A stretch of DNA of 64,000 nucleotides. Source: Anaerolineae bacterium. GTDB taxonomy: Bacteria > Chloroflexota > Anaerolineae > Aggregatilineales > Phototrophicaceae. The stretch covers positions 1 through 64,000 of the forward strand of contig JALHNB010000009.1 of assembly GCA_022843745.1 (NCBI GenBank), in the 5' to 3' direction. The notes beneath the pieces are model-generated. The model was not told the origin of the DNA and ran no database searches. It was given only the letters and a program-made list of their open reading frames with translations. Below, piece by piece: positions 1 through 64,000 of this stretch (within the stretch, counting starts at the first letter, position 1; the number at the start of each line of letters is the position of its first letter). The position numbers and the translations under genes were made by a program.

Positions 1-38
1 GTTTTGGATGCCAGAGATTGATGATTGTCGATATTACC

Positions 39-66
39 TTGCATCTAAAGGCCTCTCTGATACAAT
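39..66 (+). promoter_or_regulatory. Sigma-70-type promoter for the lipoprotein gene
   Basis: A -35 TTGCAT (39-44) and a -10 TACAAT (61-66) are separated by 16 bases, 34 bases ahead of the lipoprotein start codon. Both hexamers match the consensus at four or five of six positions. Assigned by eye only. Confidence 0.5.
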
Positions 67-100
67 CGAGGTTACAATTCTGCCATTTTGGGAGAAAGTT

Positions 101-748
101 ATGCACCAACGTTTGTTGATAGGTCTGGCAATTGCACTCCTCATAATTATCGCAGCCTGCCAGGGGCCGCCCCCCACCCAGATCATTTTGGTGGTAACGG
201 CAACGCCCGGAATCGAAAGCGCAATTCCAACACCAACCAGAGAAACTGCGGATGTCCAGGCGGCTACAGAAGAAGCCACCGTTCCTCCCACTCAAACAAG
301 AACACCCCAACCGACGGCCACGAATAATGGCGCCGCTACCCCGACAATCACTCAAATTCAGGTTGCCGAGCAGGTTTTTGAAAAAGGTCGTATGTTCTGG
401 TTACAGCCGACTGACCAGGTATGGGTCATGGTCGTCGAGGGTGAGGGTAAGGGGACATGGCAGGTCTATACCAACACCTTTAAGGACGGCGATCCAGAGT
501 CCGACCCCGAACTTGTCCCGCCAACCGGACTTGAACAGCCAAAGCGCGGTTTTGGTAAGCTCTGGCGCGACAACCCGGATATTCGCGAGGCGCTTGGCTG
601 GGCAGTGACACCCGAATTCGGATATGTCACCCGTTACGAATATCACCCCGGTCAGCAGGTTAACGCGCCCGGTTATCACATCCTGTTCAGCTTGTACAAC
701 GAAGGCTTCCGTTTTAACGAAGCGGATTCAACTTGGCAGCTTAGTTAA
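101..748 (+). CDS. Putative lipoprotein with Thr/Pro-rich linker
   Basis: A 215-residue protein of unknown function, probably anchored to the outer face of the cytoplasmic membrane. The N-terminus is a type II signal peptide: a hydrophobic stretch at residues 4-19 ends in the lipobox IIAAC with Cys20 as lipidation site. Residues about 25-90 form a Thr/Pro/Ala-rich linker, which is common in Chloroflexota surface lipoproteins. The C-terminal 120 residues form a compact domain rich in Trp, Tyr and Gly that I cannot assign to a family. The ATG at 101 is chosen because GGGAG lies just upstream and the hydrophobic signal begins immediately; a longer reading from position 8 would bury the signal peptide. 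The next gene starts 23 bases downstream. Confidence 0.8.
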   Translation: MHQRLLIGLAIALLIIIAACQGPPPTQIILVVTATPGIESAIPTPTRETADVQAATEEATVPPTQTRTPQPTATNNGAATPTITQIQVAEQVFEKGRMFWLQPTDQVWVMVVEGEGKGTWQVYTNTFKDGDPESDPELVPPTGLEQPKRGFGKLWRDNPDIREALGWAVTPEFGYVTRYEYHPGQQVNAPGYHILFSLYNEGFRFNEADSTWQLS

Positions 749-770
749 CCATAGAAACGCAGGGAGAGCG

Positions 771-3260
771 ATGACGAAAAATGTACGCCGCTGGCTGCTG
801 GACTCGAATGAACCGTTCTCCCTTCCCCTGGCTGCCGATGCACGTCTGAGCGCAACCGATTATCTCGACGACCAGGTCTGGGAACTCTCGCTGGGTGCAG
901 TAGATTCGCCCGCGCTGGTTTTACAAACTCGTTATGGTGGACGCGTCGGGCTTGCCAGCCTAATCCCGATGTGGTTTCACGACGGGCGCACGATTTATCA
1001 GGCACAGGCGTACTCCATGCCTCCGGCAATTACCGCTTTTGCTCCCGGCTACCTCCGCATTCAAGCCTCGCTCACCCCCAATCTTGCTCTACAAGCCGAA
1101 TATTGGGCGATGGATTCACACGCCATTGGTGCGCGTTTCACACTTGGGAACGCCCACACCGAGCCTGTAAAGCTGCGGCTCGATCTGTTTGGTCATCTCG
1201 GCGCACAGGGCAAGGAGCAGCCTGTGCGAATTCTGACATTGGCTGACAAAACCAGCGTTCTTCACTTTGAAAACTCTGGCAATCTGAATCCCGTTATTGT
1301 GCTGGAAGGCGGCAGCGCTGACCAACCCGGCAGTTCAAAAATTGGCCGTGAACTGACGATTGCTGGCAGAAAAAAGATTGTCGTGCGTTGGGTTCACGCG
1401 GGTTTGCCCGATGCCCGCGAATCGCTGGCGCTGGCGCAGCGCTGGTTGGCGCAGGATTGGGATGATGCGTTCAAGCACATCGCTCAGGGCGCAGAATTCA
1501 TTCCCGAATTTGAAACAGGCGACGAAAATCTCGATCTGGCCTTAGCGACTTCGGTTCAGCAGCTTGTTCTGGCCTATCTCAAGCCAACTGCCAGCCTGCC
1601 CTACGGCTCATTTGTGGCTGAACGGAATGCAGGGACAGGTTTTAGCCCACGTGGGGACGGCAGCGATCACCGCCGCGCCTGGAACGGTCAAGCACCAACG
1701 ACAGCGTATTTGGCTGCACTCGGCATCGCACCAATTAATTCGGCGATGGCGCAGGGCATCATCCGCAATTACCTCGCTGTCCAGCAAAATGATGGCGGGA
1801 TTGATTGGAAACCGGGTTTAGGAGGGCAGCGTCAGGGCATTATGTGCCTGCCGATTCTGGCTCGGCTGGCCTGGGGTGTTTTTCAATACACTGAAGATGC
1901 GACTTTTTTGAAGGACGTTTTCCCCGGCCTGCTCAAATTTTTCGAGCGCTGGCTGGCTTTGGATGCCGACCTGGATGGCCTCCCCGAATGGCAGAGTGAA
2001 AACCAGACGGGCTATGTTTTTACGCCGACCTTTGCTGTTGGGCAAGCATGGGGGCATAATGCCGATATTCGATATTTTGAAGCACCGGACGTTCTCGCTT
2101 ATCTGATTTCCGAGGCACTCAGTCTACGCGCCATCGCCTATTACCTCCACAACGCAGACGCGGAAACGCGCTTGACCCAGCAGCTTCAAACGCTGCAAAA
2201 CGCGCTCGAAAATCTGTGGCAGGGATCGCGTTATGGCTACCGTGACCGTAACACTCACCAAACAGCCCCCAGCATCTCGATTTTAAACGGCGGACGCGGT
2301 GACGAGGAGCATATTCTCGCACAAAAAATTTCTCCGGCAAGCCGCGTGATTGTTCGCGTCGAAGGCGGTGTCGATCATACACCCGCACTGACGCTGCACT
2401 TGCAGGGCTTGAACGAAGGTGGTACGCCCATCGCTGAAAAAGTCGATGCAAAAGCCTTCACATGGCAGCGCAACAAGGGTGTTTACACGACGGAACAGAT
2501 TTTCTCGCAGATTGATCGTGTCCGTTTTGATGGCCTCAGCCGCGTTTACCGTGTCTCGGTTTACACGCCGGACACCACGCGCCTGGACATCAGCGCCCTG
2601 CTCCCACTGTGGTCAGTCGGCTTAACGCCGGAACGCGCCGAGTCGGTCATTCAACTTTTGAGCGATTCGAATCACTTCTGGCGACCCAACGGCGTGACGA
2701 TGAACTCAGCACAAGACCCGAATTTCGACCCATCGAACGCGGCTGGCAGCGGCGGAATCTGGCCGTTCTGGGCGACTCTCATGGGCGAAGGTTTGATCGA
2801 AGCCGGGCAATTGGAAAAAGCCACCGATTTATTGAAACGCCTCCTGAATGTCCAGGTCGCAACCCTGAAACAGCAGCGTCATTTTACAGAGTTCTACCAC
2901 AGCGACGAACTTGTCGGGCTGGGTGAACTCGGTCATCTCAACGGCATTGTTCCGCTGCACCTTCTCTTGCGCGTTATTGGCGTTCGCATCATTTCCGGCG
3001 GCAAAGTCTGGACAGGTGGCACGTTCGCATGGGGTCAGCCAATCACCGTCACACAGCACGGTGTCGCTGTCCGGCGGAGCGCTAAAGGCACAACGATTGC
3101 TTTTCCCTCCGGTTATCAGGTGAATCTGGCTGCGGATGCGGAATGGCAGGAAATTGTCGATCCGAAACCCGTTCTCCTGCCGCCACTAAAATCCTTTGAA
3201 ATGAAATCCCCTAAAAAACCTAAAGCCAAATCGTCGAAAAAAGCAGATAATGAATCTTAA
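771..3260 (+). CDS. Putative (alpha/alpha)6-barrel glycoside hydrolase
   Basis: An 829-residue protein with no signal peptide, so probably cytoplasmic. The middle and C-terminal parts resemble the six-hairpin glycosidase superfamily (amylo-alpha-1,6-glucosidase, GH63 and rhamnosidase relatives). Motifs include DLDGLPEWQSENQTGY near residue 400 and a late E-F-Y-H-S-D-E stretch. Residues about 20-260 form a beta-rich N-terminal domain. A second beta-rich segment (about 510-610, I-V-R-V-E-G-G-V-D-H-T-P) is inserted between helical halves. The C-terminal tail is Lys/Pro/Ser-rich. The ATG at 771 follows AGGGAGAG and is preferred over an in-frame upstream start inside the lipoprotein gene. Substrate cannot be stated from sequence. 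The short gap to the lipoprotein and the following kinase suggests one transcript. Confidence 0.7.
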   Translation: MTKNVRRWLLDSNEPFSLPLAADARLSATDYLDDQVWELSLGAVDSPALVLQTRYGGRVGLASLIPMWFHDGRTIYQAQAYSMPPAITAFAPGYLRIQASLTPNLALQAEYWAMDSHAIGARFTLGNAHTEPVKLRLDLFGHLGAQGKEQPVRILTLADKTSVLHFENSGNLNPVIVLEGGSADQPGSSKIGRELTIAGRKKIVVRWVHAGLPDARESLALAQRWLAQDWDDAFKHIAQGAEFIPEFETGDENLDLALATSVQQLVLAYLKPTASLPYGSFVAERNAGTGFSPRGDGSDHRRAWNGQAPTTAYLAALGIAPINSAMAQGIIRNYLAVQQNDGGIDWKPGLGGQRQGIMCLPILARLAWGVFQYTEDATFLKDVFPGLLKFFERWLALDADLDGLPEWQSENQTGYVFTPTFAVGQAWGHNADIRYFEAPDVLAYLISEALSLRAIAYYLHNADAETRLTQQLQTLQNALENLWQGSRYGYRDRNTHQTAPSISILNGGRGDEEHILAQKISPASRVIVRVEGGVDHTPALTLHLQGLNEGGTPIAEKVDAKAFTWQRNKGVYTTEQIFSQIDRVRFDGLSRVYRVSVYTPDTTRLDISALLPLWSVGLTPERAESVIQLLSDSNHFWRPNGVTMNSAQDPNFDPSNAAGSGGIWPFWATLMGEGLIEAGQLEKATDLLKRLLNVQVATLKQQRHFTEFYHSDELVGLGELGHLNGIVPLHLLLRVIGVRIISGGKVWTGGTFAWGQPITVTQHGVAVRRSAKGTTIAFPSGYQVNLAADAEWQEIVDPKPVLLPPLKSFEMKSPKKPKAKSSKKADNES

Positions 3261-3292
3261 AGAGACACTGCTGCACACTGTCCGAGGTCAAA

Positions 3293-4312
3293 ATGTCAGA
3301 CGAAACGGCGACACAATTTTACGAGTTTATTTTCCGCACGACGGCTGACGGGATTCTGACAACCAATAGCAATAACATGATCCAGCAGATCAACCCGGCG
3401 GCGGCGGCGATGCTTGCCGTAACGGTTGAAGATGTGCTGGGTAAATCGCCACAGCATTGTTTCGGCCAGAATATGGCGATGATGAATCTGTTCACGCGCA
3501 GCGGCGATCAGGTGCTTGATGTGCGGCTGCCGAAACGGCGGTTGGCTGTCGGCATCGCCACATCGTTTAAGGATGGGACGCGGCTCGTCGTTCTGCAAGA
3601 TGTCACCGAGCAGCGCGACCTGGAATCTCGCCGTGAAGCACTCATTTCCAGCGTGGCGCACGATTTGCGAAACCCAATCTCGGCGCTCGACGGCTTTGCG
3701 GAATTGATCGGCAAATTTGGCCCGCTTAATGACCAGCAGCAGCATTTCGTCAACCGCCTGCGCCAAACCACGACCAAGCTGTATGATGTCGCCGGGGAGT
3801 TGGTCGATCTGGCCTGGATACAAGCCGGAATGCCCATGCCGCATGTGCCGATTCAGATCGCGCAGATTATTGATCGCGTGGTCGGGCAGCTTACGACGCT
3901 GGCCTATGGTCGCCACATCACCATTGCCGTCTCGGTGCAGTCGCCGATGCCGATTGTCATGGGCGACCCGGAGCGCATTCAGACCGCCATTTATCAGATT
4001 TTGGAGAACGCGCTCATTTACTCCTTTTCCGAGCAGACCGTCGCCATCCACGCCTGGGGTGACGATCATGAAGCGTATTGCAGCGTCGCGGATCGTGGAA
4101 TTGGCATATCTGATGACGAATTATCAGCCATTTTTGACCGTCTTTACCGTTCACGCGATGAGCGTGTGCGCGAAATCCCCGGCGGCGGTTTGGGGCTGAC
4201 CATCACGAAGGCCATTATCAAGCGTCATGGTGGAGACATCTGGGCTTCGAGTAATCTAAACGAAGGCAGCACCTTCACCTTTATGCTGCCAACCGTTGCC
4301 AACAGCAAATAG
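3293..4312 (+). CDS. PAS-domain sensor histidine kinase
   Basis: A 339-residue kinase that should autophosphorylate on His123 in the HisKA motif SSVAHDLRNP and pass the phosphate to a response regulator. A PAS domain occupies residues about 7-105. The dimerisation/phosphoacceptor helices follow, then an HATPase_c domain with N box (ILENALIYS), G1 (DRGIGIS), F box (IFDRLYR) and G2 (GGGLGLT). No transmembrane segment is visible, so it is probably a cytosolic sensor. RBS GAGGTC precedes the ATG. No response regulator gene is adjacent; the nearest is at 12.5 kb. Cotranscription with the upstream hydrolase (32 bases) and downstream thrB (12 bases) is likely. Confidence 0.93.
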   Translation: MSDETATQFYEFIFRTTADGILTTNSNNMIQQINPAAAAMLAVTVEDVLGKSPQHCFGQNMAMMNLFTRSGDQVLDVRLPKRRLAVGIATSFKDGTRLVVLQDVTEQRDLESRREALISSVAHDLRNPISALDGFAELIGKFGPLNDQQQHFVNRLRQTTTKLYDVAGELVDLAWIQAGMPMPHVPIQIAQIIDRVVGQLTTLAYGRHITIAVSVQSPMPIVMGDPERIQTAIYQILENALIYSFSEQTVAIHAWGDDHEAYCSVADRGIGISDDELSAIFDRLYRSRDERVREIPGGGLGLTITKAIIKRHGGDIWASSNLNEGSTFTFMLPTVANSK

Positions 4313-4324
4313 AAAGCCCGAACA

Positions 4325-5239
4325 ATGCGCAAAGTCCGAATCACCCTCCCCGCTTCGCTCACCAACCTGGGGCCGGGAATCGGCACACTGGGTCTGGCGC
4401 TTGGCTTACGTACAACGGTAGAGATCAGCGAACGCGCCGATAATCAGCTTATCGTGGACACCGAGGGTGAAGGCGCAGGCCGCTACAGCACAGGTTTGCG
4501 GCATCCGGTAACGCTGGCGCTGATTCGCATCTTCCAGAAATTGGAACGCGCCCCGGTTGGCATTCATATCAAAATCAATAATCAGATTCCACTCAACAGC
4601 GGCCTGGGCGCAGAAGCGGCTTTTACAGTGGCGGGCGTTATCGGCGCGAACAACCTGCTGGGCGGCGCGTTTACCCGCGAACAGCTTCTCGAATTCGCGG
4701 CGCAGATCAGCCAGAAGCCGGATAACGTAATCGCTTCTCTACTTGGTGGCCTGACGACTGGCATTCTCGATGGCGACAAGTTGATTTATAAAACGCTGGC
4801 CGTCACATCGCTGCGGGTGGTCGTCGCGCTGCCGGAATTGGACGATTACCCTTCGAATCCGCGTTCACTCGCGCCAGACCGTGTGCCGCTGACCGATGCG
4901 CTTTACAACCTCAACCGTATTCCCCTCTTGATCGAAGCCCTGCGCACAGGCGATATTAAGCTGATCGGCAAAGTGTTGGACGACAAATTGAGTACCCCAT
5001 TTTTGACACCGCGCATTTTCGGCTACAAGCAAGCCGCCGACATTGCCCACCGCGCCGGAGCTTTGGCGGTCACGTTAAGCGGTGACGGCCCGGCTTTAGT
5101 CGCCTTCACCGAAACCAATCACACACCCATCGCTGAGGCAATGGTCGCCGCCTTTCAAAATGTGGGCGTTAAAGCGCGTTCGTGGGTGCTGCCGATTGAT
5201 ACGCAAGGCGTGGTGATTAGCGTCGTACAGTCAGCCTAG
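4325..5239 (+). CDS. thrB: Homoserine kinase (GHMP family)
   Basis: A 304-residue GHMP kinase that would phosphorylate L-homoserine for threonine synthesis. ThrB-like features are the N-terminal P-A-S-L-T-N-L-G-P-G-I-G block (residues 9-20), KPDNVIASLLGGL near residue 137, and the C-terminal LSGDGPALVAF. The phosphate-binding loop at 89-99 reads PLNSGLGAEAA, so the usual Ser-Ser after Gly-Leu-Gly is Ala-Glu; this is unusual and leaves some doubt about activity or substrate. It starts 12 bases after the kinase gene. No thrA or thrC lies in the window. A related GHMP sugar kinase is the main alternative. Confidence 0.82.
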   Translation: MRKVRITLPASLTNLGPGIGTLGLALGLRTTVEISERADNQLIVDTEGEGAGRYSTGLRHPVTLALIRIFQKLERAPVGIHIKINNQIPLNSGLGAEAAFTVAGVIGANNLLGGAFTREQLLEFAAQISQKPDNVIASLLGGLTTGILDGDKLIYKTLAVTSLRVVVALPELDDYPSNPRSLAPDRVPLTDALYNLNRIPLLIEALRTGDIKLIGKVLDDKLSTPFLTPRIFGYKQAADIAHRAGALAVTLSGDGPALVAFTETNHTPIAEAMVAAFQNVGVKARSWVLPIDTQGVVISVVQSA

Positions 5240-5263
5240 TCTTATCATTTTCCAAGTAGCTCA

Positions 5264-5291
5264 TTGAATTCTCATGCAAACGGAGCATAAT
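5264..5291 (+). promoter_or_regulatory. Sigma-70-type promoter for the ABC exporter gene
   Basis: TTGAAT (5264-5269) and CATAAT (5286-5291) are separated by 16 bases, in the 96-base gap between thrB and the ABC transporter gene. This suggests a new transcription unit starts here. Confidence 0.5.
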
Positions 5292-5335
5292 AGTGCAATC
5301 CGTCACAATCTTTCAGTCAGAAAGAAGCATTCCTC

Positions 5336-7147
5336 ATGTTTGGTCGTCGATCACGTCGCGATGAAATCCCCGGCCCCAAGCCAGAAATTCCCGAAGGCCC
5401 TGTCCAATGGCGACGGCTTTTCAGCTACCTGTGGCCGTATCGCGCACGGCTGGCGCTGGCGATTGTCGCGCTCATTGGCAGCGCAGCACTAAGTCTGGTT
5501 TTCCCAGCGGTCATCAGCAATGTTGTCGATTCCGTGCTGGTCAAAGGCGATCTTGCGCTTCTCAACCAGATCACGATTGGCTTGCTCATCGTTTTTCTGG
5601 TACGTTCGCTCACTAGCTTCCTCGAAAACTACAACCTGAACTACATCGGCGAAAGAATCGTCGTGGATGTTCGCCAACAGCTTTATCGTCATTTGCAGGT
5701 TTTATCGTTGGGCTTTTTTGCGCAGCGGCGTGTGGGTGAACTCGTCTCGCGCCTTTCCAGCGATGTCACGGTGATGCGTACCGCCCTCACCAGCAATATC
5801 AACGTCCTGCTGCAACAATCGGTCATTATGATTGGCTCAATTGTCGTCATGCTTGTTCTCAATTGGCGCATGACCCTCTTTATCCTGGCGCTGCTGCCCG
5901 TCCTCGTCATCATCGGCGCGGGCTTTGGGATTTTCATGCGCCGCACCAGCACCCAAATTCAGGATGAACTCGCCGGGGCAACGGTCATCGTGGACGAGGT
6001 GTTGCAGGGCATCCGCGAAGTCAAAAGTTTCGTGCGCGAAGATTACGAAATCCAGCGCTATGAGGGCGCGATTGCCCGTTCGTTCAAAGCGGCGCTGCGT
6101 TTACTGCGGATTCGCTCGATTTTTGGGCCGTTAGTCGGCTTTCTGGGCTTCGGCAGTATTTCGCTGATTTTGTGGTTCGGCGGACGCGAAGTGCTGGACG
6201 GGCGGTTGACAGGCGGCGAACTGATCGGATTTCTGATCTATGGCCTGACCGTCGCTGGCAGTTTTGGCTCACTCGTCAATCTTTACTCGCAATTTCAGGA
6301 AACGCTCGGCGCGACCAAGCGCGTTTTCCAGCTATTGGATATGCAGCCGGACGTGAAAGACGCGCCGGATGCCAAAAAGCTCGGCAGAGTCGAAGGCCGA
6401 ATCACATTCGCGGACGTGAGTTTCAGCTATGAGCAGCGTCAGGAAGTGCTGCACAATATCAATCTGGAAATCGCGCCCGGTGAAATTGTCGCGCTGGTTG
6501 GCCCCAGCGGTGCGGGCAAAAGCACGATTTTCAACCTGATCCCACGCTTTTATGATTCTACCAGTGGTGTAATCTCTATCGACAGGATCGATGCCCGTAC
6601 CGTGACACAGGCCAGCCTGCGCACACAAATTGGCATCGTGCCACAGGAAACGCTGCTGTTCGGCGGCACGATTCGCGAGAATATCCGCTACGGGCGATTG
6701 GAAGCCAGCGAGGACGAACTGATCGCCGCCGCCAAAGCCGCCAACGCGCACGATTTCATCATGGAGCTGCCGGACAAGTATGAAACAATAGTCGGTGAAC
6801 GCGGAATTCGCCTCAGCGGTGGGCAGCGCCAGCGTGTCGCTATTGCCCGCGCAATTTTGAAAGACCCACGCATTCTGCTGCTGGACGAGGCCACATCGAG
6901 CCTGGATAGCGAAAGCGAAAATCTGGTGCAGGAAGCGCTGGGAAGGCTGATGCAAAACCGCACGACAGTCATCATCGCCCATCGCCTGAGTACGACGAAA
7001 ATCGCGCACCGCATCGCCGTGCTGGATAAGGGCAATATCATCGAACTTGGCACACACGACGAACTCATGCTCAAAGATGGCCTGTACGCCAAGCTCTATA
7101 AGTTGCAATTTCGCGAGGACTTGCTGACGATTGGCGGCGCGAATTAA
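5336..7147 (+). CDS. ABC exporter, fused membrane and ATPase domains (MsbA/LmrA type)
   Basis: A 603-residue half-transporter expected to work as a homodimer in the cytoplasmic membrane. The type I exporter transmembrane domain (six helices) spans residues about 35-310. The nucleotide-binding domain spans about 355-590, with Walker A GPSGAGKST (389-397), the signature LSGGQRQR, Walker B ILLLDEATSSLD and a switch His in IIAHRLS. Exported substrate (lipid, drug or peptide) cannot be deduced. It has its own promoter-like sequence upstream and is not obviously co-operonic with thrB. Length is typical for the family. Confidence 0.93.
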   Translation: MFGRRSRRDEIPGPKPEIPEGPVQWRRLFSYLWPYRARLALAIVALIGSAALSLVFPAVISNVVDSVLVKGDLALLNQITIGLLIVFLVRSLTSFLENYNLNYIGERIVVDVRQQLYRHLQVLSLGFFAQRRVGELVSRLSSDVTVMRTALTSNINVLLQQSVIMIGSIVVMLVLNWRMTLFILALLPVLVIIGAGFGIFMRRTSTQIQDELAGATVIVDEVLQGIREVKSFVREDYEIQRYEGAIARSFKAALRLLRIRSIFGPLVGFLGFGSISLILWFGGREVLDGRLTGGELIGFLIYGLTVAGSFGSLVNLYSQFQETLGATKRVFQLLDMQPDVKDAPDAKKLGRVEGRITFADVSFSYEQRQEVLHNINLEIAPGEIVALVGPSGAGKSTIFNLIPRFYDSTSGVISIDRIDARTVTQASLRTQIGIVPQETLLFGGTIRENIRYGRLEASEDELIAAAKAANAHDFIMELPDKYETIVGERGIRLSGGQRQRVAIARAILKDPRILLLDEATSSLDSESENLVQEALGRLMQNRTTVIIAHRLSTTKIAHRIAVLDKGNIIELGTHDELMLKDGLYAKLYKLQFREDLLTIGGAN

Positions 7148-7177
7148 TCTATAAAGCGCACAAATTGCAAGCGAAAA

Positions 7178-7236
7178 TTCTTAATTTCTTTGCGCTCCTT
7201 CGCGTCCTTTGCGTCTTTGCGTTAAAGTATTAAGAA
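7178..7236. repeat. Low-complexity dispersed repeat bounded by an 8-bp inverted repeat
   Basis: The gap between the ABC exporter and the epimerase contains a run of GCG-TCCTT/TCTTT units: CTTTGCGCTCC, TTCGCGTCC, TTTGCGTC, TTTGCGTTAAAG (about 7188-7227). It is flanked by a perfect inverted repeat, TTCTTAAT (7178-7185) and ATTAAGAA (7229-7236). Sequences of this kind are seen scattered between genes in many unrelated bacteria; function unknown. The bounding inverted repeat suggests a discrete inserted unit. Confidence 0.6.
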
Positions 7237-7255
7237 TAAATTTGAGGAAATTCCT

Positions 7256-8257
7256 ATGGCTTTAGAAGGCAAAACAGCACTCGTGACGGGCGCAAGCGGC
7301 TTTCTTGGCAGCGCATTGACGCTGCGATTGGCCGCAGAGGGCGTACAGGTGCGGGCGATGGCGCGAACAGCGGAAAAAGCAATGTTTCTGCGCAATACCG
7401 CCAACGTCAAAATCGCAAAGGGCGATGTGACCGATGCCGAACGAATGCTCAAATTGGCGCAAGGTTGCGATTATGTGTTTCATATCGCGGTATCTTATGG
7501 CGATTGGGAGCAGCAGCACGCCGTCAATTTTGAAGGTACGCGCAACGTCATGCAGGCCGCCGCCGAAGCCAAAGCCGATCATTTTTTGTTTGTCAGCACC
7601 ATCGCCACCTATGGGTACAGCCGCACCGGGTTAATCACCGAAATGGACGCGCTGATGCCTGTTCAGGGTGAGCAGTACAACATCAGCAAAATTCAAGCGG
7701 AAACGGTTATCCGCGAAATCGGCGCACAGACTCGTCTTTCATACAACATCATTCGCCCCGGCATGATCTACGGCCCAGGCTCAGGTCAGTGGACAGAGCA
7801 AATGTTTAAGCTGGCGAAGCGAAAACCGATCATCTGGATTGGCGACGGCAGCGGCTCAACTTTCCCCATTCATGTTGATGATGTCGTGGATTTAATGCTT
7901 GTGCTGGTACAGCATCCTTCCGCCAACCGAGAAGTTTTTAACTGTGTCCATCCCGATCCGGTCACATGGCGCGAGTTTTTGATGGCCTACGCCAATCTGA
8001 TCGAAGGCGAAAATCCGAAATGGATAGGAATTCCTGCCGGAGTCGTTTCCGGCTTTGCGTCATTAATCGCCGCGCTTGCACCAGCGAGTTCGCGGGTGAA
8101 AGCCGCACCAGAAGCATTGCAGGCGATCCTGCGCAAAAACACCACCATCGACATGACCAAAGCGCGTGAACAACTGGGCTGGCAGCCCAAAATTGATCTC
8201 AAAACGGGAATCGAAACCTGTATCCCCTATTTACGTGAAAAAGGCTTACTAACCTGA
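7256..8257 (+). CDS. NAD(P)-dependent epimerase/dehydratase (extended SDR)
   Basis: A 333-residue extended short-chain dehydrogenase. The Rossmann nucleotide-binding motif TGASGFLGS is at residues 10-18. The catalytic Y-N-I-S-K pair (YxxxK) follows an STIATYGYS segment, and IRPGMIYGPG is the usual substrate-loop motif. Relatives act on nucleotide sugars, sterols or dihydroflavonols, so the substrate is open. RBS TGAGGAAA precedes the ATG. Its stop codon overlaps the proposed CTG start of the following methyltransferase, suggesting coupled expression. Confidence 0.88.
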   Translation: MALEGKTALVTGASGFLGSALTLRLAAEGVQVRAMARTAEKAMFLRNTANVKIAKGDVTDAERMLKLAQGCDYVFHIAVSYGDWEQQHAVNFEGTRNVMQAAAEAKADHFLFVSTIATYGYSRTGLITEMDALMPVQGEQYNISKIQAETVIREIGAQTRLSYNIIRPGMIYGPGSGQWTEQMFKLAKRKPIIWIGDGSGSTFPIHVDDVVDLMLVLVQHPSANREVFNCVHPDPVTWREFLMAYANLIEGENPKWIGIPAGVVSGFASLIAALAPASSRVKAAPEALQAILRKNTTIDMTKAREQLGWQPKIDLKTGIETCIPYLREKGLLT

Positions 8258-9108
8258 ACGATCTGATCGCTATTCTAATTATTGCACTCATCGCGTTTGG
8301 ATTAATTGTTCTGGGCTGGTGGTTGTTCATCGCTACCGAGGGCGTTTACCTGGGACGGCGGGTTGTAGTATGGCTGTATGATCTGTACGCTAATCACTAC
8401 GATGATGTAAAAAATTATCAATCGCTTTACGAACACGCGCTGCTGGCCGATCCTATCATGGATCAGGTCGCGCCGCACCAATCGCCGCTGATACTGGATG
8501 TGGCGACAGGAACAGGACGCTTGCCACTGGCGATGTTGAATCACAGCAGCTTTCAGGGGCGCATTATTGGGATCGACCTCAGCCGCCGGATGCTGCATAA
8601 CGCCGCCGAGAAGCTCAACGGCTATAGCGACCAGGTGCCGCTGATCTGGAATCCAGCGGAAAATTTGCCCTTTGCCGACAGCACTTTTGACGTGGTCACA
8701 AGCCTCGAATCGCTGGAATTTATGTCGCGACCAGAAGCAGTCGTCGCCGAAATGATCCGTGTGCTGCGTCCCGGCGGCCTGCTATTGATGACCAACCGCA
8801 TTGGTACGCGCCTCATGCCCGGCAAAACGTGGTCGAAAGAGCAGCTTAACGAACTTTTATCAACCTTCGACCTGGATGACGCTTATGTGGAGGCGTGGCA
8901 AGTCGATTATCATAAAGTCTGGGCGATCAAAAGCGGCGACTCGCAGCCAACCGGAAAACGACCACTGGGCGAAATTTTGCGCTGCCCCTGCTGCGATACG
9001 CTTATGGTTGAACGCGATGGCGCGTGGGTCTGCGAAAAATGTAAGGGTCGCGCGGCGATAGGTCGCGATGGCGTGATTGAGCTATTCCCGCTGCAAGAGT
9101 CATGCTAA
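8254..9108 (+). CDS. Membrane-anchored class I methyltransferase with C-terminal zinc ribbon
   Basis: A SAM-dependent methyltransferase: motif I is LDVATGTGRLP, followed by IIGIDLSRRML and the acidic motif FDVVTSLESLEF. After the catalytic domain comes a zinc ribbon, C-P-C-C ... C-E-K-C, of Trm112-like appearance. I place the start at CTG 8254 rather than TTG 8323. The 23 extra codons are open and encode a strongly hydrophobic helix (I-A-I-L-I-I-A-L-I-A-F-G-L-I-V-L-G), AAAAAGG lies about 9 bases upstream, and the CTG overlaps the epimerase stop as CTGA. With this start the protein has 284 residues and one N-terminal membrane anchor. If TTG 8323 is used, it is 261 residues and soluble. Substrate unknown. 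Confidence 0.75.
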   Translation: MNDLIAILIIALIAFGLIVLGWWLFIATEGVYLGRRVVVWLYDLYANHYDDVKNYQSLYEHALLADPIMDQVAPHQSPLILDVATGTGRLPLAMLNHSSFQGRIIGIDLSRRMLHNAAEKLNGYSDQVPLIWNPAENLPFADSTFDVVTSLESLEFMSRPEAVVAEMIRVLRPGGLLLMTNRIGTRLMPGKTWSKEQLNELLSTFDLDDAYVEAWQVDYHKVWAIKSGDSQPTGKRPLGEILRCPCCDTLMVERDGAWVCEKCKGRAAIGRDGVIELFPLQESC

Positions 9109-9152
9109 AATGCACGCGCAATAAACAAGCCACATCGTAAGGAAACACCATC

Positions 9153-10862
9153 TTGAAGTTGCTCCCAAAAGAACACGCCAATCTGGTCGAACAGGCGATT
9201 CGCGCAGCGCAGGCCGCCGGGGATTTACCCGCCTTTGACATCCCCGAAATCGAGGTGCGCCCGCCCAAACGCCCCGAACAGGGCGATTATGCAGCATCGG
9301 TAGCGCTCCAGTTGGCAAAACCCGCCAAACTTAATCCCTTCCATATCGCAACTCAGATCGCGCACCACATGCCCGCCGCCGATTTTGTGAGCGCGGTAGA
9401 AGTGTTGCACCCAGGGTTCATCAATTTCCGGCTGAATCCAGAGTGGCTCAAAGCGCAGGTCGATTCGATCATCACCGAGGGTGAGAATCTGTTTCAGCTT
9501 GATCTCGGCGTGGGCAAACGAGCGCAGGTCGAATTTGTGAGCGCCAACCCCACCGGGCCGCTGCATGTCGGGCGCAGCCGGGGTGCGATTGTTGGTGACA
9601 GCATCGCGCGAATCCTCGAAGCGACAGGGTATAGTGTCGAGCGCGAATATTATTTCAACAACGCTGGCGTACAGATGACCAACCTGGGCAACAGCCTAAG
9701 ATTGCGGTATCTCGAAGCGCTTGGGATGCCTGTCGAAATTCCCGGTGCGGACGACAAAACGTTTTATCACGGCGACTATCTGCGTGATTTCGCGAAACAA
9801 TTGATCGCTGAAAAACGCAATACGCTGGTCGAAGAGGACTGGTTGCCTTTTAAAGAGTACGCCGAAGTAAAAATGTTCGAGATCATTCGGACGACACTGA
9901 AGCGAGTCAACATCCACCATGAGGTATTTTTCAACGAAAACAGCCTCTACGACAGCGGCGCAGTCTGGAAAATTTTAGAAGCGCTTGAAAAAGGTGGCTA
10001 TGTCTACGAATCCAACATCCGTGAAAATGCGGATGAGGAGGAGCGCGAGAAAGCTAAAAATTACGCGCCAGCAAAATGGTTCCGCAGCACGACTTTTGGC
10101 GACAAAGAAGATCGCGTCGTGGTCAAAAGCGATGGCAATCCGACCTATACGCTGCCGGACATCGCCTATCATGCCAACAAAATCGAGCGCGGATTTGATC
10201 TGCTCGTAAACATTCTCGGCGCGGACCATTTCACGCAGCATCAGGTCGTCAAATATGGCATCCAGGCGCTTAATATGGACAGCAGCAAGATTCACGTCAT
10301 ACTCGTTCAGCTTGTGCGGATGATAAAAGACGGGGAAGTCCAGAAGATCAGCACTCGCGCGGGAGCAATTGAAACACTGGACGACCTGATTGACCAGACC
10401 AGCGCCGATGCCGTGCGATATATTCTGCTGGCACGCAGCCCGGATTCGCATCTTGATTTTGACCTGGATGCCGCCGTCGCGCAGACCAATGAAAATCCGG
10501 TCTACTACATTCAAAACGCCCATGTACGCTGCGCGGGCATCTTCCGGCAGACATCCGACATCAGCGATGATGGCGCAGATTTAAGCTTGCTCGGTGACGC
10601 GGAAATGACTTTTATCCGCAAAGCGCTGGAATTAGGCGACGTGCTGGAATTTTCGGCAGTCAATCTCGAACCGCATAAAATCGCCTTCTACGCCCACGAA
10701 TTGGCAAGCGTATTTCACCCGATTTACGATAATGTCCGCGTCTTAAGCACGGATGTATCGCCGGACTTGGCAAAAGCACGGCTGCGCTTTTATCGCGCGG
10801 CACAGGTCGTTTTTAAGCGTGTGCTCAATCTGATGGGCATGACCGCGCCGGAAGTGATGTGA
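9153..10862 (+). CDS. argS: Arginyl-tRNA synthetase
   Basis: A 569-residue class I aminoacyl-tRNA synthetase that charges tRNA-Arg. It shows the N-terminal ArgS additional domain (residues 1-95), the HIGH-type motif ANPTGPLHVGR (131-141), the Rossmann catalytic domain with GADHFTQHQVVKYG, a KMSKS-equivalent region QKISTRAG, and the C-terminal DALR anticodon-binding domain ending in NLMGMTAPEVM. The start is TTG at 9153, preceded by TAAGGA at good spacing; no ATG or GTG alternative fits the conserved N-terminus better. Length is typical. Confidence 0.97.
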   Translation: MKLLPKEHANLVEQAIRAAQAAGDLPAFDIPEIEVRPPKRPEQGDYAASVALQLAKPAKLNPFHIATQIAHHMPAADFVSAVEVLHPGFINFRLNPEWLKAQVDSIITEGENLFQLDLGVGKRAQVEFVSANPTGPLHVGRSRGAIVGDSIARILEATGYSVEREYYFNNAGVQMTNLGNSLRLRYLEALGMPVEIPGADDKTFYHGDYLRDFAKQLIAEKRNTLVEEDWLPFKEYAEVKMFEIIRTTLKRVNIHHEVFFNENSLYDSGAVWKILEALEKGGYVYESNIRENADEEEREKAKNYAPAKWFRSTTFGDKEDRVVVKSDGNPTYTLPDIAYHANKIERGFDLLVNILGADHFTQHQVVKYGIQALNMDSSKIHVILVQLVRMIKDGEVQKISTRAGAIETLDDLIDQTSADAVRYILLARSPDSHLDFDLDAAVAQTNENPVYYIQNAHVRCAGIFRQTSDISDDGADLSLLGDAEMTFIRKALELGDVLEFSAVNLEPHKIAFYAHELASVFHPIYDNVRVLSTDVSPDLAKARLRFYRAAQVVFKRVLNLMGMTAPEVM

Positions 10863-10868
10863 TTTTTT

Positions 10869-10921
10869 AGTGATGAGTCGAAAATCATAAGCAATGAGTA
10901 CAACGCATTCGACTCGTCACT
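10869..10921. repeat. Inverted repeat between argS and dcd
   Basis: AGTGATGAGTCGAA (10869-10882) and TTCGACTCGTCACT (10908-10921) are inverted repeats with one mismatch and a 25-base loop. It could be an RNA hairpin between the two genes or an operator; no U-tract follows, so a classical terminator is unlikely. Confidence 0.4.
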
Positions 10922-10941
10922 CATAACTAAAGAGGGAAATT

Positions 10942-11496
10942 ATGGGACTCAAACCTGACCATTGGATTCGCAAGATGTCGCTCGAACACGGCATGATCGA
11001 ACCATTTGTCGAGAAGCAGATGCGCGAAGGCGTTATCAGCTATGGTGTCAGCAGCTATGGCTATGATATGCGTGTCGCCGACGAATTTAAGATATTCACC
11101 AACATCAATTCTGCTATCGTAGACCCCAAAAACTTCACGCCGAGTTCTTTTGTCGATTTTAAGGGTGATGTCTGCATCATTCCGCCGAACTCGTTTGCGT
11201 TAGCGCGATCAATGGAATATTTCAGAATCCCCCGCAAAGCACTTACAGTATGTCTAGGTAAAAGCACTTATGCAAGATGTGGATTAATAGTAAATGTAAC
11301 GCCCTTCGAGCCGGAATGGGAAGGTTTTGTCACACTCGAAATCAGCAACACCACTCCCCTTCCCGCCAAAGTGTACGCTAACGAAGGCATTGCACAGGTG
11401 TTGTTTTTCGAAGCTGATGAGGAATGCGAGGTTTCCTACGCCGACAAGAAAGGCAAATATCAGGGGCAGACTGGCGTAACGCCGCCGCGTTTATAA
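10942..11496 (+). CDS. dcd: dCTP deaminase (dUTP-forming or bifunctional)
   Basis: A 184-residue trimeric deaminase that converts dCTP to dUTP (or directly to dUMP in bifunctional forms) for thymidylate supply. Characteristic motifs are SSYGYDMRV near residue 37, the FVDFKGD region, and the catalytic/active-site stretch [11 protein letters not shown] followed by [15 protein letters not shown], including the conserved Glu that activates water. RBS AGAGGGAAA precedes the ATG. It is separated from argS by 79 bases containing an inverted repeat. Length matches the family. Confidence 0.95.
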
Positions 11497-11558
11497 CCGT
11501 ATTGTTATCCTCTACGAATGCTTGTGTGGTTACAATTCACACTAAAAGAGAGGATATC

Positions 11559-12243
11559 ATGAAGAAAGAACAGCGCGAAGAAGCCCGTCGCTTACGCCTT
11601 GAAGAAGGTTTATCCGTCAGAGAGATTTGTACAAAACTTGGAGTTTCAAAAGGCTCGGTAAGTGTTTGGGTTCGCGATATTGAACTCACAACTGAGCAGC
11701 GAACAGCACTCAAAAAGCGTAATCCCGTGTATGCGGGTCAGCATCTCGGCGCACAGGCTAATATCCTCAAACATCGCGAAATTCGCCGCCAGTATCAAGA
11801 GGAAGGCCGTCAGAAAGCCCGCGAAAATGATCCGCTTCACATCGCGGGCTGTATGTTGTATTGGGGTGAAGGCGCAAAAAGTAGGACTCAACTAGAGTTA
11901 GCAAACTCCGATCCAGTTTTAATACAGTTCTATCTCAATTTTCTGCGTGAGTCACTAAAAGTTGCTGACAATGATATTCGCGTAAGGGTAAACTGTTATT
12001 TGGGAAATGATTTAACATCAGAGGAAATCGAAAACTGGTGGCTAGAATTATTGGATTTACCACGCTCTGTATTGGAAAAAAACAATAATCAATACAAAAC
12101 AGAGACCAAGTAGTCAGCAGAGAGGCCGTAAGTTAAAATACGGCATGTGTTATATTCGAATATATAATACACAGCTTGTCCAGCATGTCTTCGGTGCAAT
12201 TCAGGAATATTCAGGGATTGATAAACCGGAGTGGTTGATGTAA
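11559..12243 (+). pseudogene. Frameshifted HTH plus LAGLIDADG-like protein
   Basis: The first 184 codons (11559-12113) encode an N-terminal helix-turn-helix (SVREICTKLGVSKGSVSVW) and a segment with the WGEGAKSR and LANSDPVLIQFYLNFLRE patterns seen in LAGLIDADG-like HTH proteins. The frame then stops at TAG 12111. In the +1 frame the conserved C-terminus continues: RGRKLKYGMCYIRIYNT, then QLVQHVFGAIQEYSG, then KPEWLM and stop at 12241-12243. Removing one A from the A7 run at 12076-12082 joins both parts in one reading frame of about 227 codons. Either the gene is broken, it slips at the poly-A tract, or the assembly has a one-base error. RBS AGAGAGGA precedes ATG 11559. Function unknown; a DNA-binding regulator or decayed homing-type nuclease is plausible. 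Confidence 0.75.
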
Positions 12244-12256
12244 ATTAGAAATATCC

Positions 12257-12332
12257 GGGCTGTTAGCTCAATTGGCAGAGCATCTTCTTTACACGGAGAG
12301 GGTTACAGGTTCGAGTCCTGTACCGCCCACCA
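12257..12332 (+). tRNA. tRNA-Val (anticodon TAC)
   Basis: The full cloverleaf can be drawn: acceptor GGGCTGT/ACCGCCC, D arm GCTC/GAGC, anticodon stem TCTTC/GGAGA with loop TTTACAC (anticodon TAC), T arm ACAGG-TTCGAGT-CCTGT, and an encoded CCA end. One acceptor pair is mismatched (T5 against C68). It reads GUA valine codons. A strong hairpin follows 12 bases downstream. Confidence 0.93.
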
Positions 12333-12344
12333 AACCATTAACAC

Positions 12345-12390
12345 AACGCTTACCAGATCAAATTTACTGGTAAGCGTTTTCATTTTTATT
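12345..12390 (+). terminator. Intrinsic terminator after tRNA-Val
   Basis: A perfect 12-bp stem, AACGCTTACCAG (12345-12356) with CTGGTAAGCGTT (12367-12378), encloses a 10-base loop and is followed by TTCATTTTTATT. This is a textbook rho-independent terminator for the tRNA transcript. Confidence 0.88.
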
Positions 12391-12439
12391 CCCAATTCTC
12401 AACATTGTAGTGCGAAATATATACCTTTTACAAGCTTTG

Positions 12440-12469
12440 TTGCACTTTTATGGCATTATAGGCTATGAT
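12440..12469 (+). promoter_or_regulatory. Sigma-70-type promoter for the response regulator
   Basis: TTGCAC (12440-12445) and TATGAT (12464-12469) are separated by 18 bases, 61 bases ahead of the response regulator start. The position just after the tRNA terminator fits a new transcription unit. Confidence 0.5.
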
Positions 12470-12530
12470 TAATTCGTTGCATAATCGTTTCAGCACGGTT
12501 TTATAACCGTTACAATCAGGAAAAATCGCT

Positions 12531-13238
12531 ATGGTGATGCTCCAAGACGGAAACCGACAAATACTGATCGTCGAAGATGATGAGGATACTGCCGAAATGG
12601 TTAGCTCGCTGCTGACGGAAGCGGGTTACAAATCTGTCTCTGTGGATACGGGCGAAACCGCACTTTCCGAGATCGCAGCGAAATCCCCTGATCTGGTTTT
12701 GCTTGATCTTGGCCTGCCAGATATTAACGGGCTGGAAGTGCTGCGACGAGTACGGGACACCTCGTTCCTGCCGATGATCGTTCTGAGTGGTTTTTCGCAG
12801 GAACGCGATAAAGTTCGCGTCCTGGAAGCCGGGGCAGATGATTTCATTGGCAAGCCCTTCGCGCCCGACGAACTTGTCGCCCGTATTGCCGCGCTGCTGC
12901 GTCGTGTGCAATGGACACCCCAGGCCGAAACGAAATTGGTTGTGCGTCAGCTTGAACTCGATATCCCCCATCGGCAGGCAGCAATTCGTGGTAAAAAGCT
13001 CCACTTGACCCCCGTAGAGTACGGCCTGCTCATTACGCTCATGCGCAGTGCAGGGCAGCTTGTCACCCATGATGAACTGCTTCGAACTGTATGGGGCGAA
13101 AAATACGCAGGCGATTATTCGGTCCTGCGCGTCAATATTTCACGTTTGCGCCAAAAGCTGGAAGAAAATCCACGCCGCCCCGCCTATATCGTCACCGTTC
13201 CAGGAGAAGGCTACCGGATGCCAACGGGCCGCCCCTAA
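12531..13238 (+). CDS. OmpR/PhoB-family response regulator
   Basis: A 235-residue two-domain regulator. The receiver domain (residues 10-125) has acidic pocket E15-D16-D17, phosphoacceptor Asp59 in LLDLGLP, and the conserved Lys in IGKPF. The C-terminal winged helix (about 140-233) shows LTPVEYGLLITLMRSAGQLVTHDELLRTVWG split over its helices and the R-x-x-I-x-T-V-x-G-x-G-Y-R wing. It should bind DNA when phosphorylated. No partner kinase is adjacent; kinases at 3.3 and 21.2 kb are candidates only by proximity. A second ATG six bases downstream is equally possible as the start. Confidence 0.95.
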   Translation: MVMLQDGNRQILIVEDDEDTAEMVSSLLTEAGYKSVSVDTGETALSEIAAKSPDLVLLDLGLPDINGLEVLRRVRDTSFLPMIVLSGFSQERDKVRVLEAGADDFIGKPFAPDELVARIAALLRRVQWTPQAETKLVVRQLELDIPHRQAAIRGKKLHLTPVEYGLLITLMRSAGQLVTHDELLRTVWGEKYAGDYSVLRVNISRLRQKLEENPRRPAYIVTVPGEGYRMPTGRP

Positions 13239-13312
13239 CGTCATGACTCGCAGAGAGCGCTGGTTTATGCTACTCTAAACGGCATTGATTGATATAAACA
13301 GCGTGCGAATAT

Positions 13313-13951
13313 ATGCGCTTCAGGTTTTTTCTGATCCTGATAGGGGCATTAGCAGTCGTGGCAACGTTCACTTTTCCACTATGGCGTCCCTTGTTCATAA
13401 ATGATGTAGTTGTTGAAAGCTTTTCCGGCCTCCCGGCAGAACTTGAGGCTGGTTTTCAAACGCTTCCGCCCGACCAGCAAACGGCCTACCTGACAATGGC
13501 TGCTGAGAATCGCGAGATGGCGTTGGCGATGGTACGTGCTGTCTTGCAACCTGACGCAGTTTTAAGTGAAACCGAACAGGCGATGCCGACCATGGAAGCA
13601 GCGGTGATTGCTGCAACAGGCGATTTCACTCAAATCGACGTTCTCCACAACGCACAGGGAACAGCCACCATTTACCAGATGCCTGATAACAGCAAAATTT
13701 TGCGTTTCGAAAATTTCCGTGTCACAAATGGGCCTGATCTGCGCGTGGTGCTTTCGGCCAGCGCCAACCCCCTAACACTTGAAGAAGTCGAGTTGAATGA
13801 TCTCGACATCGAGTTGGGCAGCTTAAAAGGCAATGTGGGTAATCAAAATTACGAAATACCTGCTGACGTTGATCTCAGCTTGTATCAAAGTGTGGTGATT
13901 TTTTGCCGCGCGTTTAACATCGTGTTCAGCACCGCCCCGATTCCCAATTGA
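13313..13951 (+). CDS. Membrane-anchored DM13-domain protein
   Basis: A 212-residue protein with an N-terminal hydrophobic helix (residues 3-22) acting as signal or anchor. A DM13-type domain occupies about 100-210: GDFTQIDVLHNAQGTATIY, then RFENFRVTNGPDLRVVLSA, and a single Cys in VVIFCRAFNIVFSTA. DM13 domains are proposed to be extracytoplasmic electron-transfer modules using a conserved Cys. The segment 35-95 is helical and of unknown role. It lies between a response regulator and a methyltransferase on the same strand, with a 16-base gap to the latter. Confidence 0.85.
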   Translation: MRFRFFLILIGALAVVATFTFPLWRPLFINDVVVESFSGLPAELEAGFQTLPPDQQTAYLTMAAENREMALAMVRAVLQPDAVLSETEQAMPTMEAAVIAATGDFTQIDVLHNAQGTATIYQMPDNSKILRFENFRVTNGPDLRVVLSASANPLTLEEVELNDLDIELGSLKGNVGNQNYEIPADVDLSLYQSVVIFCRAFNIVFSTAPIPN

Positions 13952-13967
13952 AGAAGGTGTTTAAGAT

Positions 13968-14729
13968 ATGCCCGCAGATTACGCAGTTTTAGCGCCGATC
14001 TATCAACAAATTGGCATGGGGAATTTTGCTCAGGAGATGACACCGCGCCTCATCAACTATGCCCAACGGCACGAGTGGATGGGACGGCGCATACTAGACT
14101 TGGGCTGCGGCACAGCAGTCAGCCTCAAGTGGCTGGCTGAACACAGCTATATCGTCACAGGTATTGATAACTCGCCACAAATTCTGGAAATCGCGCGTAA
14201 AAATATGACAGAAGCCAAAACGGGCGTGAACTACACCCTGCGCGAACGGGACATACGCGAACTCGGAAGCGATATCGGTGTCATGGATATGGTCTTGGCG
14301 CTGGACGTGATGAACGAATTGAACAGCCTGCGCGACCTGGAAGTCATTTTTAAGCAGGTGTTCAACCTTCTGGATCAGAATCGGCTGTTTATTTTTGACA
14401 TGCACACCATACAAGGTCTGACCAAAATCGGCAGCAAAGGTGACAGTATAGTCTTTAACACACCTAATCTGGCAGTCTTTTCAAGCAACCAGTATGATTA
14501 TGAACGCCAGATTCATGAGCAGCATTTCATCATCTTTCATCGTAAAGACGATGTGTGGCTGCGGAATGAAGCTTCACGTATTTTGCGGGCTTTCCCGGCC
14601 CAGGCCGTTGGGCAGCTTCTTTTACGCTGCGGCTTCCAGACAGCGCTGGCGATGAATCTGGATTTCGACACTTTTGAGCCGGGGACGAACCCCGCCGACA
14701 GAGTCATTTTTGTAGCAGAAAAACGTTAA
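13968..14729 (+). CDS. Class I SAM-dependent methyltransferase
   Basis: A 253-residue methyltransferase with motif I ILDLGCGTAVSL (residues about 42-53), GIDNSPQILEIA (motif II) and the VLALDVMNEL region. The N-terminal YAVLAPIYQQIG is common in small-molecule methyltransferases. No membrane or signal segment is visible. The substrate cannot be inferred. It starts 16 bases after the DM13 gene, with AAGAAGG upstream, and is followed 20 bases later by an unknown membrane protein, so the three genes are probably cotranscribed. Confidence 0.85.
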   Translation: MPADYAVLAPIYQQIGMGNFAQEMTPRLINYAQRHEWMGRRILDLGCGTAVSLKWLAEHSYIVTGIDNSPQILEIARKNMTEAKTGVNYTLRERDIRELGSDIGVMDMVLALDVMNELNSLRDLEVIFKQVFNLLDQNRLFIFDMHTIQGLTKIGSKGDSIVFNTPNLAVFSSNQYDYERQIHEQHFIIFHRKDDVWLRNEASRILRAFPAQAVGQLLLRCGFQTALAMNLDFDTFEPGTNPADRVIFVAEKR

Positions 14730-14749
14730 GTGAGTGAGATTTTCTAGGC

Positions 14750-15445
14750 ATGGACAACGCTCTCAATCAGAATACGCAGAATACGTCCGTCAAAATACCT
14801 GTCGATAACGAACATGGTGCGCTACGCTTCGTCATTGTCATCATTTTTATCATCGGCTGGCTCATCAGCTATATCATCCTGAATGCCGCAATCCCCAACG
14901 AAGGTTTGAATCTGATCGCGATTATCGCCAGTTTCGGTGTCACTGCCCTTCTCACTCAGCAAATCGAAAAGGGGCTGAAAAAGCGTTGGCCGAGTGGACG
15001 TACTGTGCAGATCGACCAACACAGTGTCAAAATTGTCGATAAAGACGGCAAAGAGCAAACGATTGACGGCGATCAACAGGTGAATGTGCATCTCTGGCGT
15101 TTTAGCATCAAGCGCCGTTCGCGAGTGCCAAAGGGCTGGTACATGATCGCCTGTGCACTGGAACAGGAAGATGCCTACCTCCCTGTTTATACATTTATGT
15201 CGCCCGAACAGTTTGACGCGCTGAAAAATAACAGCCAATTTACAACGCTGGTGAGCCAGAAAGAGGCCAGTAAATCAACGGGTATCGGTCAGACCGATTT
15301 GCGTCTGGCAGGTGAGCAGCGCCGCCTGCACACAGCCGAAAACGCCCGTTGGATGAACGGAGCCGAGATGAGCGCCGAAGATTTCCAGAATTTCATCAAG
15401 CAGTTAAAAATCCAGTTCCCGCAATGGATGCCCTCCGTCCTGTAA
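14750..15445 (+). CDS. Conserved hypothetical protein with two membrane helices
   Basis: A 231-residue protein I do not recognise. Two transmembrane segments lie near residues 26-45 and 54-70. A soluble domain with PH-like or beta-rich character follows (TVQIDQHSVKIVDKDGKEQ) together with a basic patch (WRFSIKRRSRVPKGWY). The C-terminal third is mostly helical. The stop codon overlaps the ATG of the next gene (TAATG), and the last codons are part of a 21-bp tandem duplication. Coupled translation with the following secreted protein suggests a shared envelope role. Confidence 0.75.
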   Translation: MDNALNQNTQNTSVKIPVDNEHGALRFVIVIIFIIGWLISYIILNAAIPNEGLNLIAIIASFGVTALLTQQIEKGLKKRWPSGRTVQIDQHSVKIVDKDGKEQTIDGDQQVNVHLWRFSIKRRSRVPKGWYMIACALEQEDAYLPVYTFMSPEQFDALKNNSQFTTLVSQKEASKSTGIGQTDLRLAGEQRRLHTAENARWMNGAEMSAEDFQNFIKQLKIQFPQWMPSVL

Positions 15446-15465
15446 TGGATGCCTTCCGTCCTCCG
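15424..15465 (+). repeat. 21-bp tandem duplication spanning a stop/start junction
   Basis: Copy one (15424-15444) begins ATGGATGCCCTCCGTCC and copy two (15445-15465) begins ATGGATGCCTTCCGTCC; 18 of 21 positions match. The junction creates the overlapping stop and start TAATG between the two genes. Confidence 0.75.
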
Positions 15466-16971
15466 ATGCGAACCCTGCTAATCCTGCTCATCGTCGGCCT
15501 ATTGGGATTCGCCACACAAGCGCAAGATGATACGGTGCTGGAGCGTTATGTTCCGGTGACTGGCAACATCGAAGGTGGCAAATCGCAAATTTGGACTTTT
15601 GCTGCTGCCGAGGGTGAAGTCCTTTCATTCGTACTGCGCCCCACCTCCGGCGATCTCGATCCCATGCTGACCATCACCAACGGCAGCAATGTGCAACTGC
15701 TCACCAATGACGACTATGCCTATCCTGACAGCCCGGATGCCCTGCTCGAAGCTGTGACCATCCCCCGTCGTGATACCTATACCATCACCATCTCGGGATT
15801 TGGCACGACTTCCGGCGACTTTTCCCTGACGGTATTGTCGGGTTTCGCCGATCAGGTGGCGAATGACACCTTCGATAATGCGCGTCAGTGGCGATCCAGT
15901 GGCAGCCCATTGGTGATGAACATCAGTAATGGCCGCATCGCATTGGAGTTAACTGGAGTCGAAGAAAGCGGATTCGCCGTCAGCAGCGCAGAAATTCCCG
16001 CCGATTTTTACGCACGTGCGGAAATTTTGCAGGTCGGCGGCCAGCCTGTATGGACAGTCGGATTGATCGCCCGCCAGCAGGACAACGATAATTATTATGC
16101 TCTGGAAATCAATCAGCGTGGCGAATGGCGCTTCGTACTTCGGGACGAAGGCGTTGAGAGTAATGTGCGCGATTGGATTACCCATCCGGCGATTGTCGCG
16201 GGTCAGAGCAATTTTACACTTGGCTTGATGGCGAATGATACGGGTTTTGACTTCTTCTACAATGATCTGTTGATTGGCCGCGTGACCGATGATACGTTGA
16301 CCCAGCCGGGTAATATCGGGCTGATGGTCGAAACCGGAACGGCAGCCGACAGCCGTGTCAGTGCGCTGTTCGATAATCTGGTTGTTACTGCGCCCCTGCA
16401 AATTGATGGTCGCAATATCCTGCCGCAGACACTCCTGATTGGCGACAGTGCAACGACGGTGCAGGAATTACAGCGCCGCCACCTCATCCCTTCAAGTGGT
16501 GAGATGCGCATGACGATACCAGAAAGTTTCGTCAATTCCAATCAGCCGGGTGTGAACGAAATTTTGCTCGGTGGCAGCCAGCAGTTTGAAAACTTCGCCA
16601 TCGGGACAACCGTTTCCTGGGAGGCACAAGCGCCGGGGCAAACAGGCTGCGGCTTGCTGCTTCGCGCTGCCAGTGATAGCGATTATACGTTGGCCTATCT
16701 CGATCAAACCGGGGGTTATGGCCTCTCCCGCCGCCAGGGAGAAACATTTTCGACGGGCTTATTTGCCGAAAACCCAGCTATGACCGGAAACTCGCATCAT
16801 CTGTTGGTCATCGCCAATGAAGATCAGCTTTACTATTATGTCGATGGGCAATATGTAGGCGTGGTAGAAGATGCCGTTCGAGAGGGACAGATCGGCAATG
16901 CTGTCGTCAATTTCGAGCCGATCACGACGGCTTGCCAATTTACCGACACTTGGCTCTGGCAGTGGCAATAA
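15445..16971 (+). CDS. Secreted protein with PPC-like and laminin-G-like beta domains
   Basis: A 508-residue exported protein of unknown function. A signal peptide is clear from MRTLLILLIVGLLGFATQAQ (residues 8-27). A PPC-like beta domain follows (residues about 35-135: FAAAEGEVLSFVLRP, DTYTITISGFGT). Two concanavalin-like/DUF1080-like repeats come next, centred on VWTVGLIARQQDNDNYYAL and GCGLLLRAASDSDYTLAYL. Such domains usually bind carbohydrate or protein at the cell surface. I chose ATG 15445 because it overlaps the preceding stop (TAATG); ATG 15466 would give the same mature protein. Confidence 0.78.
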   Translation: MDAFRPPMRTLLILLIVGLLGFATQAQDDTVLERYVPVTGNIEGGKSQIWTFAAAEGEVLSFVLRPTSGDLDPMLTITNGSNVQLLTNDDYAYPDSPDALLEAVTIPRRDTYTITISGFGTTSGDFSLTVLSGFADQVANDTFDNARQWRSSGSPLVMNISNGRIALELTGVEESGFAVSSAEIPADFYARAEILQVGGQPVWTVGLIARQQDNDNYYALEINQRGEWRFVLRDEGVESNVRDWITHPAIVAGQSNFTLGLMANDTGFDFFYNDLLIGRVTDDTLTQPGNIGLMVETGTAADSRVSALFDNLVVTAPLQIDGRNILPQTLLIGDSATTVQELQRRHLIPSSGEMRMTIPESFVNSNQPGVNEILLGGSQQFENFAIGTTVSWEAQAPGQTGCGLLLRAASDSDYTLAYLDQTGGYGLSRRQGETFSTGLFAENPAMTGNSHHLLVIANEDQLYYYVDGQYVGVVEDAVREGQIGNAVVNFEPITTACQFTDTWLWQWQ

Positions 16972-17031
16972 ATCCAACGGGTATCATTTTAGCGTACCTG
17001 TGTTGATAGCTCAGTTAAGAACATTATTGCG

Positions 17032-17955
17032 ATGAAACCCATTGAAGCCGCTGTTTTACGAACCTTATTGTATGCCGACGTTTTCAATTTTCCGATGACA
17101 TCGGAAGAAATTCATCATTTTCTGATTGATGATGCGCCTGCCAGCTTAAAACAGATCGAGGATATTTTAGCCACATCGTTATTCATCCGTGAACATGTCG
17201 AGATGGACTGCGGCTATTTCGTGCGTGTGGGACGACGAGCGCTGATTGAGCAGCGCATGGCGCGTGAGAAGGCATCACAAACGCTCTGGCCGCAGGCGCT
17301 ACGCTATGGGACATGGCTGGCGCGGCTGCCGTTCGTGCGGATGGTCGCCGTGACAGGTGCGCTGGCAATGCACAACGCAGCCAGTGTGCATGATGATCTG
17401 GATTATATGCTCGTGACTGCGGAGGGCCGAGTCTGGCTGGCACGTGCATTTTCGATTCTGCTGGTGCGAGTCGCTCGGTTGGGCGGCGTGATTATTTGCC
17501 CCAATTATGTGCTTTCGGAAAGCGCTCTGGAACAAAACAAAAAAGACCTGTTTATCGCCCACGAAATTACGCAGATGATCCCCATTTACGGCCATCCACT
17601 ATACTGGGCATTCCGCGCGGTCAACACATGGGTCGCTGACCATTTGCCTAATGCTGATAAAACTTTCCGCGATGAGCCGGAACATCCCCCTGGTAAATTT
17701 GGGCTAACGATCAAGCGCACTTTAGAAGCACTTTTGGGTGGCAAACTCGGAGATAGGCTCGAAAATTGGGAATATCAGCGCAAGTTGCGGCGTTTCGCGG
17801 GTGATATGAAAACCCCGCATTCAGCAGCACAGCTTGACGAGAAGCGTGTTAAAGGCCATTTCAAGGATTACGGACATCCGGTACTGCGCCAGTATCACGA
17901 ACGCCTGCGCGAATATGGGCTGGAAGAAGTGGAATTTTCTACGTCTGGGGATTAG
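17032..17955 (+). CDS. Nucleotidyltransferase-like protein
   Basis: A 307-residue protein. The N-terminal 75 residues look like a winged-helix unit (AVLRTLLYADVFNFPMTSEEI). The centre holds a degenerate nucleotidyltransferase signature, VAVTGALAMHNAAS followed by DDLDYMLVT (residues about 105-128), where the usual GS is replaced by GA. A helical region with an amphipathic segment follows. The DxD-type metal site appears kept. Members of this type often sit near glycosyltransferase or radical SAM genes, but here the neighbours are a secreted beta protein and a convergent glycosidase. Substrate unknown. Confidence 0.65.
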   Translation: MKPIEAAVLRTLLYADVFNFPMTSEEIHHFLIDDAPASLKQIEDILATSLFIREHVEMDCGYFVRVGRRALIEQRMAREKASQTLWPQALRYGTWLARLPFVRMVAVTGALAMHNAASVHDDLDYMLVTAEGRVWLARAFSILLVRVARLGGVIICPNYVLSESALEQNKKDLFIAHEITQMIPIYGHPLYWAFRAVNTWVADHLPNADKTFRDEPEHPPGKFGLTIKRTLEALLGGKLGDRLENWEYQRKLRRFAGDMKTPHSAAQLDEKRVKGHFKDYGHPVLRQYHERLREYGLEEVEFSTSGD

Positions 17956-17982
17956 GAGGGGCAGGTACAAGACCCACCCCTC
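17956..17982. terminator. Hairpin between convergent genes
   Basis: GAGGGG (17956-17961) pairs with CCCCTC (17977-17982), and an inner GGT/ACC stem continues it across a small CA/CA internal loop. It sits in the 43-base gap between two converging genes. No strong U-tract follows on either side, so termination is only likely. Confidence 0.45.
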
Positions 17983-17998
17983 GTGGAAACTGATTTTC

Positions 17999-19417
17999 CT
18001 ACTTCTTCATCACCGCGCCGAGCGTATCACACGCCGGGCATGTGCCGTCAGGCCGGAACATGGCGTAACCACCCATCGGGTCTGTAGCCGTATAGAATGG
18101 GAAATCGACATTCCACACGATCATCAGGCGTACCCTGCCACTCTGCGCGGCGGCAGTGGCAGCCTCAGCCAACCATGCAGCGTGCTGCGCAACGGTTGTA
18201 TTCGCCGCCCAACCGAATGAGGCCGGGATCGCCGTGCTAAAGCCCTGGCCGGAAAGATAGCCTAGCTCCGTAAAGCAGACCTGTTTGCCACCAAATGGGT
18301 TATAACCACGCGCTAACATTGAGCTAAAGTAATAGCTTGGATATTCGCCACGCGGATCGCCACTGTTGGTCGAGGGCGAAACGATGCCTTCGTTGTAATG
18401 CAGGCCCACGCAGTCCATATAACTTGCCGCGCCAGCCGCTGCCATCTGAGCCATAAACGTGTCGTCGTTGCAACCACCGCTGCCGCAACCAGCCGTTCCG
18501 AAGAAGCCAGTCGGCGCGGGCGCACCGCTGATAACAATGGTATTGGGATTCGCAGCTTTGATCGCATTGTAAGCGCCAGCAAGCAGTTGTGTATAATTCG
18601 CGCCATTGATCGAAGCGGCAGGCCACTCACGATCAATATTGGGTTCGTTCCAGACTTCAATCGCGTCTGCGCCTAACGCCGCAACCCCGCCCACGAAACT
18701 GCTGTAGCTGTTGATATAACCAGCGAAATCGCCCATCTGCGATTGCTCACCGACGATGCCCACCAGAATTTTGAATCCGCTTGCTTTAGCCGCGTTAATG
18801 TTACCGGCTACTGAGCTGGGGTCTTGTCCTACGCTGTAGCGAATCTGCTTTTTAACCCATTTCATGCCTGCACGGTTCATCAGGCTGACAGTATTGCCGT
18901 TGAGTTCGAGGACATGCCCACCGAGTTCAAAGCTGCCGGAAACCGCACTGCCCGGAATCGGCGTTGGCAGATTGGGATCGACTGTCCCCACAGGCGCAGG
19001 AGCGACACCTGCCGCTACAGGCGGATCGCAAATCGCGACGGCTTTGAGGTCGAAGCTCACGCGAGCCTGATAAAGGGTGCCGCGCAGATCGGTAATATTG
19101 AATATCCAGCCAAAATAAACTTCACGACCTGAATTCGGATCGTCCAGCGGTACGCAGCTATCAATGCCGCCTGGCTGAAACTCCGCCTGTTCAAATGTGT
19201 AATCGCGAATCAGAGTCAAATCAACGGATTTTTCCTCTTCAATCGCGTCACGGGCGGCGGAAAAACCGCGCCAGATTGGATCAGTCGGGGTAGGCGTAGG
19301 CACGCTTTGCGCCAGTGCCGGGGTGGATAAAGTCAACGAGAAAGCTGCGAATAAGAAAAGCAGCCCGGCACACGCTATGCTGGCGACTCGCCATGTGGAA
19401 CGAAAGTTGTCTTGCAT
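17999..19417 (-). CDS. Secreted clan GH-A-like glycoside hydrolase
   Basis: A 472-residue exported protein. A signal peptide covers residues about 12-36 (IACAGLLFLFAAFSLTLSTPALA). A beta-rich N-terminal section is followed by a TIM-barrel domain (about 180-470) with the acid/base Glu in DAIEVWNEPNID and a probable nucleophile Glu in QVCFTELGYLS, as in GH5/GH39-type retaining glycosidases. Paired Cys in CGSGGCNDD and CPAC near the C-terminus could form disulfides. Substrate unknown. It has its own upstream region with paired repeats (19447-19519) and converges with the nucleotidyltransferase-like gene. Confidence 0.8.
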   Translation of the reverse strand: MQDNFRSTWRVASIACAGLLFLFAAFSLTLSTPALAQSVPTPTPTDPIWRGFSAARDAIEEEKSVDLTLIRDYTFEQAEFQPGGIDSCVPLDDPNSGREVYFGWIFNITDLRGTLYQARVSFDLKAVAICDPPVAAGVAPAPVGTVDPNLPTPIPGSAVSGSFELGGHVLELNGNTVSLMNRAGMKWVKKQIRYSVGQDPSSVAGNINAAKASGFKILVGIVGEQSQMGDFAGYINSYSSFVGGVAALGADAIEVWNEPNIDREWPAASINGANYTQLLAGAYNAIKAANPNTIVISGAPAPTGFFGTAGCGSGGCNDDTFMAQMAAAGAASYMDCVGLHYNEGIVSPSTNSGDPRGEYPSYYFSSMLARGYNPFGGKQVCFTELGYLSGQGFSTAIPASFGWAANTTVAQHAAWLAEAATAAAQSGRVRLMIVWNVDFPFYTATDPMGGYAMFRPDGTCPACDTLGAVMKK

Positions 19418-19446
19418 TAGGGAAACACCTCATCTTGATAGACATT

Positions 19447-19519
19447 GCTGTTTACACAAAATTAGAAAACTATGTATGCTTCACAAAAGCGCACACAAAA
19501 TTAGAAATCTGTAAACAGC
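19447..19519 (-). promoter_or_regulatory. Candidate operator/promoter of the secreted glycosidase gene
   Basis: ACACAAAATTAGAAA occurs twice in direct orientation (19454-19468 and 19493-19507, 39 bases apart). The pair is enclosed by an inverted repeat GCTGTTTAC (19447-19455) and GTAAACAGC (19511-19519). The block lies 30-102 bases upstream of the minus-strand glycosidase start. The layout suggests cooperative regulator binding; no regulator is identified. Confidence 0.5.
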
Positions 19520-19626
19520 GGATAAGCCTACCCGAAAAGCGTGATTTTTCCAAGATAGATTAGACAGCGTAGGCGAAACGTCAAGTAACGACGAGATGAA
19601 TTGATGAACGTCGTTAGGGAAAAATA

Positions 19627-19657
19627 AAATAAGTGCCGGATTTCGACACTTATTTTC
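19627..19657 (-). terminator. Intrinsic terminator downstream of the CpXC gene
   Basis: AAAATAAGTG (19627-19636) and CACTTATTTT (19648-19657) form a perfect 10-bp stem with an 11-base loop. On the minus strand it is followed by TTTTATTTTT. It should end transcription coming from the CpXC gene. Confidence 0.8.
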
Positions 19658-19718
19658 TGCAAAGGCTTCCACAAACCTGTGGCAACTTGTTATATGCAAA
19701 GCAAAAGCGTATATCCCC

Positions 19719-19746
19719 GTAGGGGCGCAATATATTGCGCCCCTAC
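19719..19746. repeat. Dispersed palindrome, copy 1 (perfect, 28 bp)
   Basis: The left arm GTAGGGGCGCAATA is followed directly by its exact reverse complement. Related palindromes occur at 31023, 33538, 46214 and 50551, all but one between genes. The arms keep the GGGGCG core while the centre varies. Confidence 0.8.
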
Positions 19747-19772
19747 AAAGTCAATCTCTTACCACAAACCGC

Positions 19773-21131
19773 TTAGTTCGCCAGTTCTGCCATCGCGGCC
19801 TGACGCAGGAATGCTAATTTCTGAATCATATTTGTGTCGCCATGCTGCGCCAAAATCTGCCCAACAGCATCCATCACATCCAGAATCTCATCGCCATATT
19901 CATCGACACGCTCAGCGATAATTTTGCGAGCTTCTTCGTCGGTTTCGGTGGAGAGTAGTTCGTTCACAAACAACAGTTCCGGCTGCATATTGGCCTGCAA
20001 CGCCTGGACAGCCCGTTGGTAAATTTGCTTCAGACGTGCGCCGCTGTTGATGTCACCGCGTTTTTCAGCTTCTTCGATATTGGCGGATAGCACTGCCATA
20101 AAAGTGTCGTCAACCATATCCAGATTAGCCTGAATCAACTCATCAGGATTGGGGCTGTTGGCGATGGCCTGAAGGAATTTGACGGCATTTTGCAGCACCA
20201 TTTGCGACTGCTGGTCAATAATTGCGGTCAGTTCGACCAGTCGTTCGCGCAGACCTTCCAACTTATCACGCTCAGCGGCGGGTGCTTGCCCAATTCGCTG
20301 AGTCAATTCCTGAAAGAAGCCGTAATCCAGTGCCGGACGAGCCAGGCCGACAAGTGCCTGCAAACGCTGCTCATCATCCGCATATTGAATCACCAGATTC
20401 AAAATATCGGTGCGCTGTGCCTGCTGTCCGAGGCCTTCAATGGCCTGAGCCACCTCCTGCACGATTTCTTCCTGCAACTGGCTCTGGGCGATTAACTCTT
20501 TGCCAAATGTCGAGAGTTCAGCGACGCGATTTTGCACCATCAGCAGCCGTTCGGCTAAATCTGAGCGCCCTTCCTGCATCGCACGCTGCGCCATCGCCAT
20601 GACCGCCTGAAAAAATTGTGACTTGATTTCGGAATCATGCTGTTGAATCACTGCTGGAAGCGCTTCATCAGTCGCCTGAAGCAATGTTTCGACCAGCTTG
20701 ATGGTTGCGCGTTGAGCTTCCATCATCTCCGGTGTGACACCATCGGCCTGCAAAATCTGATCGACCAGCCCTTGCATGGTCAAGGCCTGACGCGGTTGAA
20801 ACAGATAGCCCCTCATCGCTTCTTTGGGCAAGCTGCTGGTCAACTCACGCATCAAATCGCCCATGACTTTTTCCTGCTGCTGCTTCGGCAGACTGAGTTC
20901 CATCGGCATATACGAAATCAATAGTTCCTTGCTGCCATCATGATAGAGGATGGGCGCCGCAATGGTGCTGACAACACCGCAGGCCGAGCATTGAACGCTG
21001 TTCATGCGTCCTGTGAGGAGTCGGGCTTTGGCTTCAGGGTCATCATTGGCGTTAATCAGGCTTTCAACGACAGCGTTAACGGGCTGGCCGCAGTTCGGAC
21101 ACTGAATGGTGGTACGGGTCGCTTTTGGCAT
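19773..21131 (-). CDS. CpXC-domain protein with long helical C-terminus
   Basis: A 452-residue protein. The N-terminal 75 residues form a CpXC domain, a zinc-binding fold with paired CxxC motifs (IQCPNCGQ near residue 10, VQCSACGVV near 47). The remainder is almost wholly helical, rich in Gln, Glu, Ala and Leu, and probably coiled-coil. No signal or membrane segment is visible. CpXC proteins have no established function. The gene follows the GAF-PAS histidine kinase on the same strand with a 43-base gap, so it may be part of the same transcript and signalling module. Confidence 0.85.
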   Translation of the reverse strand: MPKATRTTIQCPNCGQPVNAVVESLINANDDPEAKARLLTGRMNSVQCSACGVVSTIAAPILYHDGSKELLISYMPMELSLPKQQQEKVMGDLMRELTSSLPKEAMRGYLFQPRQALTMQGLVDQILQADGVTPEMMEAQRATIKLVETLLQATDEALPAVIQQHDSEIKSQFFQAVMAMAQRAMQEGRSDLAERLLMVQNRVAELSTFGKELIAQSQLQEEIVQEVAQAIEGLGQQAQRTDILNLVIQYADDEQRLQALVGLARPALDYGFFQELTQRIGQAPAAERDKLEGLRERLVELTAIIDQQSQMVLQNAVKFLQAIANSPNPDELIQANLDMVDDTFMAVLSANIEEAEKRGDINSGARLKQIYQRAVQALQANMQPELLFVNELLSTETDEEARKIIAERVDEYGDEILDVMDAVGQILAQHGDTNMIQKLAFLRQAAMAELAN

Positions 21132-21174
21132 GGCTTTCTCCGGGAAGCGGTCTATCTAAAATTTGGGCTAAAAA

Positions 21175-22749
21175 TTACTGCGGCAGGGTGAAAAAGAAGG
21201 TTGAACCCTCACCAGGCTTGCTCTTGACATTGAGAGTTCCATTATGAGCTTCAATAATGCCTTTTGCCAGGTACAGGCCCAGGCCCGTCCCTTGTGTTTT
21301 GCGGCTTAATGTCCCATCAACGCGATAAAAGCGATCAAAAATATGTTCCTGTTCGCTCTCGCTAATGCCGACACCTTCATCGCGAATAAATACGGTTACG
21401 CTTTGGTCATCGGCCTGCCCACCGACTTCAATTGTACCGCCATCTGGCGAGTATTTGATGGCGTTGCTCAAAAGATTATCGAATACACGCCGGAGTCGTT
21501 CTTCATCACCATGAATAACCGGGAACTGCGGTGGAAATGACAGTTTGAAGTGATGGCGCTGCGTTTGGGTGCTAAAACGTTCGACAGCCCGATTCGCTAA
21601 TTCATCGAGCATCACATCGCTCATATTAAGGCGCATACGCTCGGCCTGAAGCTTACTGGCAGCCAGCAAATTTTCGATCAGTTCGGTCAAACGATCCGCT
21701 TCTTCTTCGATGACCGCCAGACTATCACGAATCACATTATGATCCCAGTGTGCGTCCTCGCGGCGCAAAGTCCCGGCGTACCCTTTAATCAGGGCAACCG
21801 GCGTTTTGAGTTCATGCGAAACGCTGGAAATGAAAACGTTTTGCATCTCCTGTGCGCGGCGGAAATTGGTGATGTCACGCACATTGGCGATGATATTGGC
21901 GATGCGACCATCCGATGTAAACAATGGCCCATAGGTGATGCCAATGCTCAAGGTCATGCCATCAAGGCGCAGAATATCACCCTCGACATACAGCGTTTCC
22001 GGCGTTGAACCCTGTGCTGGACGGAACGGCCAGCCCTCGGATAACGCCTGTCGCAAATCACCCTGCTCCAGCCGACTCCACACGATAACCGCGTCCTGGT
22101 CACGTGCCTGGGCATCTTCTGCCCGCCAGCCTGTCATGCGTTCCAACGCGCGGTTAAAACGCAAAATCCGCAAATCAGCGTCCAGGATCATCACCCCGTC
22201 GGCGCTGTATTTGACGAAAGCATCCAGCCGTTTGCGCTCACGATCCATATTTTCGTAAAGCAGGGCGTTATGGACAGCAATCGCGGCCTGATCCGCAAAG
22301 CTCTGCAAAATCTGGATGTCATTGGGCGTTGTGTTGCCGACATAATCACGAAAAACCAGCAGCAAACCAACAGGTTCTCCGGCAATCGCCAGCGGCATCG
22401 GAAATAATTGCTTCAACCCCTGGTCAATGACGGCTGCCATCTCACGCAGGTTTTCCTCAAGGTGCTGAAATTCAAGCCCTTTACTCGCGCCTGTGACCAA
22501 CTCGGCGACATGCTTTTCCAATTCAGGCAATTTTGAGCTGTCAATATTGATGGTCGCGCGGATACGATAGTGTTCGGTGGATGAATCGCGCAATGCGATC
22601 AAACCGACAACGTGGCCTGCCAACATCAAAACTGAGGCTTTGAGGACGAGGCGTAAAACCTCGCTCAAATCCAATTGGGCGGTCATCGCGCGCGAAATTT
22701 CGAGCAGCAAATCACGCTGGCGAACACGGTAATCCGGTAGTAGTAGCAT
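21175..22749 (-). CDS. GAF-PAS sensor histidine kinase
   Basis: A 524-residue kinase with a GAF domain (residues about 15-165), a short coiled linker, a PAS domain (about 175-300: SADGVMILDADLRILRFNRA), HisKA with His312 in SSVSHELKTP, and an HATPase_c domain (N box VFDNLLSNAIKYSPDGG, G1 DEGVGIS, F box IFDRFYR, G2 GTGLGLYLAK). No transmembrane helix is visible, so it is a cytosolic sensor of a small ligand or redox cue. No response regulator is adjacent. The start ATG 22749 lacks a strong RBS and could be leaderless. Confidence 0.93.
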   Translation of the reverse strand: MLLLPDYRVRQRDLLLEISRAMTAQLDLSEVLRLVLKASVLMLAGHVVGLIALRDSSTEHYRIRATINIDSSKLPELEKHVAELVTGASKGLEFQHLEENLREMAAVIDQGLKQLFPMPLAIAGEPVGLLLVFRDYVGNTTPNDIQILQSFADQAAIAVHNALLYENMDRERKRLDAFVKYSADGVMILDADLRILRFNRALERMTGWRAEDAQARDQDAVIVWSRLEQGDLRQALSEGWPFRPAQGSTPETLYVEGDILRLDGMTLSIGITYGPLFTSDGRIANIIANVRDITNFRRAQEMQNVFISSVSHELKTPVALIKGYAGTLRREDAHWDHNVIRDSLAVIEEEADRLTELIENLLAASKLQAERMRLNMSDVMLDELANRAVERFSTQTQRHHFKLSFPPQFPVIHGDEERLRRVFDNLLSNAIKYSPDGGTIEVGGQADDQSVTVFIRDEGVGISESEQEHIFDRFYRVDGTLSRKTQGTGLGLYLAKGIIEAHNGTLNVKSKPGEGSTFFFTLPQ

Positions 22750-22806
22750 GGAAAAATTGTAGCACGATGTCCGAAGGCGTGGTAGCGCGTGAAAATATTT
22801 CTATGA

Positions 22807-23766
22807 TTATTCTAACAGGCGATTAAATCCGCCCATTGTTGTCACCAATGCTGCCGCGCCAATCACGCTAACATTGTCGCCCAACGCGGCCATTTCAATG
22901 CGCAAACCGTTCAGATAGCCCTCATCCAGCACATTTTCGCGAATCGTCTGGCGAATCGGCTCAAACAGGATTTCACCCATATTGCTCACACTGCCACCGA
23001 ACACGATAATTTCAGGATTAAAGAGATGCAGCAGGCTGACCATCCCCAGACCGATCACCCAGCCCACGCGCCTCACGATGGAGAGCGCCAATTCATCACC
23101 CTGGTGTGCCGCCTCGCTGACGATCCGGCTGTCGATTCGAGCCAGTTCGCCGCCGACCATCTGCTTGATAATGGATTGTTCGCCACGCGCGATTCTGACA
23201 CGGGTCTGGCGGGCAATGGCGGGGCCAGCAGCCTCTTTTTCCAGCGACGAGGGGCGACCATCCACAACGAGAATAGTATGACCGATTTCCGCGCCAAATC
23301 CTTCTTTTCCCAGCAGCAAGCGCCCGTCGATCAGCACACCGCCGCCAATACCCGTACTGAGTGTGATATAAATGGCGTGTTTGCACCCTTTTGCCGCGCC
23401 ACGCGCAACTTCAGCTAAGACTGCGACATTGGCATCGTTGCCTACATAGGTCGTTACGCCAAATGTATCCTGCAATATTTGCGCCAGCGGAATGCTGTGC
23501 CAACCGGGTAAATTGGGAGGCGCGAGGACTACGCCTGTAAACGGATTCAGCGGCCCCGGTGACGATACGCCAATCCCCATCACAGGTGTGCCATCTTTCG
23601 GCCAAACCGCGCGAATCAAATCGCTGATACGCCCAATCACTTTGTCCGGCCCTTCGTCGGCAAGCGTGGCGGTTTCCTGGCGTTCGAGAATATTTAAGTC
23701 CTGGTCAAGACGCGCGACCCGGATGCGGCTGCCGCCCAGATCTACGCCAATAATTGCTTGTGACAT
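22807..23766 (-). CDS. ROK-family sugar kinase (glucokinase-like)
   Basis: A 319-residue ROK protein, likely an ATP-dependent hexose kinase. The phosphate-binding motif IIGVDLGGSRIRVA lies at residues 5-18, followed by GIGVSSPGP, the sugar/ATP region VGNDANVAVLAE and the catalytic TLSTGIGGGVLIDG. The substrate loop has GFGAEIGH, but the CxCGxxGC zinc motif usual in ROK proteins is replaced by VVDGRPSSLEKEAAG, so no zinc site is visible. The start at 23766 fits RBS AAGGA and the conserved N-terminus. It diverges from mutS. Confidence 0.85.
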   Translation of the reverse strand: MSQAIIGVDLGGSRIRVARLDQDLNILERQETATLADEGPDKVIGRISDLIRAVWPKDGTPVMGIGVSSPGPLNPFTGVVLAPPNLPGWHSIPLAQILQDTFGVTTYVGNDANVAVLAEVARGAAKGCKHAIYITLSTGIGGGVLIDGRLLLGKEGFGAEIGHTILVVDGRPSSLEKEAAGPAIARQTRVRIARGEQSIIKQMVGGELARIDSRIVSEAAHQGDELALSIVRRVGWVIGLGMVSLLHLFNPEIIVFGGSVSNMGEILFEPIRQTIRENVLDEGYLNGLRIEMAALGDNVSVIGAAALVTTMGGFNRLLE

Positions 23767-23787
23767 ACTATTTGATCCTTGAATTGG

Positions 23788-23816
23788 TTGAAGCCCTCGC
23801 GCGGGCTGGTTAAAAT
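23788..23816 (+). promoter_or_regulatory. Sigma-70-type promoter for mutS
   Basis: TTGAAG (23788-23793) and TAAAAT (23811-23816) are separated by exactly 17 bases, 69 bases ahead of the mutS start and within the divergent gap to the ROK gene. Confidence 0.55.
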
Positions 23817-23885
23817 AGGTGTAGAACAAATCAACTAAAACATCAGCAACCGCTTAAAGCAGCTAATTTTCACGGAAAGAGCGCC

Positions 23886-26516
23886 ATGTCGCAAGAAGTT
23901 ACCCCCCTACGCCAGCAATACCTGGACATCAAACGCGAATACCCGGATTGTATTCTGCTCTTTCGACTCGGCGATTTTTACGAGACATTTGATAATGATG
24001 CCGAAACCGCCGCCCGCGAACTCGACCTGACCTTAACGAGCCGTCCGATCAGCAAAGGTACGCGGATTCCGATGGCGGGTGTGCCGTATCATGCCGTCGA
24101 GAATTATATCGCGCGTTTGATCGAAAAAGGCTATCACGTTGCTGTTTGCGATCAGGTTGGAGAAGTCGGCGGCAAAGGGCCAGTTGACCGCGCAGTCACA
24201 CGAATTATTACCCCCGGCACGATCATCGAGCCAGCACTCCTGACGGAGAATCAAGCCAATTATCTGATGGCGGTGATGCCCATCGGCGATGTCGAAACGG
24301 GGCGCTGGAATAAAGCAGGCATCGCATATGTAGACATCAGCACCGGGGAATTTGCCGCTACCCAACTTGAAGGTGAGAACACAGGCGTACTTGTCCTCGA
24401 AGAAATGGCGCGACTCGCCCCGCGCGAAGTGATTATGCCGGAGAGTTGGGTCGAGCGCGGCGTATCGCTTCCCGGTGACACCCATCTGTCACAAATCGCG
24501 GATTGGCATTTTGAACATGACACCGCGCAGCAATTACTGACAACGCATTTTAAGGTGCGAACACTGGACGGCTATGGGCTAAAAGACATGGCAGCCGGAG
24601 TGTGCGCGGCAGGCGCGATTTTGCATTACCTGCGCAACACCCAGCGCAACAGTCTGGCACAGTTGACCGTTATCCGCGCCTACTCGACGGCTAATTTCAT
24701 GGTGCTGGATCAATTTACCCGCCGCAACCTGGAATTGACGGAAACGCTGCGCAGCCGCCAAATGAAAGGCAGCCTGCTCGACGTGCTGGATCGCACCGTA
24801 ACAGCAATGGGCGCACGTCTGCTGCGAACCTGGATAAATCAACCGCTTCTGGAGGTCAATCGCCTGAATGCACGGCTGGATGCTGTCGAAGCGCTCGCCG
24901 CCGATGCCGCCCTGCGAGAAGAACTGCATGAGGCGCTGCGGCGAATCTCTGACATCGAGCGTCTGACGAATCGGCTGCTCATCGGCAAGGCTGGCCCGCG
25001 TGACTTGCTGGCGCTGCGGGAAAGTCTGGATTCTGTGCCAGCAATTCAAAATCTGATCGCCTCGATTCCGATTCTGAAATCGCTCAAATTTGACCCCTGT
25101 GCAGAGGTAAACGACCATGTTGGGCGTGCCATCAGCGATGAGCCACCTGCTACACTCAATAATATCGGCAGTATTCGCGCTGGATATTCGCAAGAATTAG
25201 ATGGCATCATGGCGGCAACCCGCGATGCCCGCGAATGGATCGCTAATTTAGAGGCCGTTGAGCGCAAACGCAGTGGCATCAGTACCCTCAAGGTCGGCTT
25301 TAACAAAGTGTTTGGTTATTACATTGAGGTCAGCCGCGCCCAGCAAAATAATGTCCCATCCGATTACATTCGCAAGCAAACACTGGTCAACGGCGAGCGT
25401 TTTATCACGCCGGAACTCAAAGAATATGAAACGCTCGTTTTGAATGCCGAGGAGCAAATTCTTGATGTCGAACGGCGGCTGTTCGAGGAGTTATGCCGCG
25501 ATTTAGGCTTATCGGCCTCACGCCTCATTAACACGGCGAAGGCGATTGCCCATCTTGACGCTTTTTTATCGCTGGCGGAAGTTGCCGTGCGTGAAGGCTA
25601 TATCCGGCCTACGCTCACCGAAAATGACCTGCTGATTATCCGCGCAGGCCGTCACCCTGTCGTCGAAAAACTGCTGGATGGCAGCACACGCTATGTCCCC
25701 AATGAGACACATTTTGATACCATGTCGCGCGTTCACATCATCACCGGGCCGAATATGTCCGGCAAATCGACCTATATCCGGCAGGTTGCGCTCATTATTC
25801 TCATGGCGCAAATCGGCAGTTTTGTCCCGGCGGATGAGGCGACAATCGGGCTGGTTGACCGCATCTTCGCCCGTATCGGCGCTCAGGATGAGATTCACGC
25901 CGGGCAAAGCACGTTTATGGTCGAAATGGTCGAAACGGCGCGTATCCTCTCCGGCAGCACCCCGCGCAGCCTGCTCATTCTGGACGAAGTGGGGCGCGGC
26001 ACATCGACCTATGATGGGTTGGCAATTGCCCGCGCGGTGATCGAATATATCCACAACAACCCGCGCCTGAACTGCCGGACGCTGTTCGCCACGCATTATC
26101 ACGAACTAACTGAGATGCCCAATATCTTGCCCCGCACCCGCAATTTCAACGTGGCGGTGACGGAAGAAGGCGAGGATGTCGTATTTTTGCATCGTGTTAT
26201 TCCCGGCGGTGCAGACCGGAGCTACGGTGTCCACGTCGCGCAGTTGGCGGGAATGCCGCGTCCGGTGGTCGAACGCGCACGTGAACTGCTCAAACATCTC
26301 GAAGATCAGGGCAGCCATTTCAAACTCCCAATCGCTGCGCCCCCTCCACCTGCCTCACCCAAGCAAAAAGCCAAAGAAGACGCTGGGCAAATACGCCTGT
26401 TCCAGGAGACAGTCAACCCGGCTGTGGAGACGCTGCGTAGACTGGAAGTGGACAATCTCAGCCCCCTGGAAGCACTGACCAAGCTCTACGAGTTGAAGCG
26501 CATGGCTGGGCAGTAA
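23886..26516 (+). CDS. mutS: DNA mismatch repair ATPase MutS
   Basis: An 876-residue MutS that binds mispairs and recruits MutL. The mismatch-binding domain I starts at residue 5, and FRLGDFYETF carries the Phe-x-Glu pair that contacts mismatched DNA. Connector, lever and clamp domains follow. The ATPase domain has Walker A GPNMSGKST (about 620-628), the signature region DEIHAGQSTFMVEM, Walker B LLILDEVGRGTSTYDG and the conserved ATHYHEL. A C-terminal region reads like the MutS dimer/tetramer tail. RBS CGGAAAGAG precedes the ATG. No mutL is in the window. Confidence 0.97.
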   Translation: MSQEVTPLRQQYLDIKREYPDCILLFRLGDFYETFDNDAETAARELDLTLTSRPISKGTRIPMAGVPYHAVENYIARLIEKGYHVAVCDQVGEVGGKGPVDRAVTRIITPGTIIEPALLTENQANYLMAVMPIGDVETGRWNKAGIAYVDISTGEFAATQLEGENTGVLVLEEMARLAPREVIMPESWVERGVSLPGDTHLSQIADWHFEHDTAQQLLTTHFKVRTLDGYGLKDMAAGVCAAGAILHYLRNTQRNSLAQLTVIRAYSTANFMVLDQFTRRNLELTETLRSRQMKGSLLDVLDRTVTAMGARLLRTWINQPLLEVNRLNARLDAVEALAADAALREELHEALRRISDIERLTNRLLIGKAGPRDLLALRESLDSVPAIQNLIASIPILKSLKFDPCAEVNDHVGRAISDEPPATLNNIGSIRAGYSQELDGIMAATRDAREWIANLEAVERKRSGISTLKVGFNKVFGYYIEVSRAQQNNVPSDYIRKQTLVNGERFITPELKEYETLVLNAEEQILDVERRLFEELCRDLGLSASRLINTAKAIAHLDAFLSLAEVAVREGYIRPTLTENDLLIIRAGRHPVVEKLLDGSTRYVPNETHFDTMSRVHIITGPNMSGKSTYIRQVALIILMAQIGSFVPADEATIGLVDRIFARIGAQDEIHAGQSTFMVEMVETARILSGSTPRSLLILDEVGRGTSTYDGLAIARAVIEYIHNNPRLNCRTLFATHYHELTEMPNILPRTRNFNVAVTEEGEDVVFLHRVIPGGADRSYGVHVAQLAGMPRPVVERARELLKHLEDQGSHFKLPIAAPPPPASPKQKAKEDAGQIRLFQETVNPAVETLRRLEVDNLSPLEALTKLYELKRMAGQ

Positions 26517-26551
26517 ACGGGTATAATTGTGAGAATAAGAGAGGAAATGAT

Positions 26552-26860
26552 ATGAGCGCACAACGAAAATCATTAGAGCAACTGGTGAAGGAATTGCCGC
26601 CTGAATTAGAGGGCGAAGTGACCGATTTTGTACTGTTTTTGCTGGAGAAACGCACAAAATTTCAAACTCAATTGGATTCGTCTACTGACAGCGATAGCCC
26701 CTTACCAGGATCACCCGCGTTGTTAGCACAGCTTGCGCGGGAAGCCAACATCAACACGGGTGAAACCGATATATCCACGCGCAGCAGAGAAATTCTAGAA
26801 TCCGAATATGCTGATTACCTTACAGCCCAAATAAATGACCTGGACGATGATGCCAAATAG
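26552..26860 (+). CDS. DUF2281-like small protein, probable antitoxin
   Basis: A 102-residue acidic protein. The first 40 residues (SLEQLVKELPPELEGEVTDF followed by VLFLLEK) match the pattern of DUF2281/antitoxin-like proteins that usually precede a PIN-domain toxin. The C-terminal 60 residues are Ser/Asp-rich with little predicted structure. RBS AGAGAGGAAA precedes the ATG. The last codons overlap the start of a 20-codon stump that looks like the beginning of a VapC toxin (26850-26912), so this is probably the surviving antitoxin of a broken module. Confidence 0.65.
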   Translation: MSAQRKSLEQLVKELPPELEGEVTDFVLFLLEKRTKFQTQLDSSTDSDSPLPGSPALLAQLAREANINTGETDISTRSREILESEYADYLTAQINDLDDDAK

Positions 26861-26912
26861 AGCGCTTATCGATAGCAGTTTACAATTCTTATTTATCTGC
26901 TCATTTGACTGA
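26850..26912 (+). pseudogene. Truncated VapC-like PIN toxin stump
   Basis: ATG 26850 overlaps the end of the antitoxin-like gene and opens a frame of 20 codons, MPNRALIDSSLQFLFICSFD, ending at TGA 26910-26912. The N-terminal pattern A-L-I-D-S-S matches the first strand and first catalytic Asp of PIN-domain toxins. The other acidic residues are absent, so the product cannot be a nuclease. The sequence loses similarity within 20 bases of the stop of the convergent AT-rich gene, suggesting truncation by that insertion. Short length makes the family call tentative. Confidence 0.5.
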
Positions 26913-26931
26913 TACTTATTCTACTCCTACA

Positions 26932-28608
26932 CTAGGGGTGCCACTTTCTACCCATGCAAAGCTGTTTAGCAGCATCAAGCACACTTTCTGCTCGTCTAAT
27001 TAAAAATGTCTCGTAGTCTCCACTCGCCAAATCACTGTAGTTAATGTTATGTGATTTGAGACGATCTTTGATTTCTGACTCCCCTAACCCTAATGTACTT
27101 GCTTGCGATGCTTCAAGTAGATATTTGACTGGTTCTTTAGCACCAATCTTACGGTTTGTACGCCATTTAATGAGTGCGCAATTTAGTGCTCTATAGATTT
27201 GATCGTTACTATAGTTCTTGTCTGCTAGAAAATCTACGGGGTAGAGATGATGATACTCATACGCAGTATCGTACAAACTGTTTGTCATACTACCTTCATA
27301 AATATCCCTAGCTCCCCCATAGAGTGAAATACAAAGAATGGCGCGAGCCAATCTGTCACGCTTTTTGGGCCATCCAACTTGTTTGAGTTCCTCAACTTCA
27401 GGTAATTTTACGTTATCATTAAAAATTGGCACATCCTCTGATATACCCGTGCCATTAATCACCTTCTTCAAGGCTCTATAATCTTGTAATGCCGCACTAG
27501 CAGCGGCCTTTTCATATCGATTAGTGAAAAACGCTCGCCAGATATATTTTCTGAGCAGTGTATAAATACTTCCACGTCTATTAGGATCATCAGGTATTGC
27601 TGCAAAAAGAGCAACCAGTGGCGCAAGAACAGCGATTGTCGGCAATCTCTCACCATCTAAGATGCGCTCATCCATCAGAAATTTGACTGTTTCCTTAACT
27701 CCATTAGTCAGTGCATCCCAATTTGCAATTACTTTGGCATAATCATCTATACCTGAATATCCGCTTTCGTTTGGGGGGCGATCTAATATTAAGGCTGATG
27801 CAGTAAGAACCAAATCAGATGGTTCGATATAAGATTTAATTTGTGGGGCTGCACTTTCTAATGCTCTTAATCGCTCATGCAACGACTCTCCAGTTGATTG
27901 CTCAACCTGAGCCACAATTATGTCGAAAGCGCTTAAACGTACAAGGCGCGTGTTCATCTTAACAAAAACGTTAATTACAGTAGGCTTATCCGTACCTACA
28001 GACAAAAATAAAAATGGTAAATTAAAAGTTTTAACACTATCTCTAAAGGGTTGCGCTCGCTTCTCTATTTGGCGTGCTACCGTTGCATCTCCAGCAGATG
28101 CAATATCAGCCCAATCAGATAATTCGTCCCGAGCATCATCATCAGGACGTAATAACCTAACAGGGATTAGTCCTTGCTTCCAAAGTTCTTGAGGATTATC
28201 TAACCAAATAGGATAACGTTTACCATTTTTTTCCCAACGACTTTCCGCTATAATTTGAGGACTTTCATCTCCTTCTATATCCAACAAATATACTTTATCT
28301 GGATAATTGTCGTTCAGACTGCGCCACAGAGCTGTTAGCCTTTGTTGCCCATCAAGTAATAGCTCGGCAATCCTTTCACCGTTTTCTGGCGCACCTTGAA
28401 GTGGTCGCGAAACAAAAGGAATAGTATCACCAACCTCAAGTACCAATACTGAACCCGCAGGTAGACCTTTAAAAACTGTAGTAAGTAAATCAGAAACTTC
28501 TCTTGGCCCCCAAGCTTCGAATCGTTGGAAACGAGGTAAAACTACTTGATGAGTATTTATTCTATTCAGCCATTCGCCCAAAAACCTATCACGAGCTTCA
28601 ATTGTCAT
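26932..28608 (-). CDS. DUF262 protein with C-terminal DUF1524/HNH-like motif
   Basis: A 558-residue protein. The N-terminal DUF262 domain (residues 1-250) has the ParB/Srx-type signature LLLDGQQRLTAL (84-95) and VVLPRFQRFEAWG. Near residue 452 a DUF1524-like motif appears, EYHHLYPVDFL, followed by an Asn-rich segment (LNCALIKWRTNRKIG), as in GmrD-type HNH nucleases. By family knowledge such proteins are NTP-dependent nucleases of type IV restriction systems. The gene is distinctly more AT-rich than its neighbours, stands alone on its strand and flanks a broken toxin-antitoxin pair, so horizontal gain is likely. RBS AAGGAAAA precedes the ATG. Confidence 0.85.
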   Translation of the reverse strand: MTIEARDRFLGEWLNRINTHQVVLPRFQRFEAWGPREVSDLLTTVFKGLPAGSVLVLEVGDTIPFVSRPLQGAPENGERIAELLLDGQQRLTALWRSLNDNYPDKVYLLDIEGDESPQIIAESRWEKNGKRYPIWLDNPQELWKQGLIPVRLLRPDDDARDELSDWADIASAGDATVARQIEKRAQPFRDSVKTFNLPFLFLSVGTDKPTVINVFVKMNTRLVRLSAFDIIVAQVEQSTGESLHERLRALESAAPQIKSYIEPSDLVLTASALILDRPPNESGYSGIDDYAKVIANWDALTNGVKETVKFLMDERILDGERLPTIAVLAPLVALFAAIPDDPNRRGSIYTLLRKYIWRAFFTNRYEKAAASAALQDYRALKKVINGTGISEDVPIFNDNVKLPEVEELKQVGWPKKRDRLARAILCISLYGGARDIYEGSMTNSLYDTAYEYHHLYPVDFLADKNYSNDQIYRALNCALIKWRTNRKIGAKEPVKYLLEASQASTLGLGESEIKDRLKSHNINYSDLASGDYETFLIRRAESVLDAAKQLCMGRKWHP

Positions 28609-28723
28609 ACGCTTTTCCTTGTATTAGAGGAAATAAATTATGAAAATAAGTTTACACTAAAATATATTTTCAATGACATTAAGGTAAATATCAGCATCAC
28701 TTACTCTACCCAATAAGGAAAAT

Positions 28724-30052
28724 CTAGGGGTTATAGACCTGAATACGGCGGTTGGGCTGGCGCTGTGCGAGGCGCTCCATACTGCGCTGAACCTGCGCGA
28801 CAATTTCGGCTTTATCCAGTGTCAGCAGTTCACGATCTTTCATCACGATTTTGCCGTCAACGATCACCGTTTGAACATCGCTGGCGCGAGTGTTGTAAAC
28901 CAGACTGGCGGTGATGCTGTGCAGCGGTTGATGGTGCATCCCATTCAGATCAACTAGGATAATATCCGCGAGATAACCCGGCTCCAGCGCACCGATCTGA
29001 TCGGCCATGCCCATTACTGTGGCGCTGCCCCGCGTGGCAATATTTAAAGCTTCAGGGATCGTCATCACTTCGGGCGATCCATGTCGATCCTTTTGCAGCA
29101 TTGCCATGAGACGCAGCGACTCGAAAATATCGAGCGTGTTGTTGCTTACCGCGCCATCCGTCGCCAGACCAACTGCGACACCTGCTTGTCGAAGTTCCGT
29201 CACAGGTGTCATGCCCATCGCCAGCTTCAGATAGGTTTTTGGCGCACAGGCCACACCTGTTGGATAACGCGAAAGCAGTTCAATATCTTCGGGCAACAGA
29301 CCACAGCCGTGCGCGAGAATCACAGGCAAATCGAGGATACCCGTTTGCTGTAAGACCTGTATCGGCGTTAGCCCGCGTTTTTCCAGGCTGGCGCGGGTCT
29401 GCCCCATCTCCTCCGAAGCGTGAATATGGATGCCAACGCCAAGTTCGGCGGCTTTTTTAGCGCTGGCACGTAAAAATTCGTCGTCGCAAGTGTACGGCGC
29501 GTGGGGAGCCATGATCGTGCGGATTCGTCCGTTCGCTGCGTTTTGCCAACGCTGCACAAACTCGCCCGTTTTTTCGATCATTTCCAGGCCATTACTGCTG
29601 AACATTGCCCAGCCCAACAGCGCACGTGTTCCAGCTTTTTCGACAGCTTGCGCCGCCTCGTCCATATAAAAATAATGGTCAGCTACCGTCGTCACACCCG
29701 CTTCGATCATCTCCGCGAGGCCAAGCTGCATCCCCCAGTAGACATCCTCAGCCTGCAAATTACTTTCCAGCGGCCACATATAGTCATTGAACCATTTTTC
29801 AATCGACACATCCTCAGCCAGCCCGCGAAAAATGACCATCGGCACATGAGAATGTGTGTTGATAAGGCCGGGCATCGCCAGCATCCCTTTCGCGTCGATC
29901 ACCATGCGAAAATGCGACTCATCAGCCTGCCCTGTCGGCTGGATCGCCTCAATGCGATTGCCTCGCACGAAAATATCATGTTGCGGTAAAATGGCGGTTC
30001 GCGAAGCACCTGTTTGTAGAATTTTGCAATTTTTGATTAACAAATCGCTCAT
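28724..30052 (-). CDS. Amidohydrolase, MtaD/SsnA-type deaminase
   Basis: A 442-residue metal-dependent hydrolase of the type that deaminates 5'-methylthioadenosine, S-adenosylhomocysteine or related purines. Metal ligands are visible in PGLINTHSHVPM, GIHIHASEE, PVILAHGCG and GLATDGAVSNNTLD. The flanking beta domain (DLLIKNCKIL ... GYLADIILVDL) is typical. The start at 30052 gives MSDLLIKNC with GGAG 7 bases upstream; an ATG one codon earlier is also possible. It diverges from the sucrase/ferredoxin-like gene with only about 35 bases between starts. Confidence 0.88.
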   Translation of the reverse strand: MSDLLIKNCKILQTGASRTAILPQHDIFVRGNRIEAIQPTGQADESHFRMVIDAKGMLAMPGLINTHSHVPMVIFRGLAEDVSIEKWFNDYMWPLESNLQAEDVYWGMQLGLAEMIEAGVTTVADHYFYMDEAAQAVEKAGTRALLGWAMFSSNGLEMIEKTGEFVQRWQNAANGRIRTIMAPHAPYTCDDEFLRASAKKAAELGVGIHIHASEEMGQTRASLEKRGLTPIQVLQQTGILDLPVILAHGCGLLPEDIELLSRYPTGVACAPKTYLKLAMGMTPVTELRQAGVAVGLATDGAVSNNTLDIFESLRLMAMLQKDRHGSPEVMTIPEALNIATRGSATVMGMADQIGALEPGYLADIILVDLNGMHHQPLHSITASLVYNTRASDVQTVIVDGKIVMKDRELLTLDKAEIVAQVQRSMERLAQRQPNRRIQVYNP

Positions 30053-30087
30053 CATATTTCTCCACATATCGAGATGATTTTACCACC

Positions 30088-31014
30088 ATGACAGACACGA
30101 TACCTGATTTTCTCTGCTCAACACTCTCGCTCGACTCTCATGAACAGCTTTTTGGCTCTGCATCCACCAATGATGTCTGGTTTTTGCTGGAATACAGCCG
30201 TCCCTGGGGCGCGAAAGTGCTGCCAGAAAGCGACCTGCCGGACTCGATCAAGTTAGCGCTCAACGGCTATCTCAGCGCAACGCCGAAATCCAATCTTCTG
30301 TTCATCAAGCAGCAGTTCAGGCACATTGAGGGGATCACATTTTATGTGGCACTCACGCGCGAAACTGACCCTCAGTTGTATGAGTTTCACCTCGAAAGTT
30401 ACGACGACCTGCTGGCACTCGATATTCCAGCGATTGTATCCGGCGATGCGGCCTACGATGACCACATCACCAACGAGCCACTTTTTCTGATTTGCACCAA
30501 CGCGCGGCGCGACCAATGCTGCGCACGTTTAGGTTTGCCTGCGTACAAAACAATGGTCAATAAGGCGGGAAGTCGGGTATGGCAGTGTTCACACCTGGGC
30601 GGGCATCGTTTCGCGCCAACCGCCCTGTTTTTGCCGGATGGGGTCAATTATGGACGCTTCCAGGCCGACGACATCGGGCAGATCATGAGTGACTACGAGC
30701 AAGGCATCATCCAGCTCGATTATCTGCGTGGACGGGTTTGCTATGACAGCGCGGCGCAGGCAGCCGACTACTTTCTACGAGCCGAAATCGAAGTGGGAGA
30801 AATTGACGGCTTAAAACTGGTCAACACGCAGGTGATGGAAAAAGATAGCTGGCTGGTACAGTTCGAATCGCCCGCCGAGAAAACCACCTACAGCGTTCAC
30901 GTACAAAAGCTCATGACCGAAATCGAAACGTTTACAAGCTGCGCCGCGACGGAAAAAGTGCCGATGTGGAAATATCGCCTGATTGCGTTGAGCAGTGTTC
31001 CCAATTCAGCTTAA
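30088..31014 (+). CDS. Sucrase/ferredoxin-like family protein
   Basis: A 308-residue protein of the Suc_Fer-like family, whose members have a thioredoxin-like fold and may bind a [2Fe-2S] cluster. Diagnostic blocks are WFLLEYSRPWGAKVL near residue 30, LICTNARRDQCCARLGLPAY (about 131-150) and QCSHLGGHRFAPTALFLP (about 170-187) with conserved Cys and His. Physiological role is not established. It shares a very short divergent gap with the amidohydrolase gene, so at least one of the two must use a promoter inside the other or a near-leaderless start. Confidence 0.88.
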   Translation: MTDTIPDFLCSTLSLDSHEQLFGSASTNDVWFLLEYSRPWGAKVLPESDLPDSIKLALNGYLSATPKSNLLFIKQQFRHIEGITFYVALTRETDPQLYEFHLESYDDLLALDIPAIVSGDAAYDDHITNEPLFLICTNARRDQCCARLGLPAYKTMVNKAGSRVWQCSHLGGHRFAPTALFLPDGVNYGRFQADDIGQIMSDYEQGIIQLDYLRGRVCYDSAAQAADYFLRAEIEVGEIDGLKLVNTQVMEKDSWLVQFESPAEKTTYSVHVQKLMTEIETFTSCAATEKVPMWKYRLIALSSVPNSA

Positions 31015-31022
31015 CAAAAAAA

Positions 31023-31046
31023 CAGGGCGACTCGTGAGTCGCCCTG
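31023..31046 (-). terminator. Hairpin terminator between convergent genes (palindrome copy 2)
   Basis: CAGGGCGACTC (31023-31033) pairs perfectly with GAGTCGCCCTG (31036-31046) around a two-base loop. On the minus strand it is followed by a run of seven T, giving a good intrinsic terminator for the DUF1385 gene; on the plus strand only AAAAG follows. The arms resemble the dispersed palindrome family. Confidence 0.78.
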
Positions 31047-31075
31047 AAAAGATTCAATTCAAAATATGCCCGTTG

Positions 31076-32104
31076 CTAATCGCCGCTTGGCGCTAATGTT
31101 GGCGAGACGGCTTCCGGCCTCGGCGCGGGGATAACGGCTTCTTCCTCGCCGATAAGCTTCTCCGAAACCAGTACGCGCTTAAAGGCCACAATCGCGACCT
31201 CGATCATGTGCAGTTCCGGCTGGCGGGTCGTCAGATGTTGCAACGCCAGATTAGGCTTGACGATCAGTCGGATAATCGGGTTGTGCATATTACGCGCCGT
31301 GAACTGGATCAGTTCGTAAGCGATCCCGGCGATCACTGGAATTAAAATGATGCGCGAAAGAATCAGCAGTAAAAACGGCGGACGACCAAACAGGGAAAAA
31401 ACGAAAATACTGACGAAAGCGACGGTCAGTAAGAAGGCTGTTCCGCAGCGGGGATGCTCAATCGGATACTTCGCGACGATTTCGGGTGTCAGTTCCGCGC
31501 CCGCTTCGTAAGCGTTGATCGTTTTATGCTCCGCGCCGTGATAGCCAAACAAGCGCTTGACATCAGGGATGCGCCCGATCAGCCAGATATAGCCGATCAG
31601 AATTGCCAGTTGGATGACGCCTTCGATGAGATTGATAATCAACGGGCCAGCATCAAACTGCGAACCAGAAGCGCCTTCCACCGTATAGGAAGTGCTTAAG
31701 CCCAAAAGATGGCCGATACCTGTTGCAGCAGTCGTCGGCAGCAGGAAAAACAAGCCAATACCGAGCAGAAGCGAAAAAGCGATGGTCGCCCAACCAATCG
31801 GGCCATTGAAGTTGATTTCCTCTTCTTCTTCACCCAGCGCGACATCCGCCGCCCACATGAGCGCACGTGTTCCCAGACCAAGCGCATCATACAGCCCGAC
31901 AACGCCGCGCACAAACGGGGTCTTGATAATCCGGCCACGATAGAGCCTGCGATTGAGTTCCGTCTCATGGACAACGATCTGTCCATTGGGATCGCGCACG
32001 GCCACAGCCGCCGTATGCGCACCACGCATCATCACACCCTCGATAACTGCCTGACCGCCATACGAAAATTTCATCGGACGCGGGGCTGCTTGTTGTTCTT
32101 CCAT
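31076..32104 (-). CDS. DUF1385 (YqhQ-like) membrane protein
   Basis: A 342-residue polytopic membrane protein of the DUF1385 family. The family signature YGGQAVIEGVMMRG is at residues about 15-28, followed by transmembrane segments around 95-125 and 150-175. The cytosolic loop with HGAEHKTINAYEAG and HPRCGTAFLL and two further helices (about 225-270) are also present. The role is unknown; the conserved His/Glu/Cys motifs suggest metal or redox chemistry. ATG 32104 is preferred over the TTG two codons earlier because AGGAG is spaced 9 bases from it. It lies 12 bases downstream of the glycosidase gene, probably in the recJ transcript. Confidence 0.9.
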   Translation of the reverse strand: MEEQQAAPRPMKFSYGGQAVIEGVMMRGAHTAAVAVRDPNGQIVVHETELNRRLYRGRIIKTPFVRGVVGLYDALGLGTRALMWAADVALGEEEEEINFNGPIGWATIAFSLLLGIGLFFLLPTTAATGIGHLLGLSTSYTVEGASGSQFDAGPLIINLIEGVIQLAILIGYIWLIGRIPDVKRLFGYHGAEHKTINAYEAGAELTPEIVAKYPIEHPRCGTAFLLTVAFVSIFVFSLFGRPPFLLLILSRIILIPVIAGIAYELIQFTARNMHNPIIRLIVKPNLALQHLTTRQPELHMIEVAIVAFKRVLVSEKLIGEEEAVIPAPRPEAVSPTLAPSGD

Positions 32105-32116
32105 TCCCAACGACTC

Positions 32117-33586
32117 CTACTCAAATGTTAAATCGACTTGACTTGCCGACATGATTTCATGCACCAAAACATCGCCTGCGGGTTGAATCAACAGCGATAC
32201 CAGCCCGCCCACCGCGCAGCCATCAACGGAATTACAAACTGCGCCGGGGAGTGCCAACCTGTATAAGCCATCGACAGGCCGCACCAGCGTAATATTACCA
32301 TACTGATCGACGAAGTGCGCCTTTTCTCCGGTAGCACTTATCTCAATTTGCGCCGATTCGCCTGTACGCGCCCACATCGCCAGCGTTTGCTGCCCATCAC
32401 TATGCGTCAATTTTACGACATCCACACGCTCAGATTGCGCCCGCTGTGCCTGTTCAGCGCCGTTAAAATAGCGGATCACCATTTTCCAGGCATCAAACGC
32501 CGGACGCGGTGATTGGTCAGCTGGGCTTAAAATTCCGAATGACTCGCCGCCGGGTGGAAGCTGCTGATCGTAGAGTTTGTAAACAGCGATATGATCCGCA
32601 CCCGCCGCCAGTCCAAGCGCTGCTGCCTGAACTAAAAATGATGCCTGCTGCTGGAGATTGGTCTGGTAAACAGGACGCACAACCGGCCACAAGGGATCAT
32701 CGGTTGGCGCGGCGTTCGTTTCGTTAATCCAGATGTGCTTGTCACCCATCCCATAACGGTCTAGCAGCACACGAGTCTCGCTCACGATGTCATAAATTGT
32801 ATCGGTTCGGAAATAAATGTGTAAGCTAAACACATCAAAATAATCGTGATTGGCGGCAGCATCCGGGTCTTGCTGGATGCGCTCCAGCAGGCGATCCATA
32901 TACAGCCGTTCACCCTCGTTCACATCATGCCAGTAGGTCGTCCCCGCGAGATGGATGACCGCCGCCGGATTGCCCTCTTTAGCAGCAAAATAGGCCACTT
33001 TAAGCAGTTGAAAATAATCGTCGAGAGAGCCTTCAAATTCGAAGCCATAGGTTTCGCGCGAAATATCCGGCTCATTCCAGATAATGAAACGATGAACGCC
33101 GCGAGTGGCATAATATTCAGCGCTGCGCCGGACAAAATTCGCCCACAAATTATTAGGGTCATCCACAGGCAGATACAAACCGCGCGGTACGCCTGCCCCT
33201 GCGATGCCATCCGTCGCCCAGGCGGGAGTGTGCTTGAGCAGCGCCACGACCTCACGATTGCATTGATTGGCTGTTTTCAGCCAGCGATCATCGACATTCA
33301 GCGTATACCAATCGTCAGAATCTTCCGGCTGGTGCTGTGACCAATCGAAAATGATGCGCTCCCAGCCCGCGCCGAGATCGCATGTCATGTCGGGAAACCA
33401 GAATCCCTCAACCACGCCGAAAATATTTTCGTCCTGTGCGGAGACGGGAGTAAGAGAAAACGAAAAAATGAACCACAGAGACACGGAGAACACAGAGAAT
33501 AAAAATAAAGGTTTATAGCTAAAATTTGTGATATTTTGTAAGGGCGCAAGGCCTTGCGCCCCTACGACAATAGGCTGAAAGCTCAT
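32117..33586 (-). CDS. Secreted clan GH-A-like glycosidase, coupled to recJ
   Basis: A 489-residue exported protein. The TIM-barrel domain (about 55-370) has acid/base Glu in FIIWNEPDIS and probable nucleophile Glu in HIWINETNAAP, as in GH5/GH39-type retaining enzymes. A beta-rich domain closes the C-terminus. The ATG at 33586 overlaps the recJ stop as ATGA. The first 45 residues are encoded by two dispersed repeats: a GTAAGGGCGCAAGG palindrome and a CTCTGTGTTCTCCGTGTCTC element. The second of these supplies the hydrophobic signal-peptide core. An in-frame GTG near 33500 could also start the protein. Substrate unknown. Confidence 0.78.
   Translation of the reverse strand: MSFQPIVVGAQGLAPLQNITNFSYKPLFLFSVFSVSLWFIFSFSLTPVSAQDENIFGVVEGFWFPDMTCDLGAGWERIIFDWSQHQPEDSDDWYTLNVDDRWLKTANQCNREVVALLKHTPAWATDGIAGAGVPRGLYLPVDDPNNLWANFVRRSAEYYATRGVHRFIIWNEPDISRETYGFEFEGSLDDYFQLLKVAYFAAKEGNPAAVIHLAGTTYWHDVNEGERLYMDRLLERIQQDPDAAANHDYFDVFSLHIYFRTDTIYDIVSETRVLLDRYGMGDKHIWINETNAAPTDDPLWPVVRPVYQTNLQQQASFLVQAAALGLAAGADHIAVYKLYDQQLPPGGESFGILSPADQSPRPAFDAWKMVIRYFNGAEQAQRAQSERVDVVKLTHSDGQQTLAMWARTGESAQIEISATGEKAHFVDQYGNITLVRPVDGLYRLALPGAVCNSVDGCAVGGLVSLLIQPAGDVLVHEIMSASQVDLTFE
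33471..33499. repeat. Dispersed CACAGAGACACGGAG-type element inside a gene
   Basis: The stretch beginning AACCACAGAGACACGGAG and continuing AACACAGAGAA is a low-complexity sequence commonly found between genes in unrelated bacteria. Here it is read on the minus strand as part of the glycosidase signal-peptide region (SVFSVSLW). Confidence 0.6.
33538..33565. repeat. Dispersed palindrome, copy 3 (inside a gene)
   Basis: GTAAGGGCGCAAGG (33538-33551) and CCTTGCGCCCCTAC (33552-33565) form a palindrome with one mismatched pair. It is translated as part of the N-terminus of the glycosidase (VVGAQGLAPLQ). Confidence 0.78.
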
Positions 33587-35331
33587 GACTCACTCACAAG
33601 GCGAATGTCCTGGACGTTGAGTTGCAGAGATTTTCTGCCGTTCCACTCGTTCATTTCCAGTTGATAGGCAATATCCACATGGCTGGGTAGTTTTTGCGCC
33701 CATTCGCCCAGGTTAAAGCCAATCGCATCCAACGGAGGTCGCCCCGCCCGCGCGATTTTGAGCTTGAGATGCTGGCCTTCTTTGCCCACCAGACGGCTCT
33801 CCAGCACGTAGACCTTGCGAGACATCAGCGTCGGTGCAGCATTCATATGTCCGGTTGGCTCAAGCAAGCTCAATTCTTCCAGCAAATCTTCAGATAGCTG
33901 ATTAACTTCGGCCTCAGCGTCGATTTCCAGTATTGGCTTGAGGTCTTGCCCCTCCAGCATATCGCGGGCAATCCCTGTCAGGCGATCCAGCAGCGCGGGG
34001 ATATTCTGATTTAGCACAGTGAATCCGGCAGCCTGGGCATGACCACCATGCCGCACCAGCAAATCGGCGCATTGGTCAAGCGCACGGGTAATGTCAAATT
34101 GCGGGATACTGCGGCAGGAAGCGCGACTCTCCGTTTCGCCCTCTTCCATGACAATCGCGGGGCGATAATATTCTTCAGCCAATCGTCCGGCAACCAGACC
34201 GACGATTCCCGGTTGAAAATGGCGATCTGAAGCGAAAATCAGCGGTGTATCACCAGACTGTGCCACCCGTTCACGAATCAAATCCTGAGCCGCGCGGGTC
34301 AAGTCCTGGCGTTTGATGTTTAACCCCTGTAATTCGAGCGCTAATTTTTCGGCTTCATGGGAATCGGAAGTCGCTAGCAGCGCATAGGCGATCATGGCGC
34401 TTTCCAGGCGGCCTGCGGCGTTGATACGCGGTCCAAGACCAAAGCCAATACTCATCGCGCTGGCACGACCCGGCTCGATTCCCGCTACGTCCAATAATGC
34501 GCGGATACCCGGCCTGTGTGCCTGATTAATCACATCCAGCCCGCGCCGGACAAGCGCTCGATTTTCGGGGCGATCCAAAGGCGCGAGATCGGCTACCGTG
34601 CCAATCGCGACCAGATCAAGCACACTGTTGAGGTCAAACTGCGAGCCTTGACCGTTACGCCCGCTGTTGGCATTTTCGACGGTTAAAAGCGCCTCAGCGA
34701 CTTTATAGGCAACGCCCACCCCTGCCAGCATATCTTCGGGATATTTGCTGTCTTCTTGTTTAGGGTTAATCACTGCCCCGCGAGCAGGCGGTATTTGCGG
34801 CAGTTCTGGGCCAATCGAATGATGATCGGTGATAATTAAATCCACGCCGTAAGCGAGGCCATCCTCAACTTCTTTCACGGAACGGATGCCACAATCGACG
34901 GTGATGACCAGCTTGACACCATGCCGCGCCAGCTTGAGTAGCGCTTGGCTGTTCAGGCCGTAACCCTCGTCCACGCGATGCGGAATATAAGGCTTGACCA
35001 CCGCGCCCAACGCTTCCAATGTCTGCACCATAAGTACGCTGGAAGTCACACCATCGGCATCAAAATCGCCGTAGACGACAATCGGCTCACGTTTTTTGAT
35101 CGCTCCCCGTAACCGCGCTACCGCAGAGTCGATGCCTTTCATTTTTGTTTTGTTGTCGAGGGGATTGACGGAAACATCGCGGGCATACAAAAAACGGGTA
35201 GCCGCTTCGGGTTCAACAAAGCCGCGATTGTAGAGTACCTGCGCCAGCACAGGAGTCATCCCACGATATTGGCGAAGGAGCGCTGATGCTGCGGCTGGGG
35301 CGACAACCCAATGTTTAGATGACGTGGACAT
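33583..35331 (-). CDS. recJ: Single-stranded-DNA exonuclease RecJ
   Basis: A 582-residue DHH-family 5'-3' exonuclease for recombination and repair. The DHH domain has YGDFDADGVTSS (about 81-92), LVITVDCGIRS and LIITDHHS. The DHHA1 domain has SRASCRSIPQFDIT and VRHGGHAQAAGFTV, followed by a C-terminal OB-like domain. All metal-binding motifs appear intact. It diverges from fmt, and its stop overlaps the start of the downstream glycosidase gene (ATGA), an unexpected pairing of a repair nuclease with a secreted enzyme. Confidence 0.95.
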   Translation of the reverse strand: MSTSSKHWVVAPAAASALLRQYRGMTPVLAQVLYNRGFVEPEAATRFLYARDVSVNPLDNKTKMKGIDSAVARLRGAIKKREPIVVYGDFDADGVTSSVLMVQTLEALGAVVKPYIPHRVDEGYGLNSQALLKLARHGVKLVITVDCGIRSVKEVEDGLAYGVDLIITDHHSIGPELPQIPPARGAVINPKQEDSKYPEDMLAGVGVAYKVAEALLTVENANSGRNGQGSQFDLNSVLDLVAIGTVADLAPLDRPENRALVRRGLDVINQAHRPGIRALLDVAGIEPGRASAMSIGFGLGPRINAAGRLESAMIAYALLATSDSHEAEKLALELQGLNIKRQDLTRAAQDLIRERVAQSGDTPLIFASDRHFQPGIVGLVAGRLAEEYYRPAIVMEEGETESRASCRSIPQFDITRALDQCADLLVRHGGHAQAAGFTVLNQNIPALLDRLTGIARDMLEGQDLKPILEIDAEAEVNQLSEDLLEELSLLEPTGHMNAAPTLMSRKVYVLESRLVGKEGQHLKLKIARAGRPPLDAIGFNLGEWAQKLPSHVDIAYQLEMNEWNGRKSLQLNVQDIRLVSES

Positions 35332-35421
35332 AAACCAGGCAACAATCTAGAATAAACGGGTTTTCATTGATACTATCACGCGACAATCATGCGCACAAGC
35401 GTTTCATTCAGGAGCAGCAAA

Positions 35422-36342
35422 ATGGCTCAAATCGTTTTTATGGGTACGCCGGAATTTGCCGTACCCGCCCTCAAACTTCTGATCGAACACCATACGGTCA
35501 TCGGTGTCGTCACTCAGCCGGATCGTCCAGCAGGCCGCAACCGGCAGATTCAGCAATCTCCCATAAAACAGGTCGCTTTAGCGCATCAAATCCCAGTTTT
35601 TCAGCCGGAAAAAATTCGCCGTGCGGAAGCGATTGCCGAGCTTAAACAGTGGTCGCCGGATGTTTGTGTAGTGGCTGCATTTGGTCAGATTTTGCCCCAG
35701 TCCGTGCTGGATATTCCGACACACGGTTCCATCAATATTCATGCCTCCCTGCTCCCCCGTTGGCGCGGCGCGGCACCGATTCAAGCGGTTATCCGCGCGG
35801 GCGATGCCGAAAGTGGCATCACGATTATGAAAATGGATGCTGGATTGGACACAGGGCCGATCCTCACGCAGCGGGCGATCCCACTCGCGCCGGATGAAAC
35901 TGGGCAATCGCTGCACGATAAGCTCTCGGCTGTCGGCGGTGAATTACTGATCGAAACGCTGCCGGGTTATCTGAATGGCACGATCAGCCCACAACCACAG
36001 GATGACTCACTGACCACTTATGCGCCGACGATCAAAAAAGAAGAGGGATTCATTGACTGGAATCAGCCCGCGCTGGCGATTGAACGATTGGTACGCGCCT
36101 TCACACCCTGGCCGGGGACATCGACGACCTGGAATGGGCAGCAGCTTAAAATTCACTCAGGCACAATTGGCACGGGGCAGGTTGCGCCGGGGCGAGTCAT
36201 CGAGCATCAGGGTCGAGTCGCTATCGGCACAGGCGACGGCGTGTTTTACCCGCATCAGGTACAACTTGCCGGGAAAAACACGCTTACAATTCAGGATTTT
36301 GTTAAAGGGCGCGCGGACTTTCTGAACTCACAACTGGTTTAG
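35422..36342 (+). CDS. fmt: Methionyl-tRNA formyltransferase
   Basis: A 306-residue enzyme that formylates initiator Met-tRNA using 10-formyltetrahydrofolate. The N-terminus MAQIVFMGTPEFAVPAL is typical. The catalytic block INIHASLLPRWRGAAPIQ (about 105-122) contains the conserved Asn, His and SLLPRWRG loop, and the Asp lies in MKMDAGLDTGPI. A C-terminal OB-like domain follows. The start at 35422 is fixed by CAGGAG upstream and by the conserved N-terminus. The 3' end overlaps the convergent metallophosphoesterase gene by 41 bases. Confidence 0.97.
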   Translation: MAQIVFMGTPEFAVPALKLLIEHHTVIGVVTQPDRPAGRNRQIQQSPIKQVALAHQIPVFQPEKIRRAEAIAELKQWSPDVCVVAAFGQILPQSVLDIPTHGSINIHASLLPRWRGAAPIQAVIRAGDAESGITIMKMDAGLDTGPILTQRAIPLAPDETGQSLHDKLSAVGGELLIETLPGYLNGTISPQPQDDSLTTYAPTIKKEEGFIDWNQPALAIERLVRAFTPWPGTSTTWNGQQLKIHSGTIGTGQVAPGRVIEHQGRVAIGTGDGVFYPHQVQLAGKNTLTIQDFVKGRADFLNSQLV

Positions 36343-37378
36343 CATAGGATGCTTCCATTGCCTCACCTGGGAAAACGGGGTGAATGGACGGCACCAAATC
36401 TGCAACAGTCTTGATCGGCGCAGCGCAATCCAGGAGCAAGTAGCGGGCGGAAGTACGCGGGAAAGCGTGTGTATAGCTGGCAAGCCGAAGCTGCTGTGGC
36501 CCGACCTGATCGTAGCCATTTTTCACACCAATGTGTCCCGCGACCAGCACATGCTGTTCATGAGGCACAACTTTCGAGACAAATTGCAGGAAATTGCGCA
36601 GAGTCGCTTGATAAGTGGTGTTACCGTCAAGTTCGTTTTGCGAAAATAACGTATTCCACATCAGATCAAACTCCGTGTTTTGACCACTGAGAAACAGTAC
36701 ACGCAGCAAATCGTTATAACGTGGGTCTTCCGGCCCGGTGACCGCCAGAAAACGCCTTACCTGCTCATCATAGGAAAGACCGGTAAAGTGTGTGTAACCG
36801 CGCCGCAAACTTTCGACATCGTACTTTTTGAGTTCACGATCTGCGGAATCAATCAGTTCGTAGTGGTCGATTTTGCACAAACGCTCAAACAAGCTGACCG
36901 ATGCGACATCCGTAGACGCGCCTGCATGAGTCAACATGACCCCAGCACGTGTACATACAAAAAAAGGCAGCGTGGATAAAAATTGGATGACGTTCTTGCG
37001 GCGGTAGAGAGAGCGATACCATTGGTCGAGCCGCGTTAATGCCGATTCAAAACGCGGGGTGTATTGTATAGCACCTTTTGCGAGTGATAAGCCATAGATA
37101 TGGGGAAGCTCGTGATTCCCCAGCAGCATGATAATCCGATCCGAGCCGAGTTCGGCCTGTAACGACATCACATCCATCAGCATATCCATGCTGGCATCAT
37201 AATCCTCTGTTCCTTCTGCGTGGATTAAATCCCCGCAGATGATCAGACGATCAATACGACCCTTAGCATTCTCGTCTAAAAAACGATCCCGCAGACGGCA
37301 ATAAACATCCCACGCACCATGCAGATCCGTGACCACCATTGCAATGCCATCTTCAATATCAATAACACGGCGGGGCAT
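36302..37378 (-). CDS. Calcineurin-like metallophosphoesterase
   Basis: A 358-residue metallophosphoesterase of the serine/threonine-phosphatase-like superfamily. Two-metal motifs are visible: VVTDLHGAWDVY (D-x-H), LIICGDLIHAEG (GD), MLLGNHELPH (GNHE), LVAGHIGVKNG, and MLTHAGAS. No signal or membrane segment is present. The start at 37378 (MPRRVIDIEDG) is chosen because GGGAG lies six bases upstream; ATG 37390 would include that RBS in the coding region. Substrate unknown; a protein or nucleotide phosphatase is possible. Its 3' end overlaps the fmt coding sequence tail-to-tail. Confidence 0.87.
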   Translation of the reverse strand: MPRRVIDIEDGIAMVVTDLHGAWDVYCRLRDRFLDENAKGRIDRLIICGDLIHAEGTEDYDASMDMLMDVMSLQAELGSDRIIMLLGNHELPHIYGLSLAKGAIQYTPRFESALTRLDQWYRSLYRRKNVIQFLSTLPFFVCTRAGVMLTHAGASTDVASVSLFERLCKIDHYELIDSADRELKKYDVESLRRGYTHFTGLSYDEQVRRFLAVTGPEDPRYNDLLRVLFLSGQNTEFDLMWNTLFSQNELDGNTTYQATLRNFLQFVSKVVPHEQHVLVAGHIGVKNGYDQVGPQQLRLASYTHAFPRTSARYLLLDCAAPIKTVADLVPSIHPVFPGEAMEASYAKPVVSSESPRAL

Positions 37379-37586
37379 AAAGACTCCCATTAATGATGAC
37401 TAGATCGAACGTCATAGAAAATGTTCAACTATACTATCAACTTAAAATTTGAACAAAAACGTCCGATTACAACAGTTATTATATCACCAGACCTGACACA
37501 AGTAATTATATCGAGATGAGGGTTGGATATAAATAGGCTGCTCATCGGTCAAAAGTATAAGAATTTCAACAATTCCGGTTTAAACG

Positions 37587-37613
37587 CAAGAACCCCTTGA
37601 AAAGGGGAACTTG
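37587..37613. terminator. Interrupted hairpin downstream of mdh
   Basis: CAAG-AA-CCCCTT, a GAA loop, and AAGGGG-AA-CTTG form a symmetric hairpin with two A-A mismatches. It lies 40 bases after the mdh stop on the minus strand. No strong U-tract follows, so it may end transcription weakly or protect the mRNA 3' end. Confidence 0.5.
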
Positions 37614-37652
37614 AAGTTTAGCCAATATCGAATTAAAGCGATTCGCCCGTTA

Positions 37653-38597
37653 TCAATACCCCAGAACGCCGACGACTGAGCGAACGGCTTTCGCGCTGAC
37701 TTCGAGCATCGCTTTTTCTTCGTCGTTGAGCTGCATCTCGATCACGCTCTCAATACCATTCGCGCCCAATACTGCCGGGACGCCGATGTACAATCCAGTG
37801 TAACCATATTGCCCATTCAGCAGCACCGCTGATGGAATCACGCGCTTCTGGTCTTTCAGAATCGCCTCGACCATTTCGACTGTGCCAGCCGCCGGAGCAT
37901 AATAGCCGCTGTAACCCAGCAAGCTCACAATTTCACCGCCGCCCTTGCGTGTGCGTTCGATAATTGCTTGCAGGCGGTCTTCGGGGATAAGTTCGCGAAT
38001 GGGAATGCCAGCGACAGACGTATGACGTGGCAGCGGCACCATCTCGTCACCATGTCCACCTAACACCATCGCGTGAATATCGCGCACGCTGAGTCCCAGT
38101 TCCATCGCGAGAAATGTTTTGTATCGAGCAGTATCCAGCGCTCCGGCCTGACCGATAACACGCTGGCTGGGGAATCCGCTTTCGTTCAGTGCCACATGGC
38201 ACATCGCGTCCAAAGGATTCGAGACGACGATCAAAATCGAGTTGGGGGAATATTTGGCAACCTGGCGCGTCACTTCGCCCACAATGCCCTGGTTGGTTTT
38301 AACCAGTTCATCGCGGCTAGGGAACTGCCCTGTAACCGGGTCTTTCTTACGCGGGACACCTGCCGTAATCACGACGACATCTGAATCAGCCGTTAATTCA
38401 TAATTGCCTGAGCCAATGATATTCAGGTCAAAGTTCATAACGGGAGCAGATTCGGCCAAATCGAGCGCCTTGCCCTTAGCTGCACCTTCGACAATATCCA
38501 CCAGCACAACATCCGCCAACTCTTTGCTGGCGATCCAGTGAGCGCAGGTCGCACCGACATTACCAGAACCAACAATTGTTACTTTATTCCGGGCCAT
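37653..38597 (-). CDS. mdh: Malate dehydrogenase (LDH-like type)
   Basis: A 314-residue NAD-dependent dehydrogenase converting malate and oxaloacetate. The Rossmann motif VTIVGSGNVGATCA is at residues 7-20, and Asp40-like VVLVDIVEGAAKGKALDL fits NAD binding. The catalytic loop has VPRKKDPVTG, the substrate Arg is in SRDELVKTN, VVSNPLDAM follows, and the catalytic His is in VLGGHGDEMVPLPR. The Arg-rich substrate loop (RKK) supports MDH over lactate dehydrogenase. It follows pckA on the same strand with a 71-base gap containing an inverted repeat around a TATAAT, so it may also be transcribed separately. Confidence 0.94.
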   Translation of the reverse strand: MARNKVTIVGSGNVGATCAHWIASKELADVVLVDIVEGAAKGKALDLAESAPVMNFDLNIIGSGNYELTADSDVVVITAGVPRKKDPVTGQFPSRDELVKTNQGIVGEVTRQVAKYSPNSILIVVSNPLDAMCHVALNESGFPSQRVIGQAGALDTARYKTFLAMELGLSVRDIHAMVLGGHGDEMVPLPRHTSVAGIPIRELIPEDRLQAIIERTRKGGGEIVSLLGYSGYYAPAAGTVEMVEAILKDQKRVIPSAVLLNGQYGYTGLYIGVPAVLGANGIESVIEMQLNDEEKAMLEVSAKAVRSVVGVLGY

Positions 38598-38634
38598 TTT
38601 GTGAGCGCTTTCTCAAATATGAGTAAAAACAGAG

Positions 38635-38662
38635 TGCCGGGAATTATAGCACAATCCCGGCA
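38635..38662 (-). promoter_or_regulatory. mdh promoter -10 within an 8-bp inverted repeat
   Basis: TGCCGGGA (38635-38642) and TCCCGGCA (38655-38662) are perfect inverted repeats. On the minus strand the loop carries TGCTATAAT, an extended -10, 46 bases from the mdh start. It may act as the pckA hairpin, an operator over the mdh promoter, or both. Confidence 0.5.
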
Positions 38663-38668
38663 GCACAT

Positions 38669-40288
38669 TTAGACTTTTGGCCCAGCCGACAGAATTTCAG
38701 GGCTGGCTTGATCGCTGAATTTTTGGAAGTTGGTTTTGAAACGCTGTGCAAGGTCAGCCGCTTTTGCATCATATGCACCAGCATCCGGCCACGTGTTGCG
38801 CGGATTCAGAATTTCGTGCGGCACATCCGGGACATATTCCGGGATATAGAGGCCAAAGAAGGGTTCTTCAGTGTATTCCACATCGTCCAGTTCGCCATTC
38901 AGCGCGGCGTTAATCATGCGGCGCGTGTATTTGAGCTTCATGCGCTCACCAACGCCATATGGCCCACCTGTCCAGCCTGTATTGATTAACCAGACATTCG
39001 CGCCATGATCTTTGATCTTTTTCGCCAGCAGTTTGGCGTAGACCGTCGGGTGCAGCGGCATAAATGGCGCGCCAAAACAGGCGCTGAATGTCGCTTCCGG
39101 TTCGGTAACGCCGCGTTCCGTTCCGGCAACTTTGGCGGTATAACCGCTGATGAAATGATACATGGCCTGTTCCGGCGTCAATTTGCTGATCGGCGGCAAT
39201 ACACCAAAAGCATCTGCCGTCAGGAAAATGACATTCTTTGGATGTCCACCACGCCCGGTTTCACTGGCATTGGGGATAAAGTGAATTGGATATGAGCAGC
39301 GCGTGTTTTGCGTGTAGCGCGTATCGTCGAAATCCGGCGAACGATCTTCGCGCAGCGGTACATTTTCAAGGATCGTCCCGAACATTTTGGTCGTCGCATA
39401 AATGAGCGGTTCACCCTCAGCGCTCAGGTTAATCGTCTTGGCGTAGCATCCACCTTCAAAATTGAAAACGCCGTCGTTGCTCCAGCCATGTTCATCGTCA
39501 CCGATGAGGGTACGCGAGGGATCAGCGCTCAAAGTCGTCTTGCCTGTGCCGCTGAGTCCGAAAAATACGGCAGTATCCCCTTTTGGGCCGATGTTCGCCG
39601 AGCAGTGCATTGCCATCACACCTTGCAAAGGCAGCAGATAATTCAGGACTGAGAAAATGCCCTTCTTGACTTCGCCGGAGTACATCGTCCCGCCAATCAA
39701 AATCATACGTTTGGCAAGGTTGGCGATAATGAAAGTGCCTGTTCGTGTACCGTCTTCATCAGGCTTGGCGATCAGGCTCGGTGCAGCCAGAACGGTAAAT
39801 TCAGGCTGGTGAATCGCCAGTTCTTCTGGCGTTGCCCGCACGAACATATTCCAGGAAAACAAGGCATGGTAAGCGACTTCGCTAATTACACGAACGGGCA
39901 GCCGGTAGCGTGGATCCGTGCCACCAAAGGCATCCAACACATAAAGATGCGGCTGATGGTCAAGATGGTCAATCACTTTATCATGCAGATGGTCGAACAC
40001 AGCTTCCGAAATAGGCTGGTTGACACTTCCCCACCAGATGAGATTTTTCGAACTGGATTCTTCGACAAAGAACTTGTCTTTGGGGCTGCGACCTGTATAT
40101 TGTCCTGTGAGGACACGCAGCGCACCAGAGTCCGTCATCACACCTTCGCCATTTTTTATGGTATGTTCATAGAGTTCGGCAGGGGTCAAATTCCAATGAA
40201 CCTGACCGGATTTCGTTCGCAGCAATTTGTCCACATCCGCGTCCAAATTGGGCAAAACTCGCACATAGCCTTCAGCATCCATATCCAT
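38669..40288 (-). CDS. pckA: Phosphoenolpyruvate carboxykinase (ATP)
   Basis: A 539-residue enzyme catalysing oxaloacetate + ATP to phosphoenolpyruvate + CO2 + ADP. ATP-type features are TGQYTGRSPKDKFFVEE (about 62-78), the kinase-1a loop FFGLSGTGKTTLSADPSR (about 240-257), LIGDDEHGWSNDGVFNFEGG and the C-terminal INTGWTGGPYGVGERMKL. RBS AGGAG is 10 bases upstream of the start. With mdh downstream it forms an oxaloacetate node for gluconeogenesis or anaplerosis. Length matches the family. Confidence 0.97.
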   Translation of the reverse strand: MDMDAEGYVRVLPNLDADVDKLLRTKSGQVHWNLTPAELYEHTIKNGEGVMTDSGALRVLTGQYTGRSPKDKFFVEESSSKNLIWWGSVNQPISEAVFDHLHDKVIDHLDHQPHLYVLDAFGGTDPRYRLPVRVISEVAYHALFSWNMFVRATPEELAIHQPEFTVLAAPSLIAKPDEDGTRTGTFIIANLAKRMILIGGTMYSGEVKKGIFSVLNYLLPLQGVMAMHCSANIGPKGDTAVFFGLSGTGKTTLSADPSRTLIGDDEHGWSNDGVFNFEGGCYAKTINLSAEGEPLIYATTKMFGTILENVPLREDRSPDFDDTRYTQNTRCSYPIHFIPNASETGRGGHPKNVIFLTADAFGVLPPISKLTPEQAMYHFISGYTAKVAGTERGVTEPEATFSACFGAPFMPLHPTVYAKLLAKKIKDHGANVWLINTGWTGGPYGVGERMKLKYTRRMINAALNGELDDVEYTEEPFFGLYIPEYVPDVPHEILNPRNTWPDAGAYDAKAADLAQRFKTNFQKFSDQASPEILSAGPKV

Positions 40289-40421
40289 AGCTTCATTGCT
40301 CCTCTAATTTGCCCCTGTGGCAAGGGAATACAGCCACACATTTCATTCTATATCAAACCAGAGTGTCGAAAAGCGATAAATTTCACAAGTAAGATGGACA
40401 TTTGTCACGAGAGATCATTAG

Positions 40422-40486
40422 GCTTAAAGATGCGATGTTTCAGCCACCCTGATTGCTTAAAGATGCGGCGTTTCAGCCACACTGAT
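40422..40486. repeat. 33-bp tandem duplication at the 3' end of the histidine phosphatase gene
   Basis: Copy one (40422-40453) and copy two (40455-40486) both begin GCTTAAAGATGCG and end CTGAT, differing at three of 32 positions. Copy two carries the last codons and stop of the phosphatase gene; copy one lies just downstream. Confidence 0.85.
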
Positions 40487-41062
40487 CAGCTCCCAACCTC
40501 TTTTGCTGCGTTCAAATGTTGTAATCGAGGTATTGGTCACATGGGTGGAAAGACGTGGGTCATGGTTGCCAATCAACTGCCGCATCAATGCTCTGATCGT
40601 GCCGCCATGTGAAACAATCGCAATCTCGGAATCAATCGGACGTGAGGTAACGGCTTGCCATGCTTGATAAGCACGGGCTTGTAAGCCTTCCCGTGATTCG
40701 CCTTTTGGGACAACATAACTCAAATCCGTCGAAAGCCATGTCGCCAGTTCATCAGGAAACAGCTTTTCAAGCTCATCTGTCGTATGACCTTGAAAAATAC
40801 CGACGTGTATTTCCCGCCAGCGGATGTCAATTTCAGGGGTGATCTTGAATACCGATCCAATCGCTTCGGCGGTTTGGAGCGCACGGGGTAGATCGCTGCT
40901 GTAGATAGCGCGAATCGAGCGCGAGGACAAATATTTCGCCAATGCCTGCGCCTGTTTAAAGCCTTTTTCGTTCAGCGCTGTCGGTTCATAACCTTGCCAG
41001 CGGCGTTGAGTGTTCCAATCGGTTTCGCCATGTCGGATCAACAAAACGCGCTCCAGCGTCAT
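40457..41062 (-). CDS. Histidine phosphatase family protein (phosphoglycerate mutase-like)
   Basis: A 201-residue branch 1 histidine phosphatase. The phosphoacceptor His is in LLIRHGETDWN (residues 7-17), with the acid residue in IRWREIHVGIFQGHT and a second His in IVSHGGTIRALM. Such proteins dephosphorylate sugar phosphates, alpha-ribazole phosphate or other small metabolites; the substrate is open. ATG 41062 is chosen (AGGAG five bases upstream), although GTG two codons earlier is possible. The C-terminal codons lie in a tandem duplication. Confidence 0.9.
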   Translation of the reverse strand: MTLERVLLIRHGETDWNTQRRWQGYEPTALNEKGFKQAQALAKYLSSRSIRAIYSSDLPRALQTAEAIGSVFKITPEIDIRWREIHVGIFQGHTTDELEKLFPDELATWLSTDLSYVVPKGESREGLQARAYQAWQAVTSRPIDSEIAIVSHGGTIRALMRQLIGNHDPRLSTHVTNTSITTFERSKRGWELISVAETPHL

Positions 41063-41101
41063 ACGCACTCCTGAAAATAGTAAGGTGTGAGACTTGACTC
41101 G

Positions 41102-41153
41102 CCCTTGTTATGAAGGCAAAATTAAACCATGTTTCAGTTTATCATAACAGGGG
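41102..41153. promoter_or_regulatory. Inverted repeat in divergent promoter region
   Basis: CCCTTGTTATGA (41102-41113) and TCATAACAGGGG (41142-41153) are inverted with one mismatch across 28 bases. They lie between the divergent histidine phosphatase and small membrane protein genes. An operator serving both sides is possible. Confidence 0.4.
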
Positions 41154-41165
41154 AGCAATTTTTTA

Positions 41166-41477
41166 GTGAACCCAACGACTCAACCACAAAGTCCTCTCGC
41201 TATCGGCCTGGCATTCTGCGCCGGTTTAGGCTTAACGCTCATGATCGTCGCGTTGGGACTCGGCGTTATCAGCGACGCTGAAACCAATGTCAACGGTCTT
41301 GGCGTATTTTTCGCCGCCGGGTTGGTCATGCTGATCGGCGGAATCGGCGGCTGGCTGGGTGTCGCGCGGCCTTTCCAGAATTTTGATGACATTAATCTGC
41401 CCGCTGAGGACGACCACCACCACGTTGCTATCGAACCCCACGACGAACACGCCGTCGTGGAACACAAAGCGCACTGA
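41166..41477 (+). CDS. Small membrane protein with His-rich tail
   Basis: A 103-residue protein with two transmembrane helices (about 12-33 and 44-63) joined by a short loop. The soluble tail contains EDDHHHVAIEPHDEHAVVEH and ends KAH, which is rich in His, Asp and Glu and could bind divalent metal. I do not recognise a family. The start is GTG at 41166. The stop codon overlaps the era start as TGATG, so translation of the two genes is probably coupled. Confidence 0.7.
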   Translation: MNPTTQPQSPLAIGLAFCAGLGLTLMIVALGLGVISDAETNVNGLGVFFAAGLVMLIGGIGGWLGVARPFQNFDDINLPAEDDHHHVAIEPHDEHAVVEHKAH

Positions 41478-42421
41478 TGTCTGACCTCGATACCGTATTC
41501 AACGACTCATGGCCGGAAGATCATCGCTCAGGAATCGTTGCTGTTGTCGGACGGCCCAATGTCGGCAAATCGACGCTCATTAACCGGATTCTGGGTCAAA
41601 AAATCGCGATTGTCACGCCGAAGCCGCAAACGACCCAGCGCCAGCAGCTTGGCATTTACACCGTCGAGCATGGGCAAATCCTGTTCAAGGATACGCCCGG
41701 CCTGCACGCGCCCAAGCATAAACTCGGCGAATTTATGGTCGCTTCTGCTGAAGACGCGCTTAAGGATGCCGATTTAATTCTGTGGGTGCTGGATGTCGCC
41801 GTTCCCCCACAGCCCGCAGACGAGCATATCGCGCAGACCATCAGCCATCTGGGTGGTGAAAAACCGACAGTTTTGGCGTTGAACAAAGCTGACTTGCTGC
41901 AAGCGGTCAACCGGGAAGCGAATATCGCCGCACACAAAGCGCTTGTGCCACACAATCATGCCCAGCTTGTGAGCGCAATGGATGGCAGCGGAGTCAACGA
42001 ACTGGTCAATGAAATTTTGACGCGAATACCACTTGGCCCGCGCTATTACCCTGCTGATCAGGTCAGCGAAGTCAACATGCGCTTTATCGCGGCGGAAGTG
42101 ATTCGCGAAAAAATTATGCTGCACACCGAGCAGGAGATTCCGCACTCTGTCGCTGTCGAGATCGAGAGCTTTCAAGAGCGCTCGGACAACATGAGCTACA
42201 TCAGCGCGATCATCTACATCGAGCGCGAGTCACAAAAAGGCATCATCATCGGCAAGGGCGGCAGTATGATAAAGCAAATCGGCAGCGAGGCGCGTGAAGA
42301 ACTCGCGGCGATGTTCGAAACGCAGATTTATATTGATCTGCGCGTCAAAGTCTTAAAGAACTGGCGAAATGACGAGAATCTGATGAATCGGCTGGGCTAC
42401 CGGATCATTAAAGACGAGTAA
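41477..42421 (+). CDS. era: GTPase Era, 16S rRNA-binding ribosome assembly factor
   Basis: A 314-residue Era. The G domain has GRPNVGKSTLINRILGQK (residues about 25-42), the switch I Thr-rich stretch TPKPQTTQ, DTPGLHAPK (G3) and LNKADLL (G4). The C-terminal KH domain has the GKGGSMIKQIG loop that binds the 3' end of 16S rRNA. The start overlaps the preceding stop. Its 3' end abuts the convergent GNAT gene with no intergenic space. Confidence 0.96.
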   Translation: MSDLDTVFNDSWPEDHRSGIVAVVGRPNVGKSTLINRILGQKIAIVTPKPQTTQRQQLGIYTVEHGQILFKDTPGLHAPKHKLGEFMVASAEDALKDADLILWVLDVAVPPQPADEHIAQTISHLGGEKPTVLALNKADLLQAVNREANIAAHKALVPHNHAQLVSAMDGSGVNELVNEILTRIPLGPRYYPADQVSEVNMRFIAAEVIREKIMLHTEQEIPHSVAVEIESFQERSDNMSYISAIIYIERESQKGIIIGKGGSMIKQIGSEAREELAAMFETQIYIDLRVKVLKNWRNDENLMNRLGYRIIKDE

Positions 42422-42904
42422 TCAGATCAACGTCTTATAGAACAGCACGCGATCACCGCCCTGCCCATCATAATCCTTGTAAAATGGCACACCATCGAGT
42501 TCCGCGCCGTGTAATTCAGCCTGAAAGCCCATGCGAGTATGAAACGCGATTGAGGTTTTGTTGAGTGGGGACGTGACGGAACGGACAATCTCGCAGCCTT
42601 GATCGCGCACCACGTCAAAGAAGTGTTCGTAGAGCCGCTTTCCGACCCCATTTTTACGAAAATCGGGATGTACACCGACAAAATGAATGTAGGCTTCGTT
42701 GGCGAAAGTCTGGGATCGAAAGCCGATCAGAAAGCCCACGCGCTCACCCTCTGATTCCGCGATAAAACTGGTGTCGCGAAAATGGACAAAGAATAATTTG
42801 GGGAGCATCTCGCTGACGGTGCGCCCGCCCCACCAATCGTTGATGACGGAAATAATCGGGGAATAATCTGTCGCTTCAGCATGACGAATGGTGATGTCGC
42901 TCAT
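42422..42904 (-). CDS. GNAT-family N-acetyltransferase
   Basis: A 160-residue acetyltransferase. Motif A for acetyl-CoA is VGVHPDFRKNGVGKRLYEHF (about 76-95), preceded by VGFLIGFRS. The C-terminal part has TRMGFQAELHGAELDGVPFYKDYDG, typical of GNAT enzymes acting on small amines. Acceptor substrate unknown. It sits downstream of ribF on the same strand with a 28-base gap, and may be the last gene of the nusA operon. Confidence 0.88.
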   Translation of the reverse strand: MSDITIRHAEATDYSPIISVINDWWGGRTVSEMLPKLFFVHFRDTSFIAESEGERVGFLIGFRSQTFANEAYIHFVGVHPDFRKNGVGKRLYEHFFDVVRDQGCEIVRSVTSPLNKTSIAFHTRMGFQAELHGAELDGVPFYKDYDGQGGDRVLFYKTLI

Positions 42905-42932
42905 TTTTTAATATTACCGATGATGGTATCGC

Positions 42933-43853
42933 TCATTTCGAGAGATACTCCCGTCCGGCCTGGGCATCCGCGCCGATCTGGGCAATCAATTCCTGAATAC
43001 CATTGAATTTTTTCTCGGCACGAAGCCGGGTTTCAAAAGTCACTGTCAACTGCTTACCGTAAATATCGCGGTTAAAATCCAGCAAATGTGCCTCGACGGT
43101 CACGCCCTCGCCATCAAAAGTTGGCCGAACGCCCACATTCGTCACCGCCATGAAGCGCTCATCGCCAAACTGCGCCCAACATGCATAAACGCCGTTGCCG
43201 GGGATGACCTGTTCGCTCCATACCGCGACATTGGCTGTCGGAAAACCGATTTTGCGTCCGCGCTGCTCCCCATGAACAACTTCACCAGCAACCGCGTAAC
43301 TACGTCCCAGCCAGGTGCGTGCTTGCTCAACATCGCCCTCCTGAAGTGCTTTTCGGATCGCGGTACTGTTGATCGTGCCGCTGCCATTGGCGACGAGATT
43401 GATGGTACGCAGCGTAAAGCCCTTCTCATTACCCTGCGAACGCAAAAAATCGACATTGCCTTCACGCTGGTAGCCGAGAGCGAAATCTGCACCGACCCAT
43501 AAATCCTGCATTTTGAGGTGATCGAGAAGCTGATCGACAAAATCAGCGGCGCGGACATGGCGAATGGTGTCATCAAAGGGATGCGTAATCACATTATCGA
43601 CACCCAGTTTTGTGAGCTGTTCGGCTTTTTGTTCCGGCGTGGTCAGGTAATAACGCCCCTGCCAGCCGCGCAGCACCACATCGGGATGCGGAAAAAATGA
43701 CAACACCACCGCTAATCGTTCGGTGCGATGTGCTTCATCGACAAGCTGTTTAATCAAATGCTGATGGCCGATGTGAACACCATCAAAAACGCCAATGGTC
43801 ACGAGCGAAGGTTTTTCCAGACACGCATCTACCAGGTTATAGACGTGATTCAT
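42933..43853 (-). CDS. ribF: Bifunctional riboflavin kinase/FAD synthetase
   Basis: A 306-residue enzyme that makes FMN from riboflavin and then FAD. The N-terminal adenylyltransferase domain has TIGVFDGVHIGHQHLI (residues about 18-33) and an FFPHP motif. The C-terminal flavokinase domain has GRSYAVAGEVVHG, GRKIGFPTANV and the catalytic Glu region TVEAHLLDFNRDIYGK. It follows truB by 26 bases in the usual rbfA-truB-ribF order. No FMN riboswitch is seen ahead of it. Confidence 0.96.
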   Translation of the reverse strand: MNHVYNLVDACLEKPSLVTIGVFDGVHIGHQHLIKQLVDEAHRTERLAVVLSFFPHPDVVLRGWQGRYYLTTPEQKAEQLTKLGVDNVITHPFDDTIRHVRAADFVDQLLDHLKMQDLWVGADFALGYQREGNVDFLRSQGNEKGFTLRTINLVANGSGTINSTAIRKALQEGDVEQARTWLGRSYAVAGEVVHGEQRGRKIGFPTANVAVWSEQVIPGNGVYACWAQFGDERFMAVTNVGVRPTFDGEGVTVEAHLLDFNRDIYGKQLTVTFETRLRAEKKFNGIQELIAQIGADAQAGREYLSK

Positions 43854-43879
43854 AGTTTATCCGCGCTTGATTATAAAGT

Positions 43880-44761
43880 CTAAATAAAAACTTTGTGCGG
43901 CTTCCACACGCCAGCATCGCCTTTAAGTATAGCGATAAATTCGCCATCCGGGGCATAGGCCAGTGCGAGAATACCATCCTGCGCCTGCGTTCCCGGCACG
44001 GCGCGACCATGCGTGATGTGTTCAAGCGAATCGGCATCGAGGTTCACAACCGGCCAATCTGCGAAGGCGGTTCGAGGTGGAATCAGGTAGCGCTGCCAAT
44101 CATCAGTCACCAGGAGGTCATCTAAAGTGATGGCATTTTCCAGCGTAAAGCTGCCGCTGGCAACGCGAATCAAGCCTGCCAGATGTGCGCCCACGCCTAA
44201 TGCTTCGCCCACATCATAAGCAAGGCTGCGAATATACGTCCCGGCGCTGCATGTCACATCCAGCGTGAAATACGGAGGCGACCACTCACTCACCGTCAGC
44301 GCGTCGATTCGAACATGCCGAGCCTCACGCTCAACCGTTTCACCCGCCCGCGCCAATTCATAAAGTTTGCGCCCACCCTGTTTGATCGCGCTGTACATCG
44401 GCGGAATCTGACCGATTTCACCCATAAATGCGGTTAGAGCTTGCTCGACATTCGCCTGAGTAATATGTGCGCTTTCACGCTGGAGGCCAATTTCGCCCTC
44501 GGCATCGTAGGTGTCGGTTGTAACGCCGAGATGCACCCGCGCCCGATAGCGCTTGGTCGAATCCATGACATATTCGCTGAGGCGTGTTGCCGGGCCGAGG
44601 CACATGACCAGAACGCCTGTCGCCAACGGATCGAGAGTCCCGGCGTGACCGACTTTTTTGATTCGCAGGCCGCGACGGATTTTGGCGACGACATCGTGGC
44701 TCGTCACACCCAGAGGTTTGTTGATATTGAGGAAACCGAATACAGGCGTATTTTCAGGCAA
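43880..44761 (-). CDS. truB: tRNA pseudouridine-55 synthase
   Basis: A 293-residue enzyme that forms pseudouridine in the T loop of tRNAs. Conserved blocks are GFLNINKPLGVTSHDVV (about 9-25), the catalytic Asp in KVGHAGTLDPLATGVLV (about 36-52), and CSAGTYIRSLAYDVGEALG with its Tyr and Arg. A C-terminal PUA-like domain follows. Its start overlaps the end of the DHH phosphoesterase gene by 8 bases. Confidence 0.97.
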   Translation of the reverse strand: MPENTPVFGFLNINKPLGVTSHDVVAKIRRGLRIKKVGHAGTLDPLATGVLVMCLGPATRLSEYVMDSTKRYRARVHLGVTTDTYDAEGEIGLQRESAHITQANVEQALTAFMGEIGQIPPMYSAIKQGGRKLYELARAGETVEREARHVRIDALTVSEWSPPYFTLDVTCSAGTYIRSLAYDVGEALGVGAHLAGLIRVASGSFTLENAITLDDLLVTDDWQRYLIPPRTAFADWPVVNLDADSLEHITHGRAVPGTQAQDGILALAYAPDGEFIAILKGDAGVWKPHKVFI

Positions 44762-45746
44762 TGACCAGCTTACCCTCTTTGACGGCAGCCTGTAATAGCA
44801 GCGTCACCCTGGCTTTGGCAGCGTCTAATGGGCCGGGTATGGTCGCGCCGGAAGCCTGCTTATGACCGCCGCCGCCCAGGTTAAAAGCGACTTTCGCCAC
44901 ATCATAGCCAAGTTTGCTGCGGAAACTGAGTTCCACATTGCCATCGTGCAGTTCTTTATAGACGACAGCGACCATTGCTTCGTTGACCGTAATCAACAAC
45001 TGCACCAGCCCGCCATCGGTCATTTCGGAGATTCGCGCATTTTTGAGGTCGCTCTGCGTGACCGTCGCCTCGATGATGCCATGTTTCAGGGAAACGGAGG
45101 TCATTGCATGTTTCCACAGTTCGATGGTGTTGTAGGATTTCGTATCCAGAGTACGCGCCGTGACTTCGGTCAGTGAAGCGCCTGTATCCATCAACTGCAT
45201 GGCGATTTGCAGCGTCCGGGGCCGGACATTGCTGGTACGCAGACCAATCGTATCCGTCACCAGCCCGGTCAGCAGCGGCATCGCGATGTCACGGGTAAGC
45301 GGCAGATTCATGTGCGATAGCCAATCGAAAACAACTTCCGTCGCGGAAACCGCATCGACCTTGACCAGAAAAATATTGCCGAACAACGTGTTCGTGGCAT
45401 GATGGTCGAGGTTAATTACCACTTTGCTGTGCGCGCGACCATATACGCCGACCAACCCGCTGCGGGCTTCGTCACTGGAATCGACGGAAACCATCACATC
45501 CCACTCACCGCTGGCGAGTACGTCTCTTACAGTCTTTGAGCCATGTAAAAATTCGAGAAAATCCGGCACACCACCGTCAACGGCAGCATCCACTTTTTTC
45601 CCGCTATCTCGCAGGGCATTGACTAAACCCAGCAGCGATCCAATCGCGTCACCATCCGGGTTGAGGTGCGTGACAACCAGGATCGACTTGGCTTGTTCAA
45701 TCGCGTAGGCGGCTTCAGTCCAGTTTGTGGTGTTCGGTGTCGTCAT
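44754..45746 (-). CDS. nrnA: DHH/DHHA1 phosphoesterase, NrnA-like oligoribonuclease/pAp phosphatase
   Basis: A 330-residue DHH-family enzyme that likely degrades short oligoribonucleotides or dephosphorylates pAp. Metal ligands are in THLNPDGDAIGSLLGL, VSVDSSDEA and INLDHHATN, and the DHHA1 domain has GGGGHKQASGATI. Family members sit between rbfA and truB in many bacteria, as here: rbfA ends 16 bases upstream and truB overlaps it by 8 bases. Function by context and family is well supported. Confidence 0.92.
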   Translation of the reverse strand: MTTPNTTNWTEAAYAIEQAKSILVVTHLNPDGDAIGSLLGLVNALRDSGKKVDAAVDGGVPDFLEFLHGSKTVRDVLASGEWDVMVSVDSSDEARSGLVGVYGRAHSKVVINLDHHATNTLFGNIFLVKVDAVSATEVVFDWLSHMNLPLTRDIAMPLLTGLVTDTIGLRTSNVRPRTLQIAMQLMDTGASLTEVTARTLDTKSYNTIELWKHAMTSVSLKHGIIEATVTQSDLKNARISEMTDGGLVQLLITVNEAMVAVVYKELHDGNVELSFRSKLGYDVAKVAFNLGGGGHKQASGATIPGPLDAAKARVTLLLQAAVKEGKLVIA

Positions 45747-45762
45747 TCGCTCTGGCTTCTGT

Positions 45763-46158
45763 TTATTCTTCAGGTTCAGGGGGAGCAGGTGGAATTGTTA
45801 CAGGTTCAGCAGGAGCAGGCGGAATTGCCAGCTTTGAAATGAGTTGGTGCATATGCTCGCCGCGTTCCAGCGTTTCGTCCCAATGAAAATGCAGTTCGGG
45901 CGTGACGCGAACACGGATTCGTTTGCCAATTTCACGACGTAGAAATCCCTTTGCGCGTTCGAGGCTGGCGATCACAACTTCCTGGCGGCTCTCGTCGGCC
46001 AGTGCGTTGACAAATACATCGGCGTACATCAGTTCAGGGTCAAGCTTCACTTCGGTGATGGTGACATGGTGCAGCCGAGGATCAGCAATTTCACGGAGCA
46101 GTATTTCACTTAAAATGGCCTGGATACGTTCGGCCATGCGGTCACGTTTGATCGTCAT
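45763..46158 (-). CDS. rbfA: 30S ribosome-binding factor RbfA
   Basis: A 131-residue RbfA that aids 16S rRNA 5' end maturation on the small subunit. The KH-type fold is seen in RMAERIQAILSEILLREI followed by DPRLHHVTITEVKLDPEL and a conserved YADVFVN strand. The C-terminal 25 residues are an added Pro/Glu-rich tail made of two IPPAPxEP repeats, encoded by a 30-bp tandem duplication (45771-45827). RBS AAAGGA precedes the ATG. Confidence 0.94.
   Translation of the reverse strand: MTIKRDRMAERIQAILSEILLREIADPRLHHVTITEVKLDPELMYADVFVNALADESRQEVVIASLERAKGFLRREIGKRIRVRVTPELHFHWDETLERGEHMHQLISKLAIPPAPAEPVTIPPAPPEPEE
45771..45827 (-). repeat. 30-bp tandem repeat coding the RbfA tail
   Basis: Two copies starting CAGGTTCAG and ending GGAATTG (45771-45797 and 45801-45827) match at 24 of 27 positions with a 30-base period. 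They encode the repeated IPPAPxEP segment. Confidence 0.75.
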
Positions 46159-46213
46159 AAAAATTCCTTTCGCGTTGGCTCATCTATAAAGGTCTTGCCA
46201 TCTTATCGTCTTG

Positions 46214-46239
46214 CAGGGGCATATCGGTATACGCCCCTG
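46214..46239. repeat. Dispersed palindrome, copy 4 (imperfect)
   Basis: CAGGGGC (46214-46220) and GCCCCTG (46233-46239) flank a 12-base centre between infB and rbfA. Only the GGGGC arms are kept. It could form an RNA hairpin within the operon transcript. Confidence 0.6.
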
Positions 46240-46295
46240 TATTCGTATTTTGCAGCCTTTATAGACATGCGCCTTCGCTTTTGCCGTGCAGCGCG

Positions 46296-48098
46296 CTAAC
46301 TCACGCGCTCGGTGACATAAAATTCGATCAAGTCACCCACACGGAAATCATTAAATCCATCAAGGCCGATGCCGCACTCAAAGCCAGCACGCACGTCACG
46401 CACGTCTTCGTTGAAACGCTTCAACGAACTGACCGTGAGATTCTCCGCCAGCACTTTATTACCACGCTTGACGCGGGTACGGGCATTACGACGCGCTTCA
46501 CCATCGCGGATAAAGCTGCCAGCAATCGCGCCAACTTTCGAAATTTTGAATACCTGACGCACTTCGGCGGAGGCAATGGTTTTATCGGCGTAGACTGGCT
46601 CTAACATACCCTTCAACGCCAGTTCAATATCTTCCAGCAGTTTGTAGATGATATTGTATTGGCGAATGTCTACACGCTGTGTTTCGGCGGAGCGACGAGC
46701 AGCACTGTCGATTTCCACGTTGAAACCGATGATAATGGCGTTGGAGGCTGCCCCCAGCATCACGTCATTTTCGCCGATGTTGCCAATTTCCGCGGATAGA
46801 ATACGCAGGCCAATGCCCTCTGGATTGCTATCGGCGACCTGATGCAGCGAGTCCACAATCGGTTGCAGCGTACCCTGTACATCTGCTTTGATGATCAGCG
46901 TCAATTCTTTGGTCTTGCCAGCGGCAAATTGTGCAAAAACATCCTGCAAGGTCATGGCTGGCTTTGCTAGTTCAGATTCACCATCCTGGGCTGCTGTTTT
47001 GCGCTCATCGACGATGCCACGCGCGATTTTCTCGTTCTTAACCGCTTCGAAATTATCGCCCGGTTCAGGGAGATCACTTAAGCCCATAACCGCAACAGGA
47101 GTCGATGGCCCTGCTTCCTTAATGGGCTTACCGTATTCGTCATACATCGCTTTGATACGACCATAGGTTTCACCAGCAAGGATGACATCACCGGGCTTGA
47201 GTGTACCGTTTAAAACGAGCAGCGTTGCGATCACACCACGCGCGGGTTTTACTTGTGCTTCCAGCACGACTCCAGCGGGTTCAGCGGATGGATTAGCGAT
47301 AATATCGCTGTCGTCAGCCACCAGTAAAATGGCTTCCAGCAGGTCATCAATGCCCTTGCCTTCAACGGCGGCGACTGGCACGACCATCGTGTTACCATCC
47401 CAATCGTCCGGCACCAGTTCGAGTTCTGCCAACTGCGTTTTGACTCGTTCTACGTTGGCGTTACGCTTATCCACTTTGGTGATCGCCACAATGATCGGAA
47501 CATTGGCGGCACGTGCATGGTTAATGGCTTCGCGAGTCGTCGGCATCACACCATCGTCCGCCGCGACCACCAAAACCGCAATATCCGCGCCCTGCGCCCC
47601 ACGCGCCCGCATGGCTGTAAAGGCCTCATGACCAGGGGTATCGAGAAAGGTGATCTGACGACCATTGTGGATCGCGCGATAAGCACCAATATGCTGCGTG
47701 ATACCACCAGCCTCGCCCTCGGCAACTCGTGTTTTGCGGATCGTATCCAGAAGGGTGGTTTTGCCGTGATCGACGTGTCCGAGGATGGTCACAATAGGCG
47801 CACGCCGTTTCAGGTTTTCCGGCTTTTCGCTGATATAAATCTGCCGCCATTCCTGAGATTTGGCAGCTTCTTCTTTTTGGGCCTGGGCCGCAATCGCGCT
47901 TTGCGACTGAGCCTCATAACCCATCTCTTCGATAACAATTGCAGCGGTATCGTAATCAATCTGCTGATTGATCGATGCCATGATGCCGTTCGCGATCAAC
48001 TGCTTCATCACGGCAATCGGGCTGGTGTGTATCAAGTCAGCCAGTTCACGAACCGTCAAGTAATCGGGTACCAGTATAATCTGTTTTTCCTGAGCCAT
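46296..48098 (-). CDS. infB: Translation initiation factor IF-2
   Basis: A 600-residue IF-2, a GTPase that places initiator tRNA on the ribosome. It lacks the long N-terminal extension of many homologues; an IF2_N helix bundle (PDYLTVRELADLIHTSPIAV, residues 11-30) is kept. The G domain has GHVDHGKTT (107-115), DTPGHEAF (153-160) and G4 motif TKVD (207-210), where Asn is replaced by Thr. Domains II, III and the C-terminal IF2-fMet-binding domain follow. RBS GGAGGATAAG is strong. Confidence 0.96.
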   Translation of the reverse strand: MAQEKQIILVPDYLTVRELADLIHTSPIAVMKQLIANGIMASINQQIDYDTAAIVIEEMGYEAQSQSAIAAQAQKEEAAKSQEWRQIYISEKPENLKRRAPIVTILGHVDHGKTTLLDTIRKTRVAEGEAGGITQHIGAYRAIHNGRQITFLDTPGHEAFTAMRARGAQGADIAVLVVAADDGVMPTTREAINHARAANVPIIVAITKVDKRNANVERVKTQLAELELVPDDWDGNTMVVPVAAVEGKGIDDLLEAILLVADDSDIIANPSAEPAGVVLEAQVKPARGVIATLLVLNGTLKPGDVILAGETYGRIKAMYDEYGKPIKEAGPSTPVAVMGLSDLPEPGDNFEAVKNEKIARGIVDERKTAAQDGESELAKPAMTLQDVFAQFAAGKTKELTLIIKADVQGTLQPIVDSLHQVADSNPEGIGLRILSAEIGNIGENDVMLGAASNAIIIGFNVEIDSAARRSAETQRVDIRQYNIIYKLLEDIELALKGMLEPVYADKTIASAEVRQVFKISKVGAIAGSFIRDGEARRNARTRVKRGNKVLAENLTVSSLKRFNEDVRDVRAGFECGIGLDGFNDFRVGDLIEFYVTERVS

Positions 48099-48222
48099 CT
48101 TATCCTCCGCATGTGAAGCGATGGGTTCGGAAAAAGCGCGAATATACCGCTTAGTCTCTAACCCACCGCCAATAACCTACATTAAAAGTAAAGGCTTTAC
48201 GCGCCGTCATGGTATAGCCATA

Positions 48223-48489
48223 TTACGGTATAGCCTGTCGCAGGCGACTTCGATCTTCATCGGTCAACGTCATCCGTAACGCATGATTTAGTACATCTCC
48301 AGACGCTGCACGTTCCCAACACGATTGTTGGTCGCACAAATAAGCGCCCCTTCCATCAAGCTTGCTGCCAGGGTCAATCTGTAAACCACTTTCGGTACGC
48401 ACCACACGTATGAGCGTGCGTTTTTCCGCCTTTTCCCGGCAGACTACGCAGGTACGCACCGGAATGTGCTTTGGACGTTTCCCATTCAT
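48223..48489 (-). CDS. ylxR: YlxR (DUF448) RNA-binding protein
   Basis: An 88-residue YlxR-family protein with RTCVVCREKAEKRTLIRVV and the signature DGRGAYLCDQQSC. The family binds RNA and is encoded between nusA and infB in many bacteria, exactly as here (9 bases after nusA). The ribosomal L7Ae-like ylxQ gene often found next is missing; instead a 124-base gap precedes infB. Confidence 0.95.
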   Translation of the reverse strand: MNGKRPKHIPVRTCVVCREKAEKRTLIRVVRTESGLQIDPGSKLDGRGAYLCDQQSCWERAASGDVLNHALRMTLTDEDRSRLRQAIP

Positions 48490-48498
48490 GATGCCAAC

Positions 48499-50364
48499 TT
48501 AGTCCAGAAAGTCATCCCAATCATCGCGGTTCCGGCGGCCTTTACGGTGACGCTTCGAAACCACTTTTCCGATTTCCTCGTCGAACACAAGCGTGCGGCG
48601 CTTCTGACGTTCTTTCTTCTTCGTCGCCTCACCCTTGCCTTCGCCGTCCACTAACAACGCATCGACATCTTCGTCTTCTTCTTCGTCCACGCGCTCCACA
48701 GCCTTGACCACGCCAACACGTTCTTTGGGGGCAGCGGCCTGGGGAACGGGTTCATCCGCAAAAGCGTCCGGCACAATTTCGGATTCTTCAGCGGCTACTT
48801 CTGGTACAGCTACAAGGTCTTCGATGGATGCTGAAACTTCTGGTGTTTCAACGATTGGCTCAATATCTTCCGGTATGACGACTTTATCCAAAGCCGCTTG
48901 CAGCTTTGCGAACGCATCATTATTGAAGCCGGTCAGCATCTGGCGCAGGTAATTCTCATCAATCAGGAAGCGCCACATAATCTCACCCACATTACGCAGC
49001 GGTTGCAGCGCTTCGACCACCTCGTCCGGCAGGTCGAGCGTTTCAACAGGCAGTTCGAACGCGCGTTGCGGCAGCGTGGATTTGACCATATTGATTTCAG
49101 ACATACGCGCCTGTCGTTCGGCATCGCGTTCAGCGACCAAACGCCGTTCGACAACATCCGCGAATTTGCCTAATGTCTGATATTCTTCCGGCATGACAGT
49201 ACGGTTAGCAGCCTTCTTCTCCATAATGCGGGAGACTTCGGCCACCAGTTCGGGGTGTTGTGCAGGAAGTTCTGAAAGCGGCGGGAAACCGATTTTACTC
49301 AGTGCGTCCTGAATAGCTTCAGTCACGCTCTTGATATCAATGCGCCAACCCGTTAGCTTAGCTGCTAGACGCGCGTTTTGACCCTCGCGTCCAATCGCCA
49401 ATGAAAGTTGATCGTCAGGCACAATCACGACGGCTGTGCGCCCCGTCGCCAGATCATCTTCGAGGTAAACGCCATTGACTCTGGCGGGACTCAGCGCTTT
49501 GGCAATAAAGGCCTGCTGATCGGGATTCCACTCAATAACATCGATTTTTTCTTCATGAAGCTCTTTAACGATGTTCTGGATACGCATCCCGCGCATTCCA
49601 ACGCACGCGCCTACAGGGTCAATGCCCTCTTGCAGCGCGGCGACGGCGACCTTTGAACGATAACCGGCTTCACGGGCGATATTCTTGATTTCGACCTGGC
49701 CGTTGTAGATTTCGGGGACTTCGTATTCAAGCAGGCGGCGGAGCATATTGCGATGACTGCGGCTGACGATGATTTGCGGCCCGCGATTGCTTCGCTTGAC
49801 CTCAAGGACATACGTCCGCACCTTGTCATGCGCTTTGTAGCGTTCACCGGGGATTTGCTGTGCACGGGGCAGAATTGCCTCGGCACGTCCCAGGCTCAAC
49901 GTCACCATCGCGGCATTGACACTTTGTACCGTGCCAGTGATTAAATCGCCTTCGCGATCCGCATACTCGTCGTAGAGTGAACTCCGCTCGGCCTCACGAA
50001 TCTTTTGTAGAATGACCTGTTTGGCCGTCTGCGCCGCGATTCGCCCAAATTTCTTCGTCGTTCCCTCAACCTGCACCATCACCATATCGCCAAGCTGCGC
50101 GTCAGGTTCGTAATAACGAGCCTTTTCGAGCGTGACCTCGGTATTGGGGTTTTCAACGGATTCAACGACTTCTTTTTCGACAAAAATACGCGCACGCCCT
50201 GTGCCTGGGTCAATATTTGCCTCAACACGCTGGGCAGCGCTGGCGGCGGCATCACGCCGGTAAGCGGATACTAGAGCTGTCTGCAAAGCCTCTAGCACTA
50301 TTTCACGCGGCAATGACCGCAATTCGGTAATCTCATTGAAGGCGACTTCAAACTCGCTTCTCAT
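48499..50364 (-). CDS. nusA: Transcription elongation/termination factor NusA with acidic-basic C-terminal tail
   Basis: A 621-residue NusA. The N-terminal RNA polymerase-binding domain covers residues 1-125, then S1 (about 135-200: YADREGDLITGTVQSVNAAM) and two KH domains (GACVGMRGMRIQNIVKELHGE-like region and LAIGREGQNARLAAKLTG). Residues about 370-490 are helical. The last 120 residues form an unusual acidic tract (SIEDLVAVPEVAAEESEIV) followed by a basic tail RRTLVFDEEIGKVVSKRHRK and DDWDDFLD. No rimP gene lies upstream. It heads the seven-gene minus-strand operon. Confidence 0.95.
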   Translation of the reverse strand: MRSEFEVAFNEITELRSLPREIVLEALQTALVSAYRRDAAASAAQRVEANIDPGTGRARIFVEKEVVESVENPNTEVTLEKARYYEPDAQLGDMVMVQVEGTTKKFGRIAAQTAKQVILQKIREAERSSLYDEYADREGDLITGTVQSVNAAMVTLSLGRAEAILPRAQQIPGERYKAHDKVRTYVLEVKRSNRGPQIIVSRSHRNMLRRLLEYEVPEIYNGQVEIKNIAREAGYRSKVAVAALQEGIDPVGACVGMRGMRIQNIVKELHEEKIDVIEWNPDQQAFIAKALSPARVNGVYLEDDLATGRTAVVIVPDDQLSLAIGREGQNARLAAKLTGWRIDIKSVTEAIQDALSKIGFPPLSELPAQHPELVAEVSRIMEKKAANRTVMPEEYQTLGKFADVVERRLVAERDAERQARMSEINMVKSTLPQRAFELPVETLDLPDEVVEALQPLRNVGEIMWRFLIDENYLRQMLTGFNNDAFAKLQAALDKVVIPEDIEPIVETPEVSASIEDLVAVPEVAAEESEIVPDAFADEPVPQAAAPKERVGVVKAVERVDEEEDEDVDALLVDGEGKGEATKKKERQKRRTLVFDEEIGKVVSKRHRKGRRNRDDWDDFLD

Positions 50365-50466
50365 GTTACTTATCTACGACTCCCATAGATCGTCTGGAAT
50401 TTTTCGGGGGGTGCTTTCGGGTGACGAACGAAAGTATAACTTTAACGAAATTAAATAATATAAAGA

Positions 50467-50487
50467 AAAGTGGGGTATACCCACTTT
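50467..50487 (-). terminator. Intrinsic terminator upstream of nusA
   Basis: AAAGTGGG (50467-50474) and CCCACTTT (50480-50487) form an 8-bp stem around five bases. On the minus strand it is followed by TCTTTATATTATTTAATTT. It should stop transcription of the envelope cluster before the nusA operon. Confidence 0.78.
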
Positions 50488-50550
50488 CGCCTGACACTAT
50501 AGTAGCACAAACTTGATAGCCTGACAAGATAGATAGTTTATACAACCCCA

Positions 50551-50579
50551 GTAGGGGCGAATCGGCGAGTCGCCCCTAC
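50551..50579. repeat. Dispersed palindrome, copy 5
   Basis: GTAGGGGCGA (50551-50560) and TCGCCCCTAC (50570-50579) are perfect arms around a 9-base centre, just after the stop of the Agl23-NHL gene. It resembles copy 1 with a different centre. Confidence 0.78.
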
Positions 50580-50587
50580 AAATAAAC

Positions 50588-53500
50588 CTATCCTACCGCC
50601 TCTTGCGTCGATTCAACTTCCGGTGTCGTCTCATTCGTCACTTCGACTTCCGGCGTTGTCTCTTCCGTCAATTCGGCATTCGGGACAACGGCAGGCGCGG
50701 GAAATGGTGCGAATTTCAGAATACGACCAGAGCCAGCGTCCGCCACAAAAACATTTCCAGCGCTGTCAACTGCGAGGCCGCCAACGGTTGTAAACTGAGT
50801 AGAATTGGGGTTTTCGCGGCTGGATTGACCGAACGAGCCGACACAGTTGCCCGCAGTGTCATATACAATCACACGTCCGGCATCAGGATCGGTCACATAG
50901 ACCCTGTCACGCGCAGGATCGAGCGCTACATACGGACGATTACCCAGTTCTTCGTACCAACCACGCACGTTAAAGCTGTACATATAGGTGCCATCACTGG
51001 TGTTAAAGACTGAAACACGCCGATTCCAGGTATCCGCCACAAACAGGCGACCATCCGGGTGGATTGCCAGACCTGTTGGTTCATCGAGTTGACCCGGCCC
51101 GCTGCCACCCGTGCCAATATCCTGCACGAATTGCCCCATCGAGGTATAGACACGAATGCGCTTGTTACCCGTATCCGCGACATAGACGCGCTCATCATTA
51201 TCGACAGCGACAGCGCGTGGCCCCCAGAAGCCATCAACAGGTTCGCTTTGTGCGCCGCTGCCATACTCGCCGCGCTGCCCCCACGAAGTAATAAGCTCCC
51301 CTTCAGGCGAGAACACCTTGATCTGATAATTCCAGGTATCCGCCACGTAAATATTCCCGCTGGGGCCAACTGCCACACCATTCGGGCGCAGCATGACAAC
51401 ATCACTAAGATTCGATTGGAAATTGCCATTCGTATCGAAGATCGAAACGCGGTTATTCGATTCTTCGGCAACATACAGGTTATTCTCCGGCCCAACTGAC
51501 AAGGCCAACGGGCGATTAAGCTGCCCAGGTGCAGTCCCTGGCGCACCAAATACCGATCCGGCTGCAAGCTGCTGCCAGTTGGCGTTGCAGACATTGACTT
51601 CGATCACGTCCAGGGGATTTTCAACCGTGCCTTCGCCCACACCGAGCGACCAGATTTGTGAAGCAACATCCTTGCGCACATAGAGGTGCATTCGGTCTGC
51701 CACAGGCCATTGCGTAATATCGAAATTCCGCCCGATTGCCTCGCCATACGTCTGATAATCGCGCGACCACCAGATGTCCCACAGCCCTTTCCGAAGCTGC
51801 GCAGACTTAACATTTTCCGGCGAGAAATCAAACACGCGCGAAAGGCGTTCCGCTGTCAGGTTGAAATAATCCTGCATCGGCCACCACAGGCGGATATATT
51901 CAAAATGATAGTAGCGATCTTCCAGCAGCGGCTCGACGGCGGCGCGGTTAGCCTCACCGACGACGACAGCCACCGACTTATCAATAATCGGTCTGCTGGG
52001 GCTGCTGCCAAAGAAAACAGCATTCGGAAAATTGCGGAAATACCAGCTATATGGCCAGGATGTCTCGTTATCATACGAAAAATCCAAATCCATACCGTCG
52101 GTAGTCTGTATGCTGATTTCTTCAAGCTGATTTAGCACCGTCTTGATAGCAGGAGCGCCGTGCGCATACACCAGATATTCCGTCGCCAGATCATAGTTGA
52201 CGAAAGATGCCATAAGCGCCGAACGCGCGGTCATGAGGCTCAACATGCCAAAAACAGCGACAGCAAACATATGGCGCAGATGCCGCCAGCCTGTACGCTC
52301 GACAAACTGGTAAATCACGAGAATGACCAGACCGCTCGCCGCGACCACCGCCAGCCATTGTCCCGACTGTGCAAGCTGTAACTGCTGCAAACCTCCGAAC
52401 GGTGGTTGTCCCATCAGGAAGGGTGAAATCACCTGAAATAGCGTGATGAACAGCACCGGGAACATAAGCAGAATGACCCAACCACCGCGCTTGAATTTCT
52501 CCATGTCGATCTTCTCGAACACACGACCAAAATACCAGCCTGCTATGAAAATCATCGGGAACGTCAGATGTGTCCCCAGCCAGGGCATTTTTTCGCCTGC
52601 CAGTGTGTAGCCAATCGTATTGAAAATGGCCCACCAGGACACAAACAGCAAAAACGGCATTCTGGAAATCCAGTCGTCACCGCGTTTGGGTTTTTCGCCT
52701 CCAGGATAGTCATCATCAAGTTCTGCTTCGTCGATCAATTCGCCAAGGGATTGCGAAGGTTGATTTTCCTCACTGAACGTGTCATCTGTGGTTTGCAGCG
52801 TGATAGGCTGTTCTTCGTCGTCAGGCAGCGGATCATATTCGGAGGCAAGTGCCAATTTTTCCTGCTGTGTGCGGCGGAATTTCCAGAACATCGTCAAGCC
52901 GCTGACCATCGCTAACGCGCTGCCGATCACCGGCAAAAACTCGTAAAACGGCATAATGAGCAGCAGGTAATAATACTGGGGCTGGCTGCCGCGCCGAACG
53001 CCTTGCTGCTCCAGCCAGTAGCCGAGGCTGCCGATCATCCCTGTCGCGAGGCCGTTGATATTGGTAAACATGGTGGTAAAGAAAAAGGCAAAGATCGCAT
53101 GGAAAATGATCGCACAGACCAGCCAGCGCCGCCAATTCCACACTGCGCCAACGACAACCGAAACGGCTATCGCCGGGACAAGCGACCACAGCGCCCGAAT
53201 AATACCCTCTTGCGAATAATCCGTCGGGTTCGCGCCCATCGCTTTGGTGACAATCGGTGTCAGCCAGGGCAGGATGAGCGTTCCCATGACAATTAGAATA
53301 TCCAGTTCCGGCAAACGGTGCAGAATGCGCCACCAGCCAAGCCGCTTTGAAAATATCACAATAATGATAACGCCAGCGCAAACGACCCATATCAGAATGA
53401 CGGGTAGATTGTTCAGCCCGACGGCAGATGCAACCCCGTCCTCACCGGGTATAACAGGCGCGGCGTGCTGGGCAGCATTTTGCTCGGAGACGTGCGACAA

Positions 53501-54502
53501 TTCCTCAATGGCGATGAAAGCCAGACAAAAGAAAACAACTACCGCAAGCAAAATGAGGACATCTGCCCACTTAACCCTTGTACGAGACTCGCGATAGGCC
53601 CAGAACAATGTCCCGATGATAAACGCCACAATGCTGAGGATCACCAGCAGCGACCAGATCACAAAATTGGCGGATTCGATATTATTGAACCACCCACCCG
53701 CGACACGCGCCGATTCCGAGGCTTTCTCCCAGGGGATGATCGACAATACGATATAAAAGCCAAAGGCCGCCACGCCAGCCACCAAAATACCCAGCGACAA
53801 GGTGTAGAACCAGGTTTTGCCGGGGATGCGCCATAGATACTGCGCCAGACGCACCAGCCAGTAGAGCGTCATGAAGCTGCCGAAAATGGCGATGTAAATA
53901 AAGCCGGACTCTTTTGAACCCAGACTGCCAAGCATCGCGGCAGCAAAAATAAACAGCCAGTGGCTTCTGCGCAGCTGTCGTTCCGGCCCATCGAGGTACA
54001 TAAATGTGCAGTACACCATGATGACCGTATAAAAAATGGATGGCGTATCTTCACGGATATAGCGGTTGTAATAGAGAAACAGAGGCGAAATCAGCAGCAT
54101 CAGCGATGCCAGAATCGCGCCTGTTCGTCCTAACCATTTTCGAAATAGAAACGGCGACATCACCAGCATGATTCCCAGCAGCGCCGGGTAGATGCGGGCG
54201 GTGAAATCGTTGTCACCAAACATAAAATAAAAGAAGGCGACAACATGGAACATAATCGGGCCGTGCATCAGCGGTGTGTGCTGAAAGTCGCCCGCGTTAT
54301 AGAGATTGTACGAATAGCGGGTATGAAGGCTTTCGTCATGGCTCATCACCCGATCACCCAGGTGATAAAAGCGGGTGAAAATTGCCAGCATGAAAATGAC
54401 GATATAAATCAGCACTTCCCAATTCAGCACCGCCGACCACGACAGCATTCTGCTGACGGGATTCGTTTCCGGCGTATTTGTAGGTCTAGTTCGTATTGCC
54501 AT
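50588..54502 (-). CDS. Agl23/GT39-like polytopic membrane protein fused to an NHL beta-propeller
   Basis: A 1304-residue membrane protein. The N-terminal half resembles the flippase-associated Agl23 family and GT39-type glycosyltransferases: a first helix YIVIFMLAIFTRFYHLGDRV, the acidic HDESLHTRYSYNLY loop, and more than ten transmembrane helices up to about residue 770. A charged cytosolic loop lies near 540-600. After an extracytoplasmic domain, residues about 990-1265 contain six NHL repeats (patterns such as NIYVADTWNYQIKVFS and RVYVADTGNKRIRVYT), which should fold as a six-bladed propeller outside the cell. The tail repeats ETTPEVE. It overlaps the anti-sigma gene by 17 bases, so it belongs to the sigma-factor operon. 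Likely acts in surface glycan or glycoprotein assembly; acceptor unknown. Confidence 0.85.
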   Translation of the reverse strand: MAIRTRPTNTPETNPVSRMLSWSAVLNWEVLIYIVIFMLAIFTRFYHLGDRVMSHDESLHTRYSYNLYNAGDFQHTPLMHGPIMFHVVAFFYFMFGDNDFTARIYPALLGIMLVMSPFLFRKWLGRTGAILASLMLLISPLFLYYNRYIREDTPSIFYTVIMVYCTFMYLDGPERQLRRSHWLFIFAAAMLGSLGSKESGFIYIAIFGSFMTLYWLVRLAQYLWRIPGKTWFYTLSLGILVAGVAAFGFYIVLSIIPWEKASESARVAGGWFNNIESANFVIWSLLVILSIVAFIIGTLFWAYRESRTRVKWADVLILLAVVVFFCLAFIAIEELSHVSEQNAAQHAAPVIPGEDGVASAVGLNNLPVILIWVVCAGVIIIVIFSKRLGWWRILHRLPELDILIVMGTLILPWLTPIVTKAMGANPTDYSQEGIIRALWSLVPAIAVSVVVGAVWNWRRWLVCAIIFHAIFAFFFTTMFTNINGLATGMIGSLGYWLEQQGVRRGSQPQYYYLLLIMPFYEFLPVIGSALAMVSGLTMFWKFRRTQQEKLALASEYDPLPDDEEQPITLQTTDDTFSEENQPSQSLGELIDEAELDDDYPGGEKPKRGDDWISRMPFLLFVSWWAIFNTIGYTLAGEKMPWLGTHLTFPMIFIAGWYFGRVFEKIDMEKFKRGGWVILLMFPVLFITLFQVISPFLMGQPPFGGLQQLQLAQSGQWLAVVAASGLVILVIYQFVERTGWRHLRHMFAVAVFGMLSLMTARSALMASFVNYDLATEYLVYAHGAPAIKTVLNQLEEISIQTTDGMDLDFSYDNETSWPYSWYFRNFPNAVFFGSSPSRPIIDKSVAVVVGEANRAAVEPLLEDRYYHFEYIRLWWPMQDYFNLTAERLSRVFDFSPENVKSAQLRKGLWDIWWSRDYQTYGEAIGRNFDITQWPVADRMHLYVRKDVASQIWSLGVGEGTVENPLDVIEVNVCNANWQQLAAGSVFGAPGTAPGQLNRPLALSVGPENNLYVAEESNNRVSIFDTNGNFQSNLSDVVMLRPNGVAVGPSGNIYVADTWNYQIKVFSPEGELITSWGQRGEYGSGAQSEPVDGFWGPRAVAVDNDERVYVADTGNKRIRVYTSMGQFVQDIGTGGSGPGQLDEPTGLAIHPDGRLFVADTWNRRVSVFNTSDGTYMYSFNVRGWYEELGNRPYVALDPARDRVYVTDPDAGRVIVYDTAGNCVGSFGQSSRENPNSTQFTTVGGLAVDSAGNVFVADAGSGRILKFAPFPAPAVVPNAELTEETTPEVEVTNETTPEVESTQEAVG

Positions 54503-55031
54503 CCATCCCTCTTAATGATTCTTGATTGTGCGGCTCCGGTACGGTAGGAAGCAGCGTTGCAGGTTTAAGTTCGCTCTCGACAGTAATTGATGCTGCGATG
54601 GTAGCAACCACGACAGGTTCAGTGACATCCGGCGTTTCACGTTTCGCCAATAGCTCCGGCGCGGGAGGCGAGGGCGGCATCCGTGATATATCGCGATGCC
54701 CCATCGTAAATGGCATGATGAGCATCAATGTAAATGCCAACAGCGCCATCCCATAACGTGCCTGATAAAATCGAGGCTGCGATTCCTGGCGTGGCAGTTC
54801 AGCCTGGATTGCGCCCCACATTTGTTTAAAATCTGGCGCACCCCGCTGCCCAACAAGCGGAATCACGTGCTGCAATTCGTGTGAAAAATCGCGCCGCTGC
54901 ATATAAGCGTTGTAACAGGCCGGGCAGCGATCCAGATGCAGAGCGATGCGACGACGCGCTTTTGGCGATAATTCACCATCCATATAAGACTGAAGATGTG
55001 CTTTACAATAATGACAGTTGAAATTCCACAT
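54486..55031 (-). CDS. Zinc-finger anti-sigma factor
   Basis: A 181-residue membrane-spanning anti-sigma factor. The N-terminal cytosolic zf-HC2 domain (residues 1-50) has CHYC, H-x3-C-x2-C in LHLDRCPACYNAY and LQSYMDGELSP, as in ZAS-type anti-sigma proteins. A single transmembrane helix lies near 97-112 (MALLAFTLMLIMPFTMG), followed by a Pro/Thr/Glu-rich external tail. It should hold the ECF sigma factor encoded immediately upstream and release it on an envelope cue. It overlaps the Agl23-NHL gene by 17 bases. Confidence 0.9.
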   Translation of the reverse strand: MWNFNCHYCKAHLQSYMDGELSPKARRRIALHLDRCPACYNAYMQRRDFSHELQHVIPLVGQRGAPDFKQMWGAIQAELPRQESQPRFYQARYGMALLAFTLMLIMPFTMGHRDISRMPPSPPAPELLAKRETPDVTEPVVVATIAASITVESELKPATLLPTVPEPHNQESLRGMDGNTN

Positions 55032-55036
55032 CAGAT

Positions 55037-55639
55037 TTAACCACTCAACAATTCATCCAGCAAACCAATGCCGACTGGCTGTAACAGGCTGCGCAGCGCT
55101 TCATGCGCCAATCGGACGCGACTCTCAGCCGTTTTTTGCGGGCAATCCATCACCTCAGCAACCTCACGATACGTCAGCCCATGCCCATAACGCAGCACAA
55201 TCGCCTCTCGCAGCCGGGGTGAAAGCGAGGCTAAGGCAGCCTCGACAGCATCCTTCGCGTTTTGCTCCGCCAACGACCCTTCCGGCGTTTCCGACTTTGG
55301 GCCAGGGACATCAAAGTGTAAAAGATTGGCGATGTCCATCAGCAGTGGGCGTTTGCGGCGATACTGGTTGCGGCAGCGGCTGATAGCGATGGTATACAGC
55401 CATGTTTTGAACGACGCTCGCTTCGCATCATAGCGCTGCATATTTTTGAAGGCGTAAACAAATGTTTCCTGAGTCACATCCTCAGCGTCCTGGCGATGGA
55501 GCAGCAAGCTGTAGCATAACCGATAGATGCCCGATGCGAACTGGCTGTAGAGAGACTCAAAACCCTTCTGGTCGCCCTTCAAACAGCGAGCGATCATTTT
55601 TTCAATTGTTTCGGCCTGGCCTGCTGGTTCTACTCGCAA
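55037..55639 (-). CDS. ECF-type RNA polymerase sigma factor
   Basis: A 200-residue group 4 sigma factor. Region 2 (residues about 25-95) has FESLYSQFASGIYRLCYSLL and DAEDVTQETFVYAFKNM. Region 4 (about 140-190) has LREAIVLRYGHGLTYREVAEVMDCPQKTAESRV over its helix-turn-helix. The start is TTG 55639 with AAAGGG five bases upstream. It precedes the anti-sigma gene by five bases, the usual arrangement. Tandem 28-bp repeats lie upstream (55668-55727) and may be its own promoter. Confidence 0.95.
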   Translation of the reverse strand: MRVEPAGQAETIEKMIARCLKGDQKGFESLYSQFASGIYRLCYSLLLHRQDAEDVTQETFVYAFKNMQRYDAKRASFKTWLYTIAISRCRNQYRRKRPLLMDIANLLHFDVPGPKSETPEGSLAEQNAKDAVEAALASLSPRLREAIVLRYGHGLTYREVAEVMDCPQKTAESRVRLAHEALRSLLQPVGIGLLDELLSG

Positions 55640-55667
55640 AATAACCCTTTACGCCCACATAAACATT

Positions 55668-55727
55668 TTGTCTTGTGCGTCCCTACGTTATACGCTAACT
55701 TGTTCTGTGCATCCTTGCGTTATACAC
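55668..55727 (-). repeat. Two 28-bp direct repeats upstream of the sigma gene
   Basis: Two 28-base copies (55668-55695 and 55700-55727, period 32) match at 22 positions and share CGTTATAC. They lie 29-88 bases upstream of the ECF sigma start. They could be a regulatory element for the sigma operon, or decayed copies of the GCGTCCTTGCGTTA-type dispersed repeat. Confidence 0.6.
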
Positions 55728-55745
55728 AAGATGATGACCAAGTCC

Positions 55746-57587
55746 TCAATTTGCGGCATCGAACGGTGTACCGTCATAAATATCCTGTCGCAGCCACAGC
55801 ACCATCGTCTGTGAAGGCAAATCCGGGAAGCGTGTCCGGCGCTGCATCCACCACGCAAGTATATCAAGCCCCTGCAAAGTCTGAAGATTCCAGCTCCGAC
55901 TGACGATAAAATCCTGTCCCACGTAAGCCCCACCGAGCGCAGGTGACTCGGCCAACATCGGCAAAAGCGCGAATTCCTGGGTACGGGCTTCGCTGGCATC
56001 CGTGATAAATTGGATTTCGGTGTAGTCGCGCAACGTCCAGGCGATAACACCATCTTCTGGCGCGAGGACAAAAAGCGGGATTCGCGGCACTCCCCTCGTT
56101 TCACGACGCGATAATTCATCCAGTGTATCGCGCAAAACAAAGACTTCGCGCCCTGTCGCCTCGGTATGCCATAGTTCCACTGCGCTCTCGGCCTTCGTAA
56201 CCGCCGCGCCCCAACCACTGCCCAGCGACGTGACTAACCCGAAAACCAGCAGGCCTAATCCGGCACTGCGCAAGGCCGCTGTCATACCCCACAGACTCGA
56301 CACCAGAAAAAAACCGAGGCCGATAAACAAAACAGAAATTGTTGCCCACACCGCATTGATGGGATCAACCCGCACCTGATCGAGCGCTCCCGGCTGCGCT
56401 GTCAGAATATTCCGCGCGATCCCCTGAAAATTGACGGTGAACATGGCCAACAGCGCGATCATTGCCACCAACACAATCGGCTTGCTCCACCAGGGGATGT
56501 CAAAAAATGGATGGCGATCTTCCGCCAATAGAGCTACTGCGAGCGAGGAAACCAGACCTGCCAACGGTACAATGAGCCACAAGGCATGGTCTGCCCCACC
56601 CCCACGATAGACAAAGCTGGCAGTGATGGCGAAGACGAGCCACGCGATCAAAAACCGATCCAGCAGCGTCGTGCCTCTGCGCAACAGTATAATAATCGTT
56701 GCGATGCCAAAAACAAGTAGAATCGGCTCATAGAACAGCGTCGTTAACAACGGAAATGCCAGCGTCGCACCCGACTGTAGCGTTACAACACCGCGCACCC
56801 CTATCAGCACCAATTCGCTGACATTCGATAACCCCGGCAGATAGAGTGCAAACCCCGTGCTGACCAGAATGACCGTGAGCGCCGCAGCGCCCAACGCCGC
56901 TTGCCATGACCACCCGCTTAACGATTCGCGAATCGTGTTCGCAGGGTCGCTATCCGGGTCATCGGCACGCCCCCATGTCAGGGCAACGAATCCAGATGCA
57001 ATCAAAATCAGCGCCAGGACAAAACCAGCCGGATCGGTCAGCAAAACCAGCCCTGCAAACGAAGCCGCCGCGACTAACGTATAAACGATTTGCTGCCGTT
57101 CCCAGTAGCGCCAGAGCGCCCATAAAACCAAAATCGCGCACAGCATCGACCAGATGACGGGGCTGTCAAATCGTGAGGAAACCAACGCAACGGGTGAAAA
57201 AGCGAGAAATAAGCAGAACAAAAATGTCCGTGTCCGACCCAATAAATCACGAAACAGCAGCGGTGAATAAGCCAGCAATATCCCTGCCAGCGCCGTAAAA
57301 ATCCGCACGCTGAATTCCGAGCCGCCCAGCACGGTAAATGTCACCGCATGGAGCAAAAACAGCAGCGGAGATTCAGGGGTGATTGGGCTGCCGGGTGCTT
57401 CCGGATTCAACACCCGCCACACGGCTAACGCTTGTCGTGACTCATGAGCGCTCAGAGGTACCGTATCCAGTTCGGCGACCCGCAGCACCAACGCCAGAAC
57501 AAATATCGCCAGATAGGCGACAAATTCCATATTGATGCGTAAGCCGCGAACATCTGTCGCCATGTTATCCTGAGTTACAGCTTGCAT
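55746..57587 (-). CDS. Agl23-like polytopic membrane protein
   Basis: A 613-residue membrane protein with about twelve transmembrane helices. The N-terminal pattern FVLALVLRVAELDTVPLSAHESRQALAVW carries the acidic/His loop typical of GT39 and Agl23-like proteins, followed by FSVRIFTALAGILLAYSPLLFRDLLG. The C-terminal soluble part has a Trp-rich external domain. It resembles the N-terminal half of the 1304-residue protein downstream but lacks the NHL propeller. Likely uses a polyprenyl-phosphate-linked sugar. It starts 71 bases after the DUF2298 gene, with RBS AAGGAAG. Confidence 0.82.
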   Translation of the reverse strand: MQAVTQDNMATDVRGLRINMEFVAYLAIFVLALVLRVAELDTVPLSAHESRQALAVWRVLNPEAPGSPITPESPLLFLLHAVTFTVLGGSEFSVRIFTALAGILLAYSPLLFRDLLGRTRTFLFCLFLAFSPVALVSSRFDSPVIWSMLCAILVLWALWRYWERQQIVYTLVAAASFAGLVLLTDPAGFVLALILIASGFVALTWGRADDPDSDPANTIRESLSGWSWQAALGAAALTVILVSTGFALYLPGLSNVSELVLIGVRGVVTLQSGATLAFPLLTTLFYEPILLVFGIATIIILLRRGTTLLDRFLIAWLVFAITASFVYRGGGADHALWLIVPLAGLVSSLAVALLAEDRHPFFDIPWWSKPIVLVAMIALLAMFTVNFQGIARNILTAQPGALDQVRVDPINAVWATISVLFIGLGFFLVSSLWGMTAALRSAGLGLLVFGLVTSLGSGWGAAVTKAESAVELWHTEATGREVFVLRDTLDELSRRETRGVPRIPLFVLAPEDGVIAWTLRDYTEIQFITDASEARTQEFALLPMLAESPALGGAYVGQDFIVSRSWNLQTLQGLDILAWWMQRRTRFPDLPSQTMVLWLRQDIYDGTPFDAAN

Positions 57588-57658
57588 AGTCTTCCTTTAA
57601 AATTTGACGCTTGCGTCTTTGGCTCGAAATTGCACTTCCACGTCGTTAGCTTTCATGA

Positions 57659-60208
57659 TTATTCCTGTGCGACCACAAGCGTATTCGGTGTCACCCGGAA
57701 GAAGCGACTGCCACCTGTATCGCACATCACTTCCAGGTTATCGACAAATTTTTCTTCGCCTTCGCTGCCATACTTATTGCGCTCCGTTTCGCCGTAAAAA
57801 ATATAGTCGATACCATATTTCTCGATCAAAGGTTGAACCACATCCCAGCGCAAATCGGAATAAATACGGTCAACATCCTGTGGGCGTGAACCAAGAATCT
57901 CGCTGAAGGTTGAGCCACGCCACTGCCCTTCATGGTTTTGCCAACCCAGCACAATCGGGATACCAGAGAGCATGGCGACCCGTCCCCATTTCCCGGTGAT
58001 GTTATAAGCAGAACCGGGATCAGCCGCTTCCAACACTACTGAATCGCTGCCTTGAACCTGCTGACTCAAACACATGATCGAATCATAGTCATTCAGGGTC
58101 ATGGTTGTCAGGCCGCCGTCGAGTGTCAGCGGTGTGGCGGCGTTAAACGACAAACGCGCCGATTCGACAAACATGCGGTTGTGAATACCCAGGAATGGAT
58201 AAATCATGCCGAGCAAAATCGCAACCGTGACCAGTGCGGTGAGCGCCCCTCGGAAACGCGGCTGTTTTAAATGTACGTCTGCCAGCATCGTATAGATGGC
58301 ATATGCCCCGGCGACGCTGAATGTCAACCACGCCTGATAATAAAACTTAAAAATCGTGTTGATTCGCACACCAAAGTTATCGCGCAGGTAGATGAACTCC
58401 GGGATCAGCGTCAGCACCGCACCGACACCCGCCAGCAGCAGCGCGAAACCTGTCGCCGGAGGATAAACGATGATCTGACGTTCCTCTTTGGTTGCCTCGC
58501 GCAGTTCTTCAAGTGTTGGGATGCGCGGGAACAAACGCCCAATGACAACGACAATCACGCCTAGTAAGACAACGGACGTAAGCGCATAACTCACGCGCCG
58601 CGACAAAAGCATGGGCAGTACCGCGTTCCAGCCGCCATTCTGGTCAACAAAACTGAGAACGACATTGCGGAGTTCCGGCACGAGAGAGCCGAGGATGACG
58701 AAGAACATGACTAATACAAGCAGCGCTCCCAGAAGTGCGCCTGCTATCCCCAGGCCAAGCCGCCAATTCATGCTCTTGCCTGCCCGCCAGACTTCGATCA
58801 GTAGGAACGCGCCTAAAATAAGGACGAACGGCCCAAACATGATGAAATATTGGCGAAACAGTGTTGGATGCAGCAAATTCGGCAGTACGCCGGAAGCCTG
58901 CGAACGGAAGCTGATGAAAAACGGGAAATAGAAAACCAGTGTCAGCAGTAAAAGCGAGAGTCCCAGGCCGACCAACCCACGCCAATCCGACCATAACAAG
59001 CGCCCTGTGCCATTGCGCATCAGGCGGCGCAGCGCATCCGCGCCGATCAGCACGACCATATAGATCGGGCCATCCCAGGTGTTTAAAAAGACTAATCCGC
59101 CTAAACAAAGACCATAAAAAATAACTTCGCCGCGCACGGGCGAACGCCCTGTCAGCAGCAGATTGAGAGCCAATCCAAGCGCCAGCATCGCGAACGGCAG
59201 CGCCAGAACATGAGGATGAACATCAGCCAGCAAAAAGCTGAACTGTGGAAATTCGTCAATCGGCTGGATCGGTATGTGCTGCCCGTTCAGATCAGTGTCC
59301 GTGATTACACGGCTGGCGCGGAACCACCACCAGAAATCCCAGTTTTCAGGCGCAACCGAGTCGCCTGGGGCAAGCGGCGGCTTGGCTTCATTCCGATTAT
59401 CAACACTCCAGAAATTCATATAATCATTGGAGGCTGTACGTGTCTGGTATGGCAATTCGATGAACGCCGCCTGAAAATTGCCCATCAACGTCACGAAAAC
59501 CATGCCCAGCAAGCCGATCACCAACGCGGGCAAACGCGGCGATTGATATTCGGTAACGACGGCGCGGGAACGCACCAGATTGTAGACCACACCGAATGTC
59601 GTCAGCCCGGTCAGCGCAACCAGCAGCGCAATCGTCATATTAAAGCCGGTGGTGCTGGCGATTCCAGTCATCATCGAGAGCATCGCTGACATCACATAGC
59701 CAAAATAATAGTAGCTGATGGCGTAGCCGGACATCCAACCATCGTTGGGCGGGAACAGTTCGCTGCGCTGGACGCTGCTCATAAACATCAGTTCCATCGG
59801 CTTTTCCGTGCCGGTCAGGTTCGGCAAATGCGCACGGAACAACGCCCATCCCAGCAGGAGAACGATAAATAAAATCTCGCCGACGATCACAACCGAGCGA
59901 TTTTCGCGCCACCAGGCACGCCAATCCAACGGCTGACGAGCGTAGATCATCAGCGAAACGATCAGCACGATCAGCCATGACAGGATGATGCTGCCGGGTG
60001 AATTGCGCAGTAATCCCAGGCTGGCAAGCAGCCAAAAGACGAAGCCAACTACCAGCAAGCCGATTGCCCGTGACAGCGTATAGCCGCGATCCGGCAGGCC
60101 ACCCAGCAGGCGTGTGACCATCGGGAAAACCGCAGCCCCCGCCACTGTTACCAGCGCCCACCAGCTTAAAACAATCCAGCCCTCGCGGGCGAACCACTCA
60201 AAAATCAC
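57659..60208 (-). CDS. DUF2298 polytopic membrane protein
   Basis: An 849-residue membrane protein with about fourteen helices. DUF2298 features include GTEKPMELMFMSS near residue 130, GYAISYYYFGYVMSAM and the internal motif FSFLLADVHPHVLALPF, which carries a conserved Asp-x-His. Charged loops face outside. The family is widespread in Chloroflexota and archaea and is suspected to be glycosyltransferase-like, but no activity is established. The start is GTG 60208, three bases after the stop of the upstream DUF2298 gene, so the two are cotranslated. Confidence 0.9.
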   Translation of the reverse strand: MIFEWFAREGWIVLSWWALVTVAGAAVFPMVTRLLGGLPDRGYTLSRAIGLLVVGFVFWLLASLGLLRNSPGSIILSWLIVLIVSLMIYARQPLDWRAWWRENRSVVIVGEILFIVLLLGWALFRAHLPNLTGTEKPMELMFMSSVQRSELFPPNDGWMSGYAISYYYFGYVMSAMLSMMTGIASTTGFNMTIALLVALTGLTTFGVVYNLVRSRAVVTEYQSPRLPALVIGLLGMVFVTLMGNFQAAFIELPYQTRTASNDYMNFWSVDNRNEAKPPLAPGDSVAPENWDFWWWFRASRVITDTDLNGQHIPIQPIDEFPQFSFLLADVHPHVLALPFAMLALGLALNLLLTGRSPVRGEVIFYGLCLGGLVFLNTWDGPIYMVVLIGADALRRLMRNGTGRLLWSDWRGLVGLGLSLLLLTLVFYFPFFISFRSQASGVLPNLLHPTLFRQYFIMFGPFVLILGAFLLIEVWRAGKSMNWRLGLGIAGALLGALLVLVMFFVILGSLVPELRNVVLSFVDQNGGWNAVLPMLLSRRVSYALTSVVLLGVIVVVIGRLFPRIPTLEELREATKEERQIIVYPPATGFALLLAGVGAVLTLIPEFIYLRDNFGVRINTIFKFYYQAWLTFSVAGAYAIYTMLADVHLKQPRFRGALTALVTVAILLGMIYPFLGIHNRMFVESARLSFNAATPLTLDGGLTTMTLNDYDSIMCLSQQVQGSDSVVLEAADPGSAYNITGKWGRVAMLSGIPIVLGWQNHEGQWRGSTFSEILGSRPQDVDRIYSDLRWDVVQPLIEKYGIDYIFYGETERNKYGSEGEEKFVDNLEVMCDTGGSRFFRVTPNTLVVAQE

Positions 60209-60211
60209 TCG

Positions 60212-63200
60212 TTAACCGCCCTGACTGATGCTCTGCATCGCAAGTGATACAGGCTGAGGAGTAATAACCCGATAAACTTCCGCATCGCCACCTTCATAGA
60301 TTTTTTCCAGCAAGCCTTGCTCGACCATCAGATCGAATTTCTCCAACCCCGCTGGCGGATAATAAGCTTTTTCCAGGCCAGCCACGATGATGAGGTTAAT
60401 GCCAAAACTGTCGATCATGCGCTGTGTCGCTGGAATATCGGGTGTCGTGAAAAAGGCGTTGATATTGGCGCGGCGCTGATTGACCATCAGCGAAAGCGGC
60501 TCAAAAGTGCGCTGCTGAGTCTGGTGGAAACGCCAGCCCAGAATACCCGGCATCCCGGTATAGATCGCCACGCGCCCACTCCACAGATATTCGCGCCAGC
60601 TTTGCGCCTCGATAATGACCGGCGTTCCCTGGATGTTTTCTTGCAGCCAGCGGATCATATTATAGTCATCAATCAGTGGAATACTGGCATCATTTTCGAA
60701 TTGAATCGAATATTTCATGTACTCCATGCCGTCCAGCGTGAACGGCGTTTCGGGAGCCATACGGTCAACAGCTTTGCCCCGGCTTGCCATGATCGGGTAC
60801 AAAGCGGCAGCAGCGAACAACACAGCCGCGATCACATACCACGTATTGCGCAGCCGACCCGACCAGAAAATCGAGTTATGGAACAGCCACGCGAAGGCTA
60901 CGCCCCCGACCACGCTGAACAACATCCACGCCTGAATGTAAAATTTGAACACCGTGTTCTGGCGACCAATATCGCCGTCCAGCACCACAAACTCAACGCC
61001 GAGCGTCAGCGCCAATGCCAGACCCGCCAGCGCGAACACAAACTGCATTTCGCGCGATTGGCCAGGGCGGAAAAACAGAACAGCTATCCAGATGAGCAGC
61101 GGTATCGCGACCACCGCCACCTGATAACTGGCCGTCGCCAGGAAAAAGAGGCCGATTATGACGGCTATTCCCGCCACGAAAATTGATACGAACAGCGGCC
61201 ACAACCCGCGCAGCGAACGTACATAGACGCTTCGCAGCCAACGCGCCGTCTCCCACACCAGCAGCGAGAAAATCAGGAACAGGAACAGGCCGTGTATATC
61301 GAAATAAGCCCACAGCGGGGTTCTGTTACCCTGCCAGGGCAGCACGCGCCCATAGGTCGCCGCGTACCATGTGATATAGGGCAGCGACAGCACAATGCTG
61401 AGGACGACAAATCCACCGATGCGGGCAACGAAATTTACCAGCGCGAGTCGGCTGATTGTTTGCCAGTTTAGCCACCATGAGAATGCCAGTCCGATCACGC
61501 CCAGCAGCATAAACGTCGGCCAATCCCAGGTATTGATGCCTCTTAGCAGGCCAACAGTGAGCGCACCCAAAGCCAATGCCAGCCAACGGGCGATGCTGCT
61601 GCGATGATCGCGCCGCGCCAGCAGCAGTTCATTCAATAAGAAGCCCATGACGAGGAGCATCATCGGCATCGAGATCATGTGCGCGTGGAGATCGCCATAT
61701 AAAAATGTGAAAAAGGGCATTTCGTTAATGGCGTTGCTGCCATCGCCGGGAATTTCACTAATCACGCGGGTTGGTGCCCAATACCAGCGGTTCGCCGCAA
61801 TCGGCAGTTGTTCACCCGCTAGAACCCTGCCAAAGCCATTCAAAAGGCTGCTGACAAGCGTAGTTGAATTATTCACTTCATAGGCAATGCGGTCAGCCAG
61901 ATTATTCGTGTTGACGCGCGACATAATATCGAACATCGCGGCTTCATTGGGCGGCGTACCATACTGCGCCTGATACTGCGCGATGAGATATTTGTCAAGA
62001 CCTTCGGGCTGCTGATAACCGCCAAGCTGCGCGACCCCTGTTCCAAACACGCGTGGCGTATCGAGATTGCCCAACACCACCGCCAGCATGAGCGCCGCGA
62101 TTCCGGCCACCCAGGGATTACCCAAACGCTGCGATTGTGGTTCTTCATCTTCAAAATTCTTGCGGCGCTCATGCCAATGACTTACAAGATTGAAAGCCAC
62201 CGAAAATGCGCCGATCCCGGTCAGCGCGAACAATGTCGGCAAAATCAGGTTGTAGGCAATCGACGGCATAACGCCCAGCAGCAAGACAGGCGTGCCGACG
62301 ATGATATAGCCAAAATAGTAGTAATTGATGTAGCCGCCCGCGTACCAGGGGTCAATCGCCGGGAAAATCGTACTGCGCAGGACACCGTTGAAATAGGCAA
62401 AATCCATCGGCTTTTCGCCACCAAACGCCGGATGCCACAGATCTGGATTGGTCAGCCGCACCGCTAAAAAGCCTAAAAATGCGGCCAGCGCAATCAACTC
62501 AATCGCGATCAGCCGCTGCCAATGCAGCCGCAAATAGGCGAAAAATTCACGGGGTCGCCGCGCGATCATGGCAATACTTACCAGCAAAAGCAGCAGCGTT
62601 GTCACGATAATCCCATTGCGCGACCATGCGGCAATCCCAATACTGGAGGCATACCACGCCAACCAACCACTCAGTAGAACGCCGACGAGTTTTGCAAACC
62701 CGTAGCCGCGATCCGCAAACGATGGAAACAGTGTAAACAGCAGCGGCCACGCGACCCACCCAAAAATCATGATCGTTAGCCACCAGCCCGCGACAGTCAC
62801 AACCGCATTGGTGTTAATCAGACTATCGCTATCAAAACGATCCGACCATGTGCCATTGCTGTACTGAATTTCCTGACGATCTGGCGACAGCATCAACTGA
62901 GTCGGCATCGCGGCAGACTGGAGCGCGGAGATAGGCGCGGTGTCGATGACTGCCGTGTCGCAGCCTCCCCCACCGGGGCGCAAAAACACGGACGGGCAGG
63001 TATCGACAAAGCCCGTTCCTGCGACATCCGCCCGGTTCATCGGTACGCTGTTCAAAATTGCGTGTACTTTTTCCGAGTCGTAATCAGCCGATTTGCGGAA
63101 AATGAAAACAACAGGGTGATCATAGACGTGAAAGGCTTCTTCGGCTTCAAATTCGTTGAGCCATTTGGGACTGTTATACGTGGGCAAATGCTGATCGGAA

Positions 63201-64000
63201 ACCCGCAGCGGCCCCAATTCAAAGGTTTCCTGAAACGTCTCGACCAGTTCATAGCCGAGTTCGCCCTTAAAAAGCGCATCATAATAATGGAGAGTCATCG
63301 GCCAGCGAATCGGGATACGCGCTTCCGAGTCGTAGAAACGGTTGCTGCTGATCGTCAGATAATCGCTGTCGTCCAGCGCTTTCAGCATCAGATCGCGCTT
63401 ATATTGTTCATCCTCATACGCCAACTGCATCTCATAGCCGCTGATAAGCCCTGACCAGGCGTTGCGACCATTACAATTTGAGGCATCCTGAAGGCCGGGT
63501 GGCGGGTCATCCGCCAGCGTCACACCGGGAGGCAGTGTACACACACTGTAGGGAATCGCATCATCCCACGCGCCCTCATGCGAAACAACCGAGCCACCGC
63601 TGATGATTGGCCCGCCGGAAAGCGCTTCAAGCGTGAAAATGTAGGTTTCGCCTTCCGCCACGTTCACAGGCGCGTCCAGCGGAATCGTGTAGGCATCGCC
63701 CAAAATATGATTATCACGCTTGAAATCCGCCGTCAGCGTACCCTGTCCGAGAATTTCCCCGCTGGTGTTACTTTTGACCGACACGCGAATCGATTCAGGT
63801 TGGGTATCGTCGGCGGGGTCGCCCAGATGCGGCGCATAGACCGATGTGATCGTGCCGCTGGCAGACGGGATGAAAGACGAGGTGACTGTTTGCCCATCAA
63901 AATACCCCGATGCCTGGGATACGAGCGTGCTGTTCGGGTCGCTGGCATAACCGTTCGAGACAGCGATATTTATCAGCGGTGCGTCTGTTCCGTCGAGTTG
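60212..64000 (-). CDS. DUF2298 protein with large N-terminal extracellular domains (5' end outside window)
   Basis: At least 1262 residues are encoded and the frame stays open to the window edge, so the N-terminus is missing. The visible N-terminal 400 residues form beta-rich domains (INIAVSNGYASDPNSTL; TYIFTLEALSGG) and a segment (YDHPVVFIFRKS) like the C-terminal end of GT39/Agl23 proteins. Residues about 410 onward form a DUF2298 core of about fourteen helices with EKPMDFAYFNGVLRS, YINYYYFGYIIVG and FFTFLYGDLHAHMISMPMM (conserved D-x-H). A fused GT39-type domain may lie beyond the edge. It is the first known member of the minus-strand envelope cluster. Confidence 0.88.
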   Translation of the reverse strand, partial: QLDGTDAPLINIAVSNGYASDPNSTLVSQASGYFDGQTVTSSFIPSASGTITSVYAPHLGDPADDTQPESIRVSVKSNTSGEILGQGTLTADFKRDNHILGDAYTIPLDAPVNVAEGETYIFTLEALSGGPIISGGSVVSHEGAWDDAIPYSVCTLPPGVTLADDPPPGLQDASNCNGRNAWSGLISGYEMQLAYEDEQYKRDLMLKALDDSDYLTISSNRFYDSEARIPIRWPMTLHYYDALFKGELGYELVETFQETFELGPLRVSDQHLPTYNSPKWLNEFEAEEAFHVYDHPVVFIFRKSADYDSEKVHAILNSVPMNRADVAGTGFVDTCPSVFLRPGGGGCDTAVIDTAPISALQSAAMPTQLMLSPDRQEIQYSNGTWSDRFDSDSLINTNAVVTVAGWWLTIMIFGWVAWPLLFTLFPSFADRGYGFAKLVGVLLSGWLAWYASSIGIAAWSRNGIIVTTLLLLLVSIAMIARRPREFFAYLRLHWQRLIAIELIALAAFLGFLAVRLTNPDLWHPAFGGEKPMDFAYFNGVLRSTIFPAIDPWYAGGYINYYYFGYIIVGTPVLLLGVMPSIAYNLILPTLFALTGIGAFSVAFNLVSHWHERRKNFEDEEPQSQRLGNPWVAGIAALMLAVVLGNLDTPRVFGTGVAQLGGYQQPEGLDKYLIAQYQAQYGTPPNEAAMFDIMSRVNTNNLADRIAYEVNNSTTLVSSLLNGFGRVLAGEQLPIAANRWYWAPTRVISEIPGDGSNAINEMPFFTFLYGDLHAHMISMPMMLLVMGFLLNELLLARRDHRSSIARWLALALGALTVGLLRGINTWDWPTFMLLGVIGLAFSWWLNWQTISRLALVNFVARIGGFVVLSIVLSLPYITWYAATYGRVLPWQGNRTPLWAYFDIHGLFLFLIFSLLVWETARWLRSVYVRSLRGLWPLFVSIFVAGIAVIIGLFFLATASYQVAVVAIPLLIWIAVLFFRPGQSREMQFVFALAGLALALTLGVEFVVLDGDIGRQNTVFKFYIQAWMLFSVVGGVAFAWLFHNSIFWSGRLRNTWYVIAAVLFAAAALYPIMASRGKAVDRMAPETPFTLDGMEYMKYSIQFENDASIPLIDDYNMIRWLQENIQGTPVIIEAQSWREYLWSGRVAIYTGMPGILGWRFHQTQQRTFEPLSLMVNQRRANINAFFTTPDIPATQRMIDSFGINLIIVAGLEKAYYPPAGLEKFDLMVEQGLLEKIYEGGDAEVYRVITPQPVSLAMQSISQGG

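Follow-up and report, generated by a model that had tools for sequence, protein, structure and literature searches.

A tRNA-linked family of HTH/LAGLIDADG-type proteins in Anaerolineae as candidate homing endonucleases, with a frameshifted member beside tRNA-Val

SegB belongs to the GIY-YIG class of nucleases. It is a free-standing endonuclease described in phages of the T4-like group, where it is significantly co-localised with tRNAs; it is thought to cut inside a tRNA-containing sequence and is without preference for tRNA isotype (PMC13096335). In WhiA, a conserved transcription factor, an HTH is joined to a LAGLIDADG domain that is without nuclease activity (PMC11701221). The locus considered here lies in a stretch of 64,000 nucleotides from an Anaerolineae bacterium (the whole of it referred to below as the window) and contains a gene broken by one surplus base, which belongs to a family of ~225-aa proteins built of an N-terminal HTH and a single-motif LAGLIDADG-type domain (Table 1). 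A literature search, limited in its reach, returned no description of such a family. The explanation that we prefer, with moderate confidence, is that the family represents a homodimeric free-standing homing endonuclease, recognising a particular tRNA gene and residing beside it, and that the window copy is one decaying by frameshift. The adjacent tRNA-Val, which the original prediction mentioned in passing, was found 13 bp downstream of the gene and proved the most informative part of it.

Table 1. Features of the frameshifted gene and its surroundings (positions in the window)
Feature	Position	Strand	Remarks
dcd (dCTP deaminase)	10942..11496	+	left flank of the insertion site
ORF, N-terminal part	11559..12113	+	184 aa, frame 0; ATG at 11559, TAG stop at 12111-12113; HTH (residues ~3-40), linker helix, LAGLIDADG-type helix and first strands (GCMLYWGEGAKS...NSDP)
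G + A7	12075..12082	+	place of the single surplus base; holds the in-frame heptamer A_AAA_AAC
C-terminal part	12082..12243	+	+1 frame, 53 aa (...SSQQRGRKLKYGMCYIRIYNTQLVQHVFGAIQEYSGIDKPEWLM, then stop); TAA stop at 12241-12243
tRNA-Val (TAC)	12257..12332	+	intact; conserved neighbour of the clade
Response regulator	12531..13238	+	right flank, syntenic in relatives; outside the element

The lesion was originally described as a frame stopping at 12113, an A7 run at 12076-12082 and a +1 frame continuing with a family-like C-terminus to 12243. These coordinates hold, and it is there that intact relatives match the downstream stretch. Relatives without the lesion follow frame 0 to ~12083 and then the frame of 12082 through the final TAA, and frame 0 and the +1 frame jointly make one protein of ~226 aa, which is intact in dozens of relatives. 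The 225-aa protein of one of them (L028) shows 60% identity over residues 1-174 and 71% over residues 172-225; the corresponding values for the first and second part are 56% and 77% in L031, and 61% and 64% in L007. The C-terminal part, which according to the domain model comprises the last strand and the last helix of the endonuclease-type domain, shows 58-77% identity to intact close relatives. The two halves are equally well conserved, which suggests that the frame change is recent or spurious. Alignment to full-length homologues, proposed together with the prediction, makes the two pieces one gene with one base too many; intact homologues (~206-248 aa) do not end at the first stop and run through the downstream segment. 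Removal of one A restores a single frame, as had been stated, and this frame agrees with that of intact relatives. Leaving out the G works equally well: whichever base of GAAAAAAA (12075-12082) is dropped, the resulting frame is identical, and the surplus base may lie anywhere among them. At this place the sequence of the family is ...CL-R-K-T-I-x-N, so the shift is located just before the T codon. The window also carries, at 12083-12106, one extra in-frame codon compared with all close relatives (N-TKQRP-SSQQ versus N-xxPx-SSQQ), which is unrelated to the frameshift. A single 4-base duplication that would account at once for the shifted frame and the added codon was considered and rejected, because the K-T-I-x-N motif is already in the shifted frame upstream of that codon.

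Three options had been offered for the frameshift, of which decay is best supported; programmed slippage and phase variation find no support in relatives, where A7 is absent near the site. Taken by itself, the frameshift is ordinary: it probably reflects simple decay of a gene copy, although an error of assembly is possible. Judged from the modelled loss of the last strand and the last helix, the truncated product would probably not function. Broken members, the window gene included, account for 7 of ~60 cellular copies, and all of them have different lesions, the other six being unrelated to that of the window. L029 (= L136) has an in-frame stop at codon 52, and L142 an in-frame TAA at approximately residue 180. 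In L035 (= L162) a deletion is combined with a frameshift, L163 lacks residues 95-149 without a change of frame, L171 shifts frame behind its HTH, and L039 does so in several places. A sequencing or assembly error, with a true run of A6 and a gene intact in the organism, appears rather unlikely. It is consistent with a lesion that is a single indel in a homopolymer, with the good conservation of the remaining family features, the C-terminal piece among them, and with a gene that has no second lesion; however, the family often decays, as the seven differently broken copies indicate, and no homopolymer frameshift emerged elsewhere from a coding-potential scan that covered 390 kb of this assembly, though the scan is insensitive and its HMM too insensitive for the AT-rich window gene. 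The scan, directed at frame changes without start codons, yielded two candidates, both lacking a homopolymer; of these, the one put to the test turned out to be two separate genes. This result mildly favours a sound assembly.

A full-length protein made from the split gene through programmed frameshifting by the ribosome, or through slippage of RNA polymerase on A7, is very improbable. The run could allow tRNA-Lys to slip by +1 (AAA to AAA) or transcripts with A6 to arise, and both products would be family-like, but relatives have neither a run of seven nor a split frame at this site: near it A7 was found in 0 of 50 intact cellular copies and an A run of six in 4 of 50, all of them being in one frame. 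The recognisable A_AAA_AAC, in the right register, is a classical -1 heptamer, whereas only a +1 (or -2) shift restores the family frame, and AAC, the codon in the A site, is a sense codon. A programmed -1 frameshift on this heptamer was rejected, as the -1 frame stops at once, meeting TAA two codons on. Conserved slippage and phase variation were likewise rejected for want of a run of seven in relatives. Conserved recoding is thus excluded for the family; private recoding at the window copy is possible but unsupported. Phase variation, that is, a run switching between A6 and A7 within the population, is the least credible of all the alternatives: only the homopolymer at the lesion points to it, while the A7 is short, the site in relatives holds no run, and the run itself is not unusual in the assembly, in 390 kb of which 24 A7 and 12 T7 runs were counted.

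The family was recognised by Pfam, NCBIfam and PHROGs through its N-terminal HTH alone; no curated LAGLIDADG model of Pfam, NCBIfam or PHROGs matched the domains of 14 members, which may be too distant for such models. A profile of the domain from 47 members, compared with PDB, matched a single family, I-DmoI (E=0.0013). In this alignment LYwaEGaK falls on LYVAEGDK of I-DmoI (113-120), with the invariant Glu and Lys on E117 and K120; in I-DmoI the former is one of the two metal-binding catalytic acids, and the latter affects cleavage. The motif Y-x-x-E-G-x-K is invariant, with the catalytic-type Glu and Lys present in all 47 members. The domain-only AlphaFold model, made with 14 sequences, has a pLDDT of 91.5 and a pTM of 0.85. 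When it was submitted to VIA-align, the top seven matches were all LAGLIDADG proteins (Z 6.2-7.8, every Z value for the domain being below 8, the level clear of noise). The best was the TliVMA intein endonuclease (Z 7.8, rmsd 2.7, 82 residues aligned), and the I-DmoI structures reached Z 6.4-6.8 (best Z 6.8, rmsd 3.0, 84 aligned), with an alignment to the second subdomain of I-DmoI, at 24% identity, lower in the list. The model may represent the core fold (alpha-beta-beta-alpha-beta-beta-alpha), but its first strand is very short and it has one extra helix. In Foldseek, OmpA-like and MotB folds took the first ranks, at E values above 0.01, whether the query was the whole protein or the domain, and VIA-align of the whole protein listed no LAGLIDADG entry. 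The OmpA-like and MotB folds were set aside, since VIA-align of the domain and the independent sequence profile both gave LAGLIDADG. It is the agreement of these two independent methods, and neither of them alone, that supports the predicted LAGLIDADG assignment, and the 'HTH/LAGLIDADG-like' label of the original prediction is borne out by the profile match to I-DmoI and by the structure matches. One motif per chain suggests that the protein would act as a dimer. A transposase or IS protein was rejected as an identity, as the matches to such proteins concern the HTH only, and PADLOC returned no match of substance to a defence system.

A same-strand tRNA gene lies within 205 bp in all 52 cellular copies with full context; five further copies are tandem second copies beside linked ones, and four are situated at contig edges. 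As a control, 6 of the 339 long ORFs in 390 kb of the own genome, family members included, are so close to a tRNA gene. The position relative to the partner varies: the family gene is found ~14-70 bp before tRNA-Val(TAC), ~1-40 bp before tRNA-Pro(TGG), ~50-200 bp after tRNA-Met(CAT), ~30 bp after tRNA-Gly(TCC), and between tRNA-Ala(CGC) and tRNA-Ala(GGC). The own genome has three copies: besides that of the window, which stands at tRNA-Val, there is one beside a tRNA-Met pair (C7) and another beside tRNA-Pro (C99). In the tree of 61 proteins the clades track tRNA identity (Val-TAC, Met-CAT, Pro-TGG, Gly-TCC and Ala), with six changes of partner label (minimum 5; shuffled mean 33); the Met and Pro copies form single groups, and the Val copies one group plus the outlier L142. 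We lean, if only slightly, towards regarding these proteins as an undescribed class of free-standing LAGLIDADG-type homing endonucleases of bacterial chromosomes, in which each clade would be tied to one of these tRNA genes as its homing site and changes of partner would be rare. The class would occur mainly in one Anaerolineae order, and also in Actinobacteria MAGs and large phage-labelled tRNA arrays.

Several arrangements at these loci deserve separate mention. Tandem second copies, partly identical to the first and at one tRNA site, occur in the Met clade (L144, L154, L024) and in the Pro clade (L027, L164), and a partial 5' duplication of the HTH part is seen in L140 and L036. On phage-labelled IMG/VR contigs (L124-L131, L043), most relatives reside in or near dense tRNA arrays of large contigs, as many as 22 tRNA genes lying within 4.7 kb in L127; the exceptions are L129, with no tRNA in view, and L130, with the nearest tRNA 1.3 kb away. 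A tblastn search of GenBank phages gave no relative.

The insertion site of the tRNA-Val clade is observed in both states. Several genera preserve the order argS-dcd-gene-tRNA-Val-response regulator, while seven relatives lack the gene and have 57-105 bp between dcd and tRNA-Val; the genus-level group g13 holds both the occupied and the empty state. Two other relatives have a different ORF in the gap between dcd and tRNA-Val; in L075 (2053-2800) and L084 (2053-2500) the gap ORF is apparently on the reverse strand and, by eye, RNase HI-like. Within the order presence is patchy, with a match in 34 of 154 genomes, a few of these being weak and confined to the HTH, and in a phylum-wide sample only HTH matches were found outside the own genome. 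The GC3 of the window gene is 0.395, compared with 0.53-0.56 in its neighbours, and the family gene changes approximately three times faster than dcd. Distances of the gene and of dcd within the tRNA-Val clade are only partly correlated (Mantel r 0.47, with 16 of 2000 permutations as high), and this correlation together with the old synteny suggests that inheritance is in good part vertical. The dcd gene itself shows a further peculiarity in some relatives: in L028 (230-1921) and L029 (205-1929) it carries an in-frame intein-like insert of ~380 aa (compare position 11278 of the window), which in L029 begins with C-FRGDTRVALVDG and ends with ...GVFVKN before C-GLIVN, and the dcd matches of G038, G043, G049 and G059 are split at the residue of this insert.

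The proposed homing cycle would begin with the putative enzyme cutting the same tRNA locus on DNA that lacks the gene, be it transformed, conjugated or phage DNA. Repair would then place a copy of the gene next to the tRNA. After fixation of the site, decay and loss of the gene could follow freely, and the copy at tRNA-Val in the window may be at this stage of decay, its one-base frameshift cutting off the final strand and helix that complete the endonuclease fold. Chief among the rival explanations is a WhiA-like domesticated DNA-binding regulator of tRNA transcription, of HTH plus LAGLIDADG-type composition, which would not cut DNA and of which the window copy would still be a pseudogene. 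We regard it as improbable, though worth serious consideration. The family has the same two domain types as WhiA and is linked to tRNA genes on the same strand, and the old argS-to-response-regulator synteny across several genera and the partly vertical inheritance keep a regulator in contention. However, the catalytic-type Glu and Lys do not vary in 47 members, the same site is often without the gene, about one in nine copies is broken, and the gene may stand upstream or downstream of tRNAs or between them, in tandem, and in phage-labelled tRNA arrays. Invariant catalytic-type residues, patchy presence and frequent breakage together favour an endonuclease over a regulator. Members of the family gave no match to WhiA models of Pfam or NCBIfam.

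It is the family, rather than the frameshift, that merits the attention of specialists. If the homing endonuclease explanation is true, then a selfish endonuclease lineage has stable addresses in the tRNA genes of ordinary bacterial chromosomes, and its sites, some intact, some empty and some decaying, offer a natural series in which the cycle of gain, decay and loss of a homing gene could be measured. The family would also be a source of small dimeric nucleases that carry HTH modules and have defined targets in tRNA genes. Should the proteins be regulators instead, they would constitute an unknown layer of tRNA gene control.

Among known systems, I-DmoI and the archaeal and intein LAGLIDADG enzymes share with the family the LAGLIDADG-type helix ending in E-G-x-K, a compact second strand and an N at the strand end. 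I-DmoI, however, has two LAGLIDADG motifs per chain and is intron-encoded, whereas the family has one motif and an N-terminal HTH, shows an additional helix (domain residues 74-84) ahead of the final strand, and is associated with no intron or intein. WhiA resembles it in combining an HTH and a LAGLIDADG-type domain in one bacterial protein; in the family, by contrast, the HTH is N-terminal, the catalytic-type residues are invariant, and the gene occurs patchily and next to tRNA genes. In function the nearest parallel is SegB, likewise a free-standing endonuclease whose gene is linked to tRNA genes, from which the family differs in being of another nuclease class, in its chromosomal location and in keeping one tRNA per clade.
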